DNA of 64,000 bases, from the NCBI GenBank assembly GCA_017935185.1, contig JAGBIC010000006.1, positions 1 through 64,000 on the forward strand, written 5' to 3'. The stretch is from Alistipes sp. Its GTDB lineage: Bacteria; Bacteroidota; Bacteroidia; Bacteroidales; Rikenellaceae. A program made the translations under genes and the position numbers. Under the pieces are notes generated by a model that was not told the origin of the DNA, did no database searches, and saw only the letters and a program-made list of their open reading frames with translations. This document shows positions 1 to 64,000 of the stretch, in pieces (the stretch's first letter is position 1; each line of letters starts with the position of its first letter).

Positions 1-10
1 ATATAAAGGG

Positions 11-184
11 GCTCGTGCTTGCACGAGTTTCGAGTCCCGCTTACCGCTCATGGCGCAGGGAACTGCGCCATTTTTTTATTTGCCGCCGACGAGAACCCGT
101 GACCCTTATCGCCCCTTTCAGGGGTCGGGGGTGTAAATATAGAGCAGCTCGTGCTTGCACGAGTTTCGAGTCCCGCTTACCGCT
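11..184. repeat. 38-bp direct repeat, two copies (11-48 and 147-184)
   Basis: The same 38 bases occur at 11-48 and 147-184. Each copy begins with a perfect hairpin (CTCGTGC, TT, GCACGAG) followed by TTTCGAGTCCCGC, which resembles a tRNA T-loop and 3' strand. A matching T-stem is missing, so I do not call a tRNA. Each copy is followed about 22 bases later by a run of 7 or more T. The stretch 78-146 also has a short GCCCC/GGGGT hairpin. No protein-coding gene is supported between 1 and 487. Confidence 0.7.
51..77 (+). terminator. Intrinsic terminator
   Basis: Stem TGGCGCAG (51-58) pairs with CTGCGCCA (63-70) around a GGAA loop and is followed by seven T. It would end transcription of a gene lying left of the window, or of a transcript carrying the first repeat copy. 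Confidence 0.7.
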
Positions 185-243
185 TTGAGGAGGGATGTCG
201 AGCCACTTTTTTTTTTGTTTAAAGATTTTTTTTGCATAAATAT

Positions 244-274
244 TTGTTTTATTGAACATTAAAGTATATTTTTG
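244..274 (+). promoter_or_regulatory. Bacteroidota-type promoter for small peptide/lipoprotein unit 1
   Basis: TTG at 244-246, 20 bases, then TATTTTTG at 267-274 fits the Bacteroidota consensus TTG-N19-21-TAnnTTTG. Transcription would start near 281, giving a leader of about 205 bases before the peptide gene at 488. The leader holds a 7-bp inverted repeat (ATCGGAC 328-334 / GTCCGAT 345-351), a nine-C run (365-373) and a CCTCGCA/TGCGAGG hairpin near 418-442. A 32-codon upstream ORF (295-393) reads through the C run. Confidence 0.6.
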
Positions 275-487
275 TAAAATAATCAATGTAAATTATGGGG
301 TGTAAATCACATATGTTTAGTTGTGAGATCGGACGTTATCTGATGTCCGATATAGTTTTATGCACCCCCCCCCTATTATATAAGCTCTTATAAATCAGCT
401 ATTTACATTTTGAGCACCTCGCATTCTCTAACGTGCGAGGCGAATTGTCGTGTCTATTAGTTATCAACTTTAATAAATCAAACTATT

Positions 488-610
488 ATGGAGAACAAAT
501 TAAATTATGTAGCACCCGAGGTTGAGGTACTGGAGGTGCAGGTGGAGGCAGGTTTTGCACTATCAGGAGGAGATTATCCCAAATGGCCGGGTGATGAAAT
601 ACCTCTTTAA
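488..610 (+). CDS. Small conserved peptide, unit 1 (40 aa), function unknown
   Basis: A 40-residue ORF, too short for ordinary gene callers. It is accepted because near-copies occur at 9328-9441 and 47298-47408, each just before a fimbrillin-like lipoprotein. The shared part is M-x-K, then YVAPEVEVLEV, VE, GFA and S; the tail after that Ser (GGDYPKWPGDEIPL) is different in each copy. There is no signal peptide, membrane segment or Cys. The hydrophobic/acidic alternation in PEVEVLEV could form a beta strand. It ends 36 bp before the lipoprotein start, so co-transcription is likely. Conserved front and variable tail recall secreted or modified peptide precursors, but no modifying enzyme is nearby. 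I do not recognise a named family. Confidence 0.8.
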   Translation: MENKLNYVAPEVEVLEVQVEAGFALSGGDYPKWPGDEIPL

Positions 611-646
611 TCAACTGAATGTCTAACGATAAAAATTAAACGAAAG

Positions 647-1501
647 ATGAAAAAGATTTTAATGGCTGTCGTGGCATTGGCAGTTATGGGTTTTGTGGGT
701 TGTCAGAAGGATGATAATGTCGTTGACAACAAGATAAAAGTAAACTTTGCAGTTGCCGATAAGGCTGGTTTTGATAATGGCTCTCGTGCTGTGAAGGCTG
801 GTTGGGAAGCTGGTGACCAGATTTTGGTAGTATTCAAGGGTCAAGATGGTCTGCTTGATATTGTAAATGGCGTGAATACTTTGACACTTGAGTATAACGG
901 AACTGCCTGGGTGTCAGATACTGAAAGTATGCCCGAAAGTGGTCTTAAGAGTGGCTGTGGATATTTTGCTATTCATCATCCTGGCGAGGTTACATTGGGC
1001 TCATACAATGACCATATGGGTGGTACCTATCTGGATGGATATAAGGGTGGCGAGCAATTGATTTATGGTGGAACATATACCCTTGACGGTACTACCGTAG
1101 AGTTGGGTACAATTGTTTTGGAACGAAATAGTCCAAACGATATCCAGGTGTCGGTTAAAGATTTGACTGGCGAGAATTGGAAGATGAGTATTTTTGCTGA
1201 TAAAACCGGTAGTGATGAGGGTATTAACATTACTCATGAGGAAGATGGAAATCTCTTTGTGTTAGACACTGGTTTGGGTTCATATGCCAATTATGTAGAT
1301 GCTACAGGTGTGGAGTATGGTGGTGATGTTTCATTCTATTTTTCTGTGATAAATGTGGAGGTTTCACAACTCGTATTCGTATTGAGTAATGGCACTGATA
1401 CCTACTACTACACAAAGACAGGTGTTACTTCGGATACATTGCAGGGCGGTTATGCATATCTGTTGCCTGCTATTACCGACCCTGCTTGGGAAACAGAATA
1501 A
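647..1501 (+). CDS. Fimbrillin-like surface lipoprotein, unit 1
   Basis: This 284-residue protein starts with a lipoprotein signal peptide; the lipobox GFVGC puts the lipidated Cys at residue 19. The next residues, QKDDN, closely resemble the Bacteroidota lipoprotein export signal (Cys, then K and two acidic residues), so display on the cell surface is likely. A segment with SRAV followed by AGWEAGDQILVVF matches the N-terminal signature of fimbrillin/Mfa-like proteins (Arg, then W-E-x-G-D). The remainder is rich in beta-strand-forming Gly, Thr and Tyr. No anchor, usher or minor-subunit genes lie nearby, so it need not be a fimbrial subunit. It follows the small peptide gene and is followed by a strong terminator. 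The ligand is unknown. Confidence 0.75.
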   Translation: MKKILMAVVALAVMGFVGCQKDDNVVDNKIKVNFAVADKAGFDNGSRAVKAGWEAGDQILVVFKGQDGLLDIVNGVNTLTLEYNGTAWVSDTESMPESGLKSGCGYFAIHHPGEVTLGSYNDHMGGTYLDGYKGGEQLIYGGTYTLDGTTVELGTIVLERNSPNDIQVSVKDLTGENWKMSIFADKTGSDEGINITHEEDGNLFVLDTGLGSYANYVDATGVEYGGDVSFYFSVINVEVSQLVFVLSNGTDTYYYTKTGVTSDTLQGGYAYLLPAITDPAWETE

Positions 1502-1536
1502 TTCTCCCAAATACTAAACTATCAACAAAAGGGCTT

Positions 1537-1568
1537 GCCTGCAAATTGTTTGGCAGGCTCTTTTTTTT
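1537..1568 (+). terminator. Intrinsic terminator after lipoprotein unit 1
   Basis: GCCTGC (1537-1542) pairs with GCAGGC (1553-1558), followed after TC by eight T. It lies 36 bp after the lipoprotein stop and closes unit 1. Confidence 0.8.
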
Positions 1569-1741
1569 GTATGCGGTAGGTCTTTCTGCGGTTGTGGAAA
1601 TGGCAGTTGTGCGTACATATGAAGCGGTTTATAAGTGTTGTGGCGCAAGTGAAATTTGTTAAAGCCGTTGGTTGGGCCGATATGTAATATCGTTTTTGTA
1701 AAATATCGCCTATATTCTGCTTTTGTTTGCAAAATTATGAC

Positions 1742-1749
1742 TATCTTTG
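1742..1749 (+). promoter_or_regulatory. -7 promoter element for nadE (decides its start)
   Basis: TATCTTTG followed by C is a strong Bacteroidota -7 element. The TTG upstream at 1723-1725 is closer than usual (16-base spacer). A TTG start for nadE at 1747 would lie inside this element, so the ATG at 1783 is preferred. Confidence 0.55.
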
Positions 1750-1782
1750 CGGCAAATTGGTAAACGTAAATCGTTATCGAAA

Positions 1783-3366
1783 ATGAAGATAGCTCTTGCC
1801 CAATTAAATTACACTATTGGTGATATCGAAGGCAATTGTGCCCGTATCGTAGAGGCCGTTTGTCGTGCCGAAAAAGAAGGCGCCGATTTGGTGTTGTTTG
1901 CAGAGTATGCTGTAAGCGGTACACCGGCTTACGATTTGTTGCGTAAGACAACTTTCCTTACAATGTGTGAGGAGGCTTTGGAAGAGATTGCATCGCATTG
2001 TCGTCGTATTACAGCTATTGTGGGTTCTCCATATCTTACCGAGCGAGGTGCTGTTAGCGCCGCTGCGGTGTTGCGAAACGGTCGTATTGACACTATTGTC
2101 GAAAAACAATATCTGAAGGCCCGCCGAGATATGGGTTATATCGTTGCAGGTTCAGGTTATCAGGTTGTTGATATCACAGGATGCAAAATTGCCATAATGG
2201 TGGGTGATGACCTCTCGTCGCTCAATGAGCTGGAGGCTGATGCAGATTTTGTTGTTAGCGTAAACTCTCGTCGTTATGGTAAGGGCTTGCTGTCACGTCG
2301 TTTGGAGACAATGCGCCGCCTTACCTTTACCGAGGGCAGAAATATTATTATCATCAATCAAGTGGGTGGCTCGGGCGATTTGGTTTATGATGGCACATCT
2401 GGCATTATGAACAAATCGGGACAGGTGGAGCTGCTTATGAAGAGTTTCGAGGAGGATTTCCAGATTTTCGATACGCTTGCCGAGAATAAGGCTTTCGATG
2501 TTCCCTATACATCATATAACGACCGCACCCGCATGGTATATGAGGCGGCATGTTTGGGTTTGCGTGATTATTTCCATAAGAGTGGATATAAGCGTGCTTG
2601 TGTAGGTCTGTCAGGAGGTATTGACTCTTCTGTTGTGGCTTGTCTTGCAGTAGGAGCGTTGGGCCGTGAGAATGTCAAGGGCTTGATGATGCCGTCGCAG
2701 TTCTCGTCGGATGATTCTGTGGAGGATGCAAAACTGTTGGCCGAGAATTTGGGAATAGAGTATAGCGTGTTGCCCATCAGCGAGGCGTATACCGCTATCA
2801 TGGATACCCTAAAGCCCGTCACCGGTGGAACTACTTTCGATGCTACCGAGGAGAATATCCAATCGCGTATTCGTACCGTATTGCTCATGGCGTTACAGAA
2901 TAAAGAGGATTATGTATTGCTCAATTCTTCGAATAAGAGCGAAAATGCCCTCGGTTGGTGTACTCTCTATGGCGATACTGCTGGAGCTTTCAGTGTTACG
3001 GGAGACCTCTATAAGAGTGAGGTTTACGATGTGGCACGCTACATAAATAATCGTTTCGATAATGTAATCCCCGAAAATATACTCAAGAAGGAGCCTACTT
3101 CCGAGTTGCGTCCCAATCAGAAGGATAGCGATATCCTACCTCCTTATGAAGTCGTGGATGCCATTCTGTATCGTATGATTGAGGAGGGGCAGCATCGTGA
3201 GGAGATTATAAATGCAGGTTTTGACTCGCAGGTTGTCGAGAAAATTCACTCGATGGTAATGCAGAATGTCAAGAAGCGTTACCAGTATCCTCCTGTGTTG
3301 CGTCTGTCTACTTGCTCATTCCGTCATGAGTGCTTGTTCCCGCTGGTGAATAAGTATGGCTATTAA
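1783..3366 (+). CDS. nadE: NAD+ synthetase with degenerate glutaminase-like N-terminal domain
   Basis: This 527-residue protein makes NAD+ from deamido-NAD+, ATP and an ammonia source. The N-terminal nitrilase-fold domain (about 1-240) normally hydrolyses glutamine. The C-terminal domain is an ATP-pyrophosphatase with SGGIDSS at 277-283 and the conserved NKSE and CTLYGD segments. In the N-terminal domain the Glu (E41) and Lys (K108) of the E-K-C triad are visible, but the usual ICEDLW segment reads VGDDLS, with Gly at 141 where the nucleophilic Cys is expected. The protein may therefore use free ammonia. The ATG at 1783 is chosen because an in-frame TTG at 1747 overlaps the promoter. Only 14 bp separate it from the rseC-rnf genes. 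Confidence 0.9.
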   Translation: MKIALAQLNYTIGDIEGNCARIVEAVCRAEKEGADLVLFAEYAVSGTPAYDLLRKTTFLTMCEEALEEIASHCRRITAIVGSPYLTERGAVSAAAVLRNGRIDTIVEKQYLKARRDMGYIVAGSGYQVVDITGCKIAIMVGDDLSSLNELEADADFVVSVNSRRYGKGLLSRRLETMRRLTFTEGRNIIIINQVGGSGDLVYDGTSGIMNKSGQVELLMKSFEEDFQIFDTLAENKAFDVPYTSYNDRTRMVYEAACLGLRDYFHKSGYKRACVGLSGGIDSSVVACLAVGALGRENVKGLMMPSQFSSDDSVEDAKLLAENLGIEYSVLPISEAYTAIMDTLKPVTGGTTFDATEENIQSRIRTVLLMALQNKEDYVLLNSSNKSENALGWCTLYGDTAGAFSVTGDLYKSEVYDVARYINNRFDNVIPENILKKEPTSELRPNQKDSDILPPYEVVDAILYRMIEEGQHREEIINAGFDSQVVEKIHSMVMQNVKKRYQYPPVLRLSTCSFRHECLFPLVNKYGY

Positions 3367-3380
3367 AATTTGAGCGATAT

Positions 3381-3803
3381 ATGGCGGAGGTAAAACATTT
3401 TGGCGAGGTTGTGCGCATAGAAACCGGTAAGGTCTATGTGCGTATTACTGTCAATAGTGCATGCAGCGAGTGTCATGCTCGAGGTGTATGCGGGGTTGGA
3501 GAATCTGCCGATAAAATTGTGGAAGTTGATGTGGCTGATGCATCACAATATAATGTTGGAGAAGAGGTTGAGGTGGCTCTGCAGAGTCGCTCCATGGGTA
3601 CTAAATCGGTCGTTATGGCCTATGTGTTACCCTTTTTAGTATTAACTCTCTTGATGGTCGGCGCATTGATGGTCGGCTTGAGTGAAGGTATGGCGGTATT
3701 AGCAGGAATAGGGGGCATAGCTCTCTATTATTTTGTACTCTATTTTACCCAGGATAAAGTTAAAAATATTATAAAATTCATAATAATAAAACAAACAAAA
3801 TGA
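3381..3803 (+). CDS. rseC: RseC/MucC-family (SoxR-reducing system) membrane protein
   Basis: A 140-residue protein of the RseC_MucC family, which commonly precedes rnfB in Bacteroidota. The N-terminal soluble part has a Cys cluster (CSECHARGVC, about residues 28-37) that may bind metal or act in redox. Two hydrophobic segments follow (about 72-92 and 95-115), and the C-terminus is basic. Its stop overlaps the rnfB start by 4 bp (ATGA), indicating translational coupling. Family function is inferred to be linked to Rnf-driven reduction. Its exact role in this organism is unknown. Confidence 0.85.
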   Translation: MAEVKHFGEVVRIETGKVYVRITVNSACSECHARGVCGVGESADKIVEVDVADASQYNVGEEVEVALQSRSMGTKSVVMAYVLPFLVLTLLMVGALMVGLSEGMAVLAGIGGIALYYFVLYFTQDKVKNIIKFIIIKQTK

Positions 3804-4741
3804 CGGTATTACTATTTACTATCCTGACGCTCAGCGTGTTGGGTATCCTTTCTGCCATCATCTTGTATTTCGTTGCACAGAAATTCAAGGTTGAGGAAGA
3901 TCCCCGCATCGATGAGTTGGAGAAGATGCTCCCTGGTGCCAATTGTGGCGGTTGTGGATTGACCGGATGTCGTGCTATGGCTGAGGCTATGGTTAAGCAA
4001 GATGATATCTCGGCTCTCTATTGTCCCGTTGCAGGTGCCGAGTGTATGAAGAAGATGGCGGCATTATTGGGTAAGGTAGCTCCCGAAAAAGAGCCTACTG
4101 TAGCTACTGTTCGTTGCGGCGGAGTGTGCAGCAAACGCCCTCGTACAAACACCTATAATGGCGCAAAGAGTTGTGCAGTGGCTTCTACGGTTTATATCGG
4201 CGAGACCGGCTGTGCTTATGGCTGTTTGGGTTATGGAGATTGTGTTGAGGCTTGTAAGTTCGACGCCATCAAGGTTAATCCCGAAACAGGCATTGCCGAG
4301 GTTGATCCCGACAAGTGTACAGCTTGTGGCGCATGTGTTACTGCTTGCCCCAAAAAGATTATTGAGTTGCGCAAGAAGTGGCCGAAGAATCGTGCTGTGT
4401 ATGTAAGCTGCGTATCGAAAGACAAGGGTGCTGTTACAATGAAGGCTTGTAAGGCTGGTTGTATCGGTTGTGGTAAATGTGCCAAGGTTTGTGCCTTCGA
4501 TGCTATTACTGTGGAGAATGGCCTTGCATATATCGATTCAAATAAGTGTAAGTTGTGCCGTAAGTGTGTGAACGAGTGTCCTACAGGTGCAATTGTGCTT
4601 AAGGGTATGGATCCGCTACCCAAGGAGCCCAAGACCCCCGCTGCAAAGCCTGCGACTCCCGCTGCTGCTCCTGCTGCCAAACCTGCAGCTGAGGCTAAAC
4701 CCGCAGTCGAGAATAAAGAGAATATAAACGAGCAGAAATAA
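3800..4741 (+). CDS. rnfB: Rnf complex subunit B (iron-sulfur protein)
   Basis: RnfB accepts electrons from ferredoxin in the Rnf ferredoxin:NAD+ oxidoreductase, which pumps Na+ or H+. It has 313 residues: an N-terminal membrane anchor (about 1-27); a 4Fe-4S motif with Cys 49, 52, 57 and about 75 (CGGCGLTGC then YCP); then two ferredoxin-like regions with four Cys clusters ending in segments such as CTACGACVTACP and CKLCRKCVNECP. The last 45 residues are an Ala/Pro/Lys-rich tail, unusual for core RnfB and probably disordered. It overlaps rseC by 4 bp and is followed by rnfC after 13 bp. Confidence 0.95.
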   Translation: MTVLLFTILTLSVLGILSAIILYFVAQKFKVEEDPRIDELEKMLPGANCGGCGLTGCRAMAEAMVKQDDISALYCPVAGAECMKKMAALLGKVAPEKEPTVATVRCGGVCSKRPRTNTYNGAKSCAVASTVYIGETGCAYGCLGYGDCVEACKFDAIKVNPETGIAEVDPDKCTACGACVTACPKKIIELRKKWPKNRAVYVSCVSKDKGAVTMKACKAGCIGCGKCAKVCAFDAITVENGLAYIDSNKCKLCRKCVNECPTGAIVLKGMDPLPKEPKTPAAKPATPAAAPAAKPAAEAKPAVENKENINEQK

Positions 4742-4754
4742 ATATTGAGAGATT

Positions 4755-6110
4755 ATGAAGACATTTCCCATAGGCGGAGTTCATCCGTCGGATAATAAAA
4801 AATGGAGCAACACCAAGGCTATCGAGGTGTTGGAGCTTCCTGACGTCGTCAATATTCCGCTCGGACAGCATATTGGCGCACCCGCTACCGCCAAGGTGGC
4901 AAAGGGTGATAAGGTTTTGACCGGTCAGCTTATTGCCGAGGCAACAGGCTTTATGTCGGCAAATATTCATTCACCTATCTCGGGTACCGTTACCGCAGTT
5001 GATATGCAGGTGAATGGTCAGGGGTTGCGTCAGATGATGATCACCATCAAGCGCGAGGGTGATGAGTGGATGCCAGAAATTGATCGCTCTGCCGAGATTA
5101 AGCGTGAGTGTGATCTTGATTCAGCGGCTATTATCGCCAAAATTAAAGACGCAGGTATTGTAGGTATGGGTGGTGCAACATTCCCCACTCATGTTAAGCT
5201 CTCAATCCCCAATGGATGCAAGGCCGAATACCTTATTATAAATGGTGTTGAGTGTGAGCCTTATCTTACATCTGACCACCGTACCATGTTGGAGCGTGGT
5301 AAGGAGCTTTTGGTTGGTGTTGAGATTCTTAAGAAGGCGTTGGGTGTTGAGAAGGCTGTAATCGGTGTTGAGAATAATAAGCCCGATGCGATTGCCAATC
5401 TTAATAAGATTATCAAGGAGGAGAAGTTTGTTGTCTCTGTAGCACCTCTGAAGGTTCAGTACCCGCAGGGTGGTGAGAAGCAGCTTATCGCCGCCATCAC
5501 AGGTCGTGAGGTGCCGCCTCCTCCAGCATTGCCTATTCATGTAGGGGCGGTTGTTTGCAATGCATCTACCGCAGTGGCAGTATATGAGGCTGTTCAGAAG
5601 AATAAGCCCCTCATCGAGCGTGTGGTAACTATCACAGGTAAGGAGCTCAAAGAGCCTCGCAACCTGCTCACCCGTATGGGTACACCTATTTCGAAACTTA
5701 TCGAGATGGCGGGTGGTCTGCCCGAGGGCGATGTTAAGGTTGTTAATGGTGGCCCTATGATGGGTCGTCCTATGGTTAATATCGATTCTCCTGTAACAAA
5801 GGGTTGCTCAGGTGTCACCATTTATAGTGGCAAAGAGGCACAACGTGTCAATGTCGAGAGCTGTATCAAGTGCGCCAAGTGTGTATCGGCTTGTCCTATG
5901 GGTCTTGAGCCATACTTGATTATCCGTCTTACACAGAAACATATGTGGGAGGAGCTCGAGGCCGAGTATATAACCAATTGTATCGAGTGCGGTTGCTGTC
6001 AGTATTCATGTCCCGCGGGCCTGTCATTGCTGGACTATGTAAGATTGGGCAAGCAGACTGTTATGGGTATTATTCGTGCCCGTGCAGCAGCAGATGCAGC
6101 CAAGAAATAA
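4755..6110 (+). CDS. rnfC: Rnf complex subunit C
   Basis: RnfC is the peripheral subunit that carries the NAD(H)/FMN site and two 4Fe-4S clusters. This 451-residue protein shows the expected order: an N-terminal RnfC barrel-sandwich segment (GGVHP near the start), a Complex1_51K-like region with GMGGATFPTHVKL, an SLBB-like region, and two C-terminal ferredoxin motifs (CIKCAKCVSACPMG and CIECGCCQYSCPAG). It lies in the rnfBCDGEA order usual for bacteria, with a 21-bp gap before rnfD. Confidence 0.95.
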   Translation: MKTFPIGGVHPSDNKKWSNTKAIEVLELPDVVNIPLGQHIGAPATAKVAKGDKVLTGQLIAEATGFMSANIHSPISGTVTAVDMQVNGQGLRQMMITIKREGDEWMPEIDRSAEIKRECDLDSAAIIAKIKDAGIVGMGGATFPTHVKLSIPNGCKAEYLIINGVECEPYLTSDHRTMLERGKELLVGVEILKKALGVEKAVIGVENNKPDAIANLNKIIKEEKFVVSVAPLKVQYPQGGEKQLIAAITGREVPPPPALPIHVGAVVCNASTAVAVYEAVQKNKPLIERVVTITGKELKEPRNLLTRMGTPISKLIEMAGGLPEGDVKVVNGGPMMGRPMVNIDSPVTKGCSGVTIYSGKEAQRVNVESCIKCAKCVSACPMGLEPYLIIRLTQKHMWEELEAEYITNCIECGCCQYSCPAGLSLLDYVRLGKQTVMGIIRARAAADAAKK

Positions 6111-6131
6111 TGAAAATAAAAGAGTAAAAAT

Positions 6132-7112
6132 ATGGCAAATAAATTTTTTGTTGCAGCATCGCCTCATGTGCATAGCCCGCAGTCAACACAATCGTTGATG
6201 CGTGATGTGCTGTTGGCTCTTTTGCCGGCATTGGCAGTGTCGACCGTGGTATATGGCATAGACGTGCTGCGTGTAACAGCTATTGCTGTTGTTAGTTGCG
6301 TCTTGATTGAGTATCTTATCCAGAGATTCTTGATTGGTGGAGCCTCTACTATCCAAAATCTTTCGGCAGTACTTACAGGTGTTTTGCTCGCCTTCAACCT
6401 CCCGTCAGATATTCCGTGGTGGATTATCGTTATCGGTTCGGTTGTCGCTATCGGCGTAGCAAAAATGACTTTCGGTGGTTTGGGTCACAATCCTTTCAAC
6501 CCTGCGTTGGTGGGACGTGTATTCCTGCTTATTGCTTACCCTGTTCAGATGACATCATTCCCCCAGCCCTCTATGGGTAATTATGTAGATGCTTTTGCTG
6601 GTGCTACCCCCTTGGCAGCATTGAAGGCCCGAGCTGTTGAGTTGGGCGATGTCAACCTTCTTCATATGTTTACAGGTGCAATGCCCGGTTCTATGGGTGA
6701 GATTGCGGCTTTGGCTCTTCTTGCTGGTGGTATATATATGTTGTGGCGTAGAGTAATCACATGGCATATTCCTGTTGCTGTGTTGGGCTCTATGGCAGTA
6801 TTTGCATTTATTGTTGCCGCCTTCACCGGTGGTGGCGAGTTGTTGTATGCGATGCCTGCATTCCATCTGTTGGCCGGAGGTGCTATGTTGGGAGCTATCT
6901 TTATGGCAACCGACTATGTGACTTCGCCTATGACCCCGAAGGGCATGATTATCTATGGTGTTGGTATTGGTGTAATCACTATGATTATTCGTCTGTGGGG
7001 TGCATATCCCGAGGGTATGTCGTTCGCAATCCTGCTGATGAACTCTGTTACACCTCTTATCAACAAATATGTGAAGCCTCGCCGCTTTGGTTTAACATCG
7101 AATAAAAAATAA
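6132..7112 (+). CDS. rnfD: Rnf complex subunit D (covalent FMN membrane protein)
   Basis: RnfD is an integral membrane subunit related to NqrB. This protein has 326 residues with many hydrophobic segments. The sequence FAGATPLAAL contains Thr 159, which matches the residue covalently flavinylated in the SGATPL motif of characterised RnfD/NqrB proteins; here the Ser is Ala. The downstream HNPFNPALVGR segment is also typical. It lies between rnfC (21 bp) and rnfG (13 bp). Confidence 0.95.
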   Translation: MANKFFVAASPHVHSPQSTQSLMRDVLLALLPALAVSTVVYGIDVLRVTAIAVVSCVLIEYLIQRFLIGGASTIQNLSAVLTGVLLAFNLPSDIPWWIIVIGSVVAIGVAKMTFGGLGHNPFNPALVGRVFLLIAYPVQMTSFPQPSMGNYVDAFAGATPLAALKARAVELGDVNLLHMFTGAMPGSMGEIAALALLAGGIYMLWRRVITWHIPVAVLGSMAVFAFIVAAFTGGGELLYAMPAFHLLAGGAMLGAIFMATDYVTSPMTPKGMIIYGVGIGVITMIIRLWGAYPEGMSFAILLMNSVTPLINKYVKPRRFGLTSNKK

Positions 7113-7125
7113 GGAGGACAGATAT

Positions 7126-7773
7126 ATGAAGAGTACACTTTTTAATATGGTTGCCGTTCTGTTCTCTATCACACTCATAGCTTCGGCTGGTGTGGGAGCA
7201 GTAAACATGATTACGGCAGATGCTATTGCCGAGGCCAATGCGTTGGCTACCAAGCAGGCTGTAGAGAATGTATTGCCACAGTTCGAGAGTAACGAGACCG
7301 ATGATATGGTTATCGACGATATGGCCATCAAGATTTACACTGCAAAGAGTGGTGAAGATATTGTAGGCTATGCTGTCGAGTCAATGACCAAGAATGGTTT
7401 TGGTGGCGTTATTCGTTTGATGGTAGGATTCTCGCCCGAGGGTAAGATTCTTAATGTAAACGTATTGTCGCAGGCCGAGACTCCGGGCTTGGGTACAAAG
7501 ATGTGTGATGAGGGTAATGCGCTTATCAGCAGTATTCAGGATAAAGATCCCGATGATATGTCATTCTCTGTAAAGAAGGATGGTGGAGAGTTGGATGCGC
7601 TTACCGCTGCAACAATATCATCACGAGCTTATTATGAGGCTGTGGAGCGTGCTAATGAGGCATTTGAGGTTGTAAGTGGTGCAAAGAGTGCACCCGACAG
7701 CGTGTCAGGAGCTACTTCAACAAATGATAATCAGGAGGGCGCAGAGGCCCAGGAAGGAGGTAACAATGAATAA
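7126..7773 (+). CDS. rnfG: Rnf complex subunit G (FMN-binding)
   Basis: RnfG has one N-terminal membrane anchor (about 5-27) and a periplasmic FMN-binding domain. The family flavinylation segment appears as DALTAATISSRAYYEAV, with Thr 163 as the probable attachment residue. The 215-residue protein then continues into an acidic, Ser/Asn/Glu-rich tail that includes SVSGATST (about 193-199), a string closer to the textbook SGATxT motif than the core site itself. Its stop overlaps the rnfE start by 8 bp. Confidence 0.93.
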   Translation: MKSTLFNMVAVLFSITLIASAGVGAVNMITADAIAEANALATKQAVENVLPQFESNETDDMVIDDMAIKIYTAKSGEDIVGYAVESMTKNGFGGVIRLMVGFSPEGKILNVNVLSQAETPGLGTKMCDEGNALISSIQDKDPDDMSFSVKKDGGELDALTAATISSRAYYEAVERANEAFEVVSGAKSAPDSVSGATSTNDNQEGAEAQEGGNNE

Positions 7774-8350
7774 GATGCAGATTGTATTGAGTGGCATCCT
7801 AAAGAATAACCCCACCTTTGTGTTGGTGCTTGGTATGTGTCCCACGCTGGGTACTACCACATCGGCCATAAATGGTATGGGTATGGGTGTAGCTACCATG
7901 GCAGTATTGATTATGTCGAACCTTGTTATTTCGCTAATCAAGAATTTGATTCCCGATAAGGTGCGTATCCCTGCATTTATCGTGGTTATTGCGTCGTTTG
8001 TAACCATTATCCAGATGCTTATTCAGGCCTATGTTCCTTCGCTCTATGCAAGTCTGGGTGTATTTATTCCCTTGATCGTGGTAAACTGTGTGATTTTGGG
8101 TCGTGCCGAGGCTTTTGCGTCTAAAAATGGTGCTTTGGATTCAATACTCGATGGTGTAGGTATCGGCGTTGGTTTTACCTTGTCGCTTACAATTATCGGT
8201 GCTGTTCGTGAGTTGCTTGGTAGTGGAGCTATCTTCGGATATTCATTCGGAATTGCCGATTATATGCCTTTGGTATTTGTGCTTGCCCCCGGTGCATTCT
8301 TTGTGTTGGGTTATCTGATGGTTTTGTTTAACAAATTTGCAAAGAAATAG
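7766..8350 (+). CDS. rnfE: Rnf complex subunit E
   Basis: RnfE is a membrane subunit related to NqrD and RnfA. The start at 7766 gives a 194-residue protein beginning [16 protein letters not shown], as expected; an in-frame start at 7676 would add a non-conserved 30-residue extension inside rnfG. A purine-rich AGGAAGGAGG lies just upstream of the ATG. Six hydrophobic segments are visible, with the [12 protein letters not shown] signature near the N-terminus. The gap to rnfA is 2 bp. Confidence 0.94.
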
Positions 8351-8352
8351 TT

Positions 8353-8931
8353 ATGGAGCTTTCATATTTCGCAATTATTATTGGTGCAATCTTCGTAAAT
8401 AACGTTGTTCTTGCACAGTTCTTGGGTATCTGTCCTTTTCTTGGCGTTTCGTCAAAGGTAGAGACCTCAATGGGTATGGGTGCAGCCGTAACCTTTGTGA
8501 TGGCATTGGCAGCAGTTGTGGCATGGTCTATTCAGACTTTTATCCTTGTGCCGTTGCATATTGAGTATATGCAGACCATCGTCTTCATCCTCGTTATCGC
8601 TGCTTTGGTGCAGATGGTTGAGATTGTCTTGAAGAAGGTATCACCCTCTCTCTATCAGGCATTGGGTATTTTCTTGCCTTTGATTACTACCAACTGCGCA
8701 GTATTGGGTGTGGCAATTCTGATGATTCAGAAGGAGTTTAACCTGCTTCAGAGTTTTACCTATTCAGTATCGACTGCGCTCGGATTCGCTTTGGCATTGG
8801 TGATTTTTGCCGGTATCCGCGAGCGTCTGGAGTTGGATGGCGTACCCGCAGCGTTGAAGGGTAATCCCATTGCTCTTATCACCGCCGCTATCCTTGCTAT
8901 GGCCTTTATGGGTTTCTCGGGCTTGGTATAG
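8353..8931 (+). CDS. rnfA: Rnf complex subunit A
   Basis: RnfA pairs with RnfE in the membrane core of the complex and is related to NqrE. This protein has 192 residues and six hydrophobic segments. The N-terminal [18 protein letters not shown] motif carries the conserved Cys thought to help bind an intramembrane iron-sulfur cluster, and [10 protein letters not shown] is the matching second motif. It is the last gene of the run and is followed by an intrinsic terminator. Confidence 0.95.
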
Positions 8932-8955
8932 TTTATATTTATATTAGATTACATT

Positions 8956-8991
8956 TTTGGGGTGGCGTGTTTGTGCTACCCCAAATTTTTT
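8956..8991 (+). terminator. Intrinsic terminator of the rnf operon
   Basis: TTTGGGGT (8956-8963) pairs with ACCCCAAA (8978-8985), followed by six T. It begins 24 bp after the rnfA stop. Confidence 0.85.
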
Positions 8992-9002
8992 GTGTAAAAA
9001 AA

Positions 9003-9033
9003 TTGCTTTTTGAGAATAAAAATTATAATTTTG
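9003..9033 (+). promoter_or_regulatory. Bacteroidota-type promoter for small peptide/lipoprotein unit 2
   Basis: TTG at 9003-9005, a 20-base spacer, and TAATTTTG at 9026-9033. The leader to the peptide gene at 9328 is about 290 bases. It contains a 41-codon upstream ORF (9076-9201, ending in PPPYMA), an inverted repeat near 9129-9158, a nine-C run (9181-9189) and a terminator-like hairpin (9242-9287). The promoter and C-run arrangement resembles that before the unit at 488. Confidence 0.65.
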
Positions 9034-9241
9034 TATAGTTGTATAAGGGGTAATAACTCCGTTCAATTCAAAAAGATGTTACGCCATAAGGAAAATATCG
9101 GTTTTGTTGTCGGCTCTGTCGCAACAGTCGCACGACGTGAGTATTCGTCGGTTGTGCGCGATGAGTATGGCGTAATATTGCCCCCCCCCTATATGGCTTA
9201 ATTATCAGATAATCAGTAAATTATACGAAAATGACTTAACG

Positions 9242-9287
9242 CGCTCTCGGCGTGGGCTTTGTTGTGCCCTGCTGTGAGCGTTTTTTT
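9242..9287 (+). terminator. Terminator-like hairpin in the leader of unit 2 (possible attenuator)
   Basis: CGCTC (9242-9246) pairs with GAGCG (9276-9280), with GGGC (9254-9257) pairing with GCCC (9266-9269) inside, followed by seven T (9281-9287). It lies about 40 bases before the peptide ATG and well after the rnf terminator. Either it attenuates transcription into unit 2, or it ends a separate RNA of about 250 bases starting near 9040. Confidence 0.6.
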
Positions 9288-9327
9288 GTTTATACATTCA
9301 CTAATAACAATACAAAAACAAACAATT

Positions 9328-9441
9328 ATGGAGAAGAAAACTTATTTAGCACCCGAGGTTGAGGTACTCGAGGTAGTAGTAGAGCAGGGCTTTGCCCAGT
9401 CAGGTATTGATGATATGCCTTATGGTGGTAACAATTGGTAG
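9328..9441 (+). CDS. Small conserved peptide, unit 2 (37 aa), function unknown
   Basis: Second copy of the peptide at 488. It shares YLAPEVEVLEV, VEQGFA and the following Ser; the tail (GIDDMPYGGNNW) is unique. An in-frame ATG at 9259 would add 23 residues with no match in the other copies, and that start would sit inside the terminator-like hairpin. The start at 9328 is therefore preferred; it is preceded by ACAAACAATT, close to the sequences before the other two copies. The lipoprotein gene starts 24 bp after its stop. Confidence 0.8.
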   Translation: MEKKTYLAPEVEVLEVVVEQGFAQSGIDDMPYGGNNW

Positions 9442-9465
9442 TAACAAATTTTAGACAGAAGAACA

Positions 9466-10308
9466 ATGAAGAAGTTTTTGTTTTTATTAGCTGCTACCGG
9501 AGTGTTGGCAGCCGTAGGTTGCAGCAAGGATGATGCAGCCCAGGAGGAGGTAAAGTATGTATCGGAGATTAAGATTGGCTTCGAGGGTGATACTCGCGTA
9601 AGCGCATCACACAGCGCCGCTGGTTTGAAGTTCGCTTGGGAGGATGGCGATGTGATTTATGTATCGAGAACAGCATCAGAGGTAATGGCAAATGAAGAAT
9701 TCAAATACGATGCTTCAAGTGGAACATTTAAACCTGGAAATAATTCAAGTTCTTTAAAAGCAGGCGAAAAATATATTGCAGTTTATAATGCATCGCTGAC
9801 TAAATTTAGTGATGGTATTAAAGTTAATGTTCAGCAAACTCGTGAAATTAGTGACATGTTTAGCAATATGCCAATGGTATCAACTGAATTTACTGCTGAT
9901 GCAAATGGTACTATTGCTACAATGACGCATATTGTTGGTATGGTAGAAATTCCGGTTAAGTCTCAGGATGCTGGTAAAAAATTGAAAGAAATAATGATAA
10001 CTGCTACTGATTATACTAATTTGGGAGGTACTTTTAATATGCCAGTATCTGATTATTCTATCAGTTTGCCAAGTGGTGGTTTCAATTATGTAAAACTAAA
10101 ATCGGCTACAGGAATTGATTTGAATCAATCAACAGCTACTTCAGTATTCATTCCTGTATTGCCTTGTACTAATGCAGTTATTGCCCTCGATTATAAGCTT
10201 GATGATGATACTGAATTGCAATACATTAGCAATTCTGACCTCGGTAGTAAGAAATTGACTGTTGAGCGAGGTAAGATTACTAAGATTAGTGAACTTACAT
10301 TGGAATAA
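9466..10308 (+). CDS. Fimbrillin-like surface lipoprotein, unit 2 (mosaic codon usage)
   Basis: A 280-residue lipoprotein with lipidated Cys 19 (lipobox AAVGC), followed by SKDD, which resembles the Bacteroidota surface-export signal. The N-terminal region has the fimbrillin-like pattern DTR then FAWEDGDVIYV. Composition breaks sharply near 9682-9693: before it all six Glu codons are GAG and all six Lys codons AAG, while after it ten of eleven Glu codons are GAA and most Lys codons are AAA. This suggests the exposed part was exchanged by recombination while signal peptide and leader were kept. Function unknown. Confidence 0.75.
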   Translation: MKKFLFLLAATGVLAAVGCSKDDAAQEEVKYVSEIKIGFEGDTRVSASHSAAGLKFAWEDGDVIYVSRTASEVMANEEFKYDASSGTFKPGNNSSSLKAGEKYIAVYNASLTKFSDGIKVNVQQTREISDMFSNMPMVSTEFTADANGTIATMTHIVGMVEIPVKSQDAGKKLKEIMITATDYTNLGGTFNMPVSDYSISLPSGGFNYVKLKSATGIDLNQSTATSVFIPVLPCTNAVIALDYKLDDDTELQYISNSDLGSKKLTVERGKITKISELTLE

Positions 10309-10333
10309 TTTGCATAAAGTAAAAAACAGCCTC

Positions 10334-10427
10334 GGCTACTGAGTAGCCAGCACCAAAATCCGCTTGGCGGTAACAAGACTCAGTATTCGTACTATTAAAG
10401 ACTGCACTTTGTTGTAGTCTTTTTTTT
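10334..10427 (+). terminator. Structured 3' region and terminator after lipoprotein unit 2
   Basis: AAAGACT (10397-10403) pairs with AGTCTTT (10416-10422), continuing into a T run ending at 10427. Upstream are a perfect short hairpin (GGCTACT / AGTAGCC, 10334-10348) and CCGCTTGGCGG. No gene lies between 10309 and 10563. Confidence 0.7.
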
Positions 10428-10490
10428 GCGTGTGAGGTGACTGGATAAGTTGCGCTTATAGCACGGTAAATTCTTTTTATCGTTTTGGGG

Positions 10491-10520
10491 TTGTTTTATT
10501 CGATTTGTGTATTACTTTTG
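10491..10520 (+). promoter_or_regulatory. Promoter for rubredoxin
   Basis: TTG (10491-10493), a 19-base spacer and TACTTTTG (10513-10520) match the Bacteroidota consensus. The ATG of the rubredoxin gene is 43 bases downstream. Confidence 0.6.
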
Positions 10521-10563
10521 TAGTAGAGAAAGATGAAATTATTAACAATTAAAATTTGATATT

Positions 10564-10722
10564 ATGGATAAGTATAGTTGCATACCTTGTGGATGGGTTT
10601 ACGACCCTGCTAAGGGAGACCCCGAGAATGGAATAGCCCCCGGAACATCTTTTGATGAGTTGCCCGATGATTGGGCATGCCCCTTGTGTGGAGCAGGCAA
10701 AGAGAGCTTCGAGAAGATGTAA
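10564..10722 (+). CDS. Rubredoxin
   Basis: A 52-residue iron protein that carries single electrons, often to oxygen- or peroxide-detoxifying enzymes in anaerobes. Both metal-binding pairs are intact: [10 protein letters not shown] near the N-terminus and [12 protein letters not shown] near the C-terminus, with the usual [11 protein letters not shown] and DLPDDWACP-type spacing. The length is normal for the family. It has its own promoter and is followed by a hairpin, so it appears monocistronic. No partner oxidoreductase is adjacent. Confidence 0.95.
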
Positions 10723-10746
10723 TAGTATGTTATACAAATAGTGCAG

Positions 10747-10779
10747 ACTCCCGCTTAACGGCAATCGTTAGGCGGGAGT
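10747..10779 (+). terminator. Hairpin after rubredoxin, probable terminator
   Basis: ACTCCCGC (10747-10754) pairs with GCGGGAGT (10772-10779), with TAACG/CGTTA continuing the stem inside. The T tract after it is weak. Confidence 0.55.
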
Positions 10780-10791
10780 TGTGCTTTGTAT

Positions 10792-11010
10792 ATGTTGGCA
10801 AGAGTGATGTATCGAACATGCTTCCAGCTTACAAACGCCTATGGTTCGCAGGGTGAGCAACTTCAGCAGACCAACTTTGCACAGCATGGAGATATGAGCA
10901 ATGTCTATAAGTTGCGAGGCGGCTATTCCGAGGGTTGGACGGTATTTTGGATAACGGCTCACTTCCTTAATGCAGCGGCGCGTTTTGAAGAGATGGGTGT
11001 TGAGTTGTAA
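10792..11010 (+). CDS. Small hypothetical protein (72 aa)
   Basis: An ORF of 72 residues starting at ATG 10792; a TTG six bases earlier is an alternative. It has no signal peptide or clear membrane segment. The C-terminal half (SEGWTVFWITAHFLNAAARF) looks like an amphipathic helix. Codon choice (GAG, TTG, GGT, CGT) matches neighbouring genes, and the ORF ends just before a strong terminator, both of which favour a real gene. No ribosome or promoter element stands out, because the upstream hairpin of rubredoxin ends 12 bp before the start. I do not recognise a family. A decayed gene fragment is the alternative. Confidence 0.4.
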   Translation: MLARVMYRTCFQLTNAYGSQGEQLQQTNFAQHGDMSNVYKLRGGYSEGWTVFWITAHFLNAAARFEEMGVEL

Positions 11011-11024
11011 AAAAAGTAATGATG

Positions 11025-11057
11025 CACAAAAGCGGAGCTAAAAACTCCGCTTTTGTG
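11025..11057. terminator. Bidirectional terminator
   Basis: A perfect 13-bp stem (11025-11037 with 11045-11057, containing AAAAGCGGAG / CTCCGCTTTT) around a CTAAAAA loop. T-rich flanks on both strands suit the converging genes ending at 11010 and 11082. Confidence 0.75.
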
Positions 11058-11081
11058 TTGATGTTTTGTGGTGAAATAAAA

Positions 11082-13703
11082 TTACTCCAATTTGTGTATT
11101 ACTCCCTTAATCTGCTCGCCTACCGAGGTGTTATAACCTTGTGAGAAGTAGACTATGCGGCCGAATGTGTCGCATATTGCAATTACGGGTAACGTCTTTG
11201 ATGTCGAGTTGCAGCCTTCGCACAACATCTGCTTTACCTTGCCGTTCGCATCCACTCCATATGAAACTCCCAACGATGTGATAATATTGCGATTTAGCTT
11301 CTTTGCATCTTCTGCCGAAGAGTTGAGAACGATAATCGGGCGACCCCACGCCTTCAGATCGCCACTTATCGAATTAAGTCCTCGCATTGCATGGTTTGTA
11401 GGCTCATCGGTAGTGCCCATGACGGCCAGAAGGAAATAGCCACGTCCGGTGGTCGAGAGCAGTGAACGTTCCGAACTCTCACCTTCGGGCAAATACAGCT
11501 TCTCGGCATCCATCGAGCCGATAACGCCTATATCATCATTTGCGGAGCGTATTATAAGCTCGATTTTGCACTCCTTGTTCTTTTCGATACGGAAACTTAC
11601 ATTGTGTGACAATATCTTGCCGCTGGCCATTCGATTGCCCGATGTGAGCATGTAGAAACCCTCGTCAAGTTCAATCTTCTCGGCAAAGAGATTTGCTGTT
11701 GAGTTGCCCATGTCGGCTGAAAGGTTTGTGTCGAAGTTGAGTGTTTGGCAACGTCCGTTCTCAATGCGTGATATGGTGTAATGCGACGAATATGCAGGGT
11801 GTGAAATAGTGGGAACTTTCTTTGCGTCATATGTGATTGTCAATAAGCCTTTGGCTGTTGCCTTTTCCGATACGGCATTACCATAAGTTACCTTTATCCA
11901 CTCATCATCGTGTAGGTATTCGGGGCGCTGATCTTGAGGGTTAAGTCGCGCTGCAATGCCAAATGTGCGGCAGGCAGCAACAAAAAATCTATCTCGGGAA
12001 TTGCTGTCGGCAGCACGTAACCGTAACACTCCGGCAGGGGTGGCTTGCAGATTTATCGGGTTGTCATCATCGCACAACTCAATATTGTCGTTGCACCACG
12101 ATATTATTTGAGCTGCCGATGGATTGCCAGATATGTCATGGCTCAACACATCGCGTATTTGATTGCGGTAGGGTTGCAGGAACTCATGAGCAATGCGTGG
12201 CGAGAGGATGTATTGGCAATATGTTGGAGTGAGTTCTGCCGTAGGTGTTGACTCTAGTGCATCGTTAAGGACTTCCAATGAAGTGTCGTGCAGATCTTTG
12301 CCCGAGATATTATTCAGCAGGGCCAAAGCTCTGGCGCGTTCAGTACCATTTTTTGAATTGATAAAAGCCTTTATATTACGCCAATTACCTCTTGATGCAA
12401 TAAGAATCTTCTGCTCTTGTGGGGTATACTCTGCGCAACGCTCGGCCGTCATAAAGGTCGAAATGTACGACAGGCGAATAGAATCCTCAATTGTAAGACG
12501 GCGTTTGTTCTCGGCAATCTGCTCGTCGGTTAATTTTATGGGAATGTCACCGGTGACGGGAGGCGTAATATCCTCTGCGAATGAGAAACTATCGCCATCC
12601 TTATATCTCAACTCAACGGTGACCTGCTCGCCGGAGAGTTTGCTGAACCCGAATCGTCCTTCGTGTGAGGCCCATACGAGCATGTCGCCTAAGCCCATAT
12701 GTATTGAGGCTTTGCCCTCGGCATTGGTGGCGAGTTGGACAACCGAATTGAATTCGCCATAGTTGAAAATCTTGAACTCAACCGTTGCTCCGGCCACGGG
12801 CTTCTGCTCTGTGTCGACAACGGTAACTGTCGAGTGGCGTGTGGGGGCGTAGTTGTCAATGACATTTATCTCGGTAAAACAATTTGTTCGCTGAATCACA
12901 TCTTCCGGCCCTGAATAGTCGCCTCTCACTCGTGTGTGCATAAGCAATGCGCGTGTGGCAGGCTGGTTAAACCATGCAATATTTAGCTCGGGCTCGGGCT
13001 CGCATGCACCCATGAAGTACCATTTGCCGTCAATCCACACCTCGACCCATGCATGATTGCTGTCGGTATGGGCCCAGCGGGGAGTGTATACCTGTCGGGC
13101 AGGAATACCTACTGCACGCAGGGCAGAAACGGTCAGCGTAGACTCCTCGCCGCAGCGCCCCTCGCCGGTGAGTATGGTGGCCATAGGTGATGAAGTTCTG
13201 GCATCGGATGGGATGTATGTGGCCTTCTCGTGGCACCAATGATTCACCTCAAGTGCAGCATCGTGCAGCGATAGGCCGTCGACACGCATCTTGAGGGTGT
13301 CGTAATAGATCATACGGAAATCATCAAGCCGCTCATTGTTTACTCTTACAGGGAGTACAAAGTGCCGAAAAATATCCTCGGGAACATCATCTCCCCAAGC
13401 CATTTCGTTGCGTGCTTTTAGCGAACTGCGAACGTTTGCGAGGAAATATTCACCCTCATAATCGCCCATGTCGGCAGATGGCATCGAAGCGTATAGAAAT
13501 TCCATGGCCTCGCGCTCCTGAAGTGATAAATCCTTATCGAAGATGGCAAATATATCTCCATGGGTGAACCGAGATTGTCGCTGGAGAACTTTTTCGTGGA
13601 TATCATTGCGGATTTCGGCATCTGTTATAAAGTGCTTTGTGCATGCTGTTGAAGCGATTGCTAAGGCCGCAACAAAAAGTGATTTGAGGAGTGTTGGCTT
13701 CAT
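11082..13703 (-). CDS. Transglutaminase-like domain lipoprotein
   Basis: A large (873 aa) lipoprotein with lipobox ASTAC and lipidated Cys near residue 21. The transglutaminase/protease-like core is seen at about 150-260: GEGRCGEEST with Cys 184, then NHAWVEVWIDGKWY with His 217, both in the expected order for a papain-like catalytic pair. A beta-rich segment follows (about 280-360, starting STVTVVDTEQKPVAG), which looks like a carboxypeptidase-regulatory or Ig-like fold. The rest is a long region without a motif I can name. Such proteins are common in Bacteroidales and probably act on peptides or glycoproteins outside the cytoplasm; the substrate is unknown. It appears to be a single gene. 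Confidence 0.8.
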   Translation of the reverse strand: MKPTLLKSLFVAALAIASTACTKHFITDAEIRNDIHEKVLQRQSRFTHGDIFAIFDKDLSLQEREAMEFLYASMPSADMGDYEGEYFLANVRSSLKARNEMAWGDDVPEDIFRHFVLPVRVNNERLDDFRMIYYDTLKMRVDGLSLHDAALEVNHWCHEKATYIPSDARTSSPMATILTGEGRCGEESTLTVSALRAVGIPARQVYTPRWAHTDSNHAWVEVWIDGKWYFMGACEPEPELNIAWFNQPATRALLMHTRVRGDYSGPEDVIQRTNCFTEINVIDNYAPTRHSTVTVVDTEQKPVAGATVEFKIFNYGEFNSVVQLATNAEGKASIHMGLGDMLVWASHEGRFGFSKLSGEQVTVELRYKDGDSFSFAEDITPPVTGDIPIKLTDEQIAENKRRLTIEDSIRLSYISTFMTAERCAEYTPQEQKILIASRGNWRNIKAFINSKNGTERARALALLNNISGKDLHDTSLEVLNDALESTPTAELTPTYCQYILSPRIAHEFLQPYRNQIRDVLSHDISGNPSAAQIISWCNDNIELCDDDNPINLQATPAGVLRLRAADSNSRDRFFVAACRTFGIAARLNPQDQRPEYLHDDEWIKVTYGNAVSEKATAKGLLTITYDAKKVPTISHPAYSSHYTISRIENGRCQTLNFDTNLSADMGNSTANLFAEKIELDEGFYMLTSGNRMASGKILSHNVSFRIEKNKECKIELIIRSANDDIGVIGSMDAEKLYLPEGESSERSLLSTTGRGYFLLAVMGTTDEPTNHAMRGLNSISGDLKAWGRPIIVLNSSAEDAKKLNRNIITSLGVSYGVDANGKVKQMLCEGCNSTSKTLPVIAICDTFGRIVYFSQGYNTSVGEQIKGVIHKLE

Positions 13704-13751
13704 TGTCTAAAATTTTATGTCGGCACTGTTTGTCAGTGTATGGTTGTCGCA

Positions 13752-13759
13752 CAAAGGTA
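13752..13759 (-). promoter_or_regulatory. -7 element for the transglutaminase-like gene
   Basis: TACCTTTG on the minus strand, 48 bases before the start codon. No TTG was found at the normal spacing. Confidence 0.4.
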
Positions 13760-13766
13760 GAAAAAT

Positions 13767-13816
13767 AATACCGACGAAAAAAGAATAACTCATATCATTC
13801 TCTTTTCGTCGGTATT
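13767..13816 (-). terminator. Terminator of the glycerophosphodiesterase gene
   Basis: A 14-bp stem (AATACCGACGAAAA at 13767-13780 with TTTTCGTCGGTATT at 13803-13816) followed on the minus strand by a T-rich stretch. Confidence 0.75.
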
Positions 13817-13890
13817 TTTTATTCGTCGGCTGACCTGCCCAATATTATCAGAGGGTTATCTCTGATGATATTTGGATAGCAGAAGCATTG

Positions 13891-14649
13891 CTATTTGCCG
13901 AGCTGGCGATTTACCTCCAATGGGTTGTCTGTGGTGATGTAGTCAACCTTGTTGTCGATGCACCACTTGATATCCTCGGGGTTGTTTACAGTCCAAACAT
14001 TGACTGTAAGGCCCAAATCGTGGCTCTGCTTAATCCACTCGGGATGCTGCTTCATAACCTTGAGGTTGTAGTCGATGCCTGTGTAACCTTGGGCTTTACA
14101 CTCGGCAGGAGTCATATTGCCGTTCAGGTATGCGATTTGAATACCCTTGGGGCCGTAGGCTACAAGCTCGTCGCATACATGCTTGCTGAAAGCGATATAC
14201 TCAACATCTTTCTTAAGTTTGAAACGCTTCACCATCTTAAGAATGTTCTTTACTACACGAGTCTCGCGCTCGGGAGTGTCGTGGCTCTTAATCTCGATGA
14301 TGAGTTTTGTGTTGGTATTTTTCTTTGCTTGAATAAGATACTCTTCGAATGTGGGCATAATCTCACCATTCTTGAGTTTTTTGGCACGCAATGTGGCGTA
14401 ATCTGTCTGTTGAACAGTGTACTCGCCATGCTTTGGACCGTGAATTGATACTAAAACACCATCGGCAGTTTCGTTGATGTCGCACTCTGAACCATAAAAA
14501 CCTGCCTCCTGAGCATTGGCAAGTGATGAAAGAGAGTTGTGCTCCGAGTTCTTTGTGGCATGGAAACCGCGGTGTGCAATAACCTCGGTCTGCGCGTAAG
14601 TGGCCATTGTAGCTGCTAGGCATACAATGAGGGTTAAAATTTTCTTCAT
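13891..14649 (-). CDS. Glycerophosphodiester phosphodiesterase, exported
   Basis: A 252-residue GDPD-family enzyme that cleaves glycerophosphodiesters to glycerol 3-phosphate and an alcohol. It begins with a signal peptide ending near TYAQ (residue 20). The TIM-barrel signature is intact: VIAHRGFHATKNSEHNS (His and Arg of the HRG motif), SECDINETADGVLVSIHG (Glu/Asp metal ligands, second His), and near the C-terminus VNVWTVNNPEDIKWCID and DYITTDNP. Length is normal. It acts in the periplasm or outside, probably scavenging phosphate and glycerol. It has its own promoter and terminator. Confidence 0.92.
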   Translation of the reverse strand: MKKILTLIVCLAATMATYAQTEVIAHRGFHATKNSEHNSLSSLANAQEAGFYGSECDINETADGVLVSIHGPKHGEYTVQQTDYATLRAKKLKNGEIMPTFEEYLIQAKKNTNTKLIIEIKSHDTPERETRVVKNILKMVKRFKLKKDVEYIAFSKHVCDELVAYGPKGIQIAYLNGNMTPAECKAQGYTGIDYNLKVMKQHPEWIKQSHDLGLTVNVWTVNNPEDIKWCIDNKVDYITTDNPLEVNRQLGK

Positions 14650-14700
14650 GATATACAGTTATTTTTGTTGTATTTTGTTTGTCTAAACAATGTATTTATG

Positions 14701-14708
14701 CAAATATA
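14701..14708 (-). promoter_or_regulatory. -7 element for the glycerophosphodiesterase gene
   Basis: TATATTTG on the minus strand, 51 bases before the start codon. No well-spaced TTG is visible. Confidence 0.4.
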
Positions 14709-14792
14709 CGAACAATATTTCTAAAAAGAGGGGTCTATATGGCAAAAAAAATATATTTTTGAAATCATATAAACAAGAATAGAATTTATTTG

Positions 14793-14800
14793 TAAATTTG
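14793..14800 (+). promoter_or_regulatory. -7 element for the nag gene cluster
   Basis: TAAATTTG followed by C, 58 bases before the ATG at 14859. A TTG at the normal distance is absent. Confidence 0.4.
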
Positions 14801-14858
14801 CATTGACGTATCATGCTTTTTACGGTCAAAAAAAGAGTAAACATTCAAATTTATATAT

Positions 14859-16808
14859 ATGAGCAATCGATATTCTTTGCCACAGGATGGTGGGCTGAGA
14901 TTGGAGGGTATCCCCAAAGATATTATCCATCGTTACGAGAAAATTCCCACCTCAATTTTCGATGATGAGAGTGCCGCTGTTCAATATGTCAGCGATCTTG
15001 TCATTGATGCCATAAACAGTCATGCTGCAAATGGTATAAAACGTAATTTTGCATTAGGTCTTACGACAGGACGTACACCGATAGGTGTGTATCATGAGTT
15101 GGTGCGTTGTTATGAAGAGGGGAAGGTCTCTTTCGAGAATGTTGAGGTATTTAGTCTCGATGAGTTTTACCCCATTAAGGCAAGCGAGCAGCAGAGCCGC
15201 AACTATCGTATTCATGAAGAGTTTCTGAGTCATGTAAATATTAAACCCGATAATATTCATATCATCGATGGCACAGTGCCGGTAGATAAGGTTTCGGCAT
15301 ATTGTGCTGAGTATGACAAAAAGGCAAGAAATATCGATTTGATGGTTATCGGTATGGGTGAGCAGGGCCAGATTGGATTTAACGAGCCGGGCTCGTATGC
15401 CAAATCGGTAACCCGTATGGTGCAGCTAACATATCACTCTCGAAAGGTGCAGTCGAGTCAATTCTTTGGTATTGACAATACTCCCAAGTTGGCTATCACC
15501 ATGGGACTTAATACCGTTATGAGTGCCAAACGTATTGTGCTTATGGCATGGGGCGAGGGTAAGGCTGAGGTTGTTCAACGTGTGGTGGAGCAGGATGCGA
15601 CTCGCCTTATTCCTGCATCATTGTTGCAAAATCACCCCTCTATTGAGGCTGTGGTTGATGCTCCAGCGGCCGAGTCGCTGACCGTTAAGCGCGCTCCGTG
15701 GTTGGTTGGTCCCTGCGATTGGACTCCGCGCATGGTGCGTAAAGCTGTTGTGTGGTTGTGCGAGGTGGTGGGTAAGCCTATCCTTAAGCTTACCTATCAA
15801 GATTATATCGAGCATGCTCTCGGCGAGATGCTTGACTCTGTGCAGATGTCATATGCCGATGTAAATATCAAGGTCTTTAACGATCTTCAGCATACTATTA
15901 CAGGCTGGCCCGGCGGTAAGCCAAATGCCGACGATAGTACGCGCCCTGTGCCTTCGGCTCCATATCCGAAGCGTATTATAATCTTCTCTCCGCATCCCGA
16001 TGACGATGTGATATCTATGGGTGGAACATTTATCCGCCTTGTGGAGCAAGGACATGATGTCCATGTAGCCTACGAAACATCGGGTAATGTGGCAGTGCAT
16101 GATGATGTGGTAATCCAGAATCTCGATACAGCTCGTGAGCTGGGTATGGGTGATCGTGTTGAGGAGGTGCGTCAAATCATTGCAGGCAAACGCAAGGGAG
16201 AGCCCGAGCCACGAGCTTTGCTTAACATCAAGGGCGCCATCCGTCGTGCCGAGGCTCGTGCTGCGGTGCGTTCGTTTGGTCTTAATCCCGATACCAATGC
16301 CCATTTCCTGAATCTGCCTTTCTATGAAACAGGCGGAATCAAGAAGGGCCAACGTACGGAAAAGGATCTTGAGATCATCATTGAACTTTTGCAGCGTGTG
16401 CGTCCCCATCAGATTTATCTGGCGGGAGATTTGGCTGACCCTCATGGAACTCATCGTGTATGCACCGAGGCTGTTATGGAGGCTGTGTGCCGTTTGCGCG
16501 ACAGAGGTGAGGCATGGCTTAACGAAACCGTTATATGGCTCTATCGTGGAGCATGGATGGAGTGGGAGATAGGTATGGTAGATATGGCTGTTCCTTTGAG
16601 CCCCGACGAACTGATTAAAAAGCGCCATGCTATCTACCGCCACCTTTCTCAGAAGGATATTGTTCCCTTCCCCGGCGATGACAGCCGTGAGTTCTGGCAG
16701 CGTGCCGAGGAGCGTACACAGAGTACGGCCCGCAAATATGACGATTTGGGCATGGCGGAGTATCAGGCCATTGAGGTCTTTGTCAAATTGGATGTAAAAA
16801 CACTTTAA
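14859..16808 (+). CDS. NagB-like / LmbE-like deacetylase fusion protein
   Basis: A 649-residue fusion known in Bacteroidota, usually annotated as glucosamine-6-phosphate deaminase. The first half (about 30-290) has the sugar-isomerase fold ([19 protein letters not shown]). The second half (about 370-640) is PIG-L/LmbE-like, with [13 protein letters not shown] (His 379 and the Asp residues) and DPHGTH as zinc ligands, suggesting N-deacetylation of an amino sugar. In the NagB half, the usual DGH catalytic segment reads QGQ (169-171), although the D of LDEF and E of FNEP remain, so deaminase activity is doubtful. A canonical nagB follows 11 bp downstream, so this protein may supply the deacetylase step. 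Confidence 0.85.
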
Positions 16809-16819
16809 TCAAACAACTT

Positions 16820-17611
16820 ATGAGAGTAATTATAGAGAATACTTCTGCCGAGGCAGGGCGTTGGGCGGCGCGTTATGTGGCAGCAGAGATTAACGCCAAG
16901 GCTGCGGTGAGTAGCGAACCTTTTGTTTTGGGTTTGCCCACAGGGTCGACTCCGCTTGGAATGTATGCCGAACTGATTGAGTTGAATAAGGCCGGTAAGG
17001 TGTCATTTTCAAATGTTATAACATTTAATATGGATGAGTATGTCGGCTTGCCCGAGGAACACCCCGAGAGCTACCATTCTTTTATGTGGAATAACTTCTT
17101 CTCGCATGTCGATATAAAGCCCGAGAATGTAAATATTCTGAACGGTAATGCCGAGGATTTGGCCGAGGAGTGCCGCTCTTACGAAAAACGTATTGTTGTT
17201 GCGGGAGGTATAGACCTCTTTATTGGAGGTGTTGGCGAGGATGGACATTTGGCTTTCAACGAGCCTTATTCATCACTTTCGTCACGCACGCGAGTAAAAA
17301 CCCTTACCGAGGATACCATCATCGTAAATTCTCGTTTCTTCGATAATGATGTTAATCAAGTGCCCAAGCGAGCATTGACAGTGGGTGTTGGCACCGTGTG
17401 TGATGCCAAGCAGGTGCTGGTATTGGCATTGGGCCATAAGAAAGCTCGTGCTGTGCAGCAGTGTGTAGAGGGGTCGGTATCTCATGCGTGGACCATCACA
17501 GCATTGCAGATGCACCCCAAAGGTATTTTGGTGTGCGATGAGCCCGCAGTTGGCGAGTTGAAGGTAAACACCTACCGCTATTTCAAAGATATTGAGAAGG
17601 ATAACCTATAA
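16820..17611 (+). CDS. nagB: Glucosamine-6-phosphate deaminase
   Basis: Converts glucosamine 6-phosphate to fructose 6-phosphate and ammonia. The 263-residue protein is close to the E. coli enzyme in length and motifs: [21 protein letters not shown] (Asp 72), [14 protein letters not shown] (Asp 141, His 143, Glu 148) and [12 protein letters not shown]. All catalytic residues are present, in contrast to the NagB half of the preceding fusion. The genes are 11 bp apart, and deoD follows after 12 bp, so one transcript is likely. Confidence 0.96.
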
Positions 17612-17623
17612 TCATATTTTGCC

Positions 17624-18334
17624 ATGTCAAACATTCCCACTCCCCATATTGGAGCCATCGAGGGTCAGATTGCCGAGAAGGTAATCATGGCCGGCGACCC
17701 TTTGCGAGCCAAATTTATGGCCGAGAATTTCCTTGAAAATCCTGTGCAGTATAACTCTGTAAGAGGAATGCTTGGATACACGGGAACATATAAGGGTAAG
17801 CGCGTGTCGGTGCAGGGGCATGGTATGGGTATGCCCTCGATTGGTATCTACACCTATGAGCTGTATAATTTCTATGGTGTTAAGAGTATCATTCGAACAG
17901 GCTCTGCCGGTGCTTACGACCCAACGCTCAAGCTGGGCGATGTGGTAATAGGTATGGGGGCATGTACCGACTCGAATTACAGTGCGCAGTATGCCCTCCC
18001 GGGAAATTATGCTCCGATTGCCGACTTTGATATGGCCAGAGCTGCGGTTGAGAAGGCCGAGCAGATGGGTATCCGTTATAAGGTTGGTAATATTCTTTCG
18101 AGTGATGTCTTTTATGGCGATAATGCCGAGGGTTGGAAGGCATGGCAGAAGATGGGTGTGCTGGCTGTCGAGATGGAGGCTGCTGCTCTTTATATGAATG
18201 CGGCGCGAAGCGGAAATAAGGCGTTGTGTATATGCACAATATCCGATTCGCTTGTCACGCACGAAGCTTGTTCGGCCGAGCAGCGTCAGACGAGTTTTAC
18301 AAACATGATGAACATTGCGTTTGATATAATATAA
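17624..18334 (+). CDS. deoD: Purine nucleoside phosphorylase (DeoD type)
   Basis: Splits purine nucleosides with phosphate into the base and (deoxy)ribose 1-phosphate. The 236-residue protein shows the hexameric DeoD-type signatures: TPHIGA at the N-terminus, [10 protein letters not shown], the [16 protein letters not shown] phosphate/base segment, RTGSAGAY and EMEAAALY with ISDS near the end. It is the last gene of the nag cluster, before a terminator, and faces the ribokinase operon. Together they suggest salvage of nucleosides and ribose. Confidence 0.95.
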
Positions 18335-18352
18335 TTTGGCTGAAAATTGGTT

Positions 18353-18383
18353 AAAGCAGGCATAAAAGTTGCCTGCTTTTTTT
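18353..18383 (+). terminator. Intrinsic terminator after deoD
   Basis: AAAGCAGGC (18353-18361) pairs with GCCTGCTTT (18371-18379) and continues into seven T. Confidence 0.85.
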
Positions 18384-18411
18384 GTTATGTGAAAATTATA
18401 ATCTATCTTTG
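18382..18411 (+). promoter_or_regulatory. Promoter for the ribokinase operon
   Basis: TTG (18382-18384), a 19-base spacer and TATCTTTG (18404-18411). It partly overlaps the T run of the deoD terminator. The rbsK start is 24 bases downstream. Confidence 0.65.
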
Positions 18412-18435
18412 ATAAAATGATATAATATTGATAAT

Positions 18436-19359
18436 ATGAAGAATATTGTAGTTATAGGTAGTAGTAATACCGATATGGTTGTAAAGACTTCGCATCTGCC
18501 GGCTGGCGGCGAGACGGTGCTTGGTGGTGATTTCTTTATGAACCCCGGTGGTAAGGGCGCTAATCAGGCGGTTGCGGCGGCACGTTATGGCAATAGAGTA
18601 GTCTTTGTTGCCAAAACAGGCGACGATATGTTTGGTGCTACGGTGCGAGAGGGAATGAAACAGGATGGTATTATAACCGACTATGTCTTTGTCGATAAAC
18701 AGCACCCGTCGGGAGTGGCATTGATTACAATCGATAGCGCTGCCGAAAACTGCATCGTTGTTGCGTCGGGTGCAAATATGCATCTGAATGAAACGGATAT
18801 CGACGCTGCGGCAGATGAGATTCGTCATGCCGATGTTGTGCTTATGCAACTTGAGTGTCCGGTTGCTACCGTTGAGTATGCAGCTCGTATGGCTGCCGAG
18901 GCCGGCGTTAAGGTGATTCTGAATCCTGCGCCAGCACCTGCCGAGCCTTTGAGTGAGGAGTTGATGAAGAATCTCTTTCTCATAACGCCAAATCGCAGTG
19001 AGGCATCCCGAATTTCGGGTATCAATGTCACCGATATGGAGAGTGCCCACCGTGCAATCAGAGCAATATATGCCATGGGCCCAAAGAATGTTATTATCAC
19101 TTTGGGTAGCGAGGGTTCGCTCATTTACGATGGCTCGATGATTATGCGTGTCGATGCCTGCAAGGTGGAAGCTGTCGATACCACTGCTGCTGGCGATACT
19201 TATAGCGGTGTGTTGGCAAGTGTTATAGCAGAGGGTAAGAGCCTAATCGAGGCTGTTCGTGAAGCCAATGTGGCAGCTGCAATCAGCGTGACCCGTATGG
19301 GTGCGCAGCCGGCAGCACCCACTCGTGCCGAGATAAACGAGTTTAAAGCAAAAAAGTAG
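18436..19359 (+). CDS. rbsK: Ribokinase
   Basis: Phosphorylates D-ribose to ribose 5-phosphate. The 307-residue PfkB-family protein has both family signatures: GGKGANQAVAAARYG near residue 38 and DTTAAGDTYSG near residue 250, whose second Asp is the catalytic base. NPGGKGAN and the NTDM substrate segment at the N-terminus favour ribose over other PfkB substrates. It is 20 bp upstream of a GRP-family sugar permease, which would bring in the substrate, and downstream of deoD, which releases ribose 1-phosphate. Confidence 0.93.
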   Translation: MKNIVVIGSSNTDMVVKTSHLPAGGETVLGGDFFMNPGGKGANQAVAAARYGNRVVFVAKTGDDMFGATVREGMKQDGIITDYVFVDKQHPSGVALITIDSAAENCIVVASGANMHLNETDIDAAADEIRHADVVLMQLECPVATVEYAARMAAEAGVKVILNPAPAPAEPLSEELMKNLFLITPNRSEASRISGINVTDMESAHRAIRAIYAMGPKNVIITLGSEGSLIYDGSMIMRVDACKVEAVDTTAAGDTYSGVLASVIAEGKSLIEAVREANVAAAISVTRMGAQPAAPTRAEINEFKAKK

Positions 19360-19379
19360 TAATCTAAATCTATAAATCT

Positions 19380-20390
19380 ATGTTTATTGTCAATAGTTAT
19401 TTGCTGGCAGTCATTTTCTGCTTTATAACCATGTTGTGCTGGGGCTCTTGGGGTAATACCCAGAAACTCGCCGGAAAGACTTGGAGATACGAGTTGTTCT
19501 ATTGGGACTATGTTATCGGTATGGTACTTTTTACGTTGTTGCTCGGATTTACCATGGGCAGTATGGGTAGTGAGGGCCGTCCTTTTGTTGAGGATTTGAT
19601 GCAGGCCGATGGCAAAGGGATACTCAGCGTGCTTATCGGTGGTATTATTTTTAACGCTTCAAATATCCTGTTGTCGGCCTCTGTGTCGCTGGCGGGTATG
19701 TCTGTGGCATTTCCGTTGGGCGTAGGTCTGGCTTTGGTGCTGGGTGTTATAATTAACTATATTGGCGCGCCGAAGGGTGATCCTATGTTACTCTTTATTG
19801 GTGTTGCATTAGTCGTTGTTGCCATTGTTTGTAACGGTATTGCATCGGGTCGTATGAGCAAAGGTGGAGAAGAGAGTGCCTCGAATCGCAAAGGTGTCAT
19901 TCTGTCAATTATTGCCGGAGTGTTGATGTCGTTCTTCTACCGTTTTGTGGCGGCAGCCATGGACTTGGATAATTTCGAACAGCCTACTGCAGGCATGCTC
20001 ACCCCATATTCTGCGATTTTTGTCTTCTCGATAGGTGTGTTGTTGAGTAATTTTGTGTTCAATACCATTGTCATGCGTCGCCCGTTTGTAGGTGCGCCTG
20101 TTAGCTATAAAGAGTATTTTTCAGGCTCTCTGTCAACTCACCTTGTCGGAGTGTTGGGCGGAGCGATATGGTGCTTGGGAACAGCCTTCAGTTATATAGC
20201 TGCTGGTAAGGCCGGAGCTGCCATCTCTTATGCCTTGGGTCAGGGAGCTCCTATGATTGCCGCTATTTGGGGCGTATTTATCTGGAAAGAGTTTAAGGGT
20301 AGCGACAGTAAAACAAATGCGTTATTAGCCATTATGTTCTTGTTCTTTATTGCCGGTTTGGCCATGATAGTGGTTGCCGGAGGTAATTAG
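19380..20390 (+). CDS. GRP-family sugar permease (ribose-type transporter)
   Basis: A 336-residue inner membrane protein with about ten hydrophobic segments, of the glucose/ribose porter (RbsU/RhaT-like DMT) family. The N-terminal CWGSWGNTQKL segment is characteristic. Its position 20 bp after ribokinase points to ribose as substrate; this is inference from context. The operon ends at a strong terminator. Confidence 0.85.
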   Translation: MFIVNSYLLAVIFCFITMLCWGSWGNTQKLAGKTWRYELFYWDYVIGMVLFTLLLGFTMGSMGSEGRPFVEDLMQADGKGILSVLIGGIIFNASNILLSASVSLAGMSVAFPLGVGLALVLGVIINYIGAPKGDPMLLFIGVALVVVAIVCNGIASGRMSKGGEESASNRKGVILSIIAGVLMSFFYRFVAAAMDLDNFEQPTAGMLTPYSAIFVFSIGVLLSNFVFNTIVMRRPFVGAPVSYKEYFSGSLSTHLVGVLGGAIWCLGTAFSYIAAGKAGAAISYALGQGAPMIAAIWGVFIWKEFKGSDSKTNALLAIMFLFFIAGLAMIVVAGGN

Positions 20391-20414
20391 ATAAGCAGCA
20401 GTAAGAGATTTTGT

Positions 20415-20447
20415 GGGCCATATCAACCGTATGGCCCTATTTTTTTG
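20415..20447 (+). terminator. Intrinsic terminator of the ribokinase operon
   Basis: GGGCCATA (20415-20422) pairs with TATGGCCC (20430-20437), followed by a T run to 20447. Confidence 0.85.
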
Positions 20448-20479
20448 TTATAATAGGCTGAAATAGTAGTAGATTTTCT

Positions 20480-20487
20480 TATATTTG
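20480..20487 (+). promoter_or_regulatory. -7 element for the TonB receptor gene
   Basis: TATATTTG followed by C, 48 bases before the ATG at 20536. The -33 TTG is not clear. Confidence 0.45.
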
Positions 20488-20535
20488 CATGATCAATAAG
20501 CTATATAAAAAACCAAAACGAATATTGATAGTCCT

Positions 20536-22941
20536 ATGAAGCATTTTATATTTACTCTGTTTGCCATTGTGGCATTTGCAGGAGCTTATGCTCAAACCTC
20601 TCCTGCGGTGAAAGGTCGTGTTACCGATGCGGCAACGGGCAAGGTGGTTGAGTTTGCTGACGTGGTAATCACAGATAATGATAATAACACTGTGGCATCC
20701 ACTACTGTGAAAAATGGTGAGTTTGTCATCGACCGAGTGCGTGAGGGCGAGTTTGTCTTGTCTGTTTTGTTGGTAGGCTATCAGCCATATGTTGCCAAGC
20801 CCATGCAGTTTGGTAAAGAGTCTATTGATATGGGTACCATTGCATTAGCAATGGTTGAAACAGGCTTGGAGGAGGTCGTTGTTACGGGCGAAAAGAGTAA
20901 AATCGTATATAAACTCGATCGTCAGAGTATCAGCGGTTCGGCTTCCCTTGCAGCGGCCGGCGGTACGGCTGTCGATATTCTCAATGCTACCCCCTCTGTA
21001 AGAGTAGATGCCGAGGGTGGGGTTTCGTTCCGAGGTAGTACAGGCTTTTTGGTATATGTTGATGGCAAGCAGAGCCCATTGGAGGGTACGCAGGCTCTGG
21101 AGCAGATTGCGGCAAACAATGTCGAGAATATCGAGATTATCACCACTCCGTCAGCTCGCTACAAGACCGATGGAGATGTAGGTATCATAAATATTATCAC
21201 CAAACGTCACGACGACGAGGGTGTTAGCGGTAATGTTAATTTGTCGCTAAGTACTATCGGCGCATGGAATGCGGATGTGCTTGTCAGCCATAAGAAGAAC
21301 GCTAACCGTTTCTATCTCGGTTGGGCAAGTAGCGAGGTTAAAACCCAGAGTGAATTTGAGCAGAGCAAGACCACTATTGTTGATGATTTCACAACTACAT
21401 CACAATCAATTGGTGAGCGTTACCGTAATAGCGCATCCCACCTTGGTCGAATTGGCTGGGAGTATAGCAAGAAAGGCCATGATTTGATGCTGGAGTACCA
21501 GATGGGTCTTACCAAAAATTCGCGAGGTGGCGATATGGCGTATGACGAGCATCGCATGCAGGGCACAAATGTTATAAACGACAATATTTATGACAGCCAT
21601 GACCGATATTCAAACGAGAAGCATATCTATCAATTGTCAACCAACTATACATGGACTCTGAACGAGAGAGGCGATAAGATTTCACTTTTGGGTCGTCTGC
21701 GTCACGATAGTTATGCTTTGGAGTATACCGAGAGTAATATGTTCAACCTGTCGGGTGAACGATATGAGGGTACTCGTGGTTATGAAAAGGAGCACCATTG
21801 GGATTTTGACGGCTCACTTAATTATGAACTTAACTACCGCCCTGAGGGTAAGTTCGAAGTGGGATATCAATACACCTCATATAGCGAACATGGTTCATAT
21901 AACATCAAATATTGGGATCGCGAGATGCATGATTTTGAGTGGCAGGAGGATTTGAGGGCGCCATTCTTCTATCGCCGTCAGATTCACTCGGCATATGCAA
22001 TGCTGACCGATAGTTTTGGCCCGTTGTCGTTTGATGCAGGTTTGCGTGCCGACCACAATATCGACCACCTCGATATCAGCGTCAAGGGCGCTAATCGCCA
22101 TATTAAGCGTACCGAGCTATATCCATCAGCCCATCTTCAGTATGCAGCTCCGGGAAATAATGTCTTTTCGCTGGGTTACTCGTACCGTATTAACCGACCG
22201 GGTATCCACCAACTTGAGCCGTATATCACTTACGAGGATTATTATACCAAGAAAATAGGTAACCCCGATATCAATCCCGAGTATATTCACTCTGCCGAGG
22301 TCGGATACCGTAAGACCATAGCCGAGGAGAATACCATCGCAGTAACAGGCTTCTATCGTCATCGTCGCGGTGTGAGAGAGTATGTGCGTTTGGCCTATGA
22401 GCCGGGCGTTACACTCGATTCATTGATCAATGCCGGTAACGACCGTACTATTGGTGCCGAGTTGAGTGCAAGGGTTAAGACCACGCGTTGGTGGAATATT
22501 ACTATCAATGGTAGCGTGTTTGATTATAAGTTTACAGCCGATTACGAAGGTTCTACAAGCGCATCAAACGTAAGTTATAGCGCCTCGATGATAAATAATT
22601 TCACGTTGGGTCGCACCTCTCGTTTGCAGTTTGATGCCAATGTTGTTGGCCCGACCGTGCTTACGCAGGGTCGCGAGGAGGCCTACTATTACTTCGATTT
22701 GGCATTCCGCCAGCAGTTGTTCAAGAATAAGATTTCGGCTTCGATTGTTATGCACGATGTATTCCACACTGCAAAATACAATAATTATCGTATGACCCCC
22801 ACGCTTAAGTCTGTAACCCACGTTCGACCCAAATATCCCAATATTGTTTTGTCGATAAGTTATGCTTTCAATGCCAAACATAAGGAGCATACGGGTGCGG
22901 TATCGTCTGGTGTAACCGTATTTGAGGGTAAAGATTTCTAA
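20536..22941 (+). CDS. TonB-dependent receptor, outer-membrane beta-barrel family
   Basis: An 801-residue outer membrane protein. A signal peptide ends near AYAQ (residue 20); a carboxypeptidase-regulatory-like domain follows (about 23-105, VKGRVTDAATGKVVEFADV); then a plug-like domain (about 120-225, with NATPSVRVDAEGGVSFRG and IITTPSARYKTDG); then a barrel of the OMP_b-brl_3 type. The plug ends in a typical IINIITKR segment. No SusD partner is adjacent, so it is not a classical Sus pair. It lies 20 bp before malQ, which hints at a link with glucan use, but these receptors also import peptides or metals. Substrate not assigned. Confidence 0.85.
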   Translation: MKHFIFTLFAIVAFAGAYAQTSPAVKGRVTDAATGKVVEFADVVITDNDNNTVASTTVKNGEFVIDRVREGEFVLSVLLVGYQPYVAKPMQFGKESIDMGTIALAMVETGLEEVVVTGEKSKIVYKLDRQSISGSASLAAAGGTAVDILNATPSVRVDAEGGVSFRGSTGFLVYVDGKQSPLEGTQALEQIAANNVENIEIITTPSARYKTDGDVGIINIITKRHDDEGVSGNVNLSLSTIGAWNADVLVSHKKNANRFYLGWASSEVKTQSEFEQSKTTIVDDFTTTSQSIGERYRNSASHLGRIGWEYSKKGHDLMLEYQMGLTKNSRGGDMAYDEHRMQGTNVINDNIYDSHDRYSNEKHIYQLSTNYTWTLNERGDKISLLGRLRHDSYALEYTESNMFNLSGERYEGTRGYEKEHHWDFDGSLNYELNYRPEGKFEVGYQYTSYSEHGSYNIKYWDREMHDFEWQEDLRAPFFYRRQIHSAYAMLTDSFGPLSFDAGLRADHNIDHLDISVKGANRHIKRTELYPSAHLQYAAPGNNVFSLGYSYRINRPGIHQLEPYITYEDYYTKKIGNPDINPEYIHSAEVGYRKTIAEENTIAVTGFYRHRRGVREYVRLAYEPGVTLDSLINAGNDRTIGAELSARVKTTRWWNITINGSVFDYKFTADYEGSTSASNVSYSASMINNFTLGRTSRLQFDANVVGPTVLTQGREEAYYYFDLAFRQQLFKNKISASIVMHDVFHTAKYNNYRMTPTLKSVTHVRPKYPNIVLSISYAFNAKHKEHTGAVSSGVTVFEGKDF

Positions 22942-22961
22942 ATTTGTAGTCTTGCTAGATT

Positions 22962-25415
22962 ATGAGAGCAACATTCCAGATAGAGTATTTCGCTCCTGAA
23001 AAATCTTCAATCTATATCATCATCGGCGACCAAAAAGGTCGTCCGATGTGTTATTGTGGAGGTGGTATTTGGAGCATCGAGTGTGAAGTGGCTCAAGGCG
23101 AATCATATTGCTATGAGTTGCGTTCCGATGCTGGAGAGTTGCTTCGGGGGGAGGATGAGCCTGCACATAGTATCAAGGCCTATTACGATGGCGCTACAAT
23201 CATTGATAGTTGGTATGAGCGAACGGTCGAAAAGGTCTTCTGCTCATCGCTTTTTACGGCGGGAGTTTTTCAGCGTAACGATAAATCACTGCTGTATAGA
23301 GATTTTGCCGAGGGCGTTTTGTTGAGTGTCGAAGCCCCGATGTTGTCGCCAGAAGAGTCTTTGGCGGTTTTGGGTGAGAAGTGTTGTTTGGGATGCTGGA
23401 ATGAGCAGCAATGTGTGGCCATGTCGGAGCGCGAGGGTGTCTGGAGCACTTTATTGCCTCGTGAGGCTATGGGTTCGCAATATAAATTTGTGGTTGTCGA
23501 TCAAAGTGGGCGTGTGAAATATTATGAAGAGGGTAATAATCGCCTGCTCCAATATGGCAATACCCGAAAACTCATTGTTCAGGGGCTTCGTCTGCGTAAC
23601 TACTCAAGGCGTTGGCGCGGTGCGGGTGTGGCTATACCCGTCTTCTCGCTGCGTAGCACGCACGATTGGGGCTGCGGCGATTTTATGAGTCTTATACCTA
23701 TGATTCGTTGGGCTTCGCAAGTGGGTATGTCGGTCATTCAGCTGCTTCCTGTTAATGATACCACATCTACACGAACATGGCGTGATTCGTATCCTTATAA
23801 TGCAGTTTCCTCATTTGCCCTCCATCCCATTTATGCCAATATATCCGATGCACTCTCTCTTGTGTCGCAATGTGTTGATAAGCAAACGCTTGAGGCTATA
23901 CAATCTCTGCTGGCGGGTTTTGCCGACAGAGCTGCGACTCTGAATAATTATGAGGCAGTCGATTATGAGGCTACAATAAGGCTTAAGGAGGAGGCTTTGA
24001 GGGCGTTGTATGACATCTGTGGTCGTCAGGTGTTGGCGTCGGATGAGTATTCGTTATTTTATGAGGATAGCCATGAGTGGCTTTTGCCCTATGCGGTCTA
24101 CTCTTCGCTTCGCGATAAATTTTCGACATGTGATTTTTTACAGTGGCCGCAACTGTCGCAATACGATGCTGTGCAGGCGGAAGAGTATGCCCGACAACAT
24201 GCTTCGGAGGTTGATTATTATTGCTTTGTGCAGTATATCCTCGATAGCCAACTATCGCGTGTCAGAGATTTCGCCCACTCGCATCGTGTGGCTTTGAAAG
24301 GCGATATCCCAATTGGTGTGGCACCAACGAGCGTGGATGTGTGGAGCGCCCCCGAATTGTATAATACGACCATGTCGGCAGGTGCCCCTCCTGATGCTTT
24401 TGCCGTCGATGGACAGAATTGGGGATTCCCGACCTATAATTGGTCGAAAATGGCCGAGGATGATTATGCGTGGTGGCGTCGCCGTCTGGAAAAGATGGCA
24501 CGATATTTTGACGCATATCGTATAGACCATATTTTGGGATTTTTCCGTATATGGGAGGTGCCTCGCAACGCCGATAGTGCTATCGTTGGCCACTTCAATC
24601 CTTCACTGCCTATTTCTGAAGCAGAGTTGGCTGCATGTGGGTTGGATGATGTCGCCATTTACGATGAATGTAATCCTGAAAATGATTGTCTATTTGTTCG
24701 TTATCCATATTCTGATGGTGTAGTTCCTCGTATAGAGGGCTTTAGAACCGAAGCATTCAGGGCGTTGGATGAGCAACAGCGGGATGCTTACCAAAAACTC
24801 TACGAGGAGTTCTTTTATCATCGTCATGATGATTTCTGGCGTCAAAATGCCATGCGTCGCCTACCCCGATTGATGTCTGCAACCTCAATGCTTACGTGTG
24901 GTGAGGATTTGGGTATGATACCTGCCTGTGTGCCCGATTTTATGGCGGAACAGCAAATCCTCTCGCTTGAAATTGAGCGTATGCCCAAACAGATGGGTGT
25001 GGCTTTTGGGGCAACAGAACACTATCCGTATCTCTCTGTGGCCTCTACCTCTACACACGATATGTCTACCTTGCGAGAGTGGTGGCAGGAGGATAGGGCC
25101 ATGACACAGCGTTATTGGAGTGAGGTCTTGTCGCTGGAGGGCGAGGCCGAGCAGGTGTGTTCACCTGCTACAGCTCGACTCATTGTTGAACGTCATATGC
25201 GTTCAGGCTCAATATTGGCAATATTACCTTTGCAGGATTGGCTTGCCGTAGACGAGGAGTTGCGTCGACATGATTTTGCCGCAGAGAGAATAAATATCCC
25301 AGCCAACGCTAACCACTATTGGCGCTATCGTATGCATTTGAATATCGAGGAGTTGATAGACGCCGATGGCTTTAACGCCAATCTTTCTGAGATAATATCT
25401 TTGCGCAAAGGATAA
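22962..25415 (+). CDS. malQ: 4-alpha-glucanotransferase
   Basis: GH77 enzyme that transfers alpha-1,4-glucan segments in maltodextrin and glycogen metabolism. The 817-residue protein starts with two starch-binding (CBM20-like) segments (about 1-100 and 125-215), as in other long bacterial MalQ proteins. The GH77 core follows: SYPYNAVSSFALHPIY, KGDIPIGVAPTSVDVW, YRIDHILGFFRIWEVP (catalytic nucleophile Asp), CGEDLGMIP (acid/base Glu) and STHDMSTLREWW (third carboxylate). All three carboxylates are present. Its stop codon directly abuts that of the converging DsbA-like gene. Confidence 0.95.
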   Translation: MRATFQIEYFAPEKSSIYIIIGDQKGRPMCYCGGGIWSIECEVAQGESYCYELRSDAGELLRGEDEPAHSIKAYYDGATIIDSWYERTVEKVFCSSLFTAGVFQRNDKSLLYRDFAEGVLLSVEAPMLSPEESLAVLGEKCCLGCWNEQQCVAMSEREGVWSTLLPREAMGSQYKFVVVDQSGRVKYYEEGNNRLLQYGNTRKLIVQGLRLRNYSRRWRGAGVAIPVFSLRSTHDWGCGDFMSLIPMIRWASQVGMSVIQLLPVNDTTSTRTWRDSYPYNAVSSFALHPIYANISDALSLVSQCVDKQTLEAIQSLLAGFADRAATLNNYEAVDYEATIRLKEEALRALYDICGRQVLASDEYSLFYEDSHEWLLPYAVYSSLRDKFSTCDFLQWPQLSQYDAVQAEEYARQHASEVDYYCFVQYILDSQLSRVRDFAHSHRVALKGDIPIGVAPTSVDVWSAPELYNTTMSAGAPPDAFAVDGQNWGFPTYNWSKMAEDDYAWWRRRLEKMARYFDAYRIDHILGFFRIWEVPRNADSAIVGHFNPSLPISEAELAACGLDDVAIYDECNPENDCLFVRYPYSDGVVPRIEGFRTEAFRALDEQQRDAYQKLYEEFFYHRHDDFWRQNAMRRLPRLMSATSMLTCGEDLGMIPACVPDFMAEQQILSLEIERMPKQMGVAFGATEHYPYLSVASTSTHDMSTLREWWQEDRAMTQRYWSEVLSLEGEAEQVCSPATARLIVERHMRSGSILAILPLQDWLAVDEELRRHDFAAERINIPANANHYWRYRMHLNIEELIDADGFNANLSEIISLRKG

Positions 25416-26387
25416 TCATACCTTGACCTTCTCTTTGGCTTCAGCAGGCGTTTTAATCTCAGTTTTGGTGTTGCTTTTCTCTCTCCCAGCATAGGGGATT
25501 TTGGTTGCGGCGTGTTGTTTGGCGCGCTCATGTGGCTTATTCGCATGTATCTTTATTCCATTGCCGGCGGGTATGGTCGTGATGTGATGCTCTTTAATCA
25601 GTTGCTGAATCATCAAGTCGGTTTGTTGGCGATCAAGCCCGAATGTAGTGCCTATTTCGATGGGGTATACACTTGTGTATCGTTTTACAAAATCACATAT
25701 GCCTGCTATTGAAGGCCCAATCTTACGAGGCTTGATTTTACCGGCCGACAGGCGGTTGATAATTGTGTGGAATGTGCTTAAATTCTGGTAGCCACCCAAA
25801 ATTATGTTGGTGTTTTCACGACGAATCAGGTATGACGGGAATCCGCTTATGCCGTTGCGACGACATGTTATTCTGTCCTGCATAAAATCGTTCTGTGCCT
25901 CGCCGGTGGTGTACTCATCGATGAATTTTGCAGCATTGAAGCCGCACTCCACAGCAAGGCGTATCAATACATCGATTTGGGAGGTTCGTTTGCTCTCAAT
26001 GAATGTCGCCTCTCTAATGCGTCGCAGAAAGTGTTTTGCTGCATCGGGATTTAGCCTTTTTGCCGCTTTGTAGGCAATGTTTTGAGGAAAACTTGATGGA
26101 TAACGCTCACTGTAAAGCGACATGTCTTTGCAGTTTACAGGCATTCCATGTCGTTGTGATGCCGCCAGCCAATTGGCTGCAATTGTGCAATTTGCCTGTT
26201 CGATTATCTCTTGTCGGCTGCCTCTGAGATCGAAGAGTGTAACAATGTCTTCCACTAAGCCACCCATAATATATTTTATCTCCACTTTATTTCCGTAAAG
26301 ATAATCTATTGCCCTCATTGCGGGCTCGTTACCCCAACTCCAAATGCATACGGGGTCGGTGAATTGGTAAATGGTGATTCTGTCCAT
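25416..26387 (-). CDS. DsbA-family thioredoxin-fold protein with CxxS motif
   Basis: A 323-residue cytoplasmic protein (no signal peptide) of the DsbA/FrnE/SpxH-like group, shown by TDPVCIWSWGNEP near the N-terminus, an alpha-helical insert, and GISGFPSYLIRR (cis-Pro loop). The active site reads C14-I-W-S17, so the second Cys is Ser; such a site could form mixed disulfides but not a normal intramolecular one. The C-terminal part (about 225-285, PIEIGTTFGLDRQQTDLMIQ) looks like a winged helix, ending in a Lys-rich tail of about 40 residues. This arrangement suggests a binding or adaptor role rather than protein folding. It abuts malQ tail to tail. Confidence 0.7.
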   Translation of the reverse strand: MDRITIYQFTDPVCIWSWGNEPAMRAIDYLYGNKVEIKYIMGGLVEDIVTLFDLRGSRQEIIEQANCTIAANWLAASQRHGMPVNCKDMSLYSERYPSSFPQNIAYKAAKRLNPDAAKHFLRRIREATFIESKRTSQIDVLIRLAVECGFNAAKFIDEYTTGEAQNDFMQDRITCRRNGISGFPSYLIRRENTNIILGGYQNLSTFHTIINRLSAGKIKPRKIGPSIAGICDFVKRYTSVYPIEIGTTFGLDRQQTDLMIQQLIKEHHITTIPAGNGIKIHANKPHERAKQHAATKIPYAGREKSNTKTEIKTPAEAKEKVKV

Positions 26388-26536
26388 GGCGCAAGTAAAG
26401 TATTAAGTTTTTTGATGAGCGAGCAAAAAATGCGCCAATGGACGAGAATATTTTTTGGCTTTTGTGGCATATAAATGGGATATAATGTTTTGAGTCTTTA
26501 CAAAAAATTGTAAATTTACACCATAAATAGTGAGTT

Positions 26537-27079
26537 ATGATATACGATGAACGAGAATTGCGTAGCCAAAGCGTACGAGCACTTGCAGAGGCGGTGATGA
26601 CTGCGGCGCGCACGGCCCCCAAGGCAAAGGGCAGGGATCTGGTCGAGATTGTGATGGTAACCGATGAGCATATCGAATGCCTCTCGCGTACCATGGTGGA
26701 GATGAGTGCCGAGTCGGGTATGAAATTTTTGTTGCGCGATGCCGCCAATATTCTTAATGCCGATGCCGTGATACTTATCGGAACGTCTCAGGTGGAGTCT
26801 GTCTGTGGACTGAATTGTGGCTATTGCGGTTACGCGACGTGCGAGCAGAAACCGCAGTGCACTCCTTGCGTGATGAATAGCGTCGATGTGGGCATAGCCA
26901 TCGGTTCGGCATGCTCGACTGTGGCCGATTTGCGACTCGACTCTAGAGTATTGTTCTCGGCGGGTTGGGCAGCTAAGCGCTTGAATCTTATTGAGGGTGC
27001 AGATTTAATTTTTGCAATCCCGTTGAGTGCATCTTCAAAGAATCCATTCTTTGATCGAAAACCACCCAAAAGTGAATAG
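26537..27079 (+). CDS. DUF2148 ferredoxin-domain protein
   Basis: A 180-residue cytoplasmic protein of the DUF2148 family, found mostly in anaerobes. The Cys-rich segment (CGLNCGYCGYATCEQKPQC then TPC, about 98-120) probably binds an iron-sulfur cluster, and a later GSAC is also conserved. No enzymatic function is established for the family to my knowledge. It is first in a run with luxS, a nucleosidase and a ZIP transporter, with a 22-bp gap to luxS, which is suggestive of co-transcription. Confidence 0.85.
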   Translation: MIYDERELRSQSVRALAEAVMTAARTAPKAKGRDLVEIVMVTDEHIECLSRTMVEMSAESGMKFLLRDAANILNADAVILIGTSQVESVCGLNCGYCGYATCEQKPQCTPCVMNSVDVGIAIGSACSTVADLRLDSRVLFSAGWAAKRLNLIEGADLIFAIPLSASSKNPFFDRKPPKSE

Positions 27080-27101
27080 ATAATAAAATAGCATAAATAA
27101 T

Positions 27102-27620
27102 ATGGAGAGTAAAAAATCAGTGGTATCGTCATTCGATGTCGATCATCTAACATTACGAGAGGGTCTATATTTAAGATCGGTCTATACAATCAATGAGCAA
27201 CTTGCCGTTCATTCATGGGATTTGCGTTTCTGTGCCCCAATGGATCATGCTCCGCTCGATTCGGGTGTGGTTCATACTATTGAGCATCTTATGGCCTATT
27301 ATCTTCGTCTTGATGAGCATATCGGAGGTAGCATTGTATCATTATGTCCCATGGGTTGCAAAACCGGATTCTATCTGTCGACTATGAATGATGTCACTGC
27401 CGAGCAAATTCGTGCAGCATTGGCCGGAGCTTATAAAAAGGCCTTCCCTTTGAAGTCTAAAGAGGATATTGTTGGCCTGAATGAGGTGCAGTGTGGTAAT
27501 CCCGGATTGTTTGCCGTAAAGAGTACCAACGAAGCTATGGCCGCCTATTTGCGAAAACTTTATACTCGCGAAGAGGCCGAGTGTGAGGGTATAGGTTCAA
27601 TATATAACAGCGAGCTGTAA
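27102..27620 (+). CDS. luxS: S-ribosylhomocysteine lyase
   Basis: Cleaves S-ribosylhomocysteine to homocysteine and the autoinducer-2 precursor DPD. The 172-residue protein has the metal-binding HTIEH (His 58, Glu 61, His 62), PMGCKTGFY with the conserved active-site Cys 86, and NEVQCGNPGLF with the third metal ligand. The length is normal. The next gene overlaps its stop by one base and encodes a nucleosidase that makes the LuxS substrate, so the two form a methyl-cycle recycling pair. Confidence 0.96.
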   Translation: MESKKSVVSSFDVDHLTLREGLYLRSVYTINEQLAVHSWDLRFCAPMDHAPLDSGVVHTIEHLMAYYLRLDEHIGGSIVSLCPMGCKTGFYLSTMNDVTAEQIRAALAGAYKKAFPLKSKEDIVGLNEVQCGNPGLFAVKSTNEAMAAYLRKLYTREEAECEGIGSIYNSEL

Positions 27621-28204
27621 TGAGATATTTGGTAATAACGCCTACCGAGCGCGAGTATGTAAATATGCGCGCAGCATTTCAGGGTTGTGATCTTAACCAT
27701 GAGTATGATGTTGTGCGCTGTGGCGTTGGCAAGGCTCTTGCTGCTGCAAACACAGCGTGCGCTATTGTGCGTGGCGGCAAGTATGATAGAATTGCCGTAG
27801 TGGGCTATGCAGCATCGGCTTTGGGGCGCAGCCGCGGAGATGTCGTCGCTCCGAGTGTGGCACGTTACCATGATTGCCGTATCCCGGGCGACTTTGTGCC
27901 TGAACTAACAGAGCCATATCAGTTACTTGGTGGCGATGAAGGTGCGGTTTGGACGGGTGACTCGTTTGTCAATGGCGAGATTATCGCTCAAATCAAGGAG
28001 CAGTATGGTATTGAGCAGGGTCTTTTCGATATGGAGGCTACCGCTATATGTCAGGCTGCGGCTCTGTTCGGTGTTCCCGTAGTTGTGGTAAAGATGGTTT
28101 CGGATGTACCGGAAGAGGGTGATAATGAACACTCATACGATGAATTTGTCGATTCTCATTCCGATTTTACCGTTTTTGTTGATTATTTGGAGAAACTAAA
28201 GTAG
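27620..28204 (+). CDS. SAH/MTA nucleosidase-like protein
   Basis: A 194-residue nucleoside-phosphorylase-fold protein. VVRCGVGKALAAANT, FDMEATAICQAA (the ME motif that binds ribose) and VKMVSDVPEEGDNE (catalytic Asp region) are as expected for a 5'-methylthioadenosine/S-adenosylhomocysteine nucleosidase. It is shorter than E. coli Pfs (about 230 residues) and divergent, so substrate preference is inferred. The one-base overlap with luxS argues that it hydrolyses S-adenosylhomocysteine to S-ribosylhomocysteine for LuxS. Confidence 0.8.
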   Translation: MRYLVITPTEREYVNMRAAFQGCDLNHEYDVVRCGVGKALAAANTACAIVRGGKYDRIAVVGYAASALGRSRGDVVAPSVARYHDCRIPGDFVPELTEPYQLLGGDEGAVWTGDSFVNGEIIAQIKEQYGIEQGLFDMEATAICQAAALFGVPVVVVKMVSDVPEEGDNEHSYDEFVDSHSDFTVFVDYLEKLK

Positions 28205-28210
28205 TATATT

Positions 28211-28993
28211 ATGTATCAAGAACTTGCCGTAGGGTTGCTGTTGCCTTTCGTTGGAACGTCTTTGGGCGCTGCGATGGTGTTTCTGTTGCGCGACCAGATT
28301 GTGCCATGGCTGCAAAAATTATTGCTGGGATTTGCATCGGGGGTGATGATGGCGGCATCGGTATGGTCGTTGCTTATCCCATCAATCGACATGGCCGCCG
28401 AGGGAGGTGGCGTGGCGTGGTTGCCTGCTGCTGCGGGATTCCTTGCGGGAATGTTCTCTTTGTTGCTGTTTGATAGTTTGGTGCCTCACCTTCATACAGG
28501 CTCAGCCGAGCCTGAAGGCGTAAAGTCGGGCTTTGGGCGCTCTACCATGCTTTTTTTGGCTGTCACGCTTCATAATATCCCCGAGGGTATGGCTGTGGGT
28601 GTGGTATTGGCAGGAGCTCTTGCCGAGAGTGCAGGAATTACACTTGCGGGAGCTATGGCCCTATCGGTTGGTATTGCCATTCAAAACTTCCCCGAAGGGG
28701 CTATTGTTTCAATGCCAATAAAAGATAGCGTCAAGAGTCGCTGGAAGGCCTTTGCATATGGAGTCGGATCGGGAATCGTCGAGCCGATAGCCGGAGTGGT
28801 AACCATATTGTTGATAGATTGGCTCGAGCCTGCATTGCCATTCTTGTTGGCTTTTGCCGCCGGTGCAATGATATATGTTGTGGTAGAGGAACTTATTCCT
28901 GAATCGCAGCAGGGTCATCATTCGAATATCGCAACGATAGGTGTGGCATTCGGTTTTGCATTGATGATGATTCTTGATGTGGCGTTAGGGTAG
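28211..28993 (+). CDS. ZIP-family divalent metal transporter
   Basis: A 260-residue inner membrane protein with about eight hydrophobic segments. The metal-site helices are clear: HNIPEGMAVGV and QNFPEGAIVSMPI, each with the conserved P-E pair. Zinc is the usual substrate; iron or manganese is possible. It is 6 bp after the nucleosidase gene, so probably in the same transcript; LuxS is a metalloenzyme, which makes the link plausible but unproven. Confidence 0.88.
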   Translation: MYQELAVGLLLPFVGTSLGAAMVFLLRDQIVPWLQKLLLGFASGVMMAASVWSLLIPSIDMAAEGGGVAWLPAAAGFLAGMFSLLLFDSLVPHLHTGSAEPEGVKSGFGRSTMLFLAVTLHNIPEGMAVGVVLAGALAESAGITLAGAMALSVGIAIQNFPEGAIVSMPIKDSVKSRWKAFAYGVGSGIVEPIAGVVTILLIDWLEPALPFLLAFAAGAMIYVVVEELIPESQQGHHSNIATIGVAFGFALMMILDVALG

Positions 28994-29022
28994 AGAAGTG
29001 ACGCAAAGTAGGGGTTGCGCAA

Positions 29023-29556
29023 TTACCGCTGCTGTGTAAAATCGTCCGACTCTGATAGCTCTTGTCGTAGGTGCATTACTGTCTTTATCATTTCGTCGGC
29101 TTGGCTACACGAAACATATGTGCGACTGTCATATATGTCGGTTATCTCGACAAAATTATCCCATTCCGAAGCATAGATTGTGATGATATCCATCTCTTTT
29201 ATGTTAAGGAACTTCCCATAGTATCCGAAGAATCCGACTGCGCCGAATAACGGTACAACCCAGCGCATTGCCTTGCGATCGATTGTGCGTATCGAGGCTA
29301 TCTCCCGAAGATCTATCTCTGTGATATCCGAAACACATTGAATTTCAAGAGTGTTGTCCAGAATAACTATACGACGGGGAATTGACAATACCATCAATGC
29401 TATGAGTGCCAGAACGAGTGAAACGAACCATGCTGAGAAGAAACCGCCTTTATAGAGCAGATACAGCAATGTGGCTCCTGCGGCAAATAGCAGCAGAATA
29501 AGTATCGATGTGATTATCGTACGACGGTTGTTGCTATATTTAAAGTTGCGTTTCAT
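29023..29556 (-). CDS. PH-domain-like membrane protein, function unknown
   Basis: A 177-residue protein with two hydrophobic helices at about 14-35 and 39-57, followed by a beta-rich domain with a PH-like pattern (RRIVILDNTLEIQCV, then ITEIDLREIASIRTI), similar to bacterial PH-domain membrane proteins. The soluble part probably faces the cytoplasm. It overlaps the end of ispD by 17 bp and is last in a four-gene run. No specific role can be assigned. Confidence 0.7.
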   Translation of the reverse strand: MKRNFKYSNNRRTIITSILILLLFAAGATLLYLLYKGGFFSAWFVSLVLALIALMVLSIPRRIVILDNTLEIQCVSDITEIDLREIASIRTIDRKAMRWVVPLFGAVGFFGYYGKFLNIKEMDIITIYASEWDNFVEITDIYDSRTYVSCSQADEMIKTVMHLRQELSESDDFTQQR

Positions 29557-30223
29557 CTCCTGCTATTATGGCTTCGGCCCATACCATGTCGGTGGGGGTT
29601 GTTATTTTAATGTTTTGGCGCTCACCTTCGCATAATGTTATATGATAACCGGCAGCCTCCATGACCGATGCATCATCGGTGAATTTTGTAGAGAATGGTT
29701 GTTCGTAGGCCTTGCGTAGAGCTTTGGCATTGAATACCTGCGGGGTTTGTACGATTCGCAACTTTGAACGGTCAACTATCTCCGAATCACTCTCATTCAT
29801 TATGCGATATGAGTCAACGGGTGCTACTACGGGGATTACTGCATCACATTTTTCGGCTTCTAGCATTAAGCGGATAATCATCTTCTTTGTCAGTAAGGGG
29901 CGTACCGCATCGTGAACAGCAATCATTTCGACGTCGCTATCCAAAGCCTCAATTCCACTCTTTACCGAGTGAAAACGCTCACTGCCACCAATGGCAATTT
30001 TGTGGTTTGCTATGTCGAAGCGGGCCGATAAATTCTTCCACAACTCCACATGCTCCTGCGGTAGCACCACAACAATGTCGGCTGCGGGTAGTGCCTCATG
30101 TACGATATTTATCGAGTGGGCCAAAATGGGCTGATTCCCCAACATGAGAAATTGCTTGGGCAGAGATGCTCCCATGCGGCGTCCGGAACCTCCGGCAACT
30201 ATTATAACTCCTCTTTTTGCCAT
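29540..30223 (-). CDS. ispD: 2-C-methyl-D-erythritol 4-phosphate cytidylyltransferase
   Basis: Third step of the MEP isoprenoid pathway: joins CTP and MEP to give CDP-ME. The 227-residue protein starts MAKRGVIIVAGGSGRRMG and continues PKQF, the CTP-binding signature; VHDAVRPLLT and KLRIVQTPQVF are also typical. A start 66 bases upstream (30289) would add 22 unrelated residues inside the previous gene, so the ATG at 30223 is used. It overlaps its upstream neighbour by 22 bp and its downstream one by 17 bp. Confidence 0.95.
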   Translation of the reverse strand: MAKRGVIIVAGGSGRRMGASLPKQFLMLGNQPILAHSINIVHEALPAADIVVVLPQEHVELWKNLSARFDIANHKIAIGGSERFHSVKSGIEALDSDVEMIAVHDAVRPLLTKKMIIRLMLEAEKCDAVIPVVAPVDSYRIMNESDSEIVDRSKLRIVQTPQVFNAKALRKAYEQPFSTKFTDDASVMEAAGYHITLCEGERQNIKITTPTDMVWAEAIIAGDETQL

Positions 30224-30618
30224 ATCAGTTTTTTGCCAAATCCAAGTGTGTTGTCGGTAAGTTTCATGAAGTCGGCCTGCAGGCGCCATAATGTCAAATC
30301 GGCTACTGCCGCATAAGGAAAGCGTTTGATATATTTGAGCCTGTCATCTTCGGTGGCCCGTATTATCTCTCCCGTTATCTGCAATCCCTGCACGCGGCCT
30401 ACAATGCGTGTCTCAAGGACAATCGAGGCTGCAACTTTGGGGTTCTCTACCATCATTTTAGCATGATGGGTCGTTGTGTCCGATGTGAATAAAAACGCCT
30501 GTGTTGCTTTGTCGTATGCATAGAAACAATTACAGCAGTATGGTGCTCCGTCACTTGTGGTTGTGGCGAGAGTCAGCACATGATGTTTTGCTATGAATTG
30601 TTCGATTTTTTTCTCCAT
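30202..30618 (-). CDS. UPF0306/YhbP-type flavin-binding-fold protein
   Basis: A 138-residue protein of the pyridoxamine-phosphate-oxidase-like split-barrel fold. HHVLTLATTTSDGAPYCCNCFYAYD and FTSDTTTHHAKMM match the YhbP (UPF0306) group. Such proteins may bind FMN; no reaction is established. It starts 2 bp after the M23 peptidase gene and overlaps ispD, so it belongs to the same operon. Confidence 0.8.
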   Translation of the reverse strand: MEKKIEQFIAKHHVLTLATTTSDGAPYCCNCFYAYDKATQAFLFTSDTTTHHAKMMVENPKVAASIVLETRIVGRVQGLQITGEIIRATEDDRLKYIKRFPYAAVADLTLWRLQADFMKLTDNTLGFGKKLIWQKEEL

Positions 30619-30620
30619 TG

Positions 30621-31916
30621 CTATTCCTTCTCTTCGGTGCTTGTGGAATCAGGTAGTTGTAAGGGATTCTCCAAGTCGGTGATAATCATGTCGGGCGACG
30701 CAGTGCCATTTAGCTCGGCAATAATTCGGTCACGAACCTGCTCGAATTGAGCCTTGTTCTGCTGCGAGATAGGCTCGGCGGGCTCCTGTGGAACCTTCAA
30801 GGGGTCGATGTTGGTGCCGTTTTTCCAAATACGATAATCCAGGTGAGGCCCTGTTGATGTTCCTGTGCTGCCCACATATCCAATTAAATCACCTTGCGAT
30901 ACTCGTTTGCCGACAGCTATGCCTTTAGCAAAACGGCTCAAGTGGAGGTATCCTGTAATGAGGTTACCGGCATGCTTGATTTTTATGGTGTTGCCGCCGC
31001 CACCTCCCCAACCTCTGAAGGTTACTACGCCATCTGCTACCGCATGAACGGGAGTGCCTGTTGGTGCTGCATAATCTACTCCGAGGTGTGGACGATAAAC
31101 GCGATGTACGGGGTGAAGCCTTGAACGCGAGAAACGAGAACTGATGCGGGTGAACTTAAGAGGAGCTTTCAGCAGCTGCTTGCGTAGTGAAGCTCCGTCA
31201 TATTCCCAGTATTGGATTTTGTCGCCCTGCTTGAATGGGATGGCATATACATCTTTCCCTCCGTGGTTGAACTTCGCACCCCAAATGCGGCCTATACCGA
31301 CATGGGTTGTGTCGATCAGTTTTTCATCGTATATAACGGTGAAGTGATCACCTTTCTGTATGCCGAAGAAATCCACTGTCCACTGATATATCTCCTCCAT
31401 CTCGGCTGCGAGAGCGTAGGGTAGGCTGTCACGCATGATGGCACCCCACAGTGATGATTCAATCACCGATGATCGTTTTTGACGGCGAATAGTAACATCT
31501 TTTTGACCGGTGGTTACGGTTATGCTGTCATTCTTGAAGCCGAAAACTACATATTCAATCAGGTCTTTCTCATAAACCAGATAATCAAGCTTCCCGCCAC
31601 CAGTCGAGTCGGCAGCAATAAAGGCTGTGTAGGGCTTGTCGGCCTGAATCTTGCGCAAAGGGAATATCTCTTGCGAGACCTTATCCAATTTATCGATAGT
31701 TACGGCACTAATGCCGTATCTCGACAAAATCTTGCCCAATGTTTCGCCCTTGCCGACTATGCCATTCTCGGTACGATAGTTGTCGGCAATTATGCCGTAA
31801 AGGATAGTATGTTGAGGTTCTACGCTTTGCTCCTCTTCGGCGGGAGCGCCATTGGATGAGCAGGCTGTTATGTATGCTAAAAGCAACAAAATAGGGAGAT
31901 AAAATGTCTTCTTCAT
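30621..31916 (-). CDS. M23-family peptidoglycan endopeptidase lipoprotein
   Basis: A 431-residue lipoprotein (lipobox ITACSS) with an N-terminal LysM/OapA-like region (GKGETLGKILSRYGIS, about 55-70) and a C-terminal LytM/M23 peptidase domain (about 270-380). The zinc ligands are seen in HLGVDYAAPTGTPVHAVADG (His/Asp) and GPHLDYRIW (HxD-type His). It should cut peptide cross-links of peptidoglycan in the periplasm. It is the first gene of the run ending with the PH-like protein. A -7 element ends only 8 bp before the ATG. Confidence 0.9.
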   Translation of the reverse strand: MKKTFYLPILLLLAYITACSSNGAPAEEEQSVEPQHTILYGIIADNYRTENGIVGKGETLGKILSRYGISAVTIDKLDKVSQEIFPLRKIQADKPYTAFIAADSTGGGKLDYLVYEKDLIEYVVFGFKNDSITVTTGQKDVTIRRQKRSSVIESSLWGAIMRDSLPYALAAEMEEIYQWTVDFFGIQKGDHFTVIYDEKLIDTTHVGIGRIWGAKFNHGGKDVYAIPFKQGDKIQYWEYDGASLRKQLLKAPLKFTRISSRFSRSRLHPVHRVYRPHLGVDYAAPTGTPVHAVADGVVTFRGWGGGGGNTIKIKHAGNLITGYLHLSRFAKGIAVGKRVSQGDLIGYVGSTGTSTGPHLDYRIWKNGTNIDPLKVPQEPAEPISQQNKAQFEQVRDRIIAELNGTASPDMIITDLENPLQLPDSTSTEEKE

Positions 31917-31923
31917 AACATTA

Positions 31924-31931
31924 CAAAAGTA
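31924..31931 (-). promoter_or_regulatory. -7 element directly before the M23 peptidase start
   Basis: TACTTTTG on the minus strand ends 7 bases before the ATG at 31916, so the transcript would have almost no 5' leader. No -33 TTG at normal spacing. Confidence 0.4.
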
Positions 31932-32004
31932 GTGAAAATTATTATAATTGAACGGTAATATTTTAGAATTATTGACTCGGTATGATAAAAAAACGCAAAT
32001 TGGG

Positions 32005-32035
32005 TTGGAATCTTGTAAATAAATGGTTATCTTTG
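32005..32035 (+). promoter_or_regulatory. Promoter for lpxK-ssb
   Basis: TTG (32005-32007), 20-base spacer, TATCTTTG (32028-32035). The ATG of lpxK is 65 bases downstream. Confidence 0.6.
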
Positions 32036-32100
32036 ACCGAATTGTATAATTATATCAACTACTTATTTATACAGTCGCAGCCCAAACACAATATTTTATT

Positions 32101-33168
32101 ATGAAGTTTTTGCTCAAATTGTTGTCGTACCCATATCGAATGGCGATATATATTCGCCATTGGATGTTTGATTGCGGCTTGCTTAAGAGCGAGAAATTCA
32201 ATATTCCAATCATTTGTGTTGGTAATATAACTGTTGGTGGAACGGGCAAGACTCCCACTGCCGAGATGATTCTCGGATATATGCAATCGTATTATCGCGT
32301 AGCTTTGTTGTCACGTGGATATGGCCGCCGCACGAAAGGGTATATGGAGGTGAGTGCAAAATCCTCGTATCGTGATGTCGGGGATGAGCCGTTGCAGATA
32401 AAATTGAAGTTCCCTGATGCCCTTGTGGTCGTTTGTGAGAAGCGCGCCGAGGCTATTCATCGTATTCAGCAGGATCACCCTGAAATAAATCTCATAATCA
32501 TGGATGATGGCTTCCAACATAGATATGTTGATGCCCGTATAAATGTGGTTATTGTTGATTCTACCCGACCGTTCTATGAAGATGATTATCTGCCGGCAGG
32601 TACTTTACGCGATAAAATTGATTCGCTGTATCGTGCCCACTATTTTATAGTAACCAAATGCCCCACCGATATGCAGCCCTTGCAGCAGCGTATGTGGCGT
32701 AAGGATTTGCATAAAATCGCATATCAGAAGGTCTATTTTACTCGTGTTATACCTACCGAGCCAATGGCTTTGTTCCCTACGGAGCGTAAACTTAAATATG
32801 GTGATAAGGTGGTCGTTATGTCGGGAATAGGCAATCCCAAGGCTTTTTTGGCCGGAGTACGTAGGGCGTTTAAGGTAGTGGCTCGATTCATATACCCCGA
32901 TCATCATATCTATTCGTTGGAGGATGTAAACGAAGTGGCAGTGGCGTTGCAGCAGCATCCGGATGCCATGTTGCTCACCACCGAGAAGGATGCCGTGAAG
33001 TTGCGCCGCAGTAATCGTGTGCCGGCAATTATTCGTGAGCGATTGTTCTATCAGCCTGTAAAGTTGGAGTTCATCGAGGGCTCTGATGATGATTTCCTCG
33101 GAACACTCAAAAATGATTTGGAGGGCAAGGTGCATTTGGGTGATTTGACGGTTGGAGTAAAAGAGTAA
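32101..33168 (+). CDS. lpxK: Tetraacyldisaccharide 4'-kinase
   Basis: Adds the 4'-phosphate in lipid A synthesis, using ATP at the inner membrane. The 355-residue protein has the P-loop GNITVGGTGKTPT near residue 40-52 and DDGFQHR near residue 138, both typical. Length is normal. It confirms that the organism makes lipopolysaccharide, in line with lptD later in the window. It is followed after 22 bp by ssb. Confidence 0.94.
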   Translation: MKFLLKLLSYPYRMAIYIRHWMFDCGLLKSEKFNIPIICVGNITVGGTGKTPTAEMILGYMQSYYRVALLSRGYGRRTKGYMEVSAKSSYRDVGDEPLQIKLKFPDALVVVCEKRAEAIHRIQQDHPEINLIIMDDGFQHRYVDARINVVIVDSTRPFYEDDYLPAGTLRDKIDSLYRAHYFIVTKCPTDMQPLQQRMWRKDLHKIAYQKVYFTRVIPTEPMALFPTERKLKYGDKVVVMSGIGNPKAFLAGVRRAFKVVARFIYPDHHIYSLEDVNEVAVALQQHPDAMLLTTEKDAVKLRRSNRVPAIIRERLFYQPVKLEFIEGSDDDFLGTLKNDLEGKVHLGDLTVGVKE

Positions 33169-33190
33169 TGTAACTAATTTTCAATAAATC

Positions 33191-33634
33191 ATGATAAACA
33201 AAGTTATTTTAGTAGGTAATGTAGGCCTTGACCCCGAGGTGCGTACCACCGAGTCGGGCGTGAAGGTTGCCCGAGTACGTTTGGCAACAACCGAGCGTAT
33301 ATATAACCGTCAGACAAATGAGAGTACCGATCTCACCGAGTGGCATACCATCACCCTGTGGCGTGGTTTGGCTGAAGTGGTGGATAAATATGTCCGCAAG
33401 GGTAGCCAGATTTATGTTGAGGGTCGTCTGCGCACTCGTGAGTGGACCGATAAGGATAATATCAAGCGTTATAGCACCGAGATTTTGGCAGATGATCTCA
33501 AGTTGTTGGGTCGTCGTGGTGACAACCAGCAGAGCGCTCCTGCTGCACCCGCCCAGCCGGCGTATCAGCAGGCTGCTGCCCAGCCTCAGGCTGTGCCGGC
33601 GGTAAATGATGATCCCGATGATCTTCCGTTCTAG
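33191..33634 (+). CDS. ssb: Single-stranded DNA-binding protein
   Basis: A 147-residue SSB with the OB-fold N-terminal domain (MINKVILVGNVGLDPEVR, then WHTITLWRGLAE, VEGRLRTREW), a flexible Gln/Ala/Pro-rich linker (about 112-137) and the acidic partner-binding tip DPDDLPF at the C-terminus. All are as expected. Confidence 0.96.
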   Translation: MINKVILVGNVGLDPEVRTTESGVKVARVRLATTERIYNRQTNESTDLTEWHTITLWRGLAEVVDKYVRKGSQIYVEGRLRTREWTDKDNIKRYSTEILADDLKLLGRRGDNQQSAPAAPAQPAYQQAAAQPQAVPAVNDDPDDLPF

Positions 33635-33648
33635 TATGTTTCGATAAA

Positions 33649-33680
33649 AACAGCCGCTATGGAGTCCCATAGCGGCTGTT
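33649..33680. terminator. Bidirectional terminator between ssb and the dCMP deaminase gene
   Basis: A perfect 14-bp stem (AACAGCCGCTATGG at 33649-33662 with CCATAGCGGCTGTT at 33667-33680) with T-rich flank on the plus strand and a TTTT on the minus strand. It sits between two converging genes. Confidence 0.8.
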
Positions 33681-33701
33681 TGTTTATGTGTGGAGATTGA
33701 C

Positions 33702-34136
33702 CTACTCTTCTTCTCGTTTGACACATTCTATACCTACTCGGCGTAGGAGGTTCAGGCCATCCTCTGAACGGTAATCATCGCAATATACTACTCGCTTGAT
33801 GCCCGCCTGAATAATGAGCTTTGAACACTCAATGCAGGGTGCGGCAGTGATATATAATGTTGAGCCGTCGCAGTTGTTGGCGCTCTTGGCAACCTTTGTT
33901 ATCGCGTTGGCCTCGGCGTGCAAAACATAGGGCTTTGTCTTGCCCGTAACTTCATCTTCGCAGATATTCTCAAACCCAGAGGGTGTGCCGTTGTAGCCAT
34001 CTGAGATTATCATCTTATCTTTTACGATAAGTGCACCCACCTGACGGCGCACGCAATATGAGTTTTCAGCCCAAATGCGAGCCATGCGGAGGTAGCGCAT
34101 GTCGAGTTGTCGTTGTTTCTCCTCTTCGTAGCCCAT
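33702..34136 (-). CDS. dCMP deaminase family protein
   Basis: A 144-residue zinc-dependent deaminase, converting dCMP to dUMP for thymidylate synthesis. Zinc ligands and catalytic Glu are seen in HAEANAI and PCIECSKLI. The N-terminal WAENSYCVRRQVGALIVKD and the extra Cys/His residues are typical of ComEB/dCMP deaminases. It starts 2 bp after the GH99-like gene. Confidence 0.92.
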   Translation of the reverse strand: MGYEEEKQRQLDMRYLRMARIWAENSYCVRRQVGALIVKDKMIISDGYNGTPSGFENICEDEVTGKTKPYVLHAEANAITKVAKSANNCDGSTLYITAAPCIECSKLIIQAGIKRVVYCDDYRSEDGLNLLRRVGIECVKREEE

Positions 34137-34138
34137 AG

Positions 34139-35338
34139 CTATTTTACTTCATCAATGAATACTTTCTTTACAGCTTCAAGGTAACCGTAACCATAAACAT
34201 TACAAGGTTGCAGATAACTTGTCTCGGTCCACTCATTCCAACTGTTGATGGTGATAAGCGGTGTGCGCTCGGGGTGCTTGTCGGCTTGTGCTTTAGCCTT
34301 GCGCAGAGCATCGGCAAAGGCCTCCGGTGTATTGTTCTTTGTTACAGCGCTATGAGCAGTACGAGGACTGTTATCCCATCCTACACTCACGTGGGGGTAG
34401 TAGGTGAAAGAATAGCTGTTGTCAATACGCTCCCACTCCTTCTCAACATCCTTCATAAGTTCACCGTAATCACGATTGACATTCGCAAAATGTACGAACT
34501 GATAGTGGGTGGCACTGTTAAATCCGAGCGTTTTTATAAAATCATCCTGAGGATTCTCGCTCTTGCCGGCATCCAATCCGCTGTAATTAAGATTTATTGA
34601 CCACATCGCAAATTGTAACTCCAAATCGGGGAATCCCGCTTTGCGTACCTCCTTCCTGAACCATGCAAGTGCATCGATGGTCTGCTTGATGCCGCCCAAT
34701 CCGTTTATAAGGTTGGGCAGGTCATAAACCATAAACACAGGTTTGCCGTCAATCTTATAGTATTGGGGGTGTTTGAAGTACTTCTCAATATTGCGCTTGC
34801 AAATCTTCTCAAACTCCTCGCGGTCTACTTTGCCCTGCCAGATAACGTTGTTCTCGTTGTAGCGAGCTAGACGTGTGTCCCAAAGGTTCAGAACATCGTG
34901 GTTGGCCCACATCAGGTAGAACTTCATTTTGTCAACATTCTCGGCTTTCAAAAAACCGTTATTGAGCGTAGTCTCCATGAAGGGTCGTCCATCGTACCAG
35001 TACCAATCGAAGATAAAGACATTCACTCCGTGCTTGGTGGCTTGCTCAATCTCCATCTCCATTACCTTTGGGTCAGCCTCGTTGATATACCCCCACAAGG
35101 GCTTGCGATCCCAATAGTGACCCGGGTTGCGCTGCTGCATGGTCATTACCGTCTCCCATTCGCCTATGCCCATAGGCCAGAATGGGCGCAATCTAACATC
35201 GTCAGAGGCGTATGCGGGGTATAGAAAAGCTGCTACGTCGTACTTTTGTTTTTGAGCCTGTGCGTTAGAATCGTTAATATCTGCGATACCAACGATAAGC
35301 AATGCGATGATTGCCAGTAGTTTGTGATTGTTCTTCAT
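34139..35338 (-). CDS. GH99-like (WbsX-type) glycoside hydrolase, exported
   Basis: A 399-residue protein with an N-terminal signal peptide (hydrophobic residues about 7-20, then NDSNAQAQ). The domain matches the GH99-like/WbsX group: AFLYPAYASDD, GEWETV, KHGVNVFIFDWYWYDGRP, YLMWANHD and NSWNEWTE near the C-terminus. GH99 enzymes act on alpha-mannosides; WbsX-like relatives are tied to polysaccharide loci, so the substrate is open. It is oddly placed between secA (30 bp) and dCMP deaminase (2 bp). Confidence 0.8.
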   Translation of the reverse strand: MKNNHKLLAIIALLIVGIADINDSNAQAQKQKYDVAAFLYPAYASDDVRLRPFWPMGIGEWETVMTMQQRNPGHYWDRKPLWGYINEADPKVMEMEIEQATKHGVNVFIFDWYWYDGRPFMETTLNNGFLKAENVDKMKFYLMWANHDVLNLWDTRLARYNENNVIWQGKVDREEFEKICKRNIEKYFKHPQYYKIDGKPVFMVYDLPNLINGLGGIKQTIDALAWFRKEVRKAGFPDLELQFAMWSINLNYSGLDAGKSENPQDDFIKTLGFNSATHYQFVHFANVNRDYGELMKDVEKEWERIDNSYSFTYYPHVSVGWDNSPRTAHSAVTKNNTPEAFADALRKAKAQADKHPERTPLITINSWNEWTETSYLQPCNVYGYGYLEAVKKVFIDEVK

Positions 35339-35368
35339 GGTTTGGTTGTTTTTAGCCTAGCTTTTGTA

Positions 35369-38300
35369 TTACATCTTGCCGTGGCAGTGTTTGTACTTCT
35401 TGCCACTACCGCAAGGACAAGGATCGTTACGTCCCACCTTCTTCTCTACTTTTATGGGCGCCGGCTTGCTCTTGTCGCCCTGACCGGCTGCGGCAGCAGC
35501 AGCCATGCGTGAAGCCTGTAATTTATTAACGTCAACTTTCGCCTTCTGCTGGCGAGCCTGCTGTACCGATTCGGGATTGTTCTCACGAACGGGTATATAG
35601 GCCTTGTTCAGCACAGCCAAAGTATCACGATTTACCTTCTCCAGCATCTTTGAGAAGAGGTTGTAAGACTCAAGTTTGTAGATGAGCAACGGATCTTTCT
35701 GCTCATAAGTCGCATTTTGTACACTATGGCGCAACTCGTCCATCTCGCGCAAATGCTCGCGCCATGCATCGTCGATGGTGGTGAACATTACAATCTTGGC
35801 AAACATCTTGTAAATCTCGGCCCCATCGCTGTCTTTGCAGCGTTGTAACTCAACAGGTACATGGAATCCCAAGTGACCATCTGTAAGCGGGAAGTTGATG
35901 ATACGATCCATGTTGTGCTTATTGTCCTCATAAATCACCTCCATTGTCTTGCGAACAGTGTCGGCAGCAGCCTTGGCGCGGCGACTAAAGAGTGTATGTA
36001 GGTCTGCAACAATCAGCTCAACCAATTCACGAGGCTTCACAGAGTTGTATTTGCTTTCGTCAAATGATGGCTGCAATGCCACCTCTCGGATCAAATCGAA
36101 TGAGAATGACTCATAATCCATATCCTCGTGTGCCTGAACAAAACCCTCGGCAAAGTCATACATGATATTGTTGAGGTCGATCTCGATCTGCTCTCCGTAT
36201 AATGCGTGGCGGCGACGTGTGTAGATTACCTCACGTTGCGAGTTCATAACATCATCATACTCGAGCAGGCGCTTACGTATGCCAAAGTTGTTCTCCTCAA
36301 CCTTCTTCTGTGCGCGCTCGATAGCTTTGGTCATCATAGAGGCCTGAATAACCTCACCCTCTTCGATGCCCATTCTATCCATCATGGCGGCTATACGCTC
36401 CGAGCCGAACAGACGCATCAAATCATCCTCCAATGATACGAAGAACTGTGAAGAACCCGGATCTCCCTGGCGGCCTGAACGACCACGCAGCTGACGGTCC
36501 ACACGACGGCTCTCGTGGCGCTCTGTACCTATGATGGCCAAACCTCCGGCCTCCTTAACCTCCGGAGTTAGCTTGATATCAGTACCACGACCTGCCATGT
36601 TCGTTGCAATTGTCACCTGACCTGAACGACCTGCCTCGGCAACAATCTGGGCCTCCAATTGGTGCTGCTTGGCGTTAAGCACGTTGTGCTTTATTCCACG
36701 CAACTTCAACATACGGCTCAATAGCTCTGAGATCTCAACCGAGGTTGTACCAACCAAAACAGGGCGCTTCTGGCCAACGAGTCGAACAATCTCCTCAATT
36801 ACAGCGTTATATTTCTCGCGCTTTGTCTTGTATATTAAATCCTCGCGGTCGTCGCGAATTACAGGACGGTTGGTGGGAATGACAACCACATCGAGTTTGT
36901 AGATGTTCCAGAACTCTGAAGCCTCGGTTTCGGCAGTACCTGTCATACCTGCCAACTTGTGATACATGCGGAAATAGTTCTGCAAGGTGATAGTCGCAAA
37001 TGTTTGGGTTGCAGCCTCGACCTTGACGCGCTCTTTGGCCTCGATTGCCTGATGCAAACCGTCTGAATAACGGCGGCCATCCAAAATACGACCCGTCTGC
37101 TCGTCTACAATCTTAACCTTGTTGTCCATCACAACATACTCCACATCCTTCTCGAACATTGAGTAGGCCTTAAGCAACTGGTTGACTGTGTGAACTCGCT
37201 CCGACTTGATAGAGTAGTCGTTGATAACCTCGTCCTTCTTTTGAGCCTTCTCTTCTGCCGAGAGGTCGCTCTTCTCCAATTCCGCAACGGCCAGACCGAT
37301 GTCGGGTAGAACGAAGAATTTCTCTTCGTGGAAATATTTCGACAGCTCCTCGTGACCTTTATCGGTGAGCTCTACCGAGTTGAGCTTCTCGTCAATGACG
37401 AAATAGAGGTCATCGGTAATCTCGGGCATGCGGCGGTTGTTGTCCTGCATGTAGATGTTCTCGGTCTTTTGGAACTGAACCTTGATACCCTGCTCAGAGA
37501 GGAATTTGATGATAGGCTTATATTTGGGAAGACCTTTGTGCGCTCGATACAGGAGCACACCGCCCTCGTCGGGCTTACCCTCGGCAAAGAGCCTGCGAGA
37601 CTCGGCAACAAGAGCTGTTACCATATTCTTTTGCAGGTTGTAAAGGTGCTCGATAGAGGGGCGATAGTTCTCAAACAACTGATCATCACCCTTCGGAACG
37701 GGGCCTGAGATGATGAGCGGAGTACGAGCATCATCAATCAATACCGAGTCGACCTCATCGACAATCGCGTAGTGATGTTTGCGCTGTACCAAATCCTTTG
37801 GCGAAGAGGCCATATTGTCACGCAGATAGTCGAAACCATACTCGTTGTTGGTTCCAAACGTAATATCTGCCATGTATGCCTTGCGGCGAGCCTCCGAGTT
37901 GGGCTGGTGCTTGTCGATACAATCTACCGACAAACCGTGGAACTCATACATCGGGCCCATCCACTCCGAGTCACGACGTGCCAAATAGTCATTCACGGTT
38001 ACCACATGAACACCCTTGCGTGCCAAGGCATTCAAGAATACGGGTAGGGTTGCTACCAAAGTTTTACCCTCACCTGTGGCCATCTCGGCAATTTTACCTT
38101 TATGGAGTACCACGCCGCCGAAGAGCTGAACATCGTAGTGTACCATCTCCCATTTAAGGTCGTTGCCTCCCGCCATCCAGTGGGTGGCATAAAGCGCCTT
38201 GTCGCCCTCAATGGTGACAAAATCCTTATCGGCTGCGAGGTTGCGGTCGAAATCGTTGGCTGTAACCTCCACAACGTCAAACTCGGTAAAACGGCGGGCT

Positions 38301-38659
38301 GTATCCTTCATGATGGCGAAGGCCTCGGGCAGAATCTCGTCGAGCTGCTGCTCGATTTTGTCGTCTATACGTTTTGTGGTGGCCTCGATATCCTTCGAAA
38401 TCTTCTCTTTTTCGCTCAGAGATATATCGTCGTGCTCAAGACGATACTTCTGCTCTGCAATATGGCTTTCATCGGCGGCAATAAAATCGGCGATGCGACG
38501 CATGAGCGCAGCACTGTGCTCACGCAATTCGTCGTTTGAAAGTTTCATTATCGAAGGATATATATCCTTGATTTTCTGAACGTAAGGTTCAATCTGCTTG
38601 CGGTCCTTGTCGGACTTCGAGCCAAACAGGAGTTTAATAACTTTACTTACAATATCCAT
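35369..38659 (-). CDS. secA: Preprotein translocase ATPase SecA
   Basis: The motor of the Sec pathway. From the ATG at 38659 the protein has 1096 residues and starts [19 protein letters not shown]; a start at 38716 would add 19 residues across the promoter. Motifs are intact: Walker A (MATGEGKTL), Walker B ([10 protein letters not shown]), the preprotein-crosslinking region, [11 protein letters not shown] and the C-terminal zinc motif [14 protein letters not shown] that binds SecB or lipids. It is longer than E. coli SecA (901), as usual for Bacteroidota, which have insertions in the nucleotide-binding region. Confidence 0.97.
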
Positions 38660-38713
38660 GTTTTTATGCTTTGTTTTTAATGTTGCCACCATAAGGTGGG
38701 GTGCTAAATCCAA

Positions 38714-38743
38714 CAAAGATAGCTATTTATTGTCAATCGACAA
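38714..38743 (-). promoter_or_regulatory. Promoter for secA
   Basis: On the minus strand, TTG (38741-38743), a 19-base spacer and TATCTTTG (38714-38721). It excludes the in-frame start at 38716. Confidence 0.65.
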
Positions 38744-38755
38744 AATATAAAAGCA

Positions 38756-38785
38756 ACAAGCCCCACTATTTTTAGCAGGGCTTGT
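38756..38785 (-). terminator. Terminator of the FAD oxidoreductase gene
   Basis: ACAAGCCC (38756-38763) pairs with GGGCTTGT (38778-38785), followed on the minus strand by a T-rich stretch. It lies just upstream of the secA promoter. Confidence 0.6.
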
Positions 38786-38804
38786 AATCTTTGATCAAAT
38801 TTGT

Positions 38805-40721
38805 CTACAAATTGTCTGCCTCAGGGAAGCCGAGTTGGCCTACACCTTGCTTCATCAACTCCTTGAGTTTGGGCAAGTGGTGCTGATAAACTCCACGAGG
38901 CATTACGTTATTCTCTTTGCAAATAGAGGCTGCCATACCCACAACTTCGCCCATCATTCCACCTGTGCGCATAACTCTGACAGTGCCGAGTGCCACATGT
39001 GTTACGCTGATGTTTCGGCCTGCCATAAATAGGTTGTCCACATTGCGAGAGTAGAGGCAACGGTAGGGAACAGCATAGGGCTTAATCTTTTCGGTCTTGC
39101 AGTATGACAAGAACGGTTCGCCCTCAAAGCCCTCTATAATCTTGGGGTAGTGCAAATCTACATCCCAAGTGGTGGTGAAGGTTCCATCGTCATATTGCTT
39201 ACTCTCAAGCAAATCCTGCTCCTTAAGAACGATGTCGCCCATCAAACGGCGAGATTCGCGCTTGCCACCGATGTAGGCCACCCACTGCAACTCTTGTTGT
39301 GTGAATTTCTCCTTCTTTGAACTGCGATTTTTAGCGTAGTCCCAGTTGCCGTATACTGCGCGCAACGCGTGGTCACGTATGTACTCAATCTCGGTAATTT
39401 GGTTCTGATTCAAACCTGCCTCCCAATTCCAGTCACCACGTGTGATGGGGCGATATGTCTTTTCGTCAAACTGCAGTGCCCATGGACATTCGGGGAATGT
39501 AGACTCTTTGCCACAATCCTCGGCATACCATTGAACCGATGTACCCATCACCAGCGAGTCGGCCTTCTCTGGAGCACGAGGCTCACCGGTTTCGGCTTTG
39601 CTCTCGCGTCCCATGCGGTAGTCGGCACCTGCCAAATAACCTACGTCGCCATCACCTGTGCAGTCGGCAAAGAGCTTGCCGCGAACGATACACTCTTCGC
39701 CTGTAGTGATCTCTTGTCCTATTACGGCTGCAATCTTTGAGCCATTCTTCTCAACGCGTGTGACGTGGGTGCCGAGAATTAAGGTGATATTCTTCTCTGC
39801 CAGCAACAGGTTCAATTTTTTCTCATCCTCATAATTTGACTTGTGACCTGCGTTGTGTTGAATCTTCTCGGGGTGTTTTTTCAATACCTTGAGAATCTGC
39901 TTGCTGCGCTCCATCTCGGGATATTTCTTTGCCTCGTAGTTAGTCCAGTGACCTACGCCACCAAGCTCGTCCATAAGATTTCCCAAATTGGGGTAGGGCT
40001 TCTGCATAATTAAACCTGATAGACCCACTCTTACCTCTGAAGAGTTATTGCCACCCAATACATAGCGGTTATGGACAACTGCAACCTTACATCCAAGTCG
40101 TGCGGCACTTACGGCAGCGCAACAACCTGCAATACCGCCACCCACAACAACAAGATCATACTCACCCATGTCCTTTGGAGTAACTGCGCTACGCTTCTCA
40201 ACGCGGAATGATGCCAATGCCTCGCCGCCATCAGGAGGAGTAGTGGTTTTGTCTGCTGCAAAATATATTGCATCGCAGCGACCATTGAAACCTGTAAGGT
40301 CGTGCAGGGCGATGGTGTTCGCACCGCTCTTAAGACGAACCATGCCGCCATCCTGCCAATGCCAATTCTCGTTTTCGGTACCAAAGGCCTTTTTCACTGC
40401 TTTCCCATTGATGATTACCTCGAAACGGCCGGGAGACTCCTCTCTGCCCCAACGGCGAGTCCAGTCGCGGGTGCGTACCCACATCTTGTATCGGCCTCCC
40501 TGTTCTACATTGATTGTTGTAGTAGCATCTTCGACGGCAACACCCAAACCGTGAGCCATCAAGTATGGAGAACCCATAGTCACCATTGATTGCTGGTCGA
40601 TAACCCAACCGCCATGATCGTTCATGCTTTCGGCTTCGACAAATATATCTTTCTCAGGGGTGCTACAACCAATCAGTAATAGCCCCATGCTGATGAAAAA
40701 GAGTTTGAAAAAAGTCTTCAT
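38805..40721 (-). CDS. FAD-dependent oxidoreductase lipoprotein with N-terminal carbohydrate-binding-like domain
   Basis: A 638-residue lipoprotein (lipobox LLIGC, Cys about 19). Residues about 28-155 (IFVEAESMNDHGGWVID... ) resemble a beta-sandwich carbohydrate-binding module. The FAD_oxidored domain follows: DLVVVGGGIAGCCAAVSAARLG (dinucleotide-binding GxGxxG, about 189-210), GNNSSEVRVGLSG, ADCTGDGDVGYLAGA and, near the C-terminus, NLFMAGRNISVTHVALG. Related Bacteroidota proteins sit in polysaccharide loci and are thought to oxidise sugars, but the reaction is not known for this group. It would face the periplasm or surface. Confidence 0.8.
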   Translation of the reverse strand: MKTFFKLFFISMGLLLIGCSTPEKDIFVEAESMNDHGGWVIDQQSMVTMGSPYLMAHGLGVAVEDATTTINVEQGGRYKMWVRTRDWTRRWGREESPGRFEVIINGKAVKKAFGTENENWHWQDGGMVRLKSGANTIALHDLTGFNGRCDAIYFAADKTTTPPDGGEALASFRVEKRSAVTPKDMGEYDLVVVGGGIAGCCAAVSAARLGCKVAVVHNRYVLGGNNSSEVRVGLSGLIMQKPYPNLGNLMDELGGVGHWTNYEAKKYPEMERSKQILKVLKKHPEKIQHNAGHKSNYEDEKKLNLLLAEKNITLILGTHVTRVEKNGSKIAAVIGQEITTGEECIVRGKLFADCTGDGDVGYLAGADYRMGRESKAETGEPRAPEKADSLVMGTSVQWYAEDCGKESTFPECPWALQFDEKTYRPITRGDWNWEAGLNQNQITEIEYIRDHALRAVYGNWDYAKNRSSKKEKFTQQELQWVAYIGGKRESRRLMGDIVLKEQDLLESKQYDDGTFTTTWDVDLHYPKIIEGFEGEPFLSYCKTEKIKPYAVPYRCLYSRNVDNLFMAGRNISVTHVALGTVRVMRTGGMMGEVVGMAASICKENNVMPRGVYQHHLPKLKELMKQGVGQLGFPEADNL

Positions 40722-40756
40722 AATTGTTAATTGTTATTGGGTTGATGAATTATTAG

Positions 40757-40787
40757 CAAAATTAGGAAATATATTTTATTACAACAA
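40757..40787 (-). promoter_or_regulatory. Promoter for the FAD oxidoreductase gene
   Basis: On the minus strand, TTG (40785-40787), a 20-base spacer and TAATTTTG (40757-40764). Confidence 0.55.
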
Positions 40788-40849
40788 AATATTATTAAAT
40801 AAAGATATGTTGATGAAGAAAAAATGTTAAGACATTGGGGCTTATGAAA

Positions 40850-40881
40850 CAAAAAAGCGTTCCTCGTATGAGAAACGCTTT
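40850..40881 (-). terminator. Terminator of ppdK
   Basis: AAAGCGTT (40854-40861) pairs with AACGCTTT (40874-40881), with CTC/GAG inside, followed by T on the minus strand. Confidence 0.8.
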
Positions 40882-40906
40882 GGGAATATAAATTTAGAGC
40901 CTAAAT

Positions 40907-43636
40907 CTATTTCTGATTAAGAGCTGCGTGAGCCGCTGCCAAACGTGCGATAGGTACACGGTAAGGAGAGCAGCTTACATAGTTCAAACCAGCATAGTGG
41001 CAGAACTCTACTGATGAAGGCTCACCGCCGTGCTCACCACAGATACCGCACTTCAACTCGGGACGAGTGCCACGGCCCTTGAATACAGCCTCACGAACGA
41101 GCTGACCAACACCGTTGCGATCCAAAATCTGGAAGGGGTCATTCTTCAAGATGCCCTTGTCGAGATATGTGGGCAAGAATTTTGCGATATCGTCACGAGA
41201 GAAGCCCAAAGTCATCTGGGTAAGATCGTTTGTACCGAATGAGAAGAACTCGGCAACCTCTGCAATCTGGTTGGCGGTAACAGCTGCGCGGGGAACCTCG
41301 ATCATGGTACCTACCAAGTAGTCGATCTTGTCGTTACGCTCTGAGAATACCTCGTTAGCCACACGGTCGATGATGTTCTTCTGGTAACGAAGCTCTTTGT
41401 GGTTACCTACCAACGGAACCATAATCTCAACCTTAACATCAATACCTGTAGCCTTTACATTCATGGCAGCCTCGATGATGGCACGTGCCTGCATCTCGGT
41501 GATCTCGGGATATGTGTTGCCCAGACGGCAGCCACGGTGACCCAACATGGGGTTAACCTCGTGCAAGTACTCAACCTTTGCTACAACGCTCTCATATGAG
41601 ATACCCATCTCCTCTGCCATCTCGCGCTGCTCTTTCTCGGTGTTGGGGGCAAACTCATGCAAGGGGGGATCGAGCAGACGAACGATAACGGGATAGCCCT
41701 TCATGGCCTTGAACAGACCCTCAAAGTCACCACGCTGCATAGGAAGCAACTTGTTCAGTGCTACACGGCGACCATCCTCGTCGTCAGCCAGAATCATCTC
41801 ACGAACGGCCTTGATACGCTCACCCTCGAAGAACATGTGCTCGGTACGGCAAAGACCGATACCCTCGGCACCAAATGCGAATGCCTGAGCTGCGTCACGA
41901 GGAGTATCTGCATTGGCACGAACCTTCATTGTGGCATACTTGCCAGCGAGCTCCATGAGCTGACCAAAGTCGCCACTCAAATCAGCATCCTGAGTAGCTA
42001 CCTGACCGAGGTAAACCTCACCGGTAGAACCGTTGAGTGAAATCCAATCACCCTCCTTGATCTCATAGCCGTTAACCTTGATGGTGCGCGCTTTATAATC
42101 GATGTTGAGCTCGCCTGCACCTGATACACAGCACTTACCCATACCACGGGCAACAACGGCTGCGTGTGATGTCATACCACCGCGAGCGGTCAAGATACCG
42201 GCAGCGTCCAACATGCCCTTCAAATCCTCGGGCGAGGTCTCGATACGAACCAAGATAGCCTTCTGTCCGCTCTCTGCCAAAACCTTCTCGGCATCCTCGG
42301 CAAAGAATACAACAGGGCCTGTTGCAGCACCAGGAGATGCGGGAAGACCCTTAACGATAACCTTTGCATTCTTGATTGCAGTCTTGTCGAATACGGGGTG
42401 CAAAAGCTCATCCAGCTTGGCGGGCTCGCAACGCAATACAGCGGTCTTCTCGTCGATAAGACCTTCGCGCAACATATCCATTGCAATCTTCACCATAGCG
42501 GCGCCGGTACGCTTACCGTTACGGCACTGCAACATCCAAAGCTTACCGTCCTGAATTGTGAACTCGATATCCTGCAGATCCTTGAAGTATACCTCCAAGT
42601 GGTTCTGAATCTCGTTAAGCTCGGCATAAACTGTGGGCATAACCTCCTCGAGTGAAGGGTACTTTGTAGCACGATCCTCCTCTGAGATGTTCTGTGCCTT
42701 TGCCCAACGGCGTGAGCCCTCGATAGTAATCTGCTGGGGAGTGCGGATACCAGCCACAACGTCCTCACCCTGTGCATTTACAAGATACTCACCGTTGAAG
42801 ATATTCTCACCGGTAGCGGCGTCACGAGAGAATGCAACACCTGTTGCAGAGTTCTCGCCCATGTTGCCGAATACCATTGCCTGAACAGATACTGCTGTCC
42901 CCCACTCGGCGGGGATGTTGTTGAGCTTACGATAAAGGATGGCGCGCTCGTTCATCCATGAGCCGAATACAGCGCATACAGCACCCCACAACTGCTCCCA
43001 AGGGCATGTGGGGAAGTCCTTGCCTGTCTGCTCCTTAACGGCAGCCTTGAATGCAGCTACCAACTCCTTCAAATCCTCAACGGTAAGGTCGGTATCCATG
43101 GTGATACCACGCTTCTCCTTCTGCTCCTCGATCAAAACCTCGAAGGGATCCTGATCCTCTTTTGATACAGGCTTCATGCCGAGTACCACGTCACCGTACA
43201 TCTGCACGAAACGACGATATGAGTCCCATGCAAAACGGGGGTTGCCTGTACGCTTTGAAACAGCCTCAACAGCCTCGTCATTCATACCGAGGTTGAGGAT
43301 TGTATCCATCATACCGGGCATTGAGGCGCGAGCACCAGAGCGAACAGAAACCAAAAGAGGCTTCTCCTTGTCGCCGAACTGCATGCCGGTAAGCTTCTCA
43401 ATGTTTTTCATTGCACGCTCAACCTCGGGACGCAACATCTCGATAACAGCCTCTTTGCCTTTGCTGTAATACTCTGCACATACCTCTGTTGTTATGGTAA
43501 ATCCCGGGGGTACAGGGATACCTATTAGGTTCATCTCTGCAAGGTTTGCACCTTTACCGCCGAGCAACTCTCTCATTTTTCCATTTCCTTCGGCCTCTTT
43601 GTTACCAAAGGTGTAGACACGTTTTACATCTGCCAT
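40907..43636 (-). CDS. ppdK: Pyruvate, phosphate dikinase
   Basis: Interconverts pyruvate, ATP and phosphate with PEP, AMP and pyrophosphate; in Bacteroidales it serves glycolysis/gluconeogenesis. The 909-residue protein contains the ATP-grasp N-terminal domain (LLGGKGANLAEM near residue 26), the phosphohistidine domain (GGMTSHAAVVARGMGKCCVSG, about 455-475; His is the phosphorylated residue) and the PEP/pyruvate barrel (VRLLDPPLHEF, FGTNDLTQ, and CGICGEHGGEPSS with the catalytic Cys). Length and motifs are normal. Single gene with its own promoter and terminator. Confidence 0.96.
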   Translation of the reverse strand: MADVKRVYTFGNKEAEGNGKMRELLGGKGANLAEMNLIGIPVPPGFTITTEVCAEYYSKGKEAVIEMLRPEVERAMKNIEKLTGMQFGDKEKPLLVSVRSGARASMPGMMDTILNLGMNDEAVEAVSKRTGNPRFAWDSYRRFVQMYGDVVLGMKPVSKEDQDPFEVLIEEQKEKRGITMDTDLTVEDLKELVAAFKAAVKEQTGKDFPTCPWEQLWGAVCAVFGSWMNERAILYRKLNNIPAEWGTAVSVQAMVFGNMGENSATGVAFSRDAATGENIFNGEYLVNAQGEDVVAGIRTPQQITIEGSRRWAKAQNISEEDRATKYPSLEEVMPTVYAELNEIQNHLEVYFKDLQDIEFTIQDGKLWMLQCRNGKRTGAAMVKIAMDMLREGLIDEKTAVLRCEPAKLDELLHPVFDKTAIKNAKVIVKGLPASPGAATGPVVFFAEDAEKVLAESGQKAILVRIETSPEDLKGMLDAAGILTARGGMTSHAAVVARGMGKCCVSGAGELNIDYKARTIKVNGYEIKEGDWISLNGSTGEVYLGQVATQDADLSGDFGQLMELAGKYATMKVRANADTPRDAAQAFAFGAEGIGLCRTEHMFFEGERIKAVREMILADDEDGRRVALNKLLPMQRGDFEGLFKAMKGYPVIVRLLDPPLHEFAPNTEKEQREMAEEMGISYESVVAKVEYLHEVNPMLGHRGCRLGNTYPEITEMQARAIIEAAMNVKATGIDVKVEIMVPLVGNHKELRYQKNIIDRVANEVFSERNDKIDYLVGTMIEVPRAAVTANQIAEVAEFFSFGTNDLTQMTLGFSRDDIAKFLPTYLDKGILKNDPFQILDRNGVGQLVREAVFKGRGTRPELKCGICGEHGGEPSSVEFCHYAGLNYVSCSPYRVPIARLAAAHAALNQK

Positions 43637-43717
43637 AAAATTTGGTGTTTTTTATTAGTTTATATTATGATTCTGACAATTCTATTTGATTTATTATCTT
43701 CAAATTGTAGTAAATAA

Positions 43718-43747
43718 CAAAATTATAACTTTTTTGCTAATATGCAA
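43718..43747 (-). promoter_or_regulatory. Promoter for ppdK
   Basis: On the minus strand, TTG (43745-43747), a 19-base spacer and TAATTTTG (43718-43725). It overlaps the last codons of the upstream EEP-like gene. Confidence 0.55.
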
Positions 43748-44564
43748 ATATTTTGTCGAAATATATGTAAACAGGTAGCTGCGACGAATACCCGTCATAA
43801 TATTTCTGCTTGTCATACGTGGCAAGTGGTGTCCCTTGCGAATTCAATAACCATCCTCGGGCGTATGAATCACATTTTACAATATTCTCGATGTTGGTAA
43901 ATATGCGTGAATACATCTGCCAACCTCTGTTTACAACCCTGTTTCCTCTGCCGGCCTTCTCGGCTGTGGCTGTTGCATCGGTTAAACCATACTTCTGGAG
44001 GTTTAATTTGTTGGGCGCACCTAAAATTACAATTTTCCTCGTCGTGTCGAGCAAATTCCGTTCCTTGAGTAGAACGCCGATTGAAGAGGACTTGTTTTGA
44101 ACTATAATTGTTATTGGTTCATCACCCACAGTGCCATCAACGAGCAGGGCGTTGCTCCATCTTATGCACCTTTCAGGAAAGAATTTGTCTGCAAAATAGA
44201 GCAGGGCAAAATCCAACCCTTTATTGTAATCGTTGGTGCGATGAATGTAGGCATAATCATTGTCGCACGCCGCAGCAATATCGCGCACCACCTGCTCATT
44301 CTCCACGCCGTATAACGCAACCACATGAAGATGCATCGAATCTATCACTTGGGCGGTTTTCTCAATCTTGCTGCGGTATCGTTTGTCGTCCCATTTCAGC
44401 CTTCCTTCAGGTGTGTAGTCGCTATCATTGTAAAAGCGTGAGGATAAGGTGTCGTACAACTTATCCACATCATAAAACCCTATACCCAACATCCCTCTTT
44501 GTTGGGCTGTGGCCTGCATGATTGCAGCCAGAAAGAGCAATGTGAGTAGCAATGTGCGCTGCAT
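43737..44564 (-). CDS. EEP-fold protein with replaced catalytic motifs
   Basis: From the ATG at 44564 (3 bp after the mnmA stop) the protein has 275 residues and a signal peptide ending near ATAQ. Its layout matches exported Bacteroidota endonuclease/exonuclease/phosphatase proteins, but each catalytic motif is changed: FYNVENLFDT-like reads FYDVDKLYDT; the Glu of the CEVEN motif is Gly (LYGVEN, residue 86); GDFN is GAPN (182-185); SDHLP is SSQLP (260-264). Scaffold segments such as GLDFALLYF remain and the frame is open. It is probably not a nuclease; it may bind a ligand. An upstream start (44615) would overlap mnmA. Confidence 0.7.
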   Translation of the reverse strand: MQRTLLLTLLFLAAIMQATAQQRGMLGIGFYDVDKLYDTLSSRFYNDSDYTPEGRLKWDDKRYRSKIEKTAQVIDSMHLHVVALYGVENEQVVRDIAAACDNDYAYIHRTNDYNKGLDFALLYFADKFFPERCIRWSNALLVDGTVGDEPITIIVQNKSSSIGVLLKERNLLDTTRKIVILGAPNKLNLQKYGLTDATATAEKAGRGNRVVNRGWQMYSRIFTNIENIVKCDSYARGWLLNSQGTPLATYDKQKYYDGYSSQLPVYIYFDKIFAY

Positions 44565-44566
44565 AC

Positions 44567-45742
44567 CTATTTCTCGATTACCCCCGAGCCGGCCAAACGT
44601 TCTCCGTCGTACCATGCGGCAAACTGTCCGGCTGCAATTCCGCGTTGTGGCTCATCAAAAAGTATGTAAAGACCATCGCTGCGTTGTATCAGCTGAGCAG
44701 CCTGCAAAGGTTGGCGATAACGTATTCTTACCATATATCGGCGTGATTCACCCACCTCCATATACTCTGTTGTGTTTACCCAATGAATCTGTTGTGGCAA
44801 AATGCGCAGAGCCTTGCGGTATAATCCGGGATGATTGTCACCCTCGCCAACATATATCACATTATCCTTGACGTCGGTAGCAATTATAAACAGCGACTCC
44901 TTGCGCCCTCCTATCCCTAATCCTTTTCTCTGGCCGATGGTGTAGAAGTGTGCGCCATTGTGAGTGCCTATCTTTTTGCCGTCACGCACGGTGTAGCTGA
45001 ACGGGCGTGCCAATGTCTCAACATCAGCGTCGGTAGGCATATTCTGATATCCGCGCCATGAGGGTAGAATCTCATGAATGTTGCCCTGCTTTGCAGCGAT
45101 CTGCTGTTGTAGAAATACGGGTAAATCAACCTTTCCTACGAAGCATATTCCCTGCGAATCCTTGCGCTTTGCTGTGGCGAGCTTCTGCTCCTGTGCAATT
45201 TGGCGCACCTCGGGTTTTTGCAGATGGCCTATCGGGAACAGAGCATATTTCAGTTGCTCTTGTGTGAGCTGGCACAAAAAATAACTTTGATCCTTGTTTT
45301 TGTCGGCACCAGCCAAAAGCGAGTAGACTGTTTTGCCGTCAATTGTTTGCTCCGCCTTTTGGCAATAATGTCCTGTCGCTACAAAATCGGCCCCCATCTT
45401 AAGTGCCTCCTTGAGAAAAACATCGAATTTAATCTCTCGATTGCACAGAACATCGGGGTTGGGCGTACGTCCCTGCTCATACTCCGAAAACATGTAATCC
45501 ACTACACGCTTGCGGTACTCCTCCGAAAGGTCTACAAAGCGGAAAGGAATATCGAGTCGTTTGGCCACCAACTCTGCAAACACTTGGTCGTCATACCATG
45601 GGCAATCGCCCTCCAGCGTGCCGGTTGTGTCGTGCCAATTGCGCATGAACAAACCGATGACCTCATGCCCCTGCTCCTTAAGCAGATAGGCGGCCACTGA
45701 CGAGTCCACTCCACCTGATAGTCCGACAACGATTTTAGCCAT
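44567..45742 (-). CDS. mnmA: tRNA 2-thiouridine(34) synthase
   Basis: Adds sulfur to the wobble uridine of tRNA-Lys, -Glu and -Gln. The 391-residue protein has the PP-loop GLSGGVDSSVAAYLL at residue 7, the conserved GLFMRNWHD, TPNPDVLCNREIKF with the first catalytic Cys, and GICFVG with the second. Length is slightly above E. coli MnmA. It is first in a two-gene unit with the EEP-like gene, on the minus strand. Confidence 0.95.
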   Translation of the reverse strand: MAKIVVGLSGGVDSSVAAYLLKEQGHEVIGLFMRNWHDTTGTLEGDCPWYDDQVFAELVAKRLDIPFRFVDLSEEYRKRVVDYMFSEYEQGRTPNPDVLCNREIKFDVFLKEALKMGADFVATGHYCQKAEQTIDGKTVYSLLAGADKNKDQSYFLCQLTQEQLKYALFPIGHLQKPEVRQIAQEQKLATAKRKDSQGICFVGKVDLPVFLQQQIAAKQGNIHEILPSWRGYQNMPTDADVETLARPFSYTVRDGKKIGTHNGAHFYTIGQRKGLGIGGRKESLFIIATDVKDNVIYVGEGDNHPGLYRKALRILPQQIHWVNTTEYMEVGESRRYMVRIRYRQPLQAAQLIQRSDGLYILFDEPQRGIAAGQFAAWYDGERLAGSGVIEK

Positions 45743-45770
45743 AGATTTGCAGAATTGTTGAATTCGGCCG

Positions 45771-45778
45771 CAAAGTTA
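45771..45778 (-). promoter_or_regulatory. -7 element for mnmA
   Basis: TAACTTTG on the minus strand, 28 bases before the mnmA ATG, followed by C. The nearest upstream TTG is at a longer spacing than usual (24). Confidence 0.45.
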
Positions 45779-45863
45779 CGAAAAACATTTTGGAAAAGTT
45801 GCCAAATATAGCTCTGGAAACCCTTGTGAGGCTAAATTTAACATTTATTTAATCAAAATATAT

Positions 45864-45896
45864 ACAAAAAGCCCACCTTTTCGTGGAGGCGGGCTT
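45864..45896 (-). terminator. Terminator of lipoprotein unit 3
   Basis: AAGCCC (45869-45874) pairs with GGGCTT (45891-45896), with an inner stem, followed by T on the minus strand. Confidence 0.75.
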
Positions 45897-45917
45897 GATT
45901 TTACATCAATAACAAAG

Positions 45918-47264
45918 TTATTGCAGCGAGTATGTCATCTCGATGGATGTGATGTCGCATGCTTGTTGTGTGTCCGTAAAGTTTTTTACATAAGCATGCA
46001 GATAATATTGCGTTGCGGGGTTGAGACCTGTCAAAGTGTATGTCATAGTTTTGCTCAAATTGGCTTTAGCCCCACCACCTTCAACGGGAGTAAGTTCACT
46101 ATCGGTGATGGCGATTTTGTATTGTCGTTCGCTGTATGTGTCGCGTAGCTTTACTATAACTTTTGTCAGAGCATAGCCATCAATTACGGGTAAGGCTATT
46201 GTGCCGTAGTCGTCGTTCTTCTGCAAGTTGATTCTCAATCCGCCGTATGAATAGTACATATTCACGATGCCTGCAAAGGTATAGTTGTAATCGCCAAATT
46301 TATATGTGCCGTTTATTGCGCTTGTTGTGTCCTTATCGGGGAATTCGGCAGGATAACCGTTCTCGTCAGAGAATGTGGCGGTTACACTCTTCTCGTTGGC
46401 CATAAGTGTGGTGGCAGATAGCTCTAATGTGGTCTCCATAATCACACCTGCCTCGAAGTCGCATTTTGCGCCGTTGAAATCTTTTATGATTTCATACGAT
46501 TTTCCATCGGCCTTTACTACAAACTTCAAAACCTCTCCGGCCGCTATGCTAAACGGCGCTGCGGCAACCCATGCGATAAAAGGCTCTGTTGAAGAGTAGG
46601 TTGCCTCGCTATCGATGGTTAGTTCGATAGTATTACTTCCATCACTACCGCTTATATTCCCAGTTAAAAAATCAACCGTGCGATCGCCTGAAAGCGAAAT
46701 GCCTTGTGGCGCTGTAATCTTCACTGATTGGATGGCTGCAATATCGGTTTGAGTGGCATTGGTGATGTTGAGTTTAAGTACCGATGCGGTATGGTTCATT
46801 GTTAAATGGATGTCGTCAGGCATAGCTGTGGTAGAACCATACATTGCATCCAAGTATGCTATATGTGAAGAGTCGTTATTGTCGATTTGGGTCTGTGTGG
46901 CATCTCCAACAGTCACCATTGCACTTCTTTCGGCCGGGTGTAGGGAGGTTGAAGATAACGGATATGTGGCAATAACATAATAATTATGCTGCAAAAGTTC
47001 TGCCGATGAAGTGCTTGTGAATATCCCCTGCGAGGAATCGGAGGTTGTGAAAATCAAATTTTGAGAAGAGGTTTCGTCAATAAACTCCACATTCAATGCA
47101 TCGCCATCCTCCCATGTGGTTGCTTCTCCGTCAAATATTGCTCGTGAGCCATTCTGTGAGGCTTGTAATGTGATGAGTCCTTTGTATATTCCCGACTCTT
47201 TGTTGGTACAGCCGCTGAATATAAATGCTGCTGATATGATTATAAATATTGCTATCTTCTTCAT
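45918..47264 (-). CDS. Fimbrillin-like surface lipoprotein, unit 3
   Basis: A 448-residue lipoprotein with lipidated Cys at residue 19 (IFSGC), the same position as in units 1 and 2. The start of the mature protein has NKES, a weaker match to the surface-export signal. The fimbrillin/Mfa-like pattern follows: GSRAIFDGEATTWEDGDALNVEF. The protein is longer than the other two, with an added C-terminal domain (about 280-448, starting TLMANEKSVTATF and ending with a YYLHAYVKNF-type segment) that looks like a beta-sandwich. It lies 33 bp after the small peptide gene. Function unknown. Confidence 0.75.
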   Translation of the reverse strand: MKKIAIFIIISAAFIFSGCTNKESGIYKGLITLQASQNGSRAIFDGEATTWEDGDALNVEFIDETSSQNLIFTTSDSSQGIFTSTSSAELLQHNYYVIATYPLSSTSLHPAERSAMVTVGDATQTQIDNNDSSHIAYLDAMYGSTTAMPDDIHLTMNHTASVLKLNITNATQTDIAAIQSVKITAPQGISLSGDRTVDFLTGNISGSDGSNTIELTIDSEATYSSTEPFIAWVAAAPFSIAAGEVLKFVVKADGKSYEIIKDFNGAKCDFEAGVIMETTLELSATTLMANEKSVTATFSDENGYPAEFPDKDTTSAINGTYKFGDYNYTFAGIVNMYYSYGGLRINLQKNDDYGTIALPVIDGYALTKVIVKLRDTYSERQYKIAITDSELTPVEGGGAKANLSKTMTYTLTGLNPATQYYLHAYVKNFTDTQQACDITSIEMTYSLQ

Positions 47265-47297
47265 AATATTAACGATTTGGGTTGGAAAATAGAGGTG

Positions 47298-47408
47298 TTA
47301 GAAATTGCCGTTGCCCCATCCTGCTGGAGTGGCAGACGTGGCGAAGCCTTGTTCTACACTGATTTCGATAATCTCGATTTCCGGCGTTACATAATTTTCT
47401 TTTGTCAT
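47298..47408 (-). CDS. Small conserved peptide, unit 3 (36 aa), function unknown
   Basis: Third copy of the small peptide, translated by hand from the minus strand: MTKENYVTPEIEIIEIS, then VEQGFATSATPAGWGNGNF. Compared with the copies at 488 and 9328 it keeps Y, P-E, the alternating acidic/aliphatic stretch, V-E-x-G-F-A and the Ser two residues later; Val is changed to Ile in several places, which shows selection on the protein. The tail is unique and Gly-rich. The ATG is preceded by AAACAAACATT, close to the sequence before unit 2. Confidence 0.8.
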   Translation of the reverse strand: MTKENYVTPEIEIIEISVEQGFATSATPAGWGNGNF

Positions 47409-47442
47409 AATGTTTGTTTTTATGAAGTTATAAAATGAGTAA

Positions 47443-47500
47443 ATCCCCGAAAAGGGGGATCCTATAACTCAAATATAGGAATAAAATTTTATTTTGGCAA
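47443..47500 (-). promoter_or_regulatory. Promoter and short hairpin leader for unit 3
   Basis: On the minus strand, TTG (47498-47500), a 20-base spacer and TATATTTG (47470-47477). The leader is about 55 bases and carries a hairpin (ATCCCC 47443-47448 with GGGGAT 47455-47460). Promoter spacing is the same as in units 1 and 2; the leader is much shorter and lacks the nine-C run. Confidence 0.65.
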
Positions 47501-47520
47501 ATATGGATTGATTCTTTGTG

Positions 47521-48081
47521 CTACTTTCCGATGCAATGGTTTCGCAGTTCTCGTGCAAGAGCCTTCTCTTGACCTTGTGTTAAGATGTCAAGTAGAGCAT
47601 GAAAATTGGGTGAATGATTGAAATGAATGATGTGGCACAACTCATGCAGAATCACATAATTGCGCAAATGTTCGGGGAGCGTCATGAGGAACAGGCTCAA
47701 CGAGATATTGCCTTGGCGTGTGCAAGAGCCCCATTTGGAACGTGTGGCTCGAATAGTAACCTTGTTGTATTTGATGTTGAATTTCGTCGCCAACTCCTCG
47801 GTACGTTTGGGTAAAAACGCTTTAGCCTCAGTGCGTAAGGCCTCAATCTGCTCGGAAGTGTAAATGTAGGGCTTGCGATTGGTGGAATATTTTTGGCGGG
47901 AGTTCTCCACCCATTCAATTTTGGATTCCAGAAAGGCTAACGCCTTTTTCTGCGAAACGTATGGTGGAAATGAAAGGCGTACTTCACCCGAAGGGCGAAC
48001 CGTAAGCGATATGCGTACGGAACGCCTGGTGGATGATAGCACTATCTCTCCCAAATGTGGATGGAGATAAATGGATTTCAT
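47521..48081 (-). CDS. YgjP-like (DUF45) metallopeptidase-domain protein
   Basis: A 186-residue protein of the YgjP/DUF45 group. VILHELCHIIHFNHSPNFHALL (about 145-166) is a zincin-type HExxH motif written HELCH, followed by the NHSPNF segment with the third ligand. SKWGSCTRQGNISLS is the other family hallmark. The physiological substrate is not known. It lies 9 bp after rlmB and is the last gene of the run. Confidence 0.88.
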   Translation of the reverse strand: MKSIYLHPHLGEIVLSSTRRSVRISLTVRPSGEVRLSFPPYVSQKKALAFLESKIEWVENSRQKYSTNRKPYIYTSEQIEALRTEAKAFLPKRTEELATKFNIKYNKVTIRATRSKWGSCTRQGNISLSLFLMTLPEHLRNYVILHELCHIIHFNHSPNFHALLDILTQGQEKALARELRNHCIGK

Positions 48082-48090
48082 TTCTGCGGA

Positions 48091-48825
48091 TTACTCTCCA
48101 ATACGCTGGCGTACCACCTCGAAGAGCATTACGGCTGCTGCTGCCGAAACGTTCAACGATTCGATTGAACCGATAAGCGGAATGGCCAACTGCTCGTCGC
48201 ACAGTTTCAAAACCTCTTTTGATATGCCTGTATCCTCGGCACCCATAACAATTACCGTGGGCTTGCGCATGTCGGCATCGTAGATGAGCTTGCGACTCTT
48301 CTCTGTGGCTGCGACAATTTGATACCCCTCGGCCTGCAATGCCTTTAGAGTGTTGCGTATTGAGCCTACACGGCATACGGGAATACGATTCAATGCCCCG
48401 GCCGATGAGCGCATTGCCTCCGAGTTTACGGGAGCAGAGTTCTTTAGCGGAGTGATAAGGCCATGTGCACCTGCGCACTCGGCAGAACGGGCTATTGCCC
48501 CGAAATTTCGCACATCTGTAACGCCGTCGAACAAGACAATCAAAGGTGTTTCGTCATCGGGAACACGCTCCATAATGTCGTTTAGTTCCACATACTCTAT
48601 TGGTGCAATCTGTGCCACAACTCCCTGATGATTAAGGCGGGTGAGCCGGTTGAGTTTCTCGACGGGAACTTCTTGAATACGAACTCGGTGGCGAATAGCC
48701 AAATCACGCAATTCGCTCATGAGTTGTCCTTCAGCGCCTTTGCGAATGTAGAGTCGTTCAATCTGCTTGCCTGTCTGGATGGCTTCGGCCACAGGGCGAA
48801 TACCAAAAACAATGTCGTTTGCCAT
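48091..48825 (-). CDS. rlmB: 23S rRNA (guanosine-2'-O-)-methyltransferase, TrmH family
   Basis: A 244-residue SPOUT methyltransferase: N-terminal L30e-like substrate-binding domain (about 1-75) and C-terminal SAM-binding knot with VLFDGVTDVRNFGAIARSAE, VMGAEDTGISKEVL and IPLIGSIESLNVSAAAAV. These suit RlmB, which modifies G2251 of 23S rRNA; other TrmH-family targets cannot be excluded by sequence alone. It lies 16 bp after the xylanase gene. Confidence 0.88.
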   Translation of the reverse strand: MANDIVFGIRPVAEAIQTGKQIERLYIRKGAEGQLMSELRDLAIRHRVRIQEVPVEKLNRLTRLNHQGVVAQIAPIEYVELNDIMERVPDDETPLIVLFDGVTDVRNFGAIARSAECAGAHGLITPLKNSAPVNSEAMRSSAGALNRIPVCRVGSIRNTLKALQAEGYQIVAATEKSRKLIYDADMRKPTVIVMGAEDTGISKEVLKLCDEQLAIPLIGSIESLNVSAAAAVMLFEVVRQRIGE

Positions 48826-48841
48826 ATATCAAATTATTGTT

Positions 48842-49960
48842 TTACTTGCTGTTTAGCATCTCTATGAGTCGCCCAACAATGGGTTTGGCATTGTGTTGGC
48901 GATCAAAGGGGAGGGCGTAGTCGGTACGTCCTCTTACGGGGAAGTTGTTGAGCCAAGAGTCTCCATCACAAACTCCCCAAAAAGTCACGCGCGTAATATC
49001 GTCGCTGTGTCGCATGATAATCTCCCACACCTTCTCCATGCGGCTGTGCCATCTTTGATAGGCTTCATCTGGCAGACCATCTACATAGGGATTACGGGCT
49101 TTGGCAGGATCAGCACCGCCTTCTGCCAGGTCGGCCGTTAATCTCTCGGTCGGTATGGCGCTCATGTCAAATTCGGTCATCATAATTTTTACACCGGCAG
49201 CTGCAAAAGCCTCAATACTCTTTTCGTACTCCGTGAGGTTGGGCTTTGAAATACCCATATGGCTTTGCATGCCGACTGCGTCGATTCTCAATCCGCGCTT
49301 GCGAAGCTCTCCGATAAGCTTGACAACAGTATTGCGCTTGCCTTCGGCCCACATATTGTAGTCGTTGTAGTATAGCTCGGCCTCGGGGTCGGCCTCGTGG
49401 GTATATTGGAATGCGAGCGGGATAAACTCCTCGCCCAGAATCTGGTAGAATGGTGATTTGCGATAGCTTCCATCCTCCATAATAGCCTCATTGACAACAT
49501 CCCAACCCTTGATTCGCCCTTTGTATCGGCCTACAACAGTTGAAATGTGTTCTTTCATGATAGCCTTCAGCTCCTCGGCACTGCGTAGTGAACCGTCCTC
49601 GTTATGGCAGAACCAACGGGGAAGTTGCGAGTGCCATATCAGGGTATGCCCCGTAATGACAATATCGTTCTGCTCTCCAAACTCAACCAATTTGTCAGCC
49701 AAACTGAAGCTGTATCTGTCGCGTTGCGGGTGGATAGGCTGGCTTTTCATGCAATTTTCTGCCACGATGGCGTTGAAATGCTCTTTTATAATCTTGATGC
49801 CCGCCGTATCGTGCCCCAGTATTTGATTGTGGTTTAGAGCTGTACCGATAAGGAATTTTCCTTTAGCCGCATCTTTGAGCGATGAGGGACTTTGTGCATA
49901 GCCCGATAAAAAAGTCATGCAGGCAATTAGCGCACTGATAATGTGGATAGAGATCTTCAT
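48842..49960 (-). CDS. GH10 endo-1,4-beta-xylanase, exported
   Basis: A 372-residue xylanase with a signal peptide ending near GYAQ. The GH10 barrel shows TALNHNQI, AENCMKSQPIHP, GHTLIWHSQLPRW, WDVVNEAIMEDG (acid/base Glu) and IMMTEFDMSA (nucleophile Glu). All catalytic residues are present. It has no carbohydrate-binding module and no lipobox. Its position within a run of housekeeping genes (rpe, ABC-F, rlmB) rather than a xylan locus is unusual. Confidence 0.94.
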   Translation of the reverse strand: MKISIHIISALIACMTFLSGYAQSPSSLKDAAKGKFLIGTALNHNQILGHDTAGIKIIKEHFNAIVAENCMKSQPIHPQRDRYSFSLADKLVEFGEQNDIVITGHTLIWHSQLPRWFCHNEDGSLRSAEELKAIMKEHISTVVGRYKGRIKGWDVVNEAIMEDGSYRKSPFYQILGEEFIPLAFQYTHEADPEAELYYNDYNMWAEGKRNTVVKLIGELRKRGLRIDAVGMQSHMGISKPNLTEYEKSIEAFAAAGVKIMMTEFDMSAIPTERLTADLAEGGADPAKARNPYVDGLPDEAYQRWHSRMEKVWEIIMRHSDDITRVTFWGVCDGDSWLNNFPVRGRTDYALPFDRQHNAKPIVGRLIEMLNSK

Positions 49961-49996
49961 GTGGTTTTTACTTTGGTTGGTTTATTGTTGTTCGGT

Positions 49997-51928
49997 TTAT
50001 TGTTGTTCGGTTATCTCTAATTCGTAACTTGCTTTTTCCCATTCGTGCATAAGGTGGTCGTAACGGGTTTTTAGCCCATTGTATGCACTGTAGTCATCCT
50101 CGTTATATTCGGTTGCACTGGCAAACTTCGCATCGTATGCTGCAATCTGTTGTTCCACCTCGGCAAGTTCCTCTTCGATGGTTTCAACAGCTTTGCGCAA
50201 TTTACGCAGTAGCTTCTCGCGCTCCTTTTTCTGCTCGTATGAGAGTTTGCCTTGTGAGCTGTCTTGAGATTGTGGGCTTGTTGCAGGTGCGTCTTTACGC
50301 TCAATCTCCTGTAATGATTCTATTTTACGTTTCTCAAGAAAATAGTATATGCCTCCCAAATACTCCTTTACTCCACCATCACGGAATTCATAGACTCTAT
50401 CGACCATGCCGTCAAGAAAATCTCGGTCGTGCGATACAACCACCACTGTGCCGTCGTATTTTTGCAGCGCACGTTTCAGGATGTCTTTCGATCGCATATC
50501 CATGTGGTTGGTGGGCTCGTCAAGCACCAGCAGGTTGTAGGGCTCGAGCATCAGGCGGGCCATGGCCAAGCGTGAACGCTCACCGCCCGATAATACCTTT
50601 ACTTTTTTGTCGATATCCTCACCTCGGAAGAGAAATGCTCCCAAAATGTCACGTAGACGTGTCCGTATATCACCCACAGCAACTCGGTCGAGAGTGTCGA
50701 AGACGGTAAATTCACCATCCATCAAATCGTCCTGATTCTGTGCGTAATATCCGATATTTACATTTGCTCCGAGTCGGATTGTGCCTTCGGTGGCCTCCAG
50801 CTCGCCGATAAGCATACGTGCCATTGTGGTTTTACCCTCACCGTTACGACCGACCAAGGCGATTTTCTGCCCTCGTTCGATTGTGATTGTAGCGTCAGAG
50901 AAGATTCGTTTCTCTCCAAAGGCTTTTCCTGCCTCCTTGATTTCGGCAACTATTTGTCCGGAGCGGGGTGCGGGTGGAAATTTAATGTTGAGCGTGGCCA
51001 AATCCTCCTCTTCAACCTCGATGCGCTCCAATCGCTCAAGTTGTTTTATGCGTGATTGTACCTGATTGCTTTTGGTGGGCTTGTAGCGAAATTTCTCGAT
51101 AAACTCTTCGGTTTTCTCGATCATCTTCTGCTGATTTTCGTAGGCGGCCATCTGTTGTGCGCGGCGCTCGGCACGCAACTCTACATATTTCGAGTAGGGG
51201 ACTTTGTAATCGTAGGCATGCCCCAAAGATAACTCAATTGTGCGGGTGGTGACATTGTCAAGGAAAGCCCTGTCGTGCGAAATTAACAGAACCGCTCCGT
51301 TATAATTTTTCAGATACTCCTCCAACCATTGGATACTCTCAATGTCGAGGTGGTTGGTTGGCTCATCGAGCAGAAATATCGATGGTCTTTGCAGAAGCAG
51401 TTTGGCCAACTCGATGCGCATGCGCCATCCTCCCGAGAACTCGCTTGTCGCGCGGTCGAAATCCGAACGCTTGAAACCTAGTCCGAGTAGGGTTTTCTCG
51501 ATGTCGGCCTCGCGTGAGTCACCACCTAAAATGTGGTAATGATCCTGCGCTTCGTTGAGTTTCTGTAATAGTGCTGCGTACTCTTCGCTTTGATAATCGG
51601 TACGTTCGGTTATCTCGGCAGTGAGCCTGCCGATTTCGGCTTCCAACCTCAGAACCTCGGCAAAGGTTTTTTCGGTCTCGGCTTTCAGAGTGGTGGTGTC
51701 GGCAACTCGCATCTGTTGAGGGAGGTAACCTATGCTACACTCTCCGTTTATTGTTACGGCACCCTCGGTGGGTTGTTGTTCTCCTGTGATGATACGTAAC
51801 AATGTGGTCTTGCCTGCACCGTTCTTGCCGACAAGACCTATACGGTCTTTGTCGTTAATCAAAAACGATACATTATCGAATAGGGTCCACCCTCCGTAGC
51901 TTACATTTAAATTGTCTAACGATATCAC
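49997..51928 (-). CDS. ABC-F family ATPase (first of two)
   Basis: A 643-residue soluble protein with two ABC domains and no membrane segments, as in ABC-F translation factors. Walker A motifs are GLVGKNGAGKTTLL and ALVGRNGEGKTTM; signature/Walker B regions are EFSGGWRMRIELA with LLDEPTNHLD, and LSGGERSRLAMARL with LVLDEPTNHMD. A linker of about 80 residues joins them and a C-terminal coiled coil (about 565-635) is visible. The role is probably ribosome-associated; a resistance function cannot be judged from this. The second ABC-F gene is at 57839. Confidence 0.92.
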   Translation of the reverse strand: MISLDNLNVSYGGWTLFDNVSFLINDKDRIGLVGKNGAGKTTLLRIITGEQQPTEGAVTINGECSIGYLPQQMRVADTTTLKAETEKTFAEVLRLEAEIGRLTAEITERTDYQSEEYAALLQKLNEAQDHYHILGGDSREADIEKTLLGLGFKRSDFDRATSEFSGGWRMRIELAKLLLQRPSIFLLDEPTNHLDIESIQWLEEYLKNYNGAVLLISHDRAFLDNVTTRTIELSLGHAYDYKVPYSKYVELRAERRAQQMAAYENQQKMIEKTEEFIEKFRYKPTKSNQVQSRIKQLERLERIEVEEEDLATLNIKFPPAPRSGQIVAEIKEAGKAFGEKRIFSDATITIERGQKIALVGRNGEGKTTMARMLIGELEATEGTIRLGANVNIGYYAQNQDDLMDGEFTVFDTLDRVAVGDIRTRLRDILGAFLFRGEDIDKKVKVLSGGERSRLAMARLMLEPYNLLVLDEPTNHMDMRSKDILKRALQKYDGTVVVVSHDRDFLDGMVDRVYEFRDGGVKEYLGGIYYFLEKRKIESLQEIERKDAPATSPQSQDSSQGKLSYEQKKEREKLLRKLRKAVETIEEELAEVEQQIAAYDAKFASATEYNEDDYSAYNGLKTRYDHLMHEWEKASYELEITEQQ

Positions 51929-51943
51929 CGCAGTCTACGATTT

Positions 51944-52594
51944 TTAAGATTGCAACATTTTTACGATTTCACCCTCAGGGTCTTCTGCGCCGAATACTGC
52001 ACTTCCCGCTACCAAAACCTCTGCGCCGGCGTTAAATACTGCTCCGGAATTTTTGGCTGATATTCCACCATCAACCTCAATCAGGAACTCCAAACCTTGC
52101 TCTTTGCGCATCTCTGCCAGACGGCTGATCTTGGCAAGCGATGACACAATGAATGATTGCCCGCCAAATCCGGGTTCTACACTCATCACAAGCACCATGT
52201 CTACCTTCGGTAAAATATCTTTGAGCACATCGGCTTCGGTTGCAGGTTTTATCGATATGCCGACCTTTGCTCCGGCCTTACGTATGGCGTCAATGCATCC
52301 GTCGATGTCGTCGGTGGCTTCGTAGTGGAAAGTAACATAATCGGCACCTGCTTCAACAAATCGTTTGACATAGAGCTCGGGGTGAACAATCATCAGATGC
52401 ACGTCAAGAACTTTTGTTGTCGCTTTGCGAATAGGTTTCATTACGGGGAATCCAAATGAGATGTTTGGCACGAAAACACCATCCATCACATCAATATGAA
52501 TCCACTCGGCACTGCTCTGCTCCAACATCTTTGTGTCACGTTCCAGATTGCCGAAATCTGCCGATAACATCGAGGGCGAAATTATACGTTTCAT
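51944..52594 (-). CDS. rpe: Ribulose-phosphate 3-epimerase
   Basis: Interconverts ribulose 5-phosphate and xylulose 5-phosphate. The 216-residue TIM-barrel protein has ISPSMLSADFGNL, HIDVMDGVFVPNISFG (metal His/Asp), HLMIVHPE and MSVEPGFGGQSF, followed by EVDGGI. A start 24 bases upstream would lie inside the -7 element at 52616-52623, so the ATG at 52594 is used. It leads a minus-strand run of five genes. Confidence 0.95.
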   Translation of the reverse strand: MKRIISPSMLSADFGNLERDTKMLEQSSAEWIHIDVMDGVFVPNISFGFPVMKPIRKATTKVLDVHLMIVHPELYVKRFVEAGADYVTFHYEATDDIDGCIDAIRKAGAKVGISIKPATEADVLKDILPKVDMVLVMSVEPGFGGQSFIVSSLAKISRLAEMRKEQGLEFLIEVDGGISAKNSGAVFNAGAEVLVAGSAVFGAEDPEGEIVKMLQS

Positions 52595-52615
52595 AGCTAA
52601 AATTGTATCTTTCTG

Positions 52616-52623
52616 CAAAGGTA
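52616..52623 (-). promoter_or_regulatory. -7 element for rpe (decides its start)
   Basis: TACCTTTG on the minus strand, followed by C, 21 bases before the rpe ATG at 52594. The alternative ATG at 52618 is inside the element. No clear -33 TTG. Confidence 0.5.
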
Positions 52624-52719
52624 AGAATTTTTAATGGTTAAATTAAGAAAAATGTTGTTCGGGTTTCGCATATTTTTTGTATGACCATTTGTGAGGATTT
52701 ATTAAAAATACAAACTATT

Positions 52720-53379
52720 ATGAAAAAGTTTTTACCATTACTCTCTGTTGCACTTCTTGCCTCGGCTGTGGCCTCGGCGCAAGAGTTGCGTTATGGTATC
52801 ACAGGAGCCCTTAATTTCAGCCATTACGATTTTAGCGCAGGCGGGCTGTCGCTTGATACCGATTCACGATTGGGCTTTAAAGCCGGCTTCCGTATGGAGA
52901 TGGACGCTCCGTTTATTTACGATGGTTTCTACTTTGATATGGAAGCCCTGTTAAGCTCAAAAGGAGCTAAGTATGACACTGCTATAGAGGGCGGAACGGC
53001 CTCTTATACAGCTCGTCCCTACTATCTTGAAGTGCCTATTCATATAGGCTATAAGTATATGTTTGGCAGTAGCGAGTGGGGCGTTTTTGCATCGTTTGGC
53101 CCATATTTGGGTGTGGGATTGTTTGGTAGCGACAAGTTGAGCGTAAACTCTTCGGTAGAACCTGTCGATATTGCCGACATTGACACCTCGCCCGATAGCT
53201 TCTCGTCGGAGACTCTCAAACGATTTGATTTTGGATTGGGATTGCGCGCAGGTGTTCAGATGTTTGACCACTACCGCATATATGTGGGTTATGATTGGGG
53301 TTTGATAAATATTGCGAAGATGTCGCAGTCGAAAATTCACAATCGCAACTTCTATGTAGGCGCTGCCTATATGTTCTAA
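52720..53379 (+). CDS. Outer membrane beta-barrel protein (PorT-like)
   Basis: The ATG at 52720 gives a 219-residue protein with a clean signal peptide ending near ASAQ (residue 21); the upstream in-frame ATG at 52681 would put 13 residues in front of it. The mature protein is a series of amphipathic strands (ELRYGITGALNFSHYDF, LGFKAGFRMEM, FGLGLRAGVQM, HNRNFYVGAAYMF) with an aromatic C-terminal residue, typical for small porin-family barrels. No ligand can be named. It stands alone on the plus strand. Confidence 0.82.
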   Translation: MKKFLPLLSVALLASAVASAQELRYGITGALNFSHYDFSAGGLSLDTDSRLGFKAGFRMEMDAPFIYDGFYFDMEALLSSKGAKYDTAIEGGTASYTARPYYLEVPIHIGYKYMFGSSEWGVFASFGPYLGVGLFGSDKLSVNSSVEPVDIADIDTSPDSFSSETLKRFDFGLGLRAGVQMFDHYRIYVGYDWGLINIAKMSQSKIHNRNFYVGAAYMF

Positions 53380-53424
53380 CTCTCGCAAATGACGCTCTGT
53401 ATGATGTTGGCGTCAATGATAAGA

Positions 53425-53465
53425 ACGCCCTCGCAACTGTCGAATTGTCGAGGGCGTAGATTTTA
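53425..53465. terminator. Terminator between converging genes
   Basis: ACGCCCTCG (53425-53433) pairs with CGAGGGCGT (53449-53457), followed by a T-rich stretch. A weaker GACGC/GCGTC hairpin precedes it at about 53390-53413. Confidence 0.7.
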
Positions 53466-54422
53466 TTACATCGTCTTGTTGAGCATCGTGTGTATTACCC
53501 TGCGTCCGACGGGGCACTCGCCGCAGCGCTCTTTCTGACAATATTCGAATGTGAGTTGAAGAAGAGCCTGACTATCGAAGGCATTGCACGCCAATGGCCC
53601 ATATCTTTTCCAGCGGGTGATGATGCTGTTTGCCTCTGCTTTTATATCTTCCAATAGAGCCAATGCTCTGGCGCGTAACTTCTCGCTGTCGGTATAGCTT
53701 CCATATGCGAATTGCATTTGTGCCACCAGATTTATCGCGAGCAAATCACTTTTTGTGTGGCCTAAGCGTTTGGCAGCCGTTTTTTGATTGGCAGATGCCG
53801 GAGTGTAGTGCTCTTTCCAATAAGGCTGGGTTTCGACCGCGAACAGCGTGTGTGCATCTTTGGCGGTACGACATTCCAAGATACGATCCATGATATTTGG
53901 CGTATATGCCAGCAGAGTGGTAATTTGCGAGAGCCGCAGGATGGGATGGTTGTTAGGATATATTCGTTCCAGCTTCCATTGCGATGCAGAGAGGGGCGTA
54001 AACGAATATTTCGTTGACAGGTATTCGTAGTTGAGTTTTAGGTTCAGAATATATTCGTCATGAGGATATAAATCGAGTAATCCTGAAGACCCGATTAACA
54101 TGGCTTCAATATTCTGTGGGGAGCCCTTCTTACGCAAGATGGCAGCATAGGGCACTACTCTCGCGAGAGCGGTAAATGCCTCTTTGTTGTCCATGCCACC
54201 CATTGTGCGTAGTAGCATCATGTAAAAAGTGGCGGGCCAATCTTTGTTTAGCTCCTCGAAGTAAGCGTTAATGTCGTTGTTCTTGCGTTCCAAACGCTCA
54301 TAACCGAGAGAGTGGTAAATCTCTGTACGGTGCAACGAATCTAAAGATGCCAAATAACCACCACAAGCAAAGTATGAGGCCCCTGCTTTCAGTTGTTCGA
54401 TTATCTGTTCTTTCTCTTGCAT
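53466..54422 (-). CDS. DUF2851 family protein
   Basis: A 318-residue protein. It fits DUF2851, a Bacteroidota family of unknown function, with its typical C-terminal Cys cluster (CQKERCGECPVGR, about 295-307), which could bind a metal or iron-sulfur cluster. The N-terminal part is helical. It directly follows a DUF59 gene (9 bp) and lies two genes after sufE, which makes a link to iron-sulfur metabolism possible but unproven. Confidence 0.75.
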   Translation of the reverse strand: MQEKEQIIEQLKAGASYFACGGYLASLDSLHRTEIYHSLGYERLERKNNDINAYFEELNKDWPATFYMMLLRTMGGMDNKEAFTALARVVPYAAILRKKGSPQNIEAMLIGSSGLLDLYPHDEYILNLKLNYEYLSTKYSFTPLSASQWKLERIYPNNHPILRLSQITTLLAYTPNIMDRILECRTAKDAHTLFAVETQPYWKEHYTPASANQKTAAKRLGHTKSDLLAINLVAQMQFAYGSYTDSEKLRARALALLEDIKAEANSIITRWKRYGPLACNAFDSQALLQLTFEYCQKERCGECPVGRRVIHTMLNKTM

Positions 54423-54431
54423 GCTACTTGC

Positions 54432-54752
54432 TTACAATAGATTTAACTCCAATAACGCCTCCTCGCTCATCATGCTCTTGTCCCAAGGCGGCTCGAAGGT
54501 TAGAATAATATTTACTGACTCCACGCCTGCAACCTTCTTTACCTGGGTGTTTATATCCTCCACCAAAATGTCGGCCATTGGGCAGTTGGGGGCGGTGAGC
54601 GTCATACGGATGTTGGCTACACCTTCGGGATCATATTCGATCTCGTATATTAGGCCGAGATCGTAGATGTTTACCGGAATCTCGGGGTCGTATATATTTT
54701 TGAGCGTCAGAACTATCTCATGCTCAACCTTTAATATCTCTTCGGGTGTCAT
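54432..54752 (-). CDS. DUF59/MIP18-family iron-sulfur assembly protein
   Basis: A 106-residue protein of the SufT/PaaD-like group. IYDPEIPVNIYDLGLIYEI and TAPNCPMAD (with the conserved Cys), followed by FEPPWDKSMMSEEALLEL, are all family hallmarks. It helps iron-sulfur cluster maturation in other bacteria. It sits 11 bp after sufE. Confidence 0.9.
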   Translation of the reverse strand: MTPEEILKVEHEIVLTLKNIYDPEIPVNIYDLGLIYEIEYDPEGVANIRMTLTAPNCPMADILVEDINTQVKKVAGVESVNIILTFEPPWDKSMMSEEALLELNLL

Positions 54753-54763
54753 CGCTTATCCAA

Positions 54764-55186
54764 TTATGCTTTGGCCTTAAATGCCAGAGCGTACATTTTC
54801 ATCTGTTTGATCATCGACAGTAATCCGTTGCTTCGGGTAGGTGATAGATTGTCGCCTAATCCTATTGCATCGATAAAATATAGCTCCATGTCGAGAATCT
54901 CTTGAGGGGTGCGTCCGTTCATCACGCGGATGAGCAGTGCGATAATTCCTTTAGTAATTATGGCATCGCTGTCGGCCGAGTAGTATATTTTGCCATCCTC
55001 AATGCGGGCGTCTACCCAAACTCGGGATTGACAACCCTTGATTACATATTCGTCGGTGCGATGTTCGGCTGCAATTGCCGGCAGACTGTCGCTTAACTCG
55101 ATAAGGTAATCGTATTTGTCTAACCACTCATCAAAAATCGAGAACTCCTCGATTATTACCTCTTGAATACTATCTTTCATAATCAT
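54764..55186 (-). CDS. sufE: SufE-family sulfur acceptor
   Basis: A 140-residue protein that takes sulfur from the cysteine desulfurase SufS. VIKGCQSRVWVD with Cys 52 is the acceptor motif; ALLIRVMNGRTPQEIL and GLGDNLSPTRSNGL are also conserved. The start at 55186 overlaps the preceding stop by one base (TAATG), supporting translational coupling; an in-frame ATG six bases later is the alternative. SufS is not in this window. Confidence 0.93.
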   Translation of the reverse strand: MIMKDSIQEVIIEEFSIFDEWLDKYDYLIELSDSLPAIAAEHRTDEYVIKGCQSRVWVDARIEDGKIYYSADSDAIITKGIIALLIRVMNGRTPQEILDMELYFIDAIGLGDNLSPTRSNGLLSMIKQMKMYALAFKAKA

Positions 55187-56808
55187 TACTCTAAAATAAG
55201 TTCGTCGCCTTCGGCCGCCGATGGAATACTAATGCCCAGCATAAGTGCTTGGGTTGCCGCCAGTGCGGTCATATCCACCTTATCATGGCGTTTTTGCGCG
55301 TTCAATCCTCCGCCCCAAATAATGAGGGGAACATGTGTGTCGTAACGGTAGAGCGAGCCCGATGCCGAGCGGGTCTGCTCTTGCTCAACTATCCAGCCGG
55401 GCATGAGATTCAGAATCACATCTCCTGAACGACGGGGATAGAAGCCGTTTTGTATCTTGCGTCCATATCCGCTACCGAAGAAACTGCTGCGCAATGCATC
55501 TGCTGCGATGGCGTGCGAAACGCCTCGCAACTGCATGGCAAATGTGGCGATATCCTTCTGCATATCTGTTAGTGAAAGACCTTTCTCGTCGATGAGATTG
55601 TGGTTGAGATATATCGAACGATCAATGCAGCCCAAAACCCACTCCCCGTTGCCATGCTTTGCACCTATGAATGCATTGATAATCACCTCTGCCTGACGGA
55701 TATTGAATCGCTCCTGCTCCAAATTGGGTGAGTTGAACGATGGACTTGTGCCGTGGTCGGAGGTTATGGTTACCACTACATGTTTCTGGTCGCTGACCTG
55801 TGCCATTACAAATGATAGGAATGTCTCCAAATCTCGGTCCAGACGATATAGCATATCCTCATACTCCACCGACTCGGGGCCAAAACGCTCGCTTATCTTG
55901 CGCGGAGTATCGAGAACAATATTTAAAATATCGGGATTTTCGTCGGTACCCATGCCATTCGTAGATATTAGTTGCTTGGCAAATGCAAGTACGGCACTGT
56001 TTCCTGCGGGGGTGTAGCACATCTGATCATAATCGTCACTCAATGTGAGTTTTATGTTAGAATTCGCATCTCCCATAAAGTCAATGCGCTTGTTTTTTTT
56101 GCTTTGCAGCCCCTCGATACACGATACCTGAGTGTTGCGATAATTATCATAAGGGAAGAGCAGACTCCAGCGCTTGATCTTGTGCTCCATGTTTTTGTCG
56201 CTGCGATTGTACTCGGAAACCCATGCAGGCAACTCCTTGTTGTAATATGTGGATGTGGTCCAATCCGTATGGAGTGTCTCCATCCAATACACATCGCCTT
56301 TGTGGCCGGCCATTACTATTGCCGACAGCGGATCTATGGCAATTGATGCTATACGGCTCTGTTCATTGTTCTGCGCCAATACATCCGACAAAGTTTGTGC
56401 CGAGAGATTGCGGGGTGAGTATGTGCCGGTACCACCGCTGTAATTCACACTCTGCTCTTTGCTGTCATCAATAAGCGATATGCGTTTGTTTGCAACGTAG
56501 TCAAACCAACCGTCTGCCACCACGCCGTGTGTTGAGGGCATTGCGCCTGTTGCAATTGTCGCCAACGATACGGGAGTCGTGGTCTGCATATAGTCATATG
56601 AGGCGTTTGAGAAATATACACCTCCATTCAGCAGGCGTTTAAATCCACCGTTGGTCATATTATCGGCATATCGTTCAAGGTCATCGGCCTGCATTGAACT
56701 CACAACAATATTTACCAAAAGTCGTGGTTGCTCGGCAGCCATTGATGCCTGAAAATCGAATAGGAGCAGACTTAATAGAATTATTATATGTATATATGCA
56801 TTTTTCAT
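55186..56808 (-). CDS. Alkaline-phosphatase-superfamily protein with altered active site
   Basis: A 540-residue exported protein (signal peptide ending near SMAA). It resembles PafA-type alkaline phosphatases: NGGFKRLLNGGVYFSNA, TPVSLATIATGAMPSTHGV, SVEYEDMLYRLDRDLETFL, TSDHGT and YDTHVPLIIWGGG. Several residues expected for catalysis are changed: the Asp of VVDQM is Ser (VVSSM, residue 37), the K-D-R segment reads D-P-L in SIAIDPLSAI, and the D-x-x-x-H pair before RFGP is absent. The second metal half (DHG and last His) remains. It may be a binding or inactive paralogue. Confidence 0.7.
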   Translation of the reverse strand: MKNAYIHIIILLSLLLFDFQASMAAEQPRLLVNIVVSSMQADDLERYADNMTNGGFKRLLNGGVYFSNASYDYMQTTTPVSLATIATGAMPSTHGVVADGWFDYVANKRISLIDDSKEQSVNYSGGTGTYSPRNLSAQTLSDVLAQNNEQSRIASIAIDPLSAIVMAGHKGDVYWMETLHTDWTTSTYYNKELPAWVSEYNRSDKNMEHKIKRWSLLFPYDNYRNTQVSCIEGLQSKKNKRIDFMGDANSNIKLTLSDDYDQMCYTPAGNSAVLAFAKQLISTNGMGTDENPDILNIVLDTPRKISERFGPESVEYEDMLYRLDRDLETFLSFVMAQVSDQKHVVVTITSDHGTSPSFNSPNLEQERFNIRQAEVIINAFIGAKHGNGEWVLGCIDRSIYLNHNLIDEKGLSLTDMQKDIATFAMQLRGVSHAIAADALRSSFFGSGYGRKIQNGFYPRRSGDVILNLMPGWIVEQEQTRSASGSLYRYDTHVPLIIWGGGLNAQKRHDKVDMTALAATQALMLGISIPSAAEGDELILE

Positions 56809-56844
56809 ATCAGGTGAATTGAGGCTGTAAAATTACTAACTTTT

Positions 56845-57834
56845 TTATAAATATGTATTAAAATACTCTTTTTCCTTGTGTAGGTCGATTGTGTTACACT
56901 TCGACTCCATAATTTCAATCTGTTTAACCATCGAAGCGCAAAATTGACGATGAGCCGCACTCTGTGGGTCAGTGGGGCGATGTTCGGCGGCTTTTATTAT
57001 GTGCTCTATGTCGGCAATGGTCTGGCGGGTTTTGTCTGTGAATGCCGCCTTTGCAAAACATTGCCAGATGTACTCGATGGCAATATCTGACGGGTGAATC
57101 ATATCGTGATTATAGAAACGGTAGTCACGCAATTCATCATACATAATCTCGTACGATGGGAAATAATATGCCCTATTAACTTTGCTTGTTATCATCCCTA
57201 TGGCAACGCGCAGGGTGGCTTTGCTCAAGGAATTGAGTTCTGCTCCATCGCCTATGTGGCGAATAGGGCTCACTGTGAAAATGACGCTTTTGCCGGCCAA
57301 GGGGCCATTTAGGAGAGCTATATAGCGGTTGGCGATTTCGTCGGCCGTTAAGAGTTGTTTTGTGAATAGCTTTTGCGGTTGTTTATGGCAGTTGGCCACA
57401 ACTTTGTTATTGCTGTTTAGACGATATACAAACGCAGACCCGAATGTGATTATAACCGTATCGGCGCAGTCGAGAGCTTTGGCTCCGGCTCTTACGCCTT
57501 GTACCATATTCTCAAGTGCCATGTCGGCATCCGAGTGGGAAAATGACGAGTGAAAATCATAGCTGAACCATCTGTCACCCCCTTTGCTTAAGTCGCTTTG
57601 CTTGGGTAGCATGGCTACATTGCCGGCGGCAACCGAGGCAAAACGCTCTATGGCGTCAGCTATTGATTCGGGATTGAATAGTATGCCGGTAGGGGAGGCG
57701 GTTATATGAAATTTCACCCTCGATAACCGTTTTGCCATATTGTCGGCAAAGCATGAACCTAACGAGAGAATCGAGCTGTTGTAGTCGATACTCTTGTCTA
57801 GAGGTTTAATAGGTATGATGGTGCGGAATTCCAT
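56845..57834 (-). CDS. GSCFA-domain protein
   Basis: A 329-residue protein with the motif GSCFADNMAKRL at about 27-38, the name-giving GSCFA motif, where the Ser or Cys may be a nucleophile of an SGNH-like esterase. ASPTGILFNP and FTVSPIRH are the other conserved blocks. No signal peptide is visible. Function is unknown; relatives in other bacteria are often near polysaccharide genes. It starts 4 bp after the ABC-F stop. Confidence 0.88.
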   Translation of the reverse strand: MEFRTIIPIKPLDKSIDYNSSILSLGSCFADNMAKRLSRVKFHITASPTGILFNPESIADAIERFASVAAGNVAMLPKQSDLSKGGDRWFSYDFHSSFSHSDADMALENMVQGVRAGAKALDCADTVIITFGSAFVYRLNSNNKVVANCHKQPQKLFTKQLLTADEIANRYIALLNGPLAGKSVIFTVSPIRHIGDGAELNSLSKATLRVAIGMITSKVNRAYYFPSYEIMYDELRDYRFYNHDMIHPSDIAIEYIWQCFAKAAFTDKTRQTIADIEHIIKAAEHRPTDPQSAAHRQFCASMVKQIEIMESKCNTIDLHKEKEYFNTYL

Positions 57835-57838
57835 ATTG

Positions 57839-59725
57839 CTATATTTCGCTCAATTCTAACCAGCGCATCTCTTTCTCTTCGAGAAGCTCGATAATTTCCC
57901 CTATGCGTGCTGCCGCAGTGGTAAGCTCATCGTGAGAGAGGACTCCCGATGAAAGAGAGTGCTCCAGATTGGCTTTCTCCTGTTCGAGTTGGGGTATTTC
58001 GCTCTCAAGACTCTCCAACTCCTTTTGCTCTTTGAATGAAAGTTTGCGGCGGCGTGTGGTTGCAGGTTTTTCGGTCTGTGGTTTATTATGTTGTTGCAAT
58101 TTCTCGGCAGCGAGTTTGGCCTGACGGTTCTGTTCGGCCTCCTCCTCTTTGATATATTCGCGATATTCGCTGTAATGCCCTACAAAATCCTTTACGTTGC
58201 CATCTTCTCGGATGATAAACAAGTGGTCGACAGTTTTGTCGAGGAAGTAACGGTCATGAGAGACAATCATCAGACACCCCTTGAATGACTCAAGATACTC
58301 TTCCAGAATATTCAATGTTAGAATATCGAGGTCGTTGGTGGGTTCGTCAAGAATCAAAAAATTGGGGTTGCGCATCAATACCGTGAGCAGATACAGGCGT
58401 CGCTGCTCGCCACCGCTCAGTATGTCGACTCGTTTGTTGAGACTCTCGGGCGGGAATAAGAATCTGTTCAGCATTGATGTGGCAGATATAGTGTGGCCAT
58501 CGGCGGTCGTCACCGTTTCGGCTATGTCGTGTACGATATCAAAAACTGTTTGACCGGCTTTGAATGAAATTCCATCCTGACGATAATAGCCTATGCGCAA
58601 TGTCTCACCGCGCTCGATTGTTCCTCTCTCGGCTACAAGGTCGCCTGTCATCAGATTCAGGAATGTGCTTTTGCCTGCGCCATTTTTGCCTACAATTCCG
58701 ATACGCTCATAACGAGAAAACTTGTATGAGAAGTTGTTTAGCATGATGCGGTCGCCGAACCTGAATGTTACGTCGGTGCAGTCTATGATTTTACCGCCCA
58801 AACGTGATGTGGCAACATCAATCGACATCTCTTTGCGGGCAAGCGATACTGAAGCCTTATCCTTCAGATCATAAAAAGCATTTATACGGTAACGCGCTTT
58901 GCCTGTGCGGGCCTGCGGAGTTGAACGAATCCACTCCAACTCTTTGCGAAGCAGATTGCGTGCCTTGTCTATGTTGGCCTGCATGTTGTTATATCGCTCT
59001 TCACGCTTTTCGAGGAATGTCGAATAATTGCCTTTGTAGGTAAATAGTTCGCCTCTGTCCAACTCAAATATCGTGTTGCAGACATTGTCGAGGAAGTAGC
59101 GGTCGTGGGTGACCATCAGGAGCGTGCAACGCGATTTCTGTAAATAGCCTTCCAGATACTCGATAATGTCGATATCAAGATGATTGGTTGGCTCATCCAT
59201 AACCAAAAAGTCGGCCTCCTGCAACAGCATAAGAGCGATGGCTGCGCGTTTGGCCTCTCCTCCCGATAGCTCACCCATAGGCTGATCCATGCGCGATAGC
59301 TTCATCGAGGTCAGCACCTGCTTGATACGCTGCTCAACGCTCCATGCGTCGGCGGCATCCATGGCGGCCATAGCATGTTCGATGGAGTTGTTGTCGCCAG
59401 AAGTTATGGCTTTTTCGTAGCGTGAAATAACCTCGTATGTTTCGCCCAATCGCAAATATATCTCATCGAAGAGTGTGTTTGAGGGGTTGAAGTCAATATT
59501 CTGGTCGAGAAATGCGACCTTTATATCCTTCATGAATTTCACCTCGCCACCTCTGTCAGATGAGTCGATGCCTGCAAGAATCTTAAGCAGAGAGCTTTTG
59601 CCTGTACCATTGGGCGCAATGAGAGCTATCTTGTCACCTTCGTTTATGTTGAACGAGATGTTGCGAAACAGCACTTTGTCGCCGTAGGATTTGCTTATAT
59701 TCTCAATTTGCAGGAAACTTGCCAT
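57839..59725 (-). CDS. ABC-F family ATPase (second of two)
   Basis: A 628-residue soluble protein from the ATG at 59725 (MASFLQIENIS); an upstream start at 59851 would overlap the previous gene by 112 bp and add 42 unrelated residues. Two ABC domains carry ALIAPNGTGKSSLL and GIVGKNGAGKSTFL, LSGGEAKRAAIALML with MDEPTNHLD, and LSGGEQRRLYLLTVL with LDEPTNDLD. The C-terminal coiled coil (about 545-620) resembles Uup-type ABC-F proteins, some of which bind DNA or ribosomes. Confidence 0.92.
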   Translation of the reverse strand: MASFLQIENISKSYGDKVLFRNISFNINEGDKIALIAPNGTGKSSLLKILAGIDSSDRGGEVKFMKDIKVAFLDQNIDFNPSNTLFDEIYLRLGETYEVISRYEKAITSGDNNSIEHAMAAMDAADAWSVEQRIKQVLTSMKLSRMDQPMGELSGGEAKRAAIALMLLQEADFLVMDEPTNHLDIDIIEYLEGYLQKSRCTLLMVTHDRYFLDNVCNTIFELDRGELFTYKGNYSTFLEKREERYNNMQANIDKARNLLRKELEWIRSTPQARTGKARYRINAFYDLKDKASVSLARKEMSIDVATSRLGGKIIDCTDVTFRFGDRIMLNNFSYKFSRYERIGIVGKNGAGKSTFLNLMTGDLVAERGTIERGETLRIGYYRQDGISFKAGQTVFDIVHDIAETVTTADGHTISATSMLNRFLFPPESLNKRVDILSGGEQRRLYLLTVLMRNPNFLILDEPTNDLDILTLNILEEYLESFKGCLMIVSHDRYFLDKTVDHLFIIREDGNVKDFVGHYSEYREYIKEEEAEQNRQAKLAAEKLQQHNKPQTEKPATTRRRKLSFKEQKELESLESEIPQLEQEKANLEHSLSSGVLSHDELTTAAARIGEIIELLEEKEMRWLELSEI

Positions 59726-59739
59726 AGGGGGCTGTGGTG

Positions 59740-60684
59740 TTATTGTATGATGTCGATATTGTCCGAGAATTTTGATGCGAGTTTCTCTGCACCCTTTATC
59801 GGGAAAATCTCCATAGGCTTGCGCACGGCTGTTTCGGCTGCAATCTGGCAATAAGCTGCAACAATGTCGCTTACAGCAACCAAGCCTTTGCTTACACGTA
59901 ACGTGTTGCCCTTCATCGAACGGTTGGTGTAGGGCTTTACAAGCGCCTCATACCATAGGCATGCCACGGCGTAACGGCCAATGCCGTGCCCCATGTGGTA
60001 ACCGTCACGGGTGAGGTCGAATGGGGTGTTGTTAACGGCTGATGCTCGCAATGATTGTATCATAGAGCCCGAAGGAATGATGATATCTATTTCGTCGGCG
60101 TCGGCTTTTAGCTGCTCAACGCAGTTGCAAATGGCATTATACATCTTCATCTGATCCTTGTCGTAGCGGGGAAAGCTGCCGTGTGTGCTGTTGGTCGAGT
60201 AAGACCATGTCATGTGCCAAGCCAGACGAGCTTGTGGCTGAGCCTGTTTTACCACGTCAATCAGGCGTTGCAGATGCGGCTGGTAGGATTCATATTGTCC
60301 AGAGTCGTGGGATGCCTGTTGCATGGTGATTATATCCCACTTGCCCATTTGTAGTGCATATTGCATGGTGACAGGTTTCTCATATTTTTTCCACTTGTTC
60401 TCGCCTGCTGCCGAGTGATAGAATGTGTATGCCGCCTCCTTGTTGTCGTAGAACTCCATGTGGCGCTTGAGCGAGCAACCTCCGACATACAATCGTGCGA
60501 TCTCCACGTTTTTCACATCAAGGTTCTCCAGCAATGCGGGCAAATACTCGGTGGCATCATCCGAAAAGCTGTTTCCGATAGCCAGAATCCTTAATACGCC
60601 GTCGTCGGTCTGCGCCGAAGCGGCAGGCGTGTATAATACTACAACGAGTACGATACTCAAAATGTTCTTCAGTAGATTTTTCAT
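59740..60684 (-). CDS. DUF4886 SGNH-hydrolase-like exported protein
   Basis: A 314-residue protein with a signal peptide ending near ASAQ. LRILAIGNSFSDDATEYLP (about 32-50) resembles block I of SGNH hydrolases with the nucleophilic Ser, and RDGYHMGHGIGRYAVA has the Asp/His of block V. It may be a carbohydrate esterase; no substrate is established for DUF4886. It lies between lptD and the second ABC-F gene with short gaps. Confidence 0.82.
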   Translation of the reverse strand: MKNLLKNILSIVLVVVLYTPAASAQTDDGVLRILAIGNSFSDDATEYLPALLENLDVKNVEIARLYVGGCSLKRHMEFYDNKEAAYTFYHSAAGENKWKKYEKPVTMQYALQMGKWDIITMQQASHDSGQYESYQPHLQRLIDVVKQAQPQARLAWHMTWSYSTNSTHGSFPRYDKDQMKMYNAICNCVEQLKADADEIDIIIPSGSMIQSLRASAVNNTPFDLTRDGYHMGHGIGRYAVACLWYEALVKPYTNRSMKGNTLRVSKGLVAVSDIVAAYCQIAAETAVRKPMEIFPIKGAEKLASKFSDNIDIIQ

Positions 60685-60711
60685 GGTTGTAGATGGTTTT
60701 GCAATAATTGT

Positions 60712-63549
60712 TTAATAGAATCTATCGTAAATAGATTGACTCTTGTCATACTTCAAATCCTTGAGCGATGAGGCTTTAACACCTATGTGGAAACTCCAGC
60801 TTTTGTAGTAGCCGAAGGGTATCCATGAAAATGACATCTGCCAGCAATGCAAATCGCGGGTGATATTTATTGACGAAGTGGTCAATTTATTGGTCGATAA
60901 ATCGTAACCGCCCGTAAATGTCAAAGCCATTTTGGGCGAGAATGTTATACTTCCATTGAAACCGATGGTTTGAGTGATATTGCGCTTAATTCCTGTCGTG
61001 CCGTTATTTACATAGCTGACGCTATAATTCACGTTGTAGTTGAATCCGAAATTCCACGGCAACGAGAAATCATAATACGTTTGTGCCATGTATTGCCTTC
61101 GTAATACTGGGTCCATTAAGCCGTATGGGTCATAGAACGGGTTGGTGTACTCCGGAGGAATACTGTTAATGTCGTTTATGGCCGGAGTCGATGAATCTCG
61201 CGATTTGAAAGAGTATCCAAAGCTCCATCCGGTATTCATTATGCGGCCGAGATTACCACGAGCCCATGTCAGCTTGTTGATGCGCTTTCCCTGCGGAGTT
61301 ACTTCGTATGGGTCGAGTACTGCGCGTAGGTTAATGCCAAACTTGCTGGAAATACTCGAACGCAGAGATATTGATATGGTAGAGAGTTTCATTGAGTCGG
61401 CCAGGAAGTTGTATGAACCACTTAGGCTTAAATCATCAATAATCTTAACTTTCTTTATTCCTGTTGAATCGCGTTTGCTGGCCACCTTTGCCTCAAGACT
61501 CTGCGAAAGCGAGAACGTTAGGCCCATGTTGCGACCTGCCGAGGGTGTGCCGTAGGCATTGTTGGCAAAAGGCGAATATACCGTTGTGCGACCCGTTGAA
61601 TCGCTCTGTACGGTTTGATAGTAACCATATTTTTGGTTGCTGAAGTCGGGTGCGTACGCAAAACTTACCGAAGGCGTGATTGTGTGGCGCAATGCCTTCA
61701 GTTTGGAATTTTTGTATTTCTCCTTGACCTCCCATTGGCCATATATGGTTGTTGAGAGCGAAACGCCGGCGTTGTAGTCGTATAGTCGATAGAATCCGTA
61801 TTCGGGGTCGAGGGTTTCGACCATGTTGGTTTCTGGATTCCATTGCTGGTCTATTTTCTTGAAATACCAGCGCTCGCTATAATTGGCATTGGGGGTTATG
61901 TTGATGTAATTCAAAACGTTGAATGATGCTTGGATAGGAATATTGTGCTGTACTCCGTTGCGCATCTTGTCGAGCGTTTCGCGTGAGAAGATGTTGTCCT
62001 CTTTAGCTGATACCGAGTTGGTGAGTTTTCCAGAATAGCTCATTGAAATCTTCTCATACCAGCGATCTTTACCCAACTTTACTTTACGTTTGAAGGGGAA
62101 GAACTTCGATACGTTGAATGATACGTTGGGCAGGGTAATCGACATGTCCTGACTCTGCGAGTTCTGAGATACCGCCATATTCATCGAAAGCGAAAATGGT
62201 GTGCCTGCCCAATTCTTTGAGTATGAAATCGTAGAGTTGGTCTGCGTTGCAAGCATGTCGTTGAGTGAGGTTGCCGAATATTTGCTATAACCGCTCGACG
62301 ACAGATTTACCGATGCCGAGAATGTAGATCCGGGGTTGGCTTTCGCATCTTGCGAATGGGTCCATTGCAGACGATAAGTGTTTTGCTTGACAAAGTCGGG
62401 GTCGTTCTTGTCACCCGAACGAATGCTCGAGAAATCGAAGTTGAAGTTGCCGGAGTATTTGTAACGCTTGACATAGCGCGATACGGCTTGCACCTCCCAA
62501 GAGCCGAGGGTGTAGAATCCTCCGGTTAGCGCCAGATCCATGTATTGGCTCAATGTGAAGTAGTATCCAAGTCCTCTCACGAAGAATCCTCGACGAGCCT
62601 CCTCTCCATATGTAGGCATCAATATACCCGACTTCGGGCCTGAACTTAATGGGAAGAATCCCTCGGGAAGACCGAGGAAAGGGATGCTCACATCTTCGAT
62701 AACGATGTGGCCGGGACCCATAATCACCTTGCCCTTGTCGCCGGTGATGACTTTGGCCTTCGACATGTAGTAGTAGAAGTGTGGGTGGTCGGTCTGCTCA
62801 CAAGTGGTATACATACCATCTGCAATGTTGATAGAGTTGTCCTCCATCTTTTTTACATTGTGGCCGATAAGCCATCCGTCGCCCTGTTGTGTACGAATAC
62901 CCTTGACCTTTGCACGTTGTGATTTGATGTTGTAGGTGATGGTATCCATATTCATCGTGCTTTCGCCTTGGGTGAATGAGGGTGTGATAACTTCGACTGT
63001 GCCATCTTGTAATGTGTCGGTACGACCGTAGGCGTAGATGTTCTTTGAGTCGAGATTTATATTCATGAAATCTGCTTTCAGATTCATATTGTCGTATGTG
63101 ACATCGCCTTCGGTATAGATATATACCATCTTGTTGCGCATATCGTAATAGAGAGAGTCGGCTGCGCTACCCGTAATGATATTGTCCAGCGTTGCTCCTG
63201 CCTTCTTTGTGGTGTCGGTGGCGATGCTGTCGGCCACTATGGCTTGTAGTGAGGCTTGTGCTGCAATGGTGTCGGTGCTGTCGGGTCTTATTGCGTTATT
63301 GGCACGTCGCGCGCGGCGATTATTGCGTCGTGTGGTGTCCTGCTCTTGTGCTGTGGTAAAGTACGACTCGGCCGACAAACGCATTGCAGGCGCAATTCCG
63401 AACGCGAATTGAACCATAAGTAACACAACTGTTACCGAAAGGAGATATTTAACCTTAATTTTACCCAAAATCTCAATATTTTTTCGTAACTTTGCCGACA
63501 AGTCGGCAAACCCGCCCGAAAAGCCCCTTGCATGGGCGTGCGGGCGCAT
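60712..63549 (-). CDS. lptD: LPS assembly outer membrane protein LptD-like
   Basis: Inserts lipopolysaccharide into the outer leaflet. The protein has up to 945 residues: an OstA/LptA-like N-terminal jellyroll (about 120-260, MRNKMVYIYTEGDVTYDNMN) and a large barrel (VLPG-like GPGHIVIEDVSIPFLGLPEGFFPL at its entry). The signal-like helix (KYLLSVTVVLLMVQFAFG) begins about 34 residues after the first ATG. The ATG at 63549 lies 12 bp after a -7 element; a TTG at 63468 would give a shorter, cleaner signal peptide. It faces the amidase gene divergently. Confidence 0.85.
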   Translation of the reverse strand: MRPHAHARGFSGGFADLSAKLRKNIEILGKIKVKYLLSVTVVLLMVQFAFGIAPAMRLSAESYFTTAQEQDTTRRNNRRARRANNAIRPDSTDTIAAQASLQAIVADSIATDTTKKAGATLDNIITGSAADSLYYDMRNKMVYIYTEGDVTYDNMNLKADFMNINLDSKNIYAYGRTDTLQDGTVEVITPSFTQGESTMNMDTITYNIKSQRAKVKGIRTQQGDGWLIGHNVKKMEDNSINIADGMYTTCEQTDHPHFYYYMSKAKVITGDKGKVIMGPGHIVIEDVSIPFLGLPEGFFPLSSGPKSGILMPTYGEEARRGFFVRGLGYYFTLSQYMDLALTGGFYTLGSWEVQAVSRYVKRYKYSGNFNFDFSSIRSGDKNDPDFVKQNTYRLQWTHSQDAKANPGSTFSASVNLSSSGYSKYSATSLNDMLATQTNSTISYSKNWAGTPFSLSMNMAVSQNSQSQDMSITLPNVSFNVSKFFPFKRKVKLGKDRWYEKISMSYSGKLTNSVSAKEDNIFSRETLDKMRNGVQHNIPIQASFNVLNYINITPNANYSERWYFKKIDQQWNPETNMVETLDPEYGFYRLYDYNAGVSLSTTIYGQWEVKEKYKNSKLKALRHTITPSVSFAYAPDFSNQKYGYYQTVQSDSTGRTTVYSPFANNAYGTPSAGRNMGLTFSLSQSLEAKVASKRDSTGIKKVKIIDDLSLSGSYNFLADSMKLSTISISLRSSISSKFGINLRAVLDPYEVTPQGKRINKLTWARGNLGRIMNTGWSFGYSFKSRDSSTPAINDINSIPPEYTNPFYDPYGLMDPVLRRQYMAQTYYDFSLPWNFGFNYNVNYSVSYVNNGTTGIKRNITQTIGFNGSITFSPKMALTFTGGYDLSTNKLTTSSINITRDLHCWQMSFSWIPFGYYKSWSFHIGVKASSLKDLKYDKSQSIYDRFY
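63487..63494 (+). promoter_or_regulatory. -7 element for the amidase gene
   Basis: TAACTTTG followed by C on the plus strand, inside the 5' end of the lptD ORF. The leader would be about 110 bases with a CCGAC/GTCGG hairpin and GC-rich inverted repeats (63511-63546). Confidence 0.4.
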
Positions 63550-63560
63550 ATTTTAACCGA

Positions 63561-63568
63561 CAAATATA
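63561..63568 (-). promoter_or_regulatory. -7 element for lptD
   Basis: TATATTTG on the minus strand, ending 12 bases before the ATG at 63549. The 5' leader would be only about 5 bases if this ATG is used, or about 87 if translation starts at the TTG at 63468. Confidence 0.45.
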
Positions 63569-63610
63569 GCGTTTTTTTATTGATTACCACCAATAAATCG
63601 CCTGTTTTTT

Positions 63611-64000
63611 ATGATTCGTTTAGTCTGTTGCATAATGATGATGGTTATCTCCTCTATCTGGGGGAGCGTTTTGCTTGCTCAAAATAACGAGGCAGGTGTC
63701 AAAGTTATTGTCATTGATGCGGGCCACGGCGGTGCTTCGTTCCCCGGGGCTGTTTATGGTGGGGTCAAAGAGAAAGATATCAATCTCAAGGTTGCATTGA
63801 AGCTCGGGGCTTTAATCGAGAAGGAGTTGCCTGGTGTTAAAGTTGTCTATACACGTACTACCGACAAGGCATTGGGAAAGACCCTGAATGATGATTTGAC
63901 GGCACGTGCCAATATTGCCAACAAGGCAGGTGGCGATTTCTTCATCTCGATACACGCCAATGCAGCACGATCTACATCAGTGCGTGGCGCCGAGACCATC
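63611..64000 (+). CDS. N-acetylmuramoyl-L-alanine amidase (partial, cut by window end)
   Basis: The first 130 codons of an Amidase_3 protein. A hydrophobic signal peptide (about 3-23, ending SVLLAQ) is followed by VIVIDAGHGG (zinc His), EKDINLKVALKLGALIEKE (zinc Glu) and FFISIHANAA (third zinc ligand His). It cleaves the bond between MurNAc and the stem peptide in peptidoglycan. The gene continues beyond 64000. The divergent pairing with lptD is common in Bacteroidota. Confidence 0.93.
   Translation, partial: MIRLVCCIMMMVISSIWGSVLLAQNNEAGVKVIVIDAGHGGASFPGAVYGGVKEKDINLKVALKLGALIEKELPGVKVVYTRTTDKALGKTLNDDLTARANIANKAGGDFFISIHANAARSTSVRGAETI

Follow-up and report, generated by a model that had tools for sequence, protein, structure and literature searches.

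The small genes that precede surface lipoprotein genes in the Alistipes sp. contig studied here encode a conserved peptide family. The arrangement as a whole is probably best explained by an LPP-like RiPP system, with a precursor peptide resembling those from which Bacillota make linear polyphosphorylated peptides (LPP), modification machinery supplied in trans and a product that may act with the surface lipoprotein of the adjoining gene. The precursor is conserved and under selection, its gene is linked to lipoprotein genes, and the machinery is present in the same genome, is repeatedly linked to the peptide elsewhere and co-occurs with it. A reading of the sequence alone (the sequence-only reading) had named a peptide precursor as one possibility; the leader is indeed of the YxxP kind read by PqqD proteins (RREs), and the genome has a matching PqqD, kinase, protease and exporter. 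New here are the Bacteroidales hosts, the dispersed precursors with machinery elsewhere and the adhesin-like lipoprotein beside nearly every precursor. The Bacteroidales version ties an LPP-type enzyme set to surface lipoproteins, a possible partner for this recently described class; it also supplies a single enzyme set with many naturally varied precursors in each genome, and its presence in named strains makes the function directly testable.

The window, that is, the whole stretch of 64,000 nucleotides analysed, contains three peptide–lipoprotein pairs, all found where the sequence-only reading had placed them (Table 1). The module it described is real, but three copies is too low a count: the genome (1.8 Mb, 49 contigs, 75% complete) has 12 peptide genes, comprising 11 places similar to copy 2 and one on contig 47, and in all 12 cases a same-strand lipoprotein gene comes next. 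The three window peptides have 13 invariant columns in common, including Y7, P10, E11, V19, E20, G22, F23, A24 and S26; the Y, P-E and V-E-x-G-F-A-x-S positions of the conserved front half are thus invariant, as had been read. Along the leader, acidic residues alternate with aliphatic ones in the manner of a β-strand.

Table 1. Features of the peptide–lipoprotein modules in the window.
Feature	Position	Strand	Basis
C9 tract, starting 123 nt before copy 1	365..373	+	Run search of the window
Inverted repeat between C tract and copy 1	417..440	+	By eye
Precursor peptide gene, copy 1, 40 aa	488..610	+	ORF, alignment, pN/pS
Copy 1 leader block, Tyr7–Ser26, YVAPEVEVLEVQVEAGFALS	506..565	+	Alignment, pN/pS; role of Ser predicted from LppA Ser3
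Copy 1 variable acidic tail, GGDYPKWPGDEIPL, predicted core	566..607	+	pN/pS, tail–partner test
Partner lipoprotein, copy 1, 284 aa, fimbrillin-like	647..1501	+	ORF, partner alignment; weak fold matches
C9 tract, starting 147 nt before copy 2	9181..9189	+	Run search of the window
Precursor peptide gene, copy 2, 37 aa	9328..9441	+	ORF, alignment
Partner lipoprotein, copy 2, 280 aa	9466..10308	+	ORF, partner alignment
Partner lipoprotein, copy 3, 448 aa	45918..47264	-	ORF, partner alignment
Precursor peptide gene, copy 3, 36 aa	47298..47408	-	ORF, alignment

Conservation extends well beyond the window copies: a peptide profile matches 54 of 61 genus genomes, with a median of seven matches per positive genome and a maximum of 21. 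Across the 20-codon stretch that runs from Tyr to Ser, in-frame pN/pS is 0.21, far from neutral, versus 1.10 and 2.27 in the other frames (720 non-independent pairs at 70–99% identity). Since the scan pattern itself fixes positions 7–16, the calculation was repeated outside the pattern and on the genome's own paralogues, and both gave 0.31 (the latter from all 55 pairs among 11 paralogues). The peptide frame is under purifying selection. The tails evolve faster (pN/pS 0.72, 17 close pairs). Those of 88 peptides are 9–25 aa long; 86 are net negative and none is positive, Cys is found in none, and 50 have Trp within the last six residues. The conserved Ser belongs to a pattern, itself demanding Ser or Thr there, which 88 of 90 peptides fit; as it also asks for Y, P and G, the constancy of these residues and of Ser/Thr among the 88 partly reflects the pattern. 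The two others seem to fall outside it solely through a start placed too late.

The peptide genes are linked to lipoprotein genes in other genomes as well, and none of the three results that the sequence-only reading had named as grounds for refutation was obtained. A scan of a species-genome collection with the peptide pattern, on peptide similarity alone, yielded at least 79 loci (the best 80 were kept), labelled Alistipes, Rikenellaceae, Bacteroides, Bacteroidaceae, Bacteroidales, Bacteroidia, Mediterranea and Phocaeicola, together with one MAG labelled Lachnospira; the named strains are Phocaeicola faecalis (L164) and Mediterranea massiliensis (L139). The start of a lipobox-bearing ORF lies within 200 nt in 69 of the 79 listed loci versus 39 of 325 control gene ends (Fisher 1.9e-38), where the controls come from the same loci and were scored by rule, and the peptide loci were also inspected by eye (L133 was spurious by eye and L141 missed by rule, so the total stays at 69). 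The spacing is usually 10 to 70 nt. In L135 and L138 the peptide is followed by the modification operon instead of a lipoprotein gene, and the peptides of L121 and L134, which also have no lipoprotein next to them, are of the same type; neither lipoprotein nor operon adjoins the peptide in six of the 79 (L103, L133, L151, L155, L162 and L166). Across 71 modules (short partners, L133 and L141 left out), tail similarity tracks the identity of the partner lipoprotein (partial r 0.50, 0 of 2000 permutations), whereas the leader is nearly constant whatever the partner (r 0.17). Tracking of this kind could arise through linkage alone; it is also possible that the processed tail pairs with its own partner lipoprotein.

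The three window lipoproteins have the Cys at residue 19 and the W-E-x-G-D motif ascribed to them. The QKDD-type export signal holds for copy 1 (CQKDD), but copies 2 and 3 have CSKDD and CTNKE. Among 67 chosen and aligned partners (eight from the window genome and 59 others), the lipobox Cys is invariant and an N-terminal R and W are conserved in at least 90%; a W..GD.I pattern is found in 46 of 68. The description of the partners as fimbrillin-like surface lipoproteins is borne out by this signature, by Pfam and NCBIfam matches for a minority and, weakly, by the fold of copy 1, whose predicted structure (pLDDT 60) gave weak fimbrillin matches. With the fimbrillin-like proteins of Bacteroidales (Mfa_like, FimA/Mfa1) the partners have in common the lipobox, the TR...W..GD region and this weak fold match. 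In contrast to those proteins, at most eight of the 67 have a Mfa_like_1 or Mfa_like_2 domain (Pfam), LRR_5 is found in ten, and many carry LRR, DUF4465, FISUMP or Ig-like parts; intact partners range from 127 to 1563 aa. The described fim or mfa clusters are not known to include a precursor gene in front. In the open-licence PMC literature, nothing was found connecting the peptide or the enzyme set with fimbrillins.

Neither Pfam nor NCBIfam recognises any of the 61 aligned peptides above cut-off, with no clear Pfam match, and routine annotation is therefore likely to overlook them. The NCBIfam model of paeninodin lasso precursors matched eight of the 61 weakly (best E 0.0073); this match suggested a leader read by an RRE and led to a search for PqqD (PF05402) in the 61 genus genomes. 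In the window genome, contig 41 carries PqqD, contig 47 an HprK-like kinase and a signal peptidase I (SpI)-like protease, and contig 32 the exporter, which is 58% identical over 566 residues to that of another genome (G014). The sole NTP_transf_5 match there (G000:C29:46739-47491) contains stop codons. The PqqD profile matches the lasso RRE structures 6jx3 and 5v1u; a single PqqD matched nothing in the PDB, and the LppB structure is absent from the profile matches too. Nine PqqD proteins have five invariant residues, including N35, Y63 and D73. The predicted structure of one kinase (L108) shows an HprK/PEPCK fold (pLDDT 73), and a structure search with the kinase profile gave no matches. Among the NCBIfam models, archaeal signal peptidase I, TIGR02228, fits the protease best (E 4.7e-7 and 1.8e-8, below the curated cut-off), and a structure search gave a weak match to signal peptidase IB. 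The nucleotidyltransferase is PF14907 (NTP_transf_5), and the exporter matches the MsbA model (E 3e-77). A bacteriocin exporter of the C39 peptidase-containing type was considered and rejected; the exporter of L237 has no peptidase domain according to Pfam.

Several genomes carry peptide and machinery side by side. In L243 the order, on one strand, is peptide–HprK–SpI–PqqD–NTase–ABC; L138 shows this order too, as does L135 with a short kinase match. L240 has peptide–lipoprotein–ABC–SpI–PqqD–HprK, L236 has HprK–SpI–PqqD–NTase–peptide–lipoprotein, and L325 has NTase–HprK–SpI–divergent peptide–lipoprotein, then PqqD and ABC; L336 has PqqD–divergent peptide–HprK–SpI–ABC, at low scores. Machinery was found within the fetched flanks (up to 5 kb) in 11 of the 79 listed peptide loci as a raw count, L152 having the exporter only. 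The usual operon of the genus is ABC–HprK–SpI, with ABC in 14 of 20 loci and SpI beside the kinase in 15 of 20. The genus PqqD gene is in another operon, before a Cys/His-rich protein in 13 of 20 loci, a TonB receptor in 18 of 20 and a heavy-metal-associated (HMA) protein in 15 of 20; its main role could therefore lie elsewhere. At L185:8186-11699 and further genus loci, this setting resembles metal uptake.

Peptide and machinery also largely co-occur. PqqD is present in 54 of the 61 genus genomes (53 have both PqqD and peptide, six have neither), the kinase in 51 and NTP_transf_5 in 48, and the same six genomes have no match to peptide, PqqD, kinase or NTP_transf_5. One genome (G036, 71% complete) has the peptide without PqqD, kinase or transferase; in another (G045), PqqD, the transferase and two kinase matches come without a peptide match. 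Downstream of the EF-Ts gene, two of the six negative genomes (L308 and L309) show no kinase or protease match. Fisher tests across the genus gave 8.7e-7, 2.5e-5 and 1.9e-4; these values were rejected as independent evidence, since a tree of S2 and EF-Ts for 50 of the 61 genomes reduces the co-loss to about three changes, and an independent-pairs test was not significant.

The order-wide survey comprised 393 genomes, the window genome and others at least 85% complete, with weak peptide matches (E up to 0.01) counted. It found the peptide in 14, PqqD in 241 and the kinase in 35. PqqD is present in 13 of the 14 peptide-positive genomes, and being common across the order discriminates little. The kinase is present in 12 of the 14 versus 23 of the 379 others (2.8e-12, kinship ignored). 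Its profile had been built from G326, G256, G375, G291 and G423, where the kinase adjoins PqqD; without these five genomes the ratio is 7 of 9 versus 23 of 379 (2.6e-7, kinship again ignored). With peptide matches restricted to E up to 1e-4, seven of nine genomes have the kinase. The double positives belong to seven families. The kinase is missing from two peptide-positive genomes, G095 and G213, and PqqD from G213 as well; 23 genomes have the kinase and no peptide match at E 0.01, and some of these have divergent YxxP peptides beside the operon.

The closest known system is LPP (lppA-K-B-S-D-N), as described by Popov et al. (2026; PMC13381572). There, LppA is the precursor, the HprK kinase LppK phosphorylates Ser3 of a core starting AQSNWK, and the SipW-like protease LppS (triad S29, H68, D93) cleaves after T-1 with the help of the RRE LppB, whose N33, Y60 and D70 hold the leader; LppD is the exporter and LppN the NTP transferase. 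According to its authors, LPP and paeninodins are restricted to Bacillota and their roles are unknown; their text nowhere contains Bacteroid, fimbri or lipoprotein. Shared with LPP are the types of a discrete RRE, an HprK-like kinase, an archaeal-type signal peptidase I, an NTP transferase and an MsbA-like exporter, as well as a YxxPx[V] leader, a conserved Ser, a variable C-terminus and no lasso B2 found; the motif in its wider form, YxxPx[L/V/I/F/A], is likewise present in the Bacteroidales peptides. The PqqD residues N35, Y63 and D73 correspond to those of LppB by position, not by alignment (spacings 28 and 10 versus 27 and 10). The protease Ser and His are 37–40 residues apart in six proteins, four of which have 39 (LppS 39); acids follow the His at +15, +22 and +28, none of them at the place of the third catalytic residue of LppS, at +25.

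The likeness to LPP is incomplete. The Bacteroidales block, YxxPEVEVLEVxVE[QK]GFAxS, departs after YxxPxV from the full LPP consensus, YxxPxVLxHQxIxFETxxS, and is one residue longer from Tyr to Ser. Unlike in LPP as described, the hosts are Bacteroidales, the tails after the Ser are short (9–25 aa), the machinery is mostly in trans, a lipoprotein gene follows, the precursors are dispersed with up to 21 matches per genome, and phosphorylation here is predicted only. As the middle of the leader, the tail, the hosts, the dispersal and the lipoprotein partners differ, the system is called LPP-like and not a member of LPP.

Paeninodin-type lasso peptides (PadeA/PadeK, pseudomycoidin PsmN; PMC9266682) likewise have a [Y/W]xxP leader, a PqqD-type B1 protein, an HprK-like kinase, a nucleotidyltransferase and an exporter. 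Unlike in those clusters, B2 and cyclase were not found in the data searched: B2 (PF13471) was above cut-off in none of the 61 genus genomes (five weak matches), and neither B2 nor an asparagine synthetase-like cyclase matched in 25 loci, mostly machinery loci, with a cyclase profile made from one cluster. A lasso peptide was therefore rejected, with no B2 above cut-off in those genomes and no cyclase in the scanned loci. A lasso cluster does occur elsewhere in Bacteroidales, at L248 (G355:C1:281000-295000), with B2, an asparagine-synthetase-like cyclase, PqqD, HprK-like kinase, nucleotidyltransferase and ABC transporter. PMC10352776 deals with RiPP mining in Bacteroidales; PMC12710340 and PMC7470986 make no mention of kinase, Bacteroid, fimbri, nucleotidyltransferase or lipoprotein.

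By analogy with the LPP system, which has been studied by experiment, the free-standing PqqD would bind the YxxPxV leader as an added β-strand, and the HprK-like kinase would phosphorylate the conserved Ser of G-F-A-x-S; in copy 1, Ser26 is the predicted phospho-acceptor, the proposed counterpart of LppA Ser3. In some species the nucleotidyltransferase would act next. The archaeal-type signal-peptidase-like Ser/His protease would then cut off the leader near G-F-A-x-S. The Ala of this motif may be the first residue of the core and the conserved Ser its third, as in FET|AQS; the other predicted cut is after A-x-S, with the Ser then staying in the leader. A signal peptidase might favour a cut after A-x-S. 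The MsbA-like ABC transporter would export the short acidic core. Outside the inner membrane the core might work with the lipoprotein of the adjoining gene, most likely as a dedicated ligand or adduct; we regard this last step, taken alone, as plausible, at somewhat less than even chances. The same machinery would serve in trans the 12 precursor–lipoprotein modules of the window genome.

Other roles were weighed against a modified peptide acting with its lipoprotein. Lipoprotein immunity proteins exist for some bacteriocins, and the RiPP products might be antagonistic, the adjoining lipoprotein being a cognate immunity protein or a decoy; tails that track their partners and evolve fast, and the many copies per genome, would suit such a role. 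The large, adhesin-like partners, however, argue against it, as do the acidic, Cys-free tails, which the common membrane-active bacteriocins do not resemble, and antagonism appears improbable.

Two further proposals leave the peptide unmodified. It might be a translated leader whose sole task is to regulate the downstream lipoprotein gene by attenuation or coupling, with the PqqD and kinase link a matter of ancestry or coincidence. Its position directly upstream, usually at 10 to 70 nt, and the inverted repeats before several modules fit that idea, but the conserved amino-acid front half and free C-terminus are the reverse of the arrangement in known arrest peptides. As the peptide gene also comes first in the modification operon of L243, L135 and L138 and co-occurs with the kinase order-wide, a regulatory leader seems quite improbable. 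The cytoplasmic chaperone or plug proposed in the sequence-only reading could draw on the strand-like leader and the fimbrillin-like partners. The strand-like part, however, is nearly independent of the partner and is explained by RRE binding; moreover, the peptide has no signal peptide and so could meet its partner only before export. In the form proposed, with a peptide lacking an export signal of its own, this idea finds no support, and we consider it very improbable.

Processing of the peptide, perhaps with joint action of product and lipoprotein, remains the preferred reading, and the DNA upstream of the modules suggests that their expression may be switchable. The two C9 tracts are the sole runs of at least seven C or G within the window. 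The genome has 22 tracts of at least eight C (C8–10, nearly all C9); nine lie within 300 nt upstream of seven of the 12 modules (binomial 2.4e-19, uniform placement assumed), and the other 13 are elsewhere, some inside genes. Outside the genus upstream tracts are rare, a run of at least seven C or G within 300 nt occurring in nine of the 79 listed loci. Inverted repeats of differing sequence occupy a similar place between C tract and peptide start in L002, L005, L006, L009, L010, L089 and L115, and Rfam gave no matches in the window. Tracts and repeats together suggest a switchable promoter in this group, and slipped-strand phase variation at the C tracts is possible. It is conceivable, if unlikely, that each cell makes about ten acidic peptides that are phosphorylated and perhaps also nucleotidylated or glycosylated, each matching one fimbrillin-like adhesin and presented with it at the cell surface, as a combinatorial, phase-variable coat in which the C8–10 tracts turn single modules on and off; such a coat would depend on a modification system whose descriptions to date come from Bacillota alone.

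Two further observations concern neighbouring subjects. The window also encodes, at 11082-13703 on the minus strand, an 873-aa lipoprotein with a weak transglutaminase-like stretch (E 0.0056, below cut-off), with no link to the modules seen. In L189, L204 and L235, sugar transferases adjoin a second type of PqqD and its accompanying nucleotidyltransferase and kinase-like genes, which makes this another peptide-modifying locus near polysaccharide genes.
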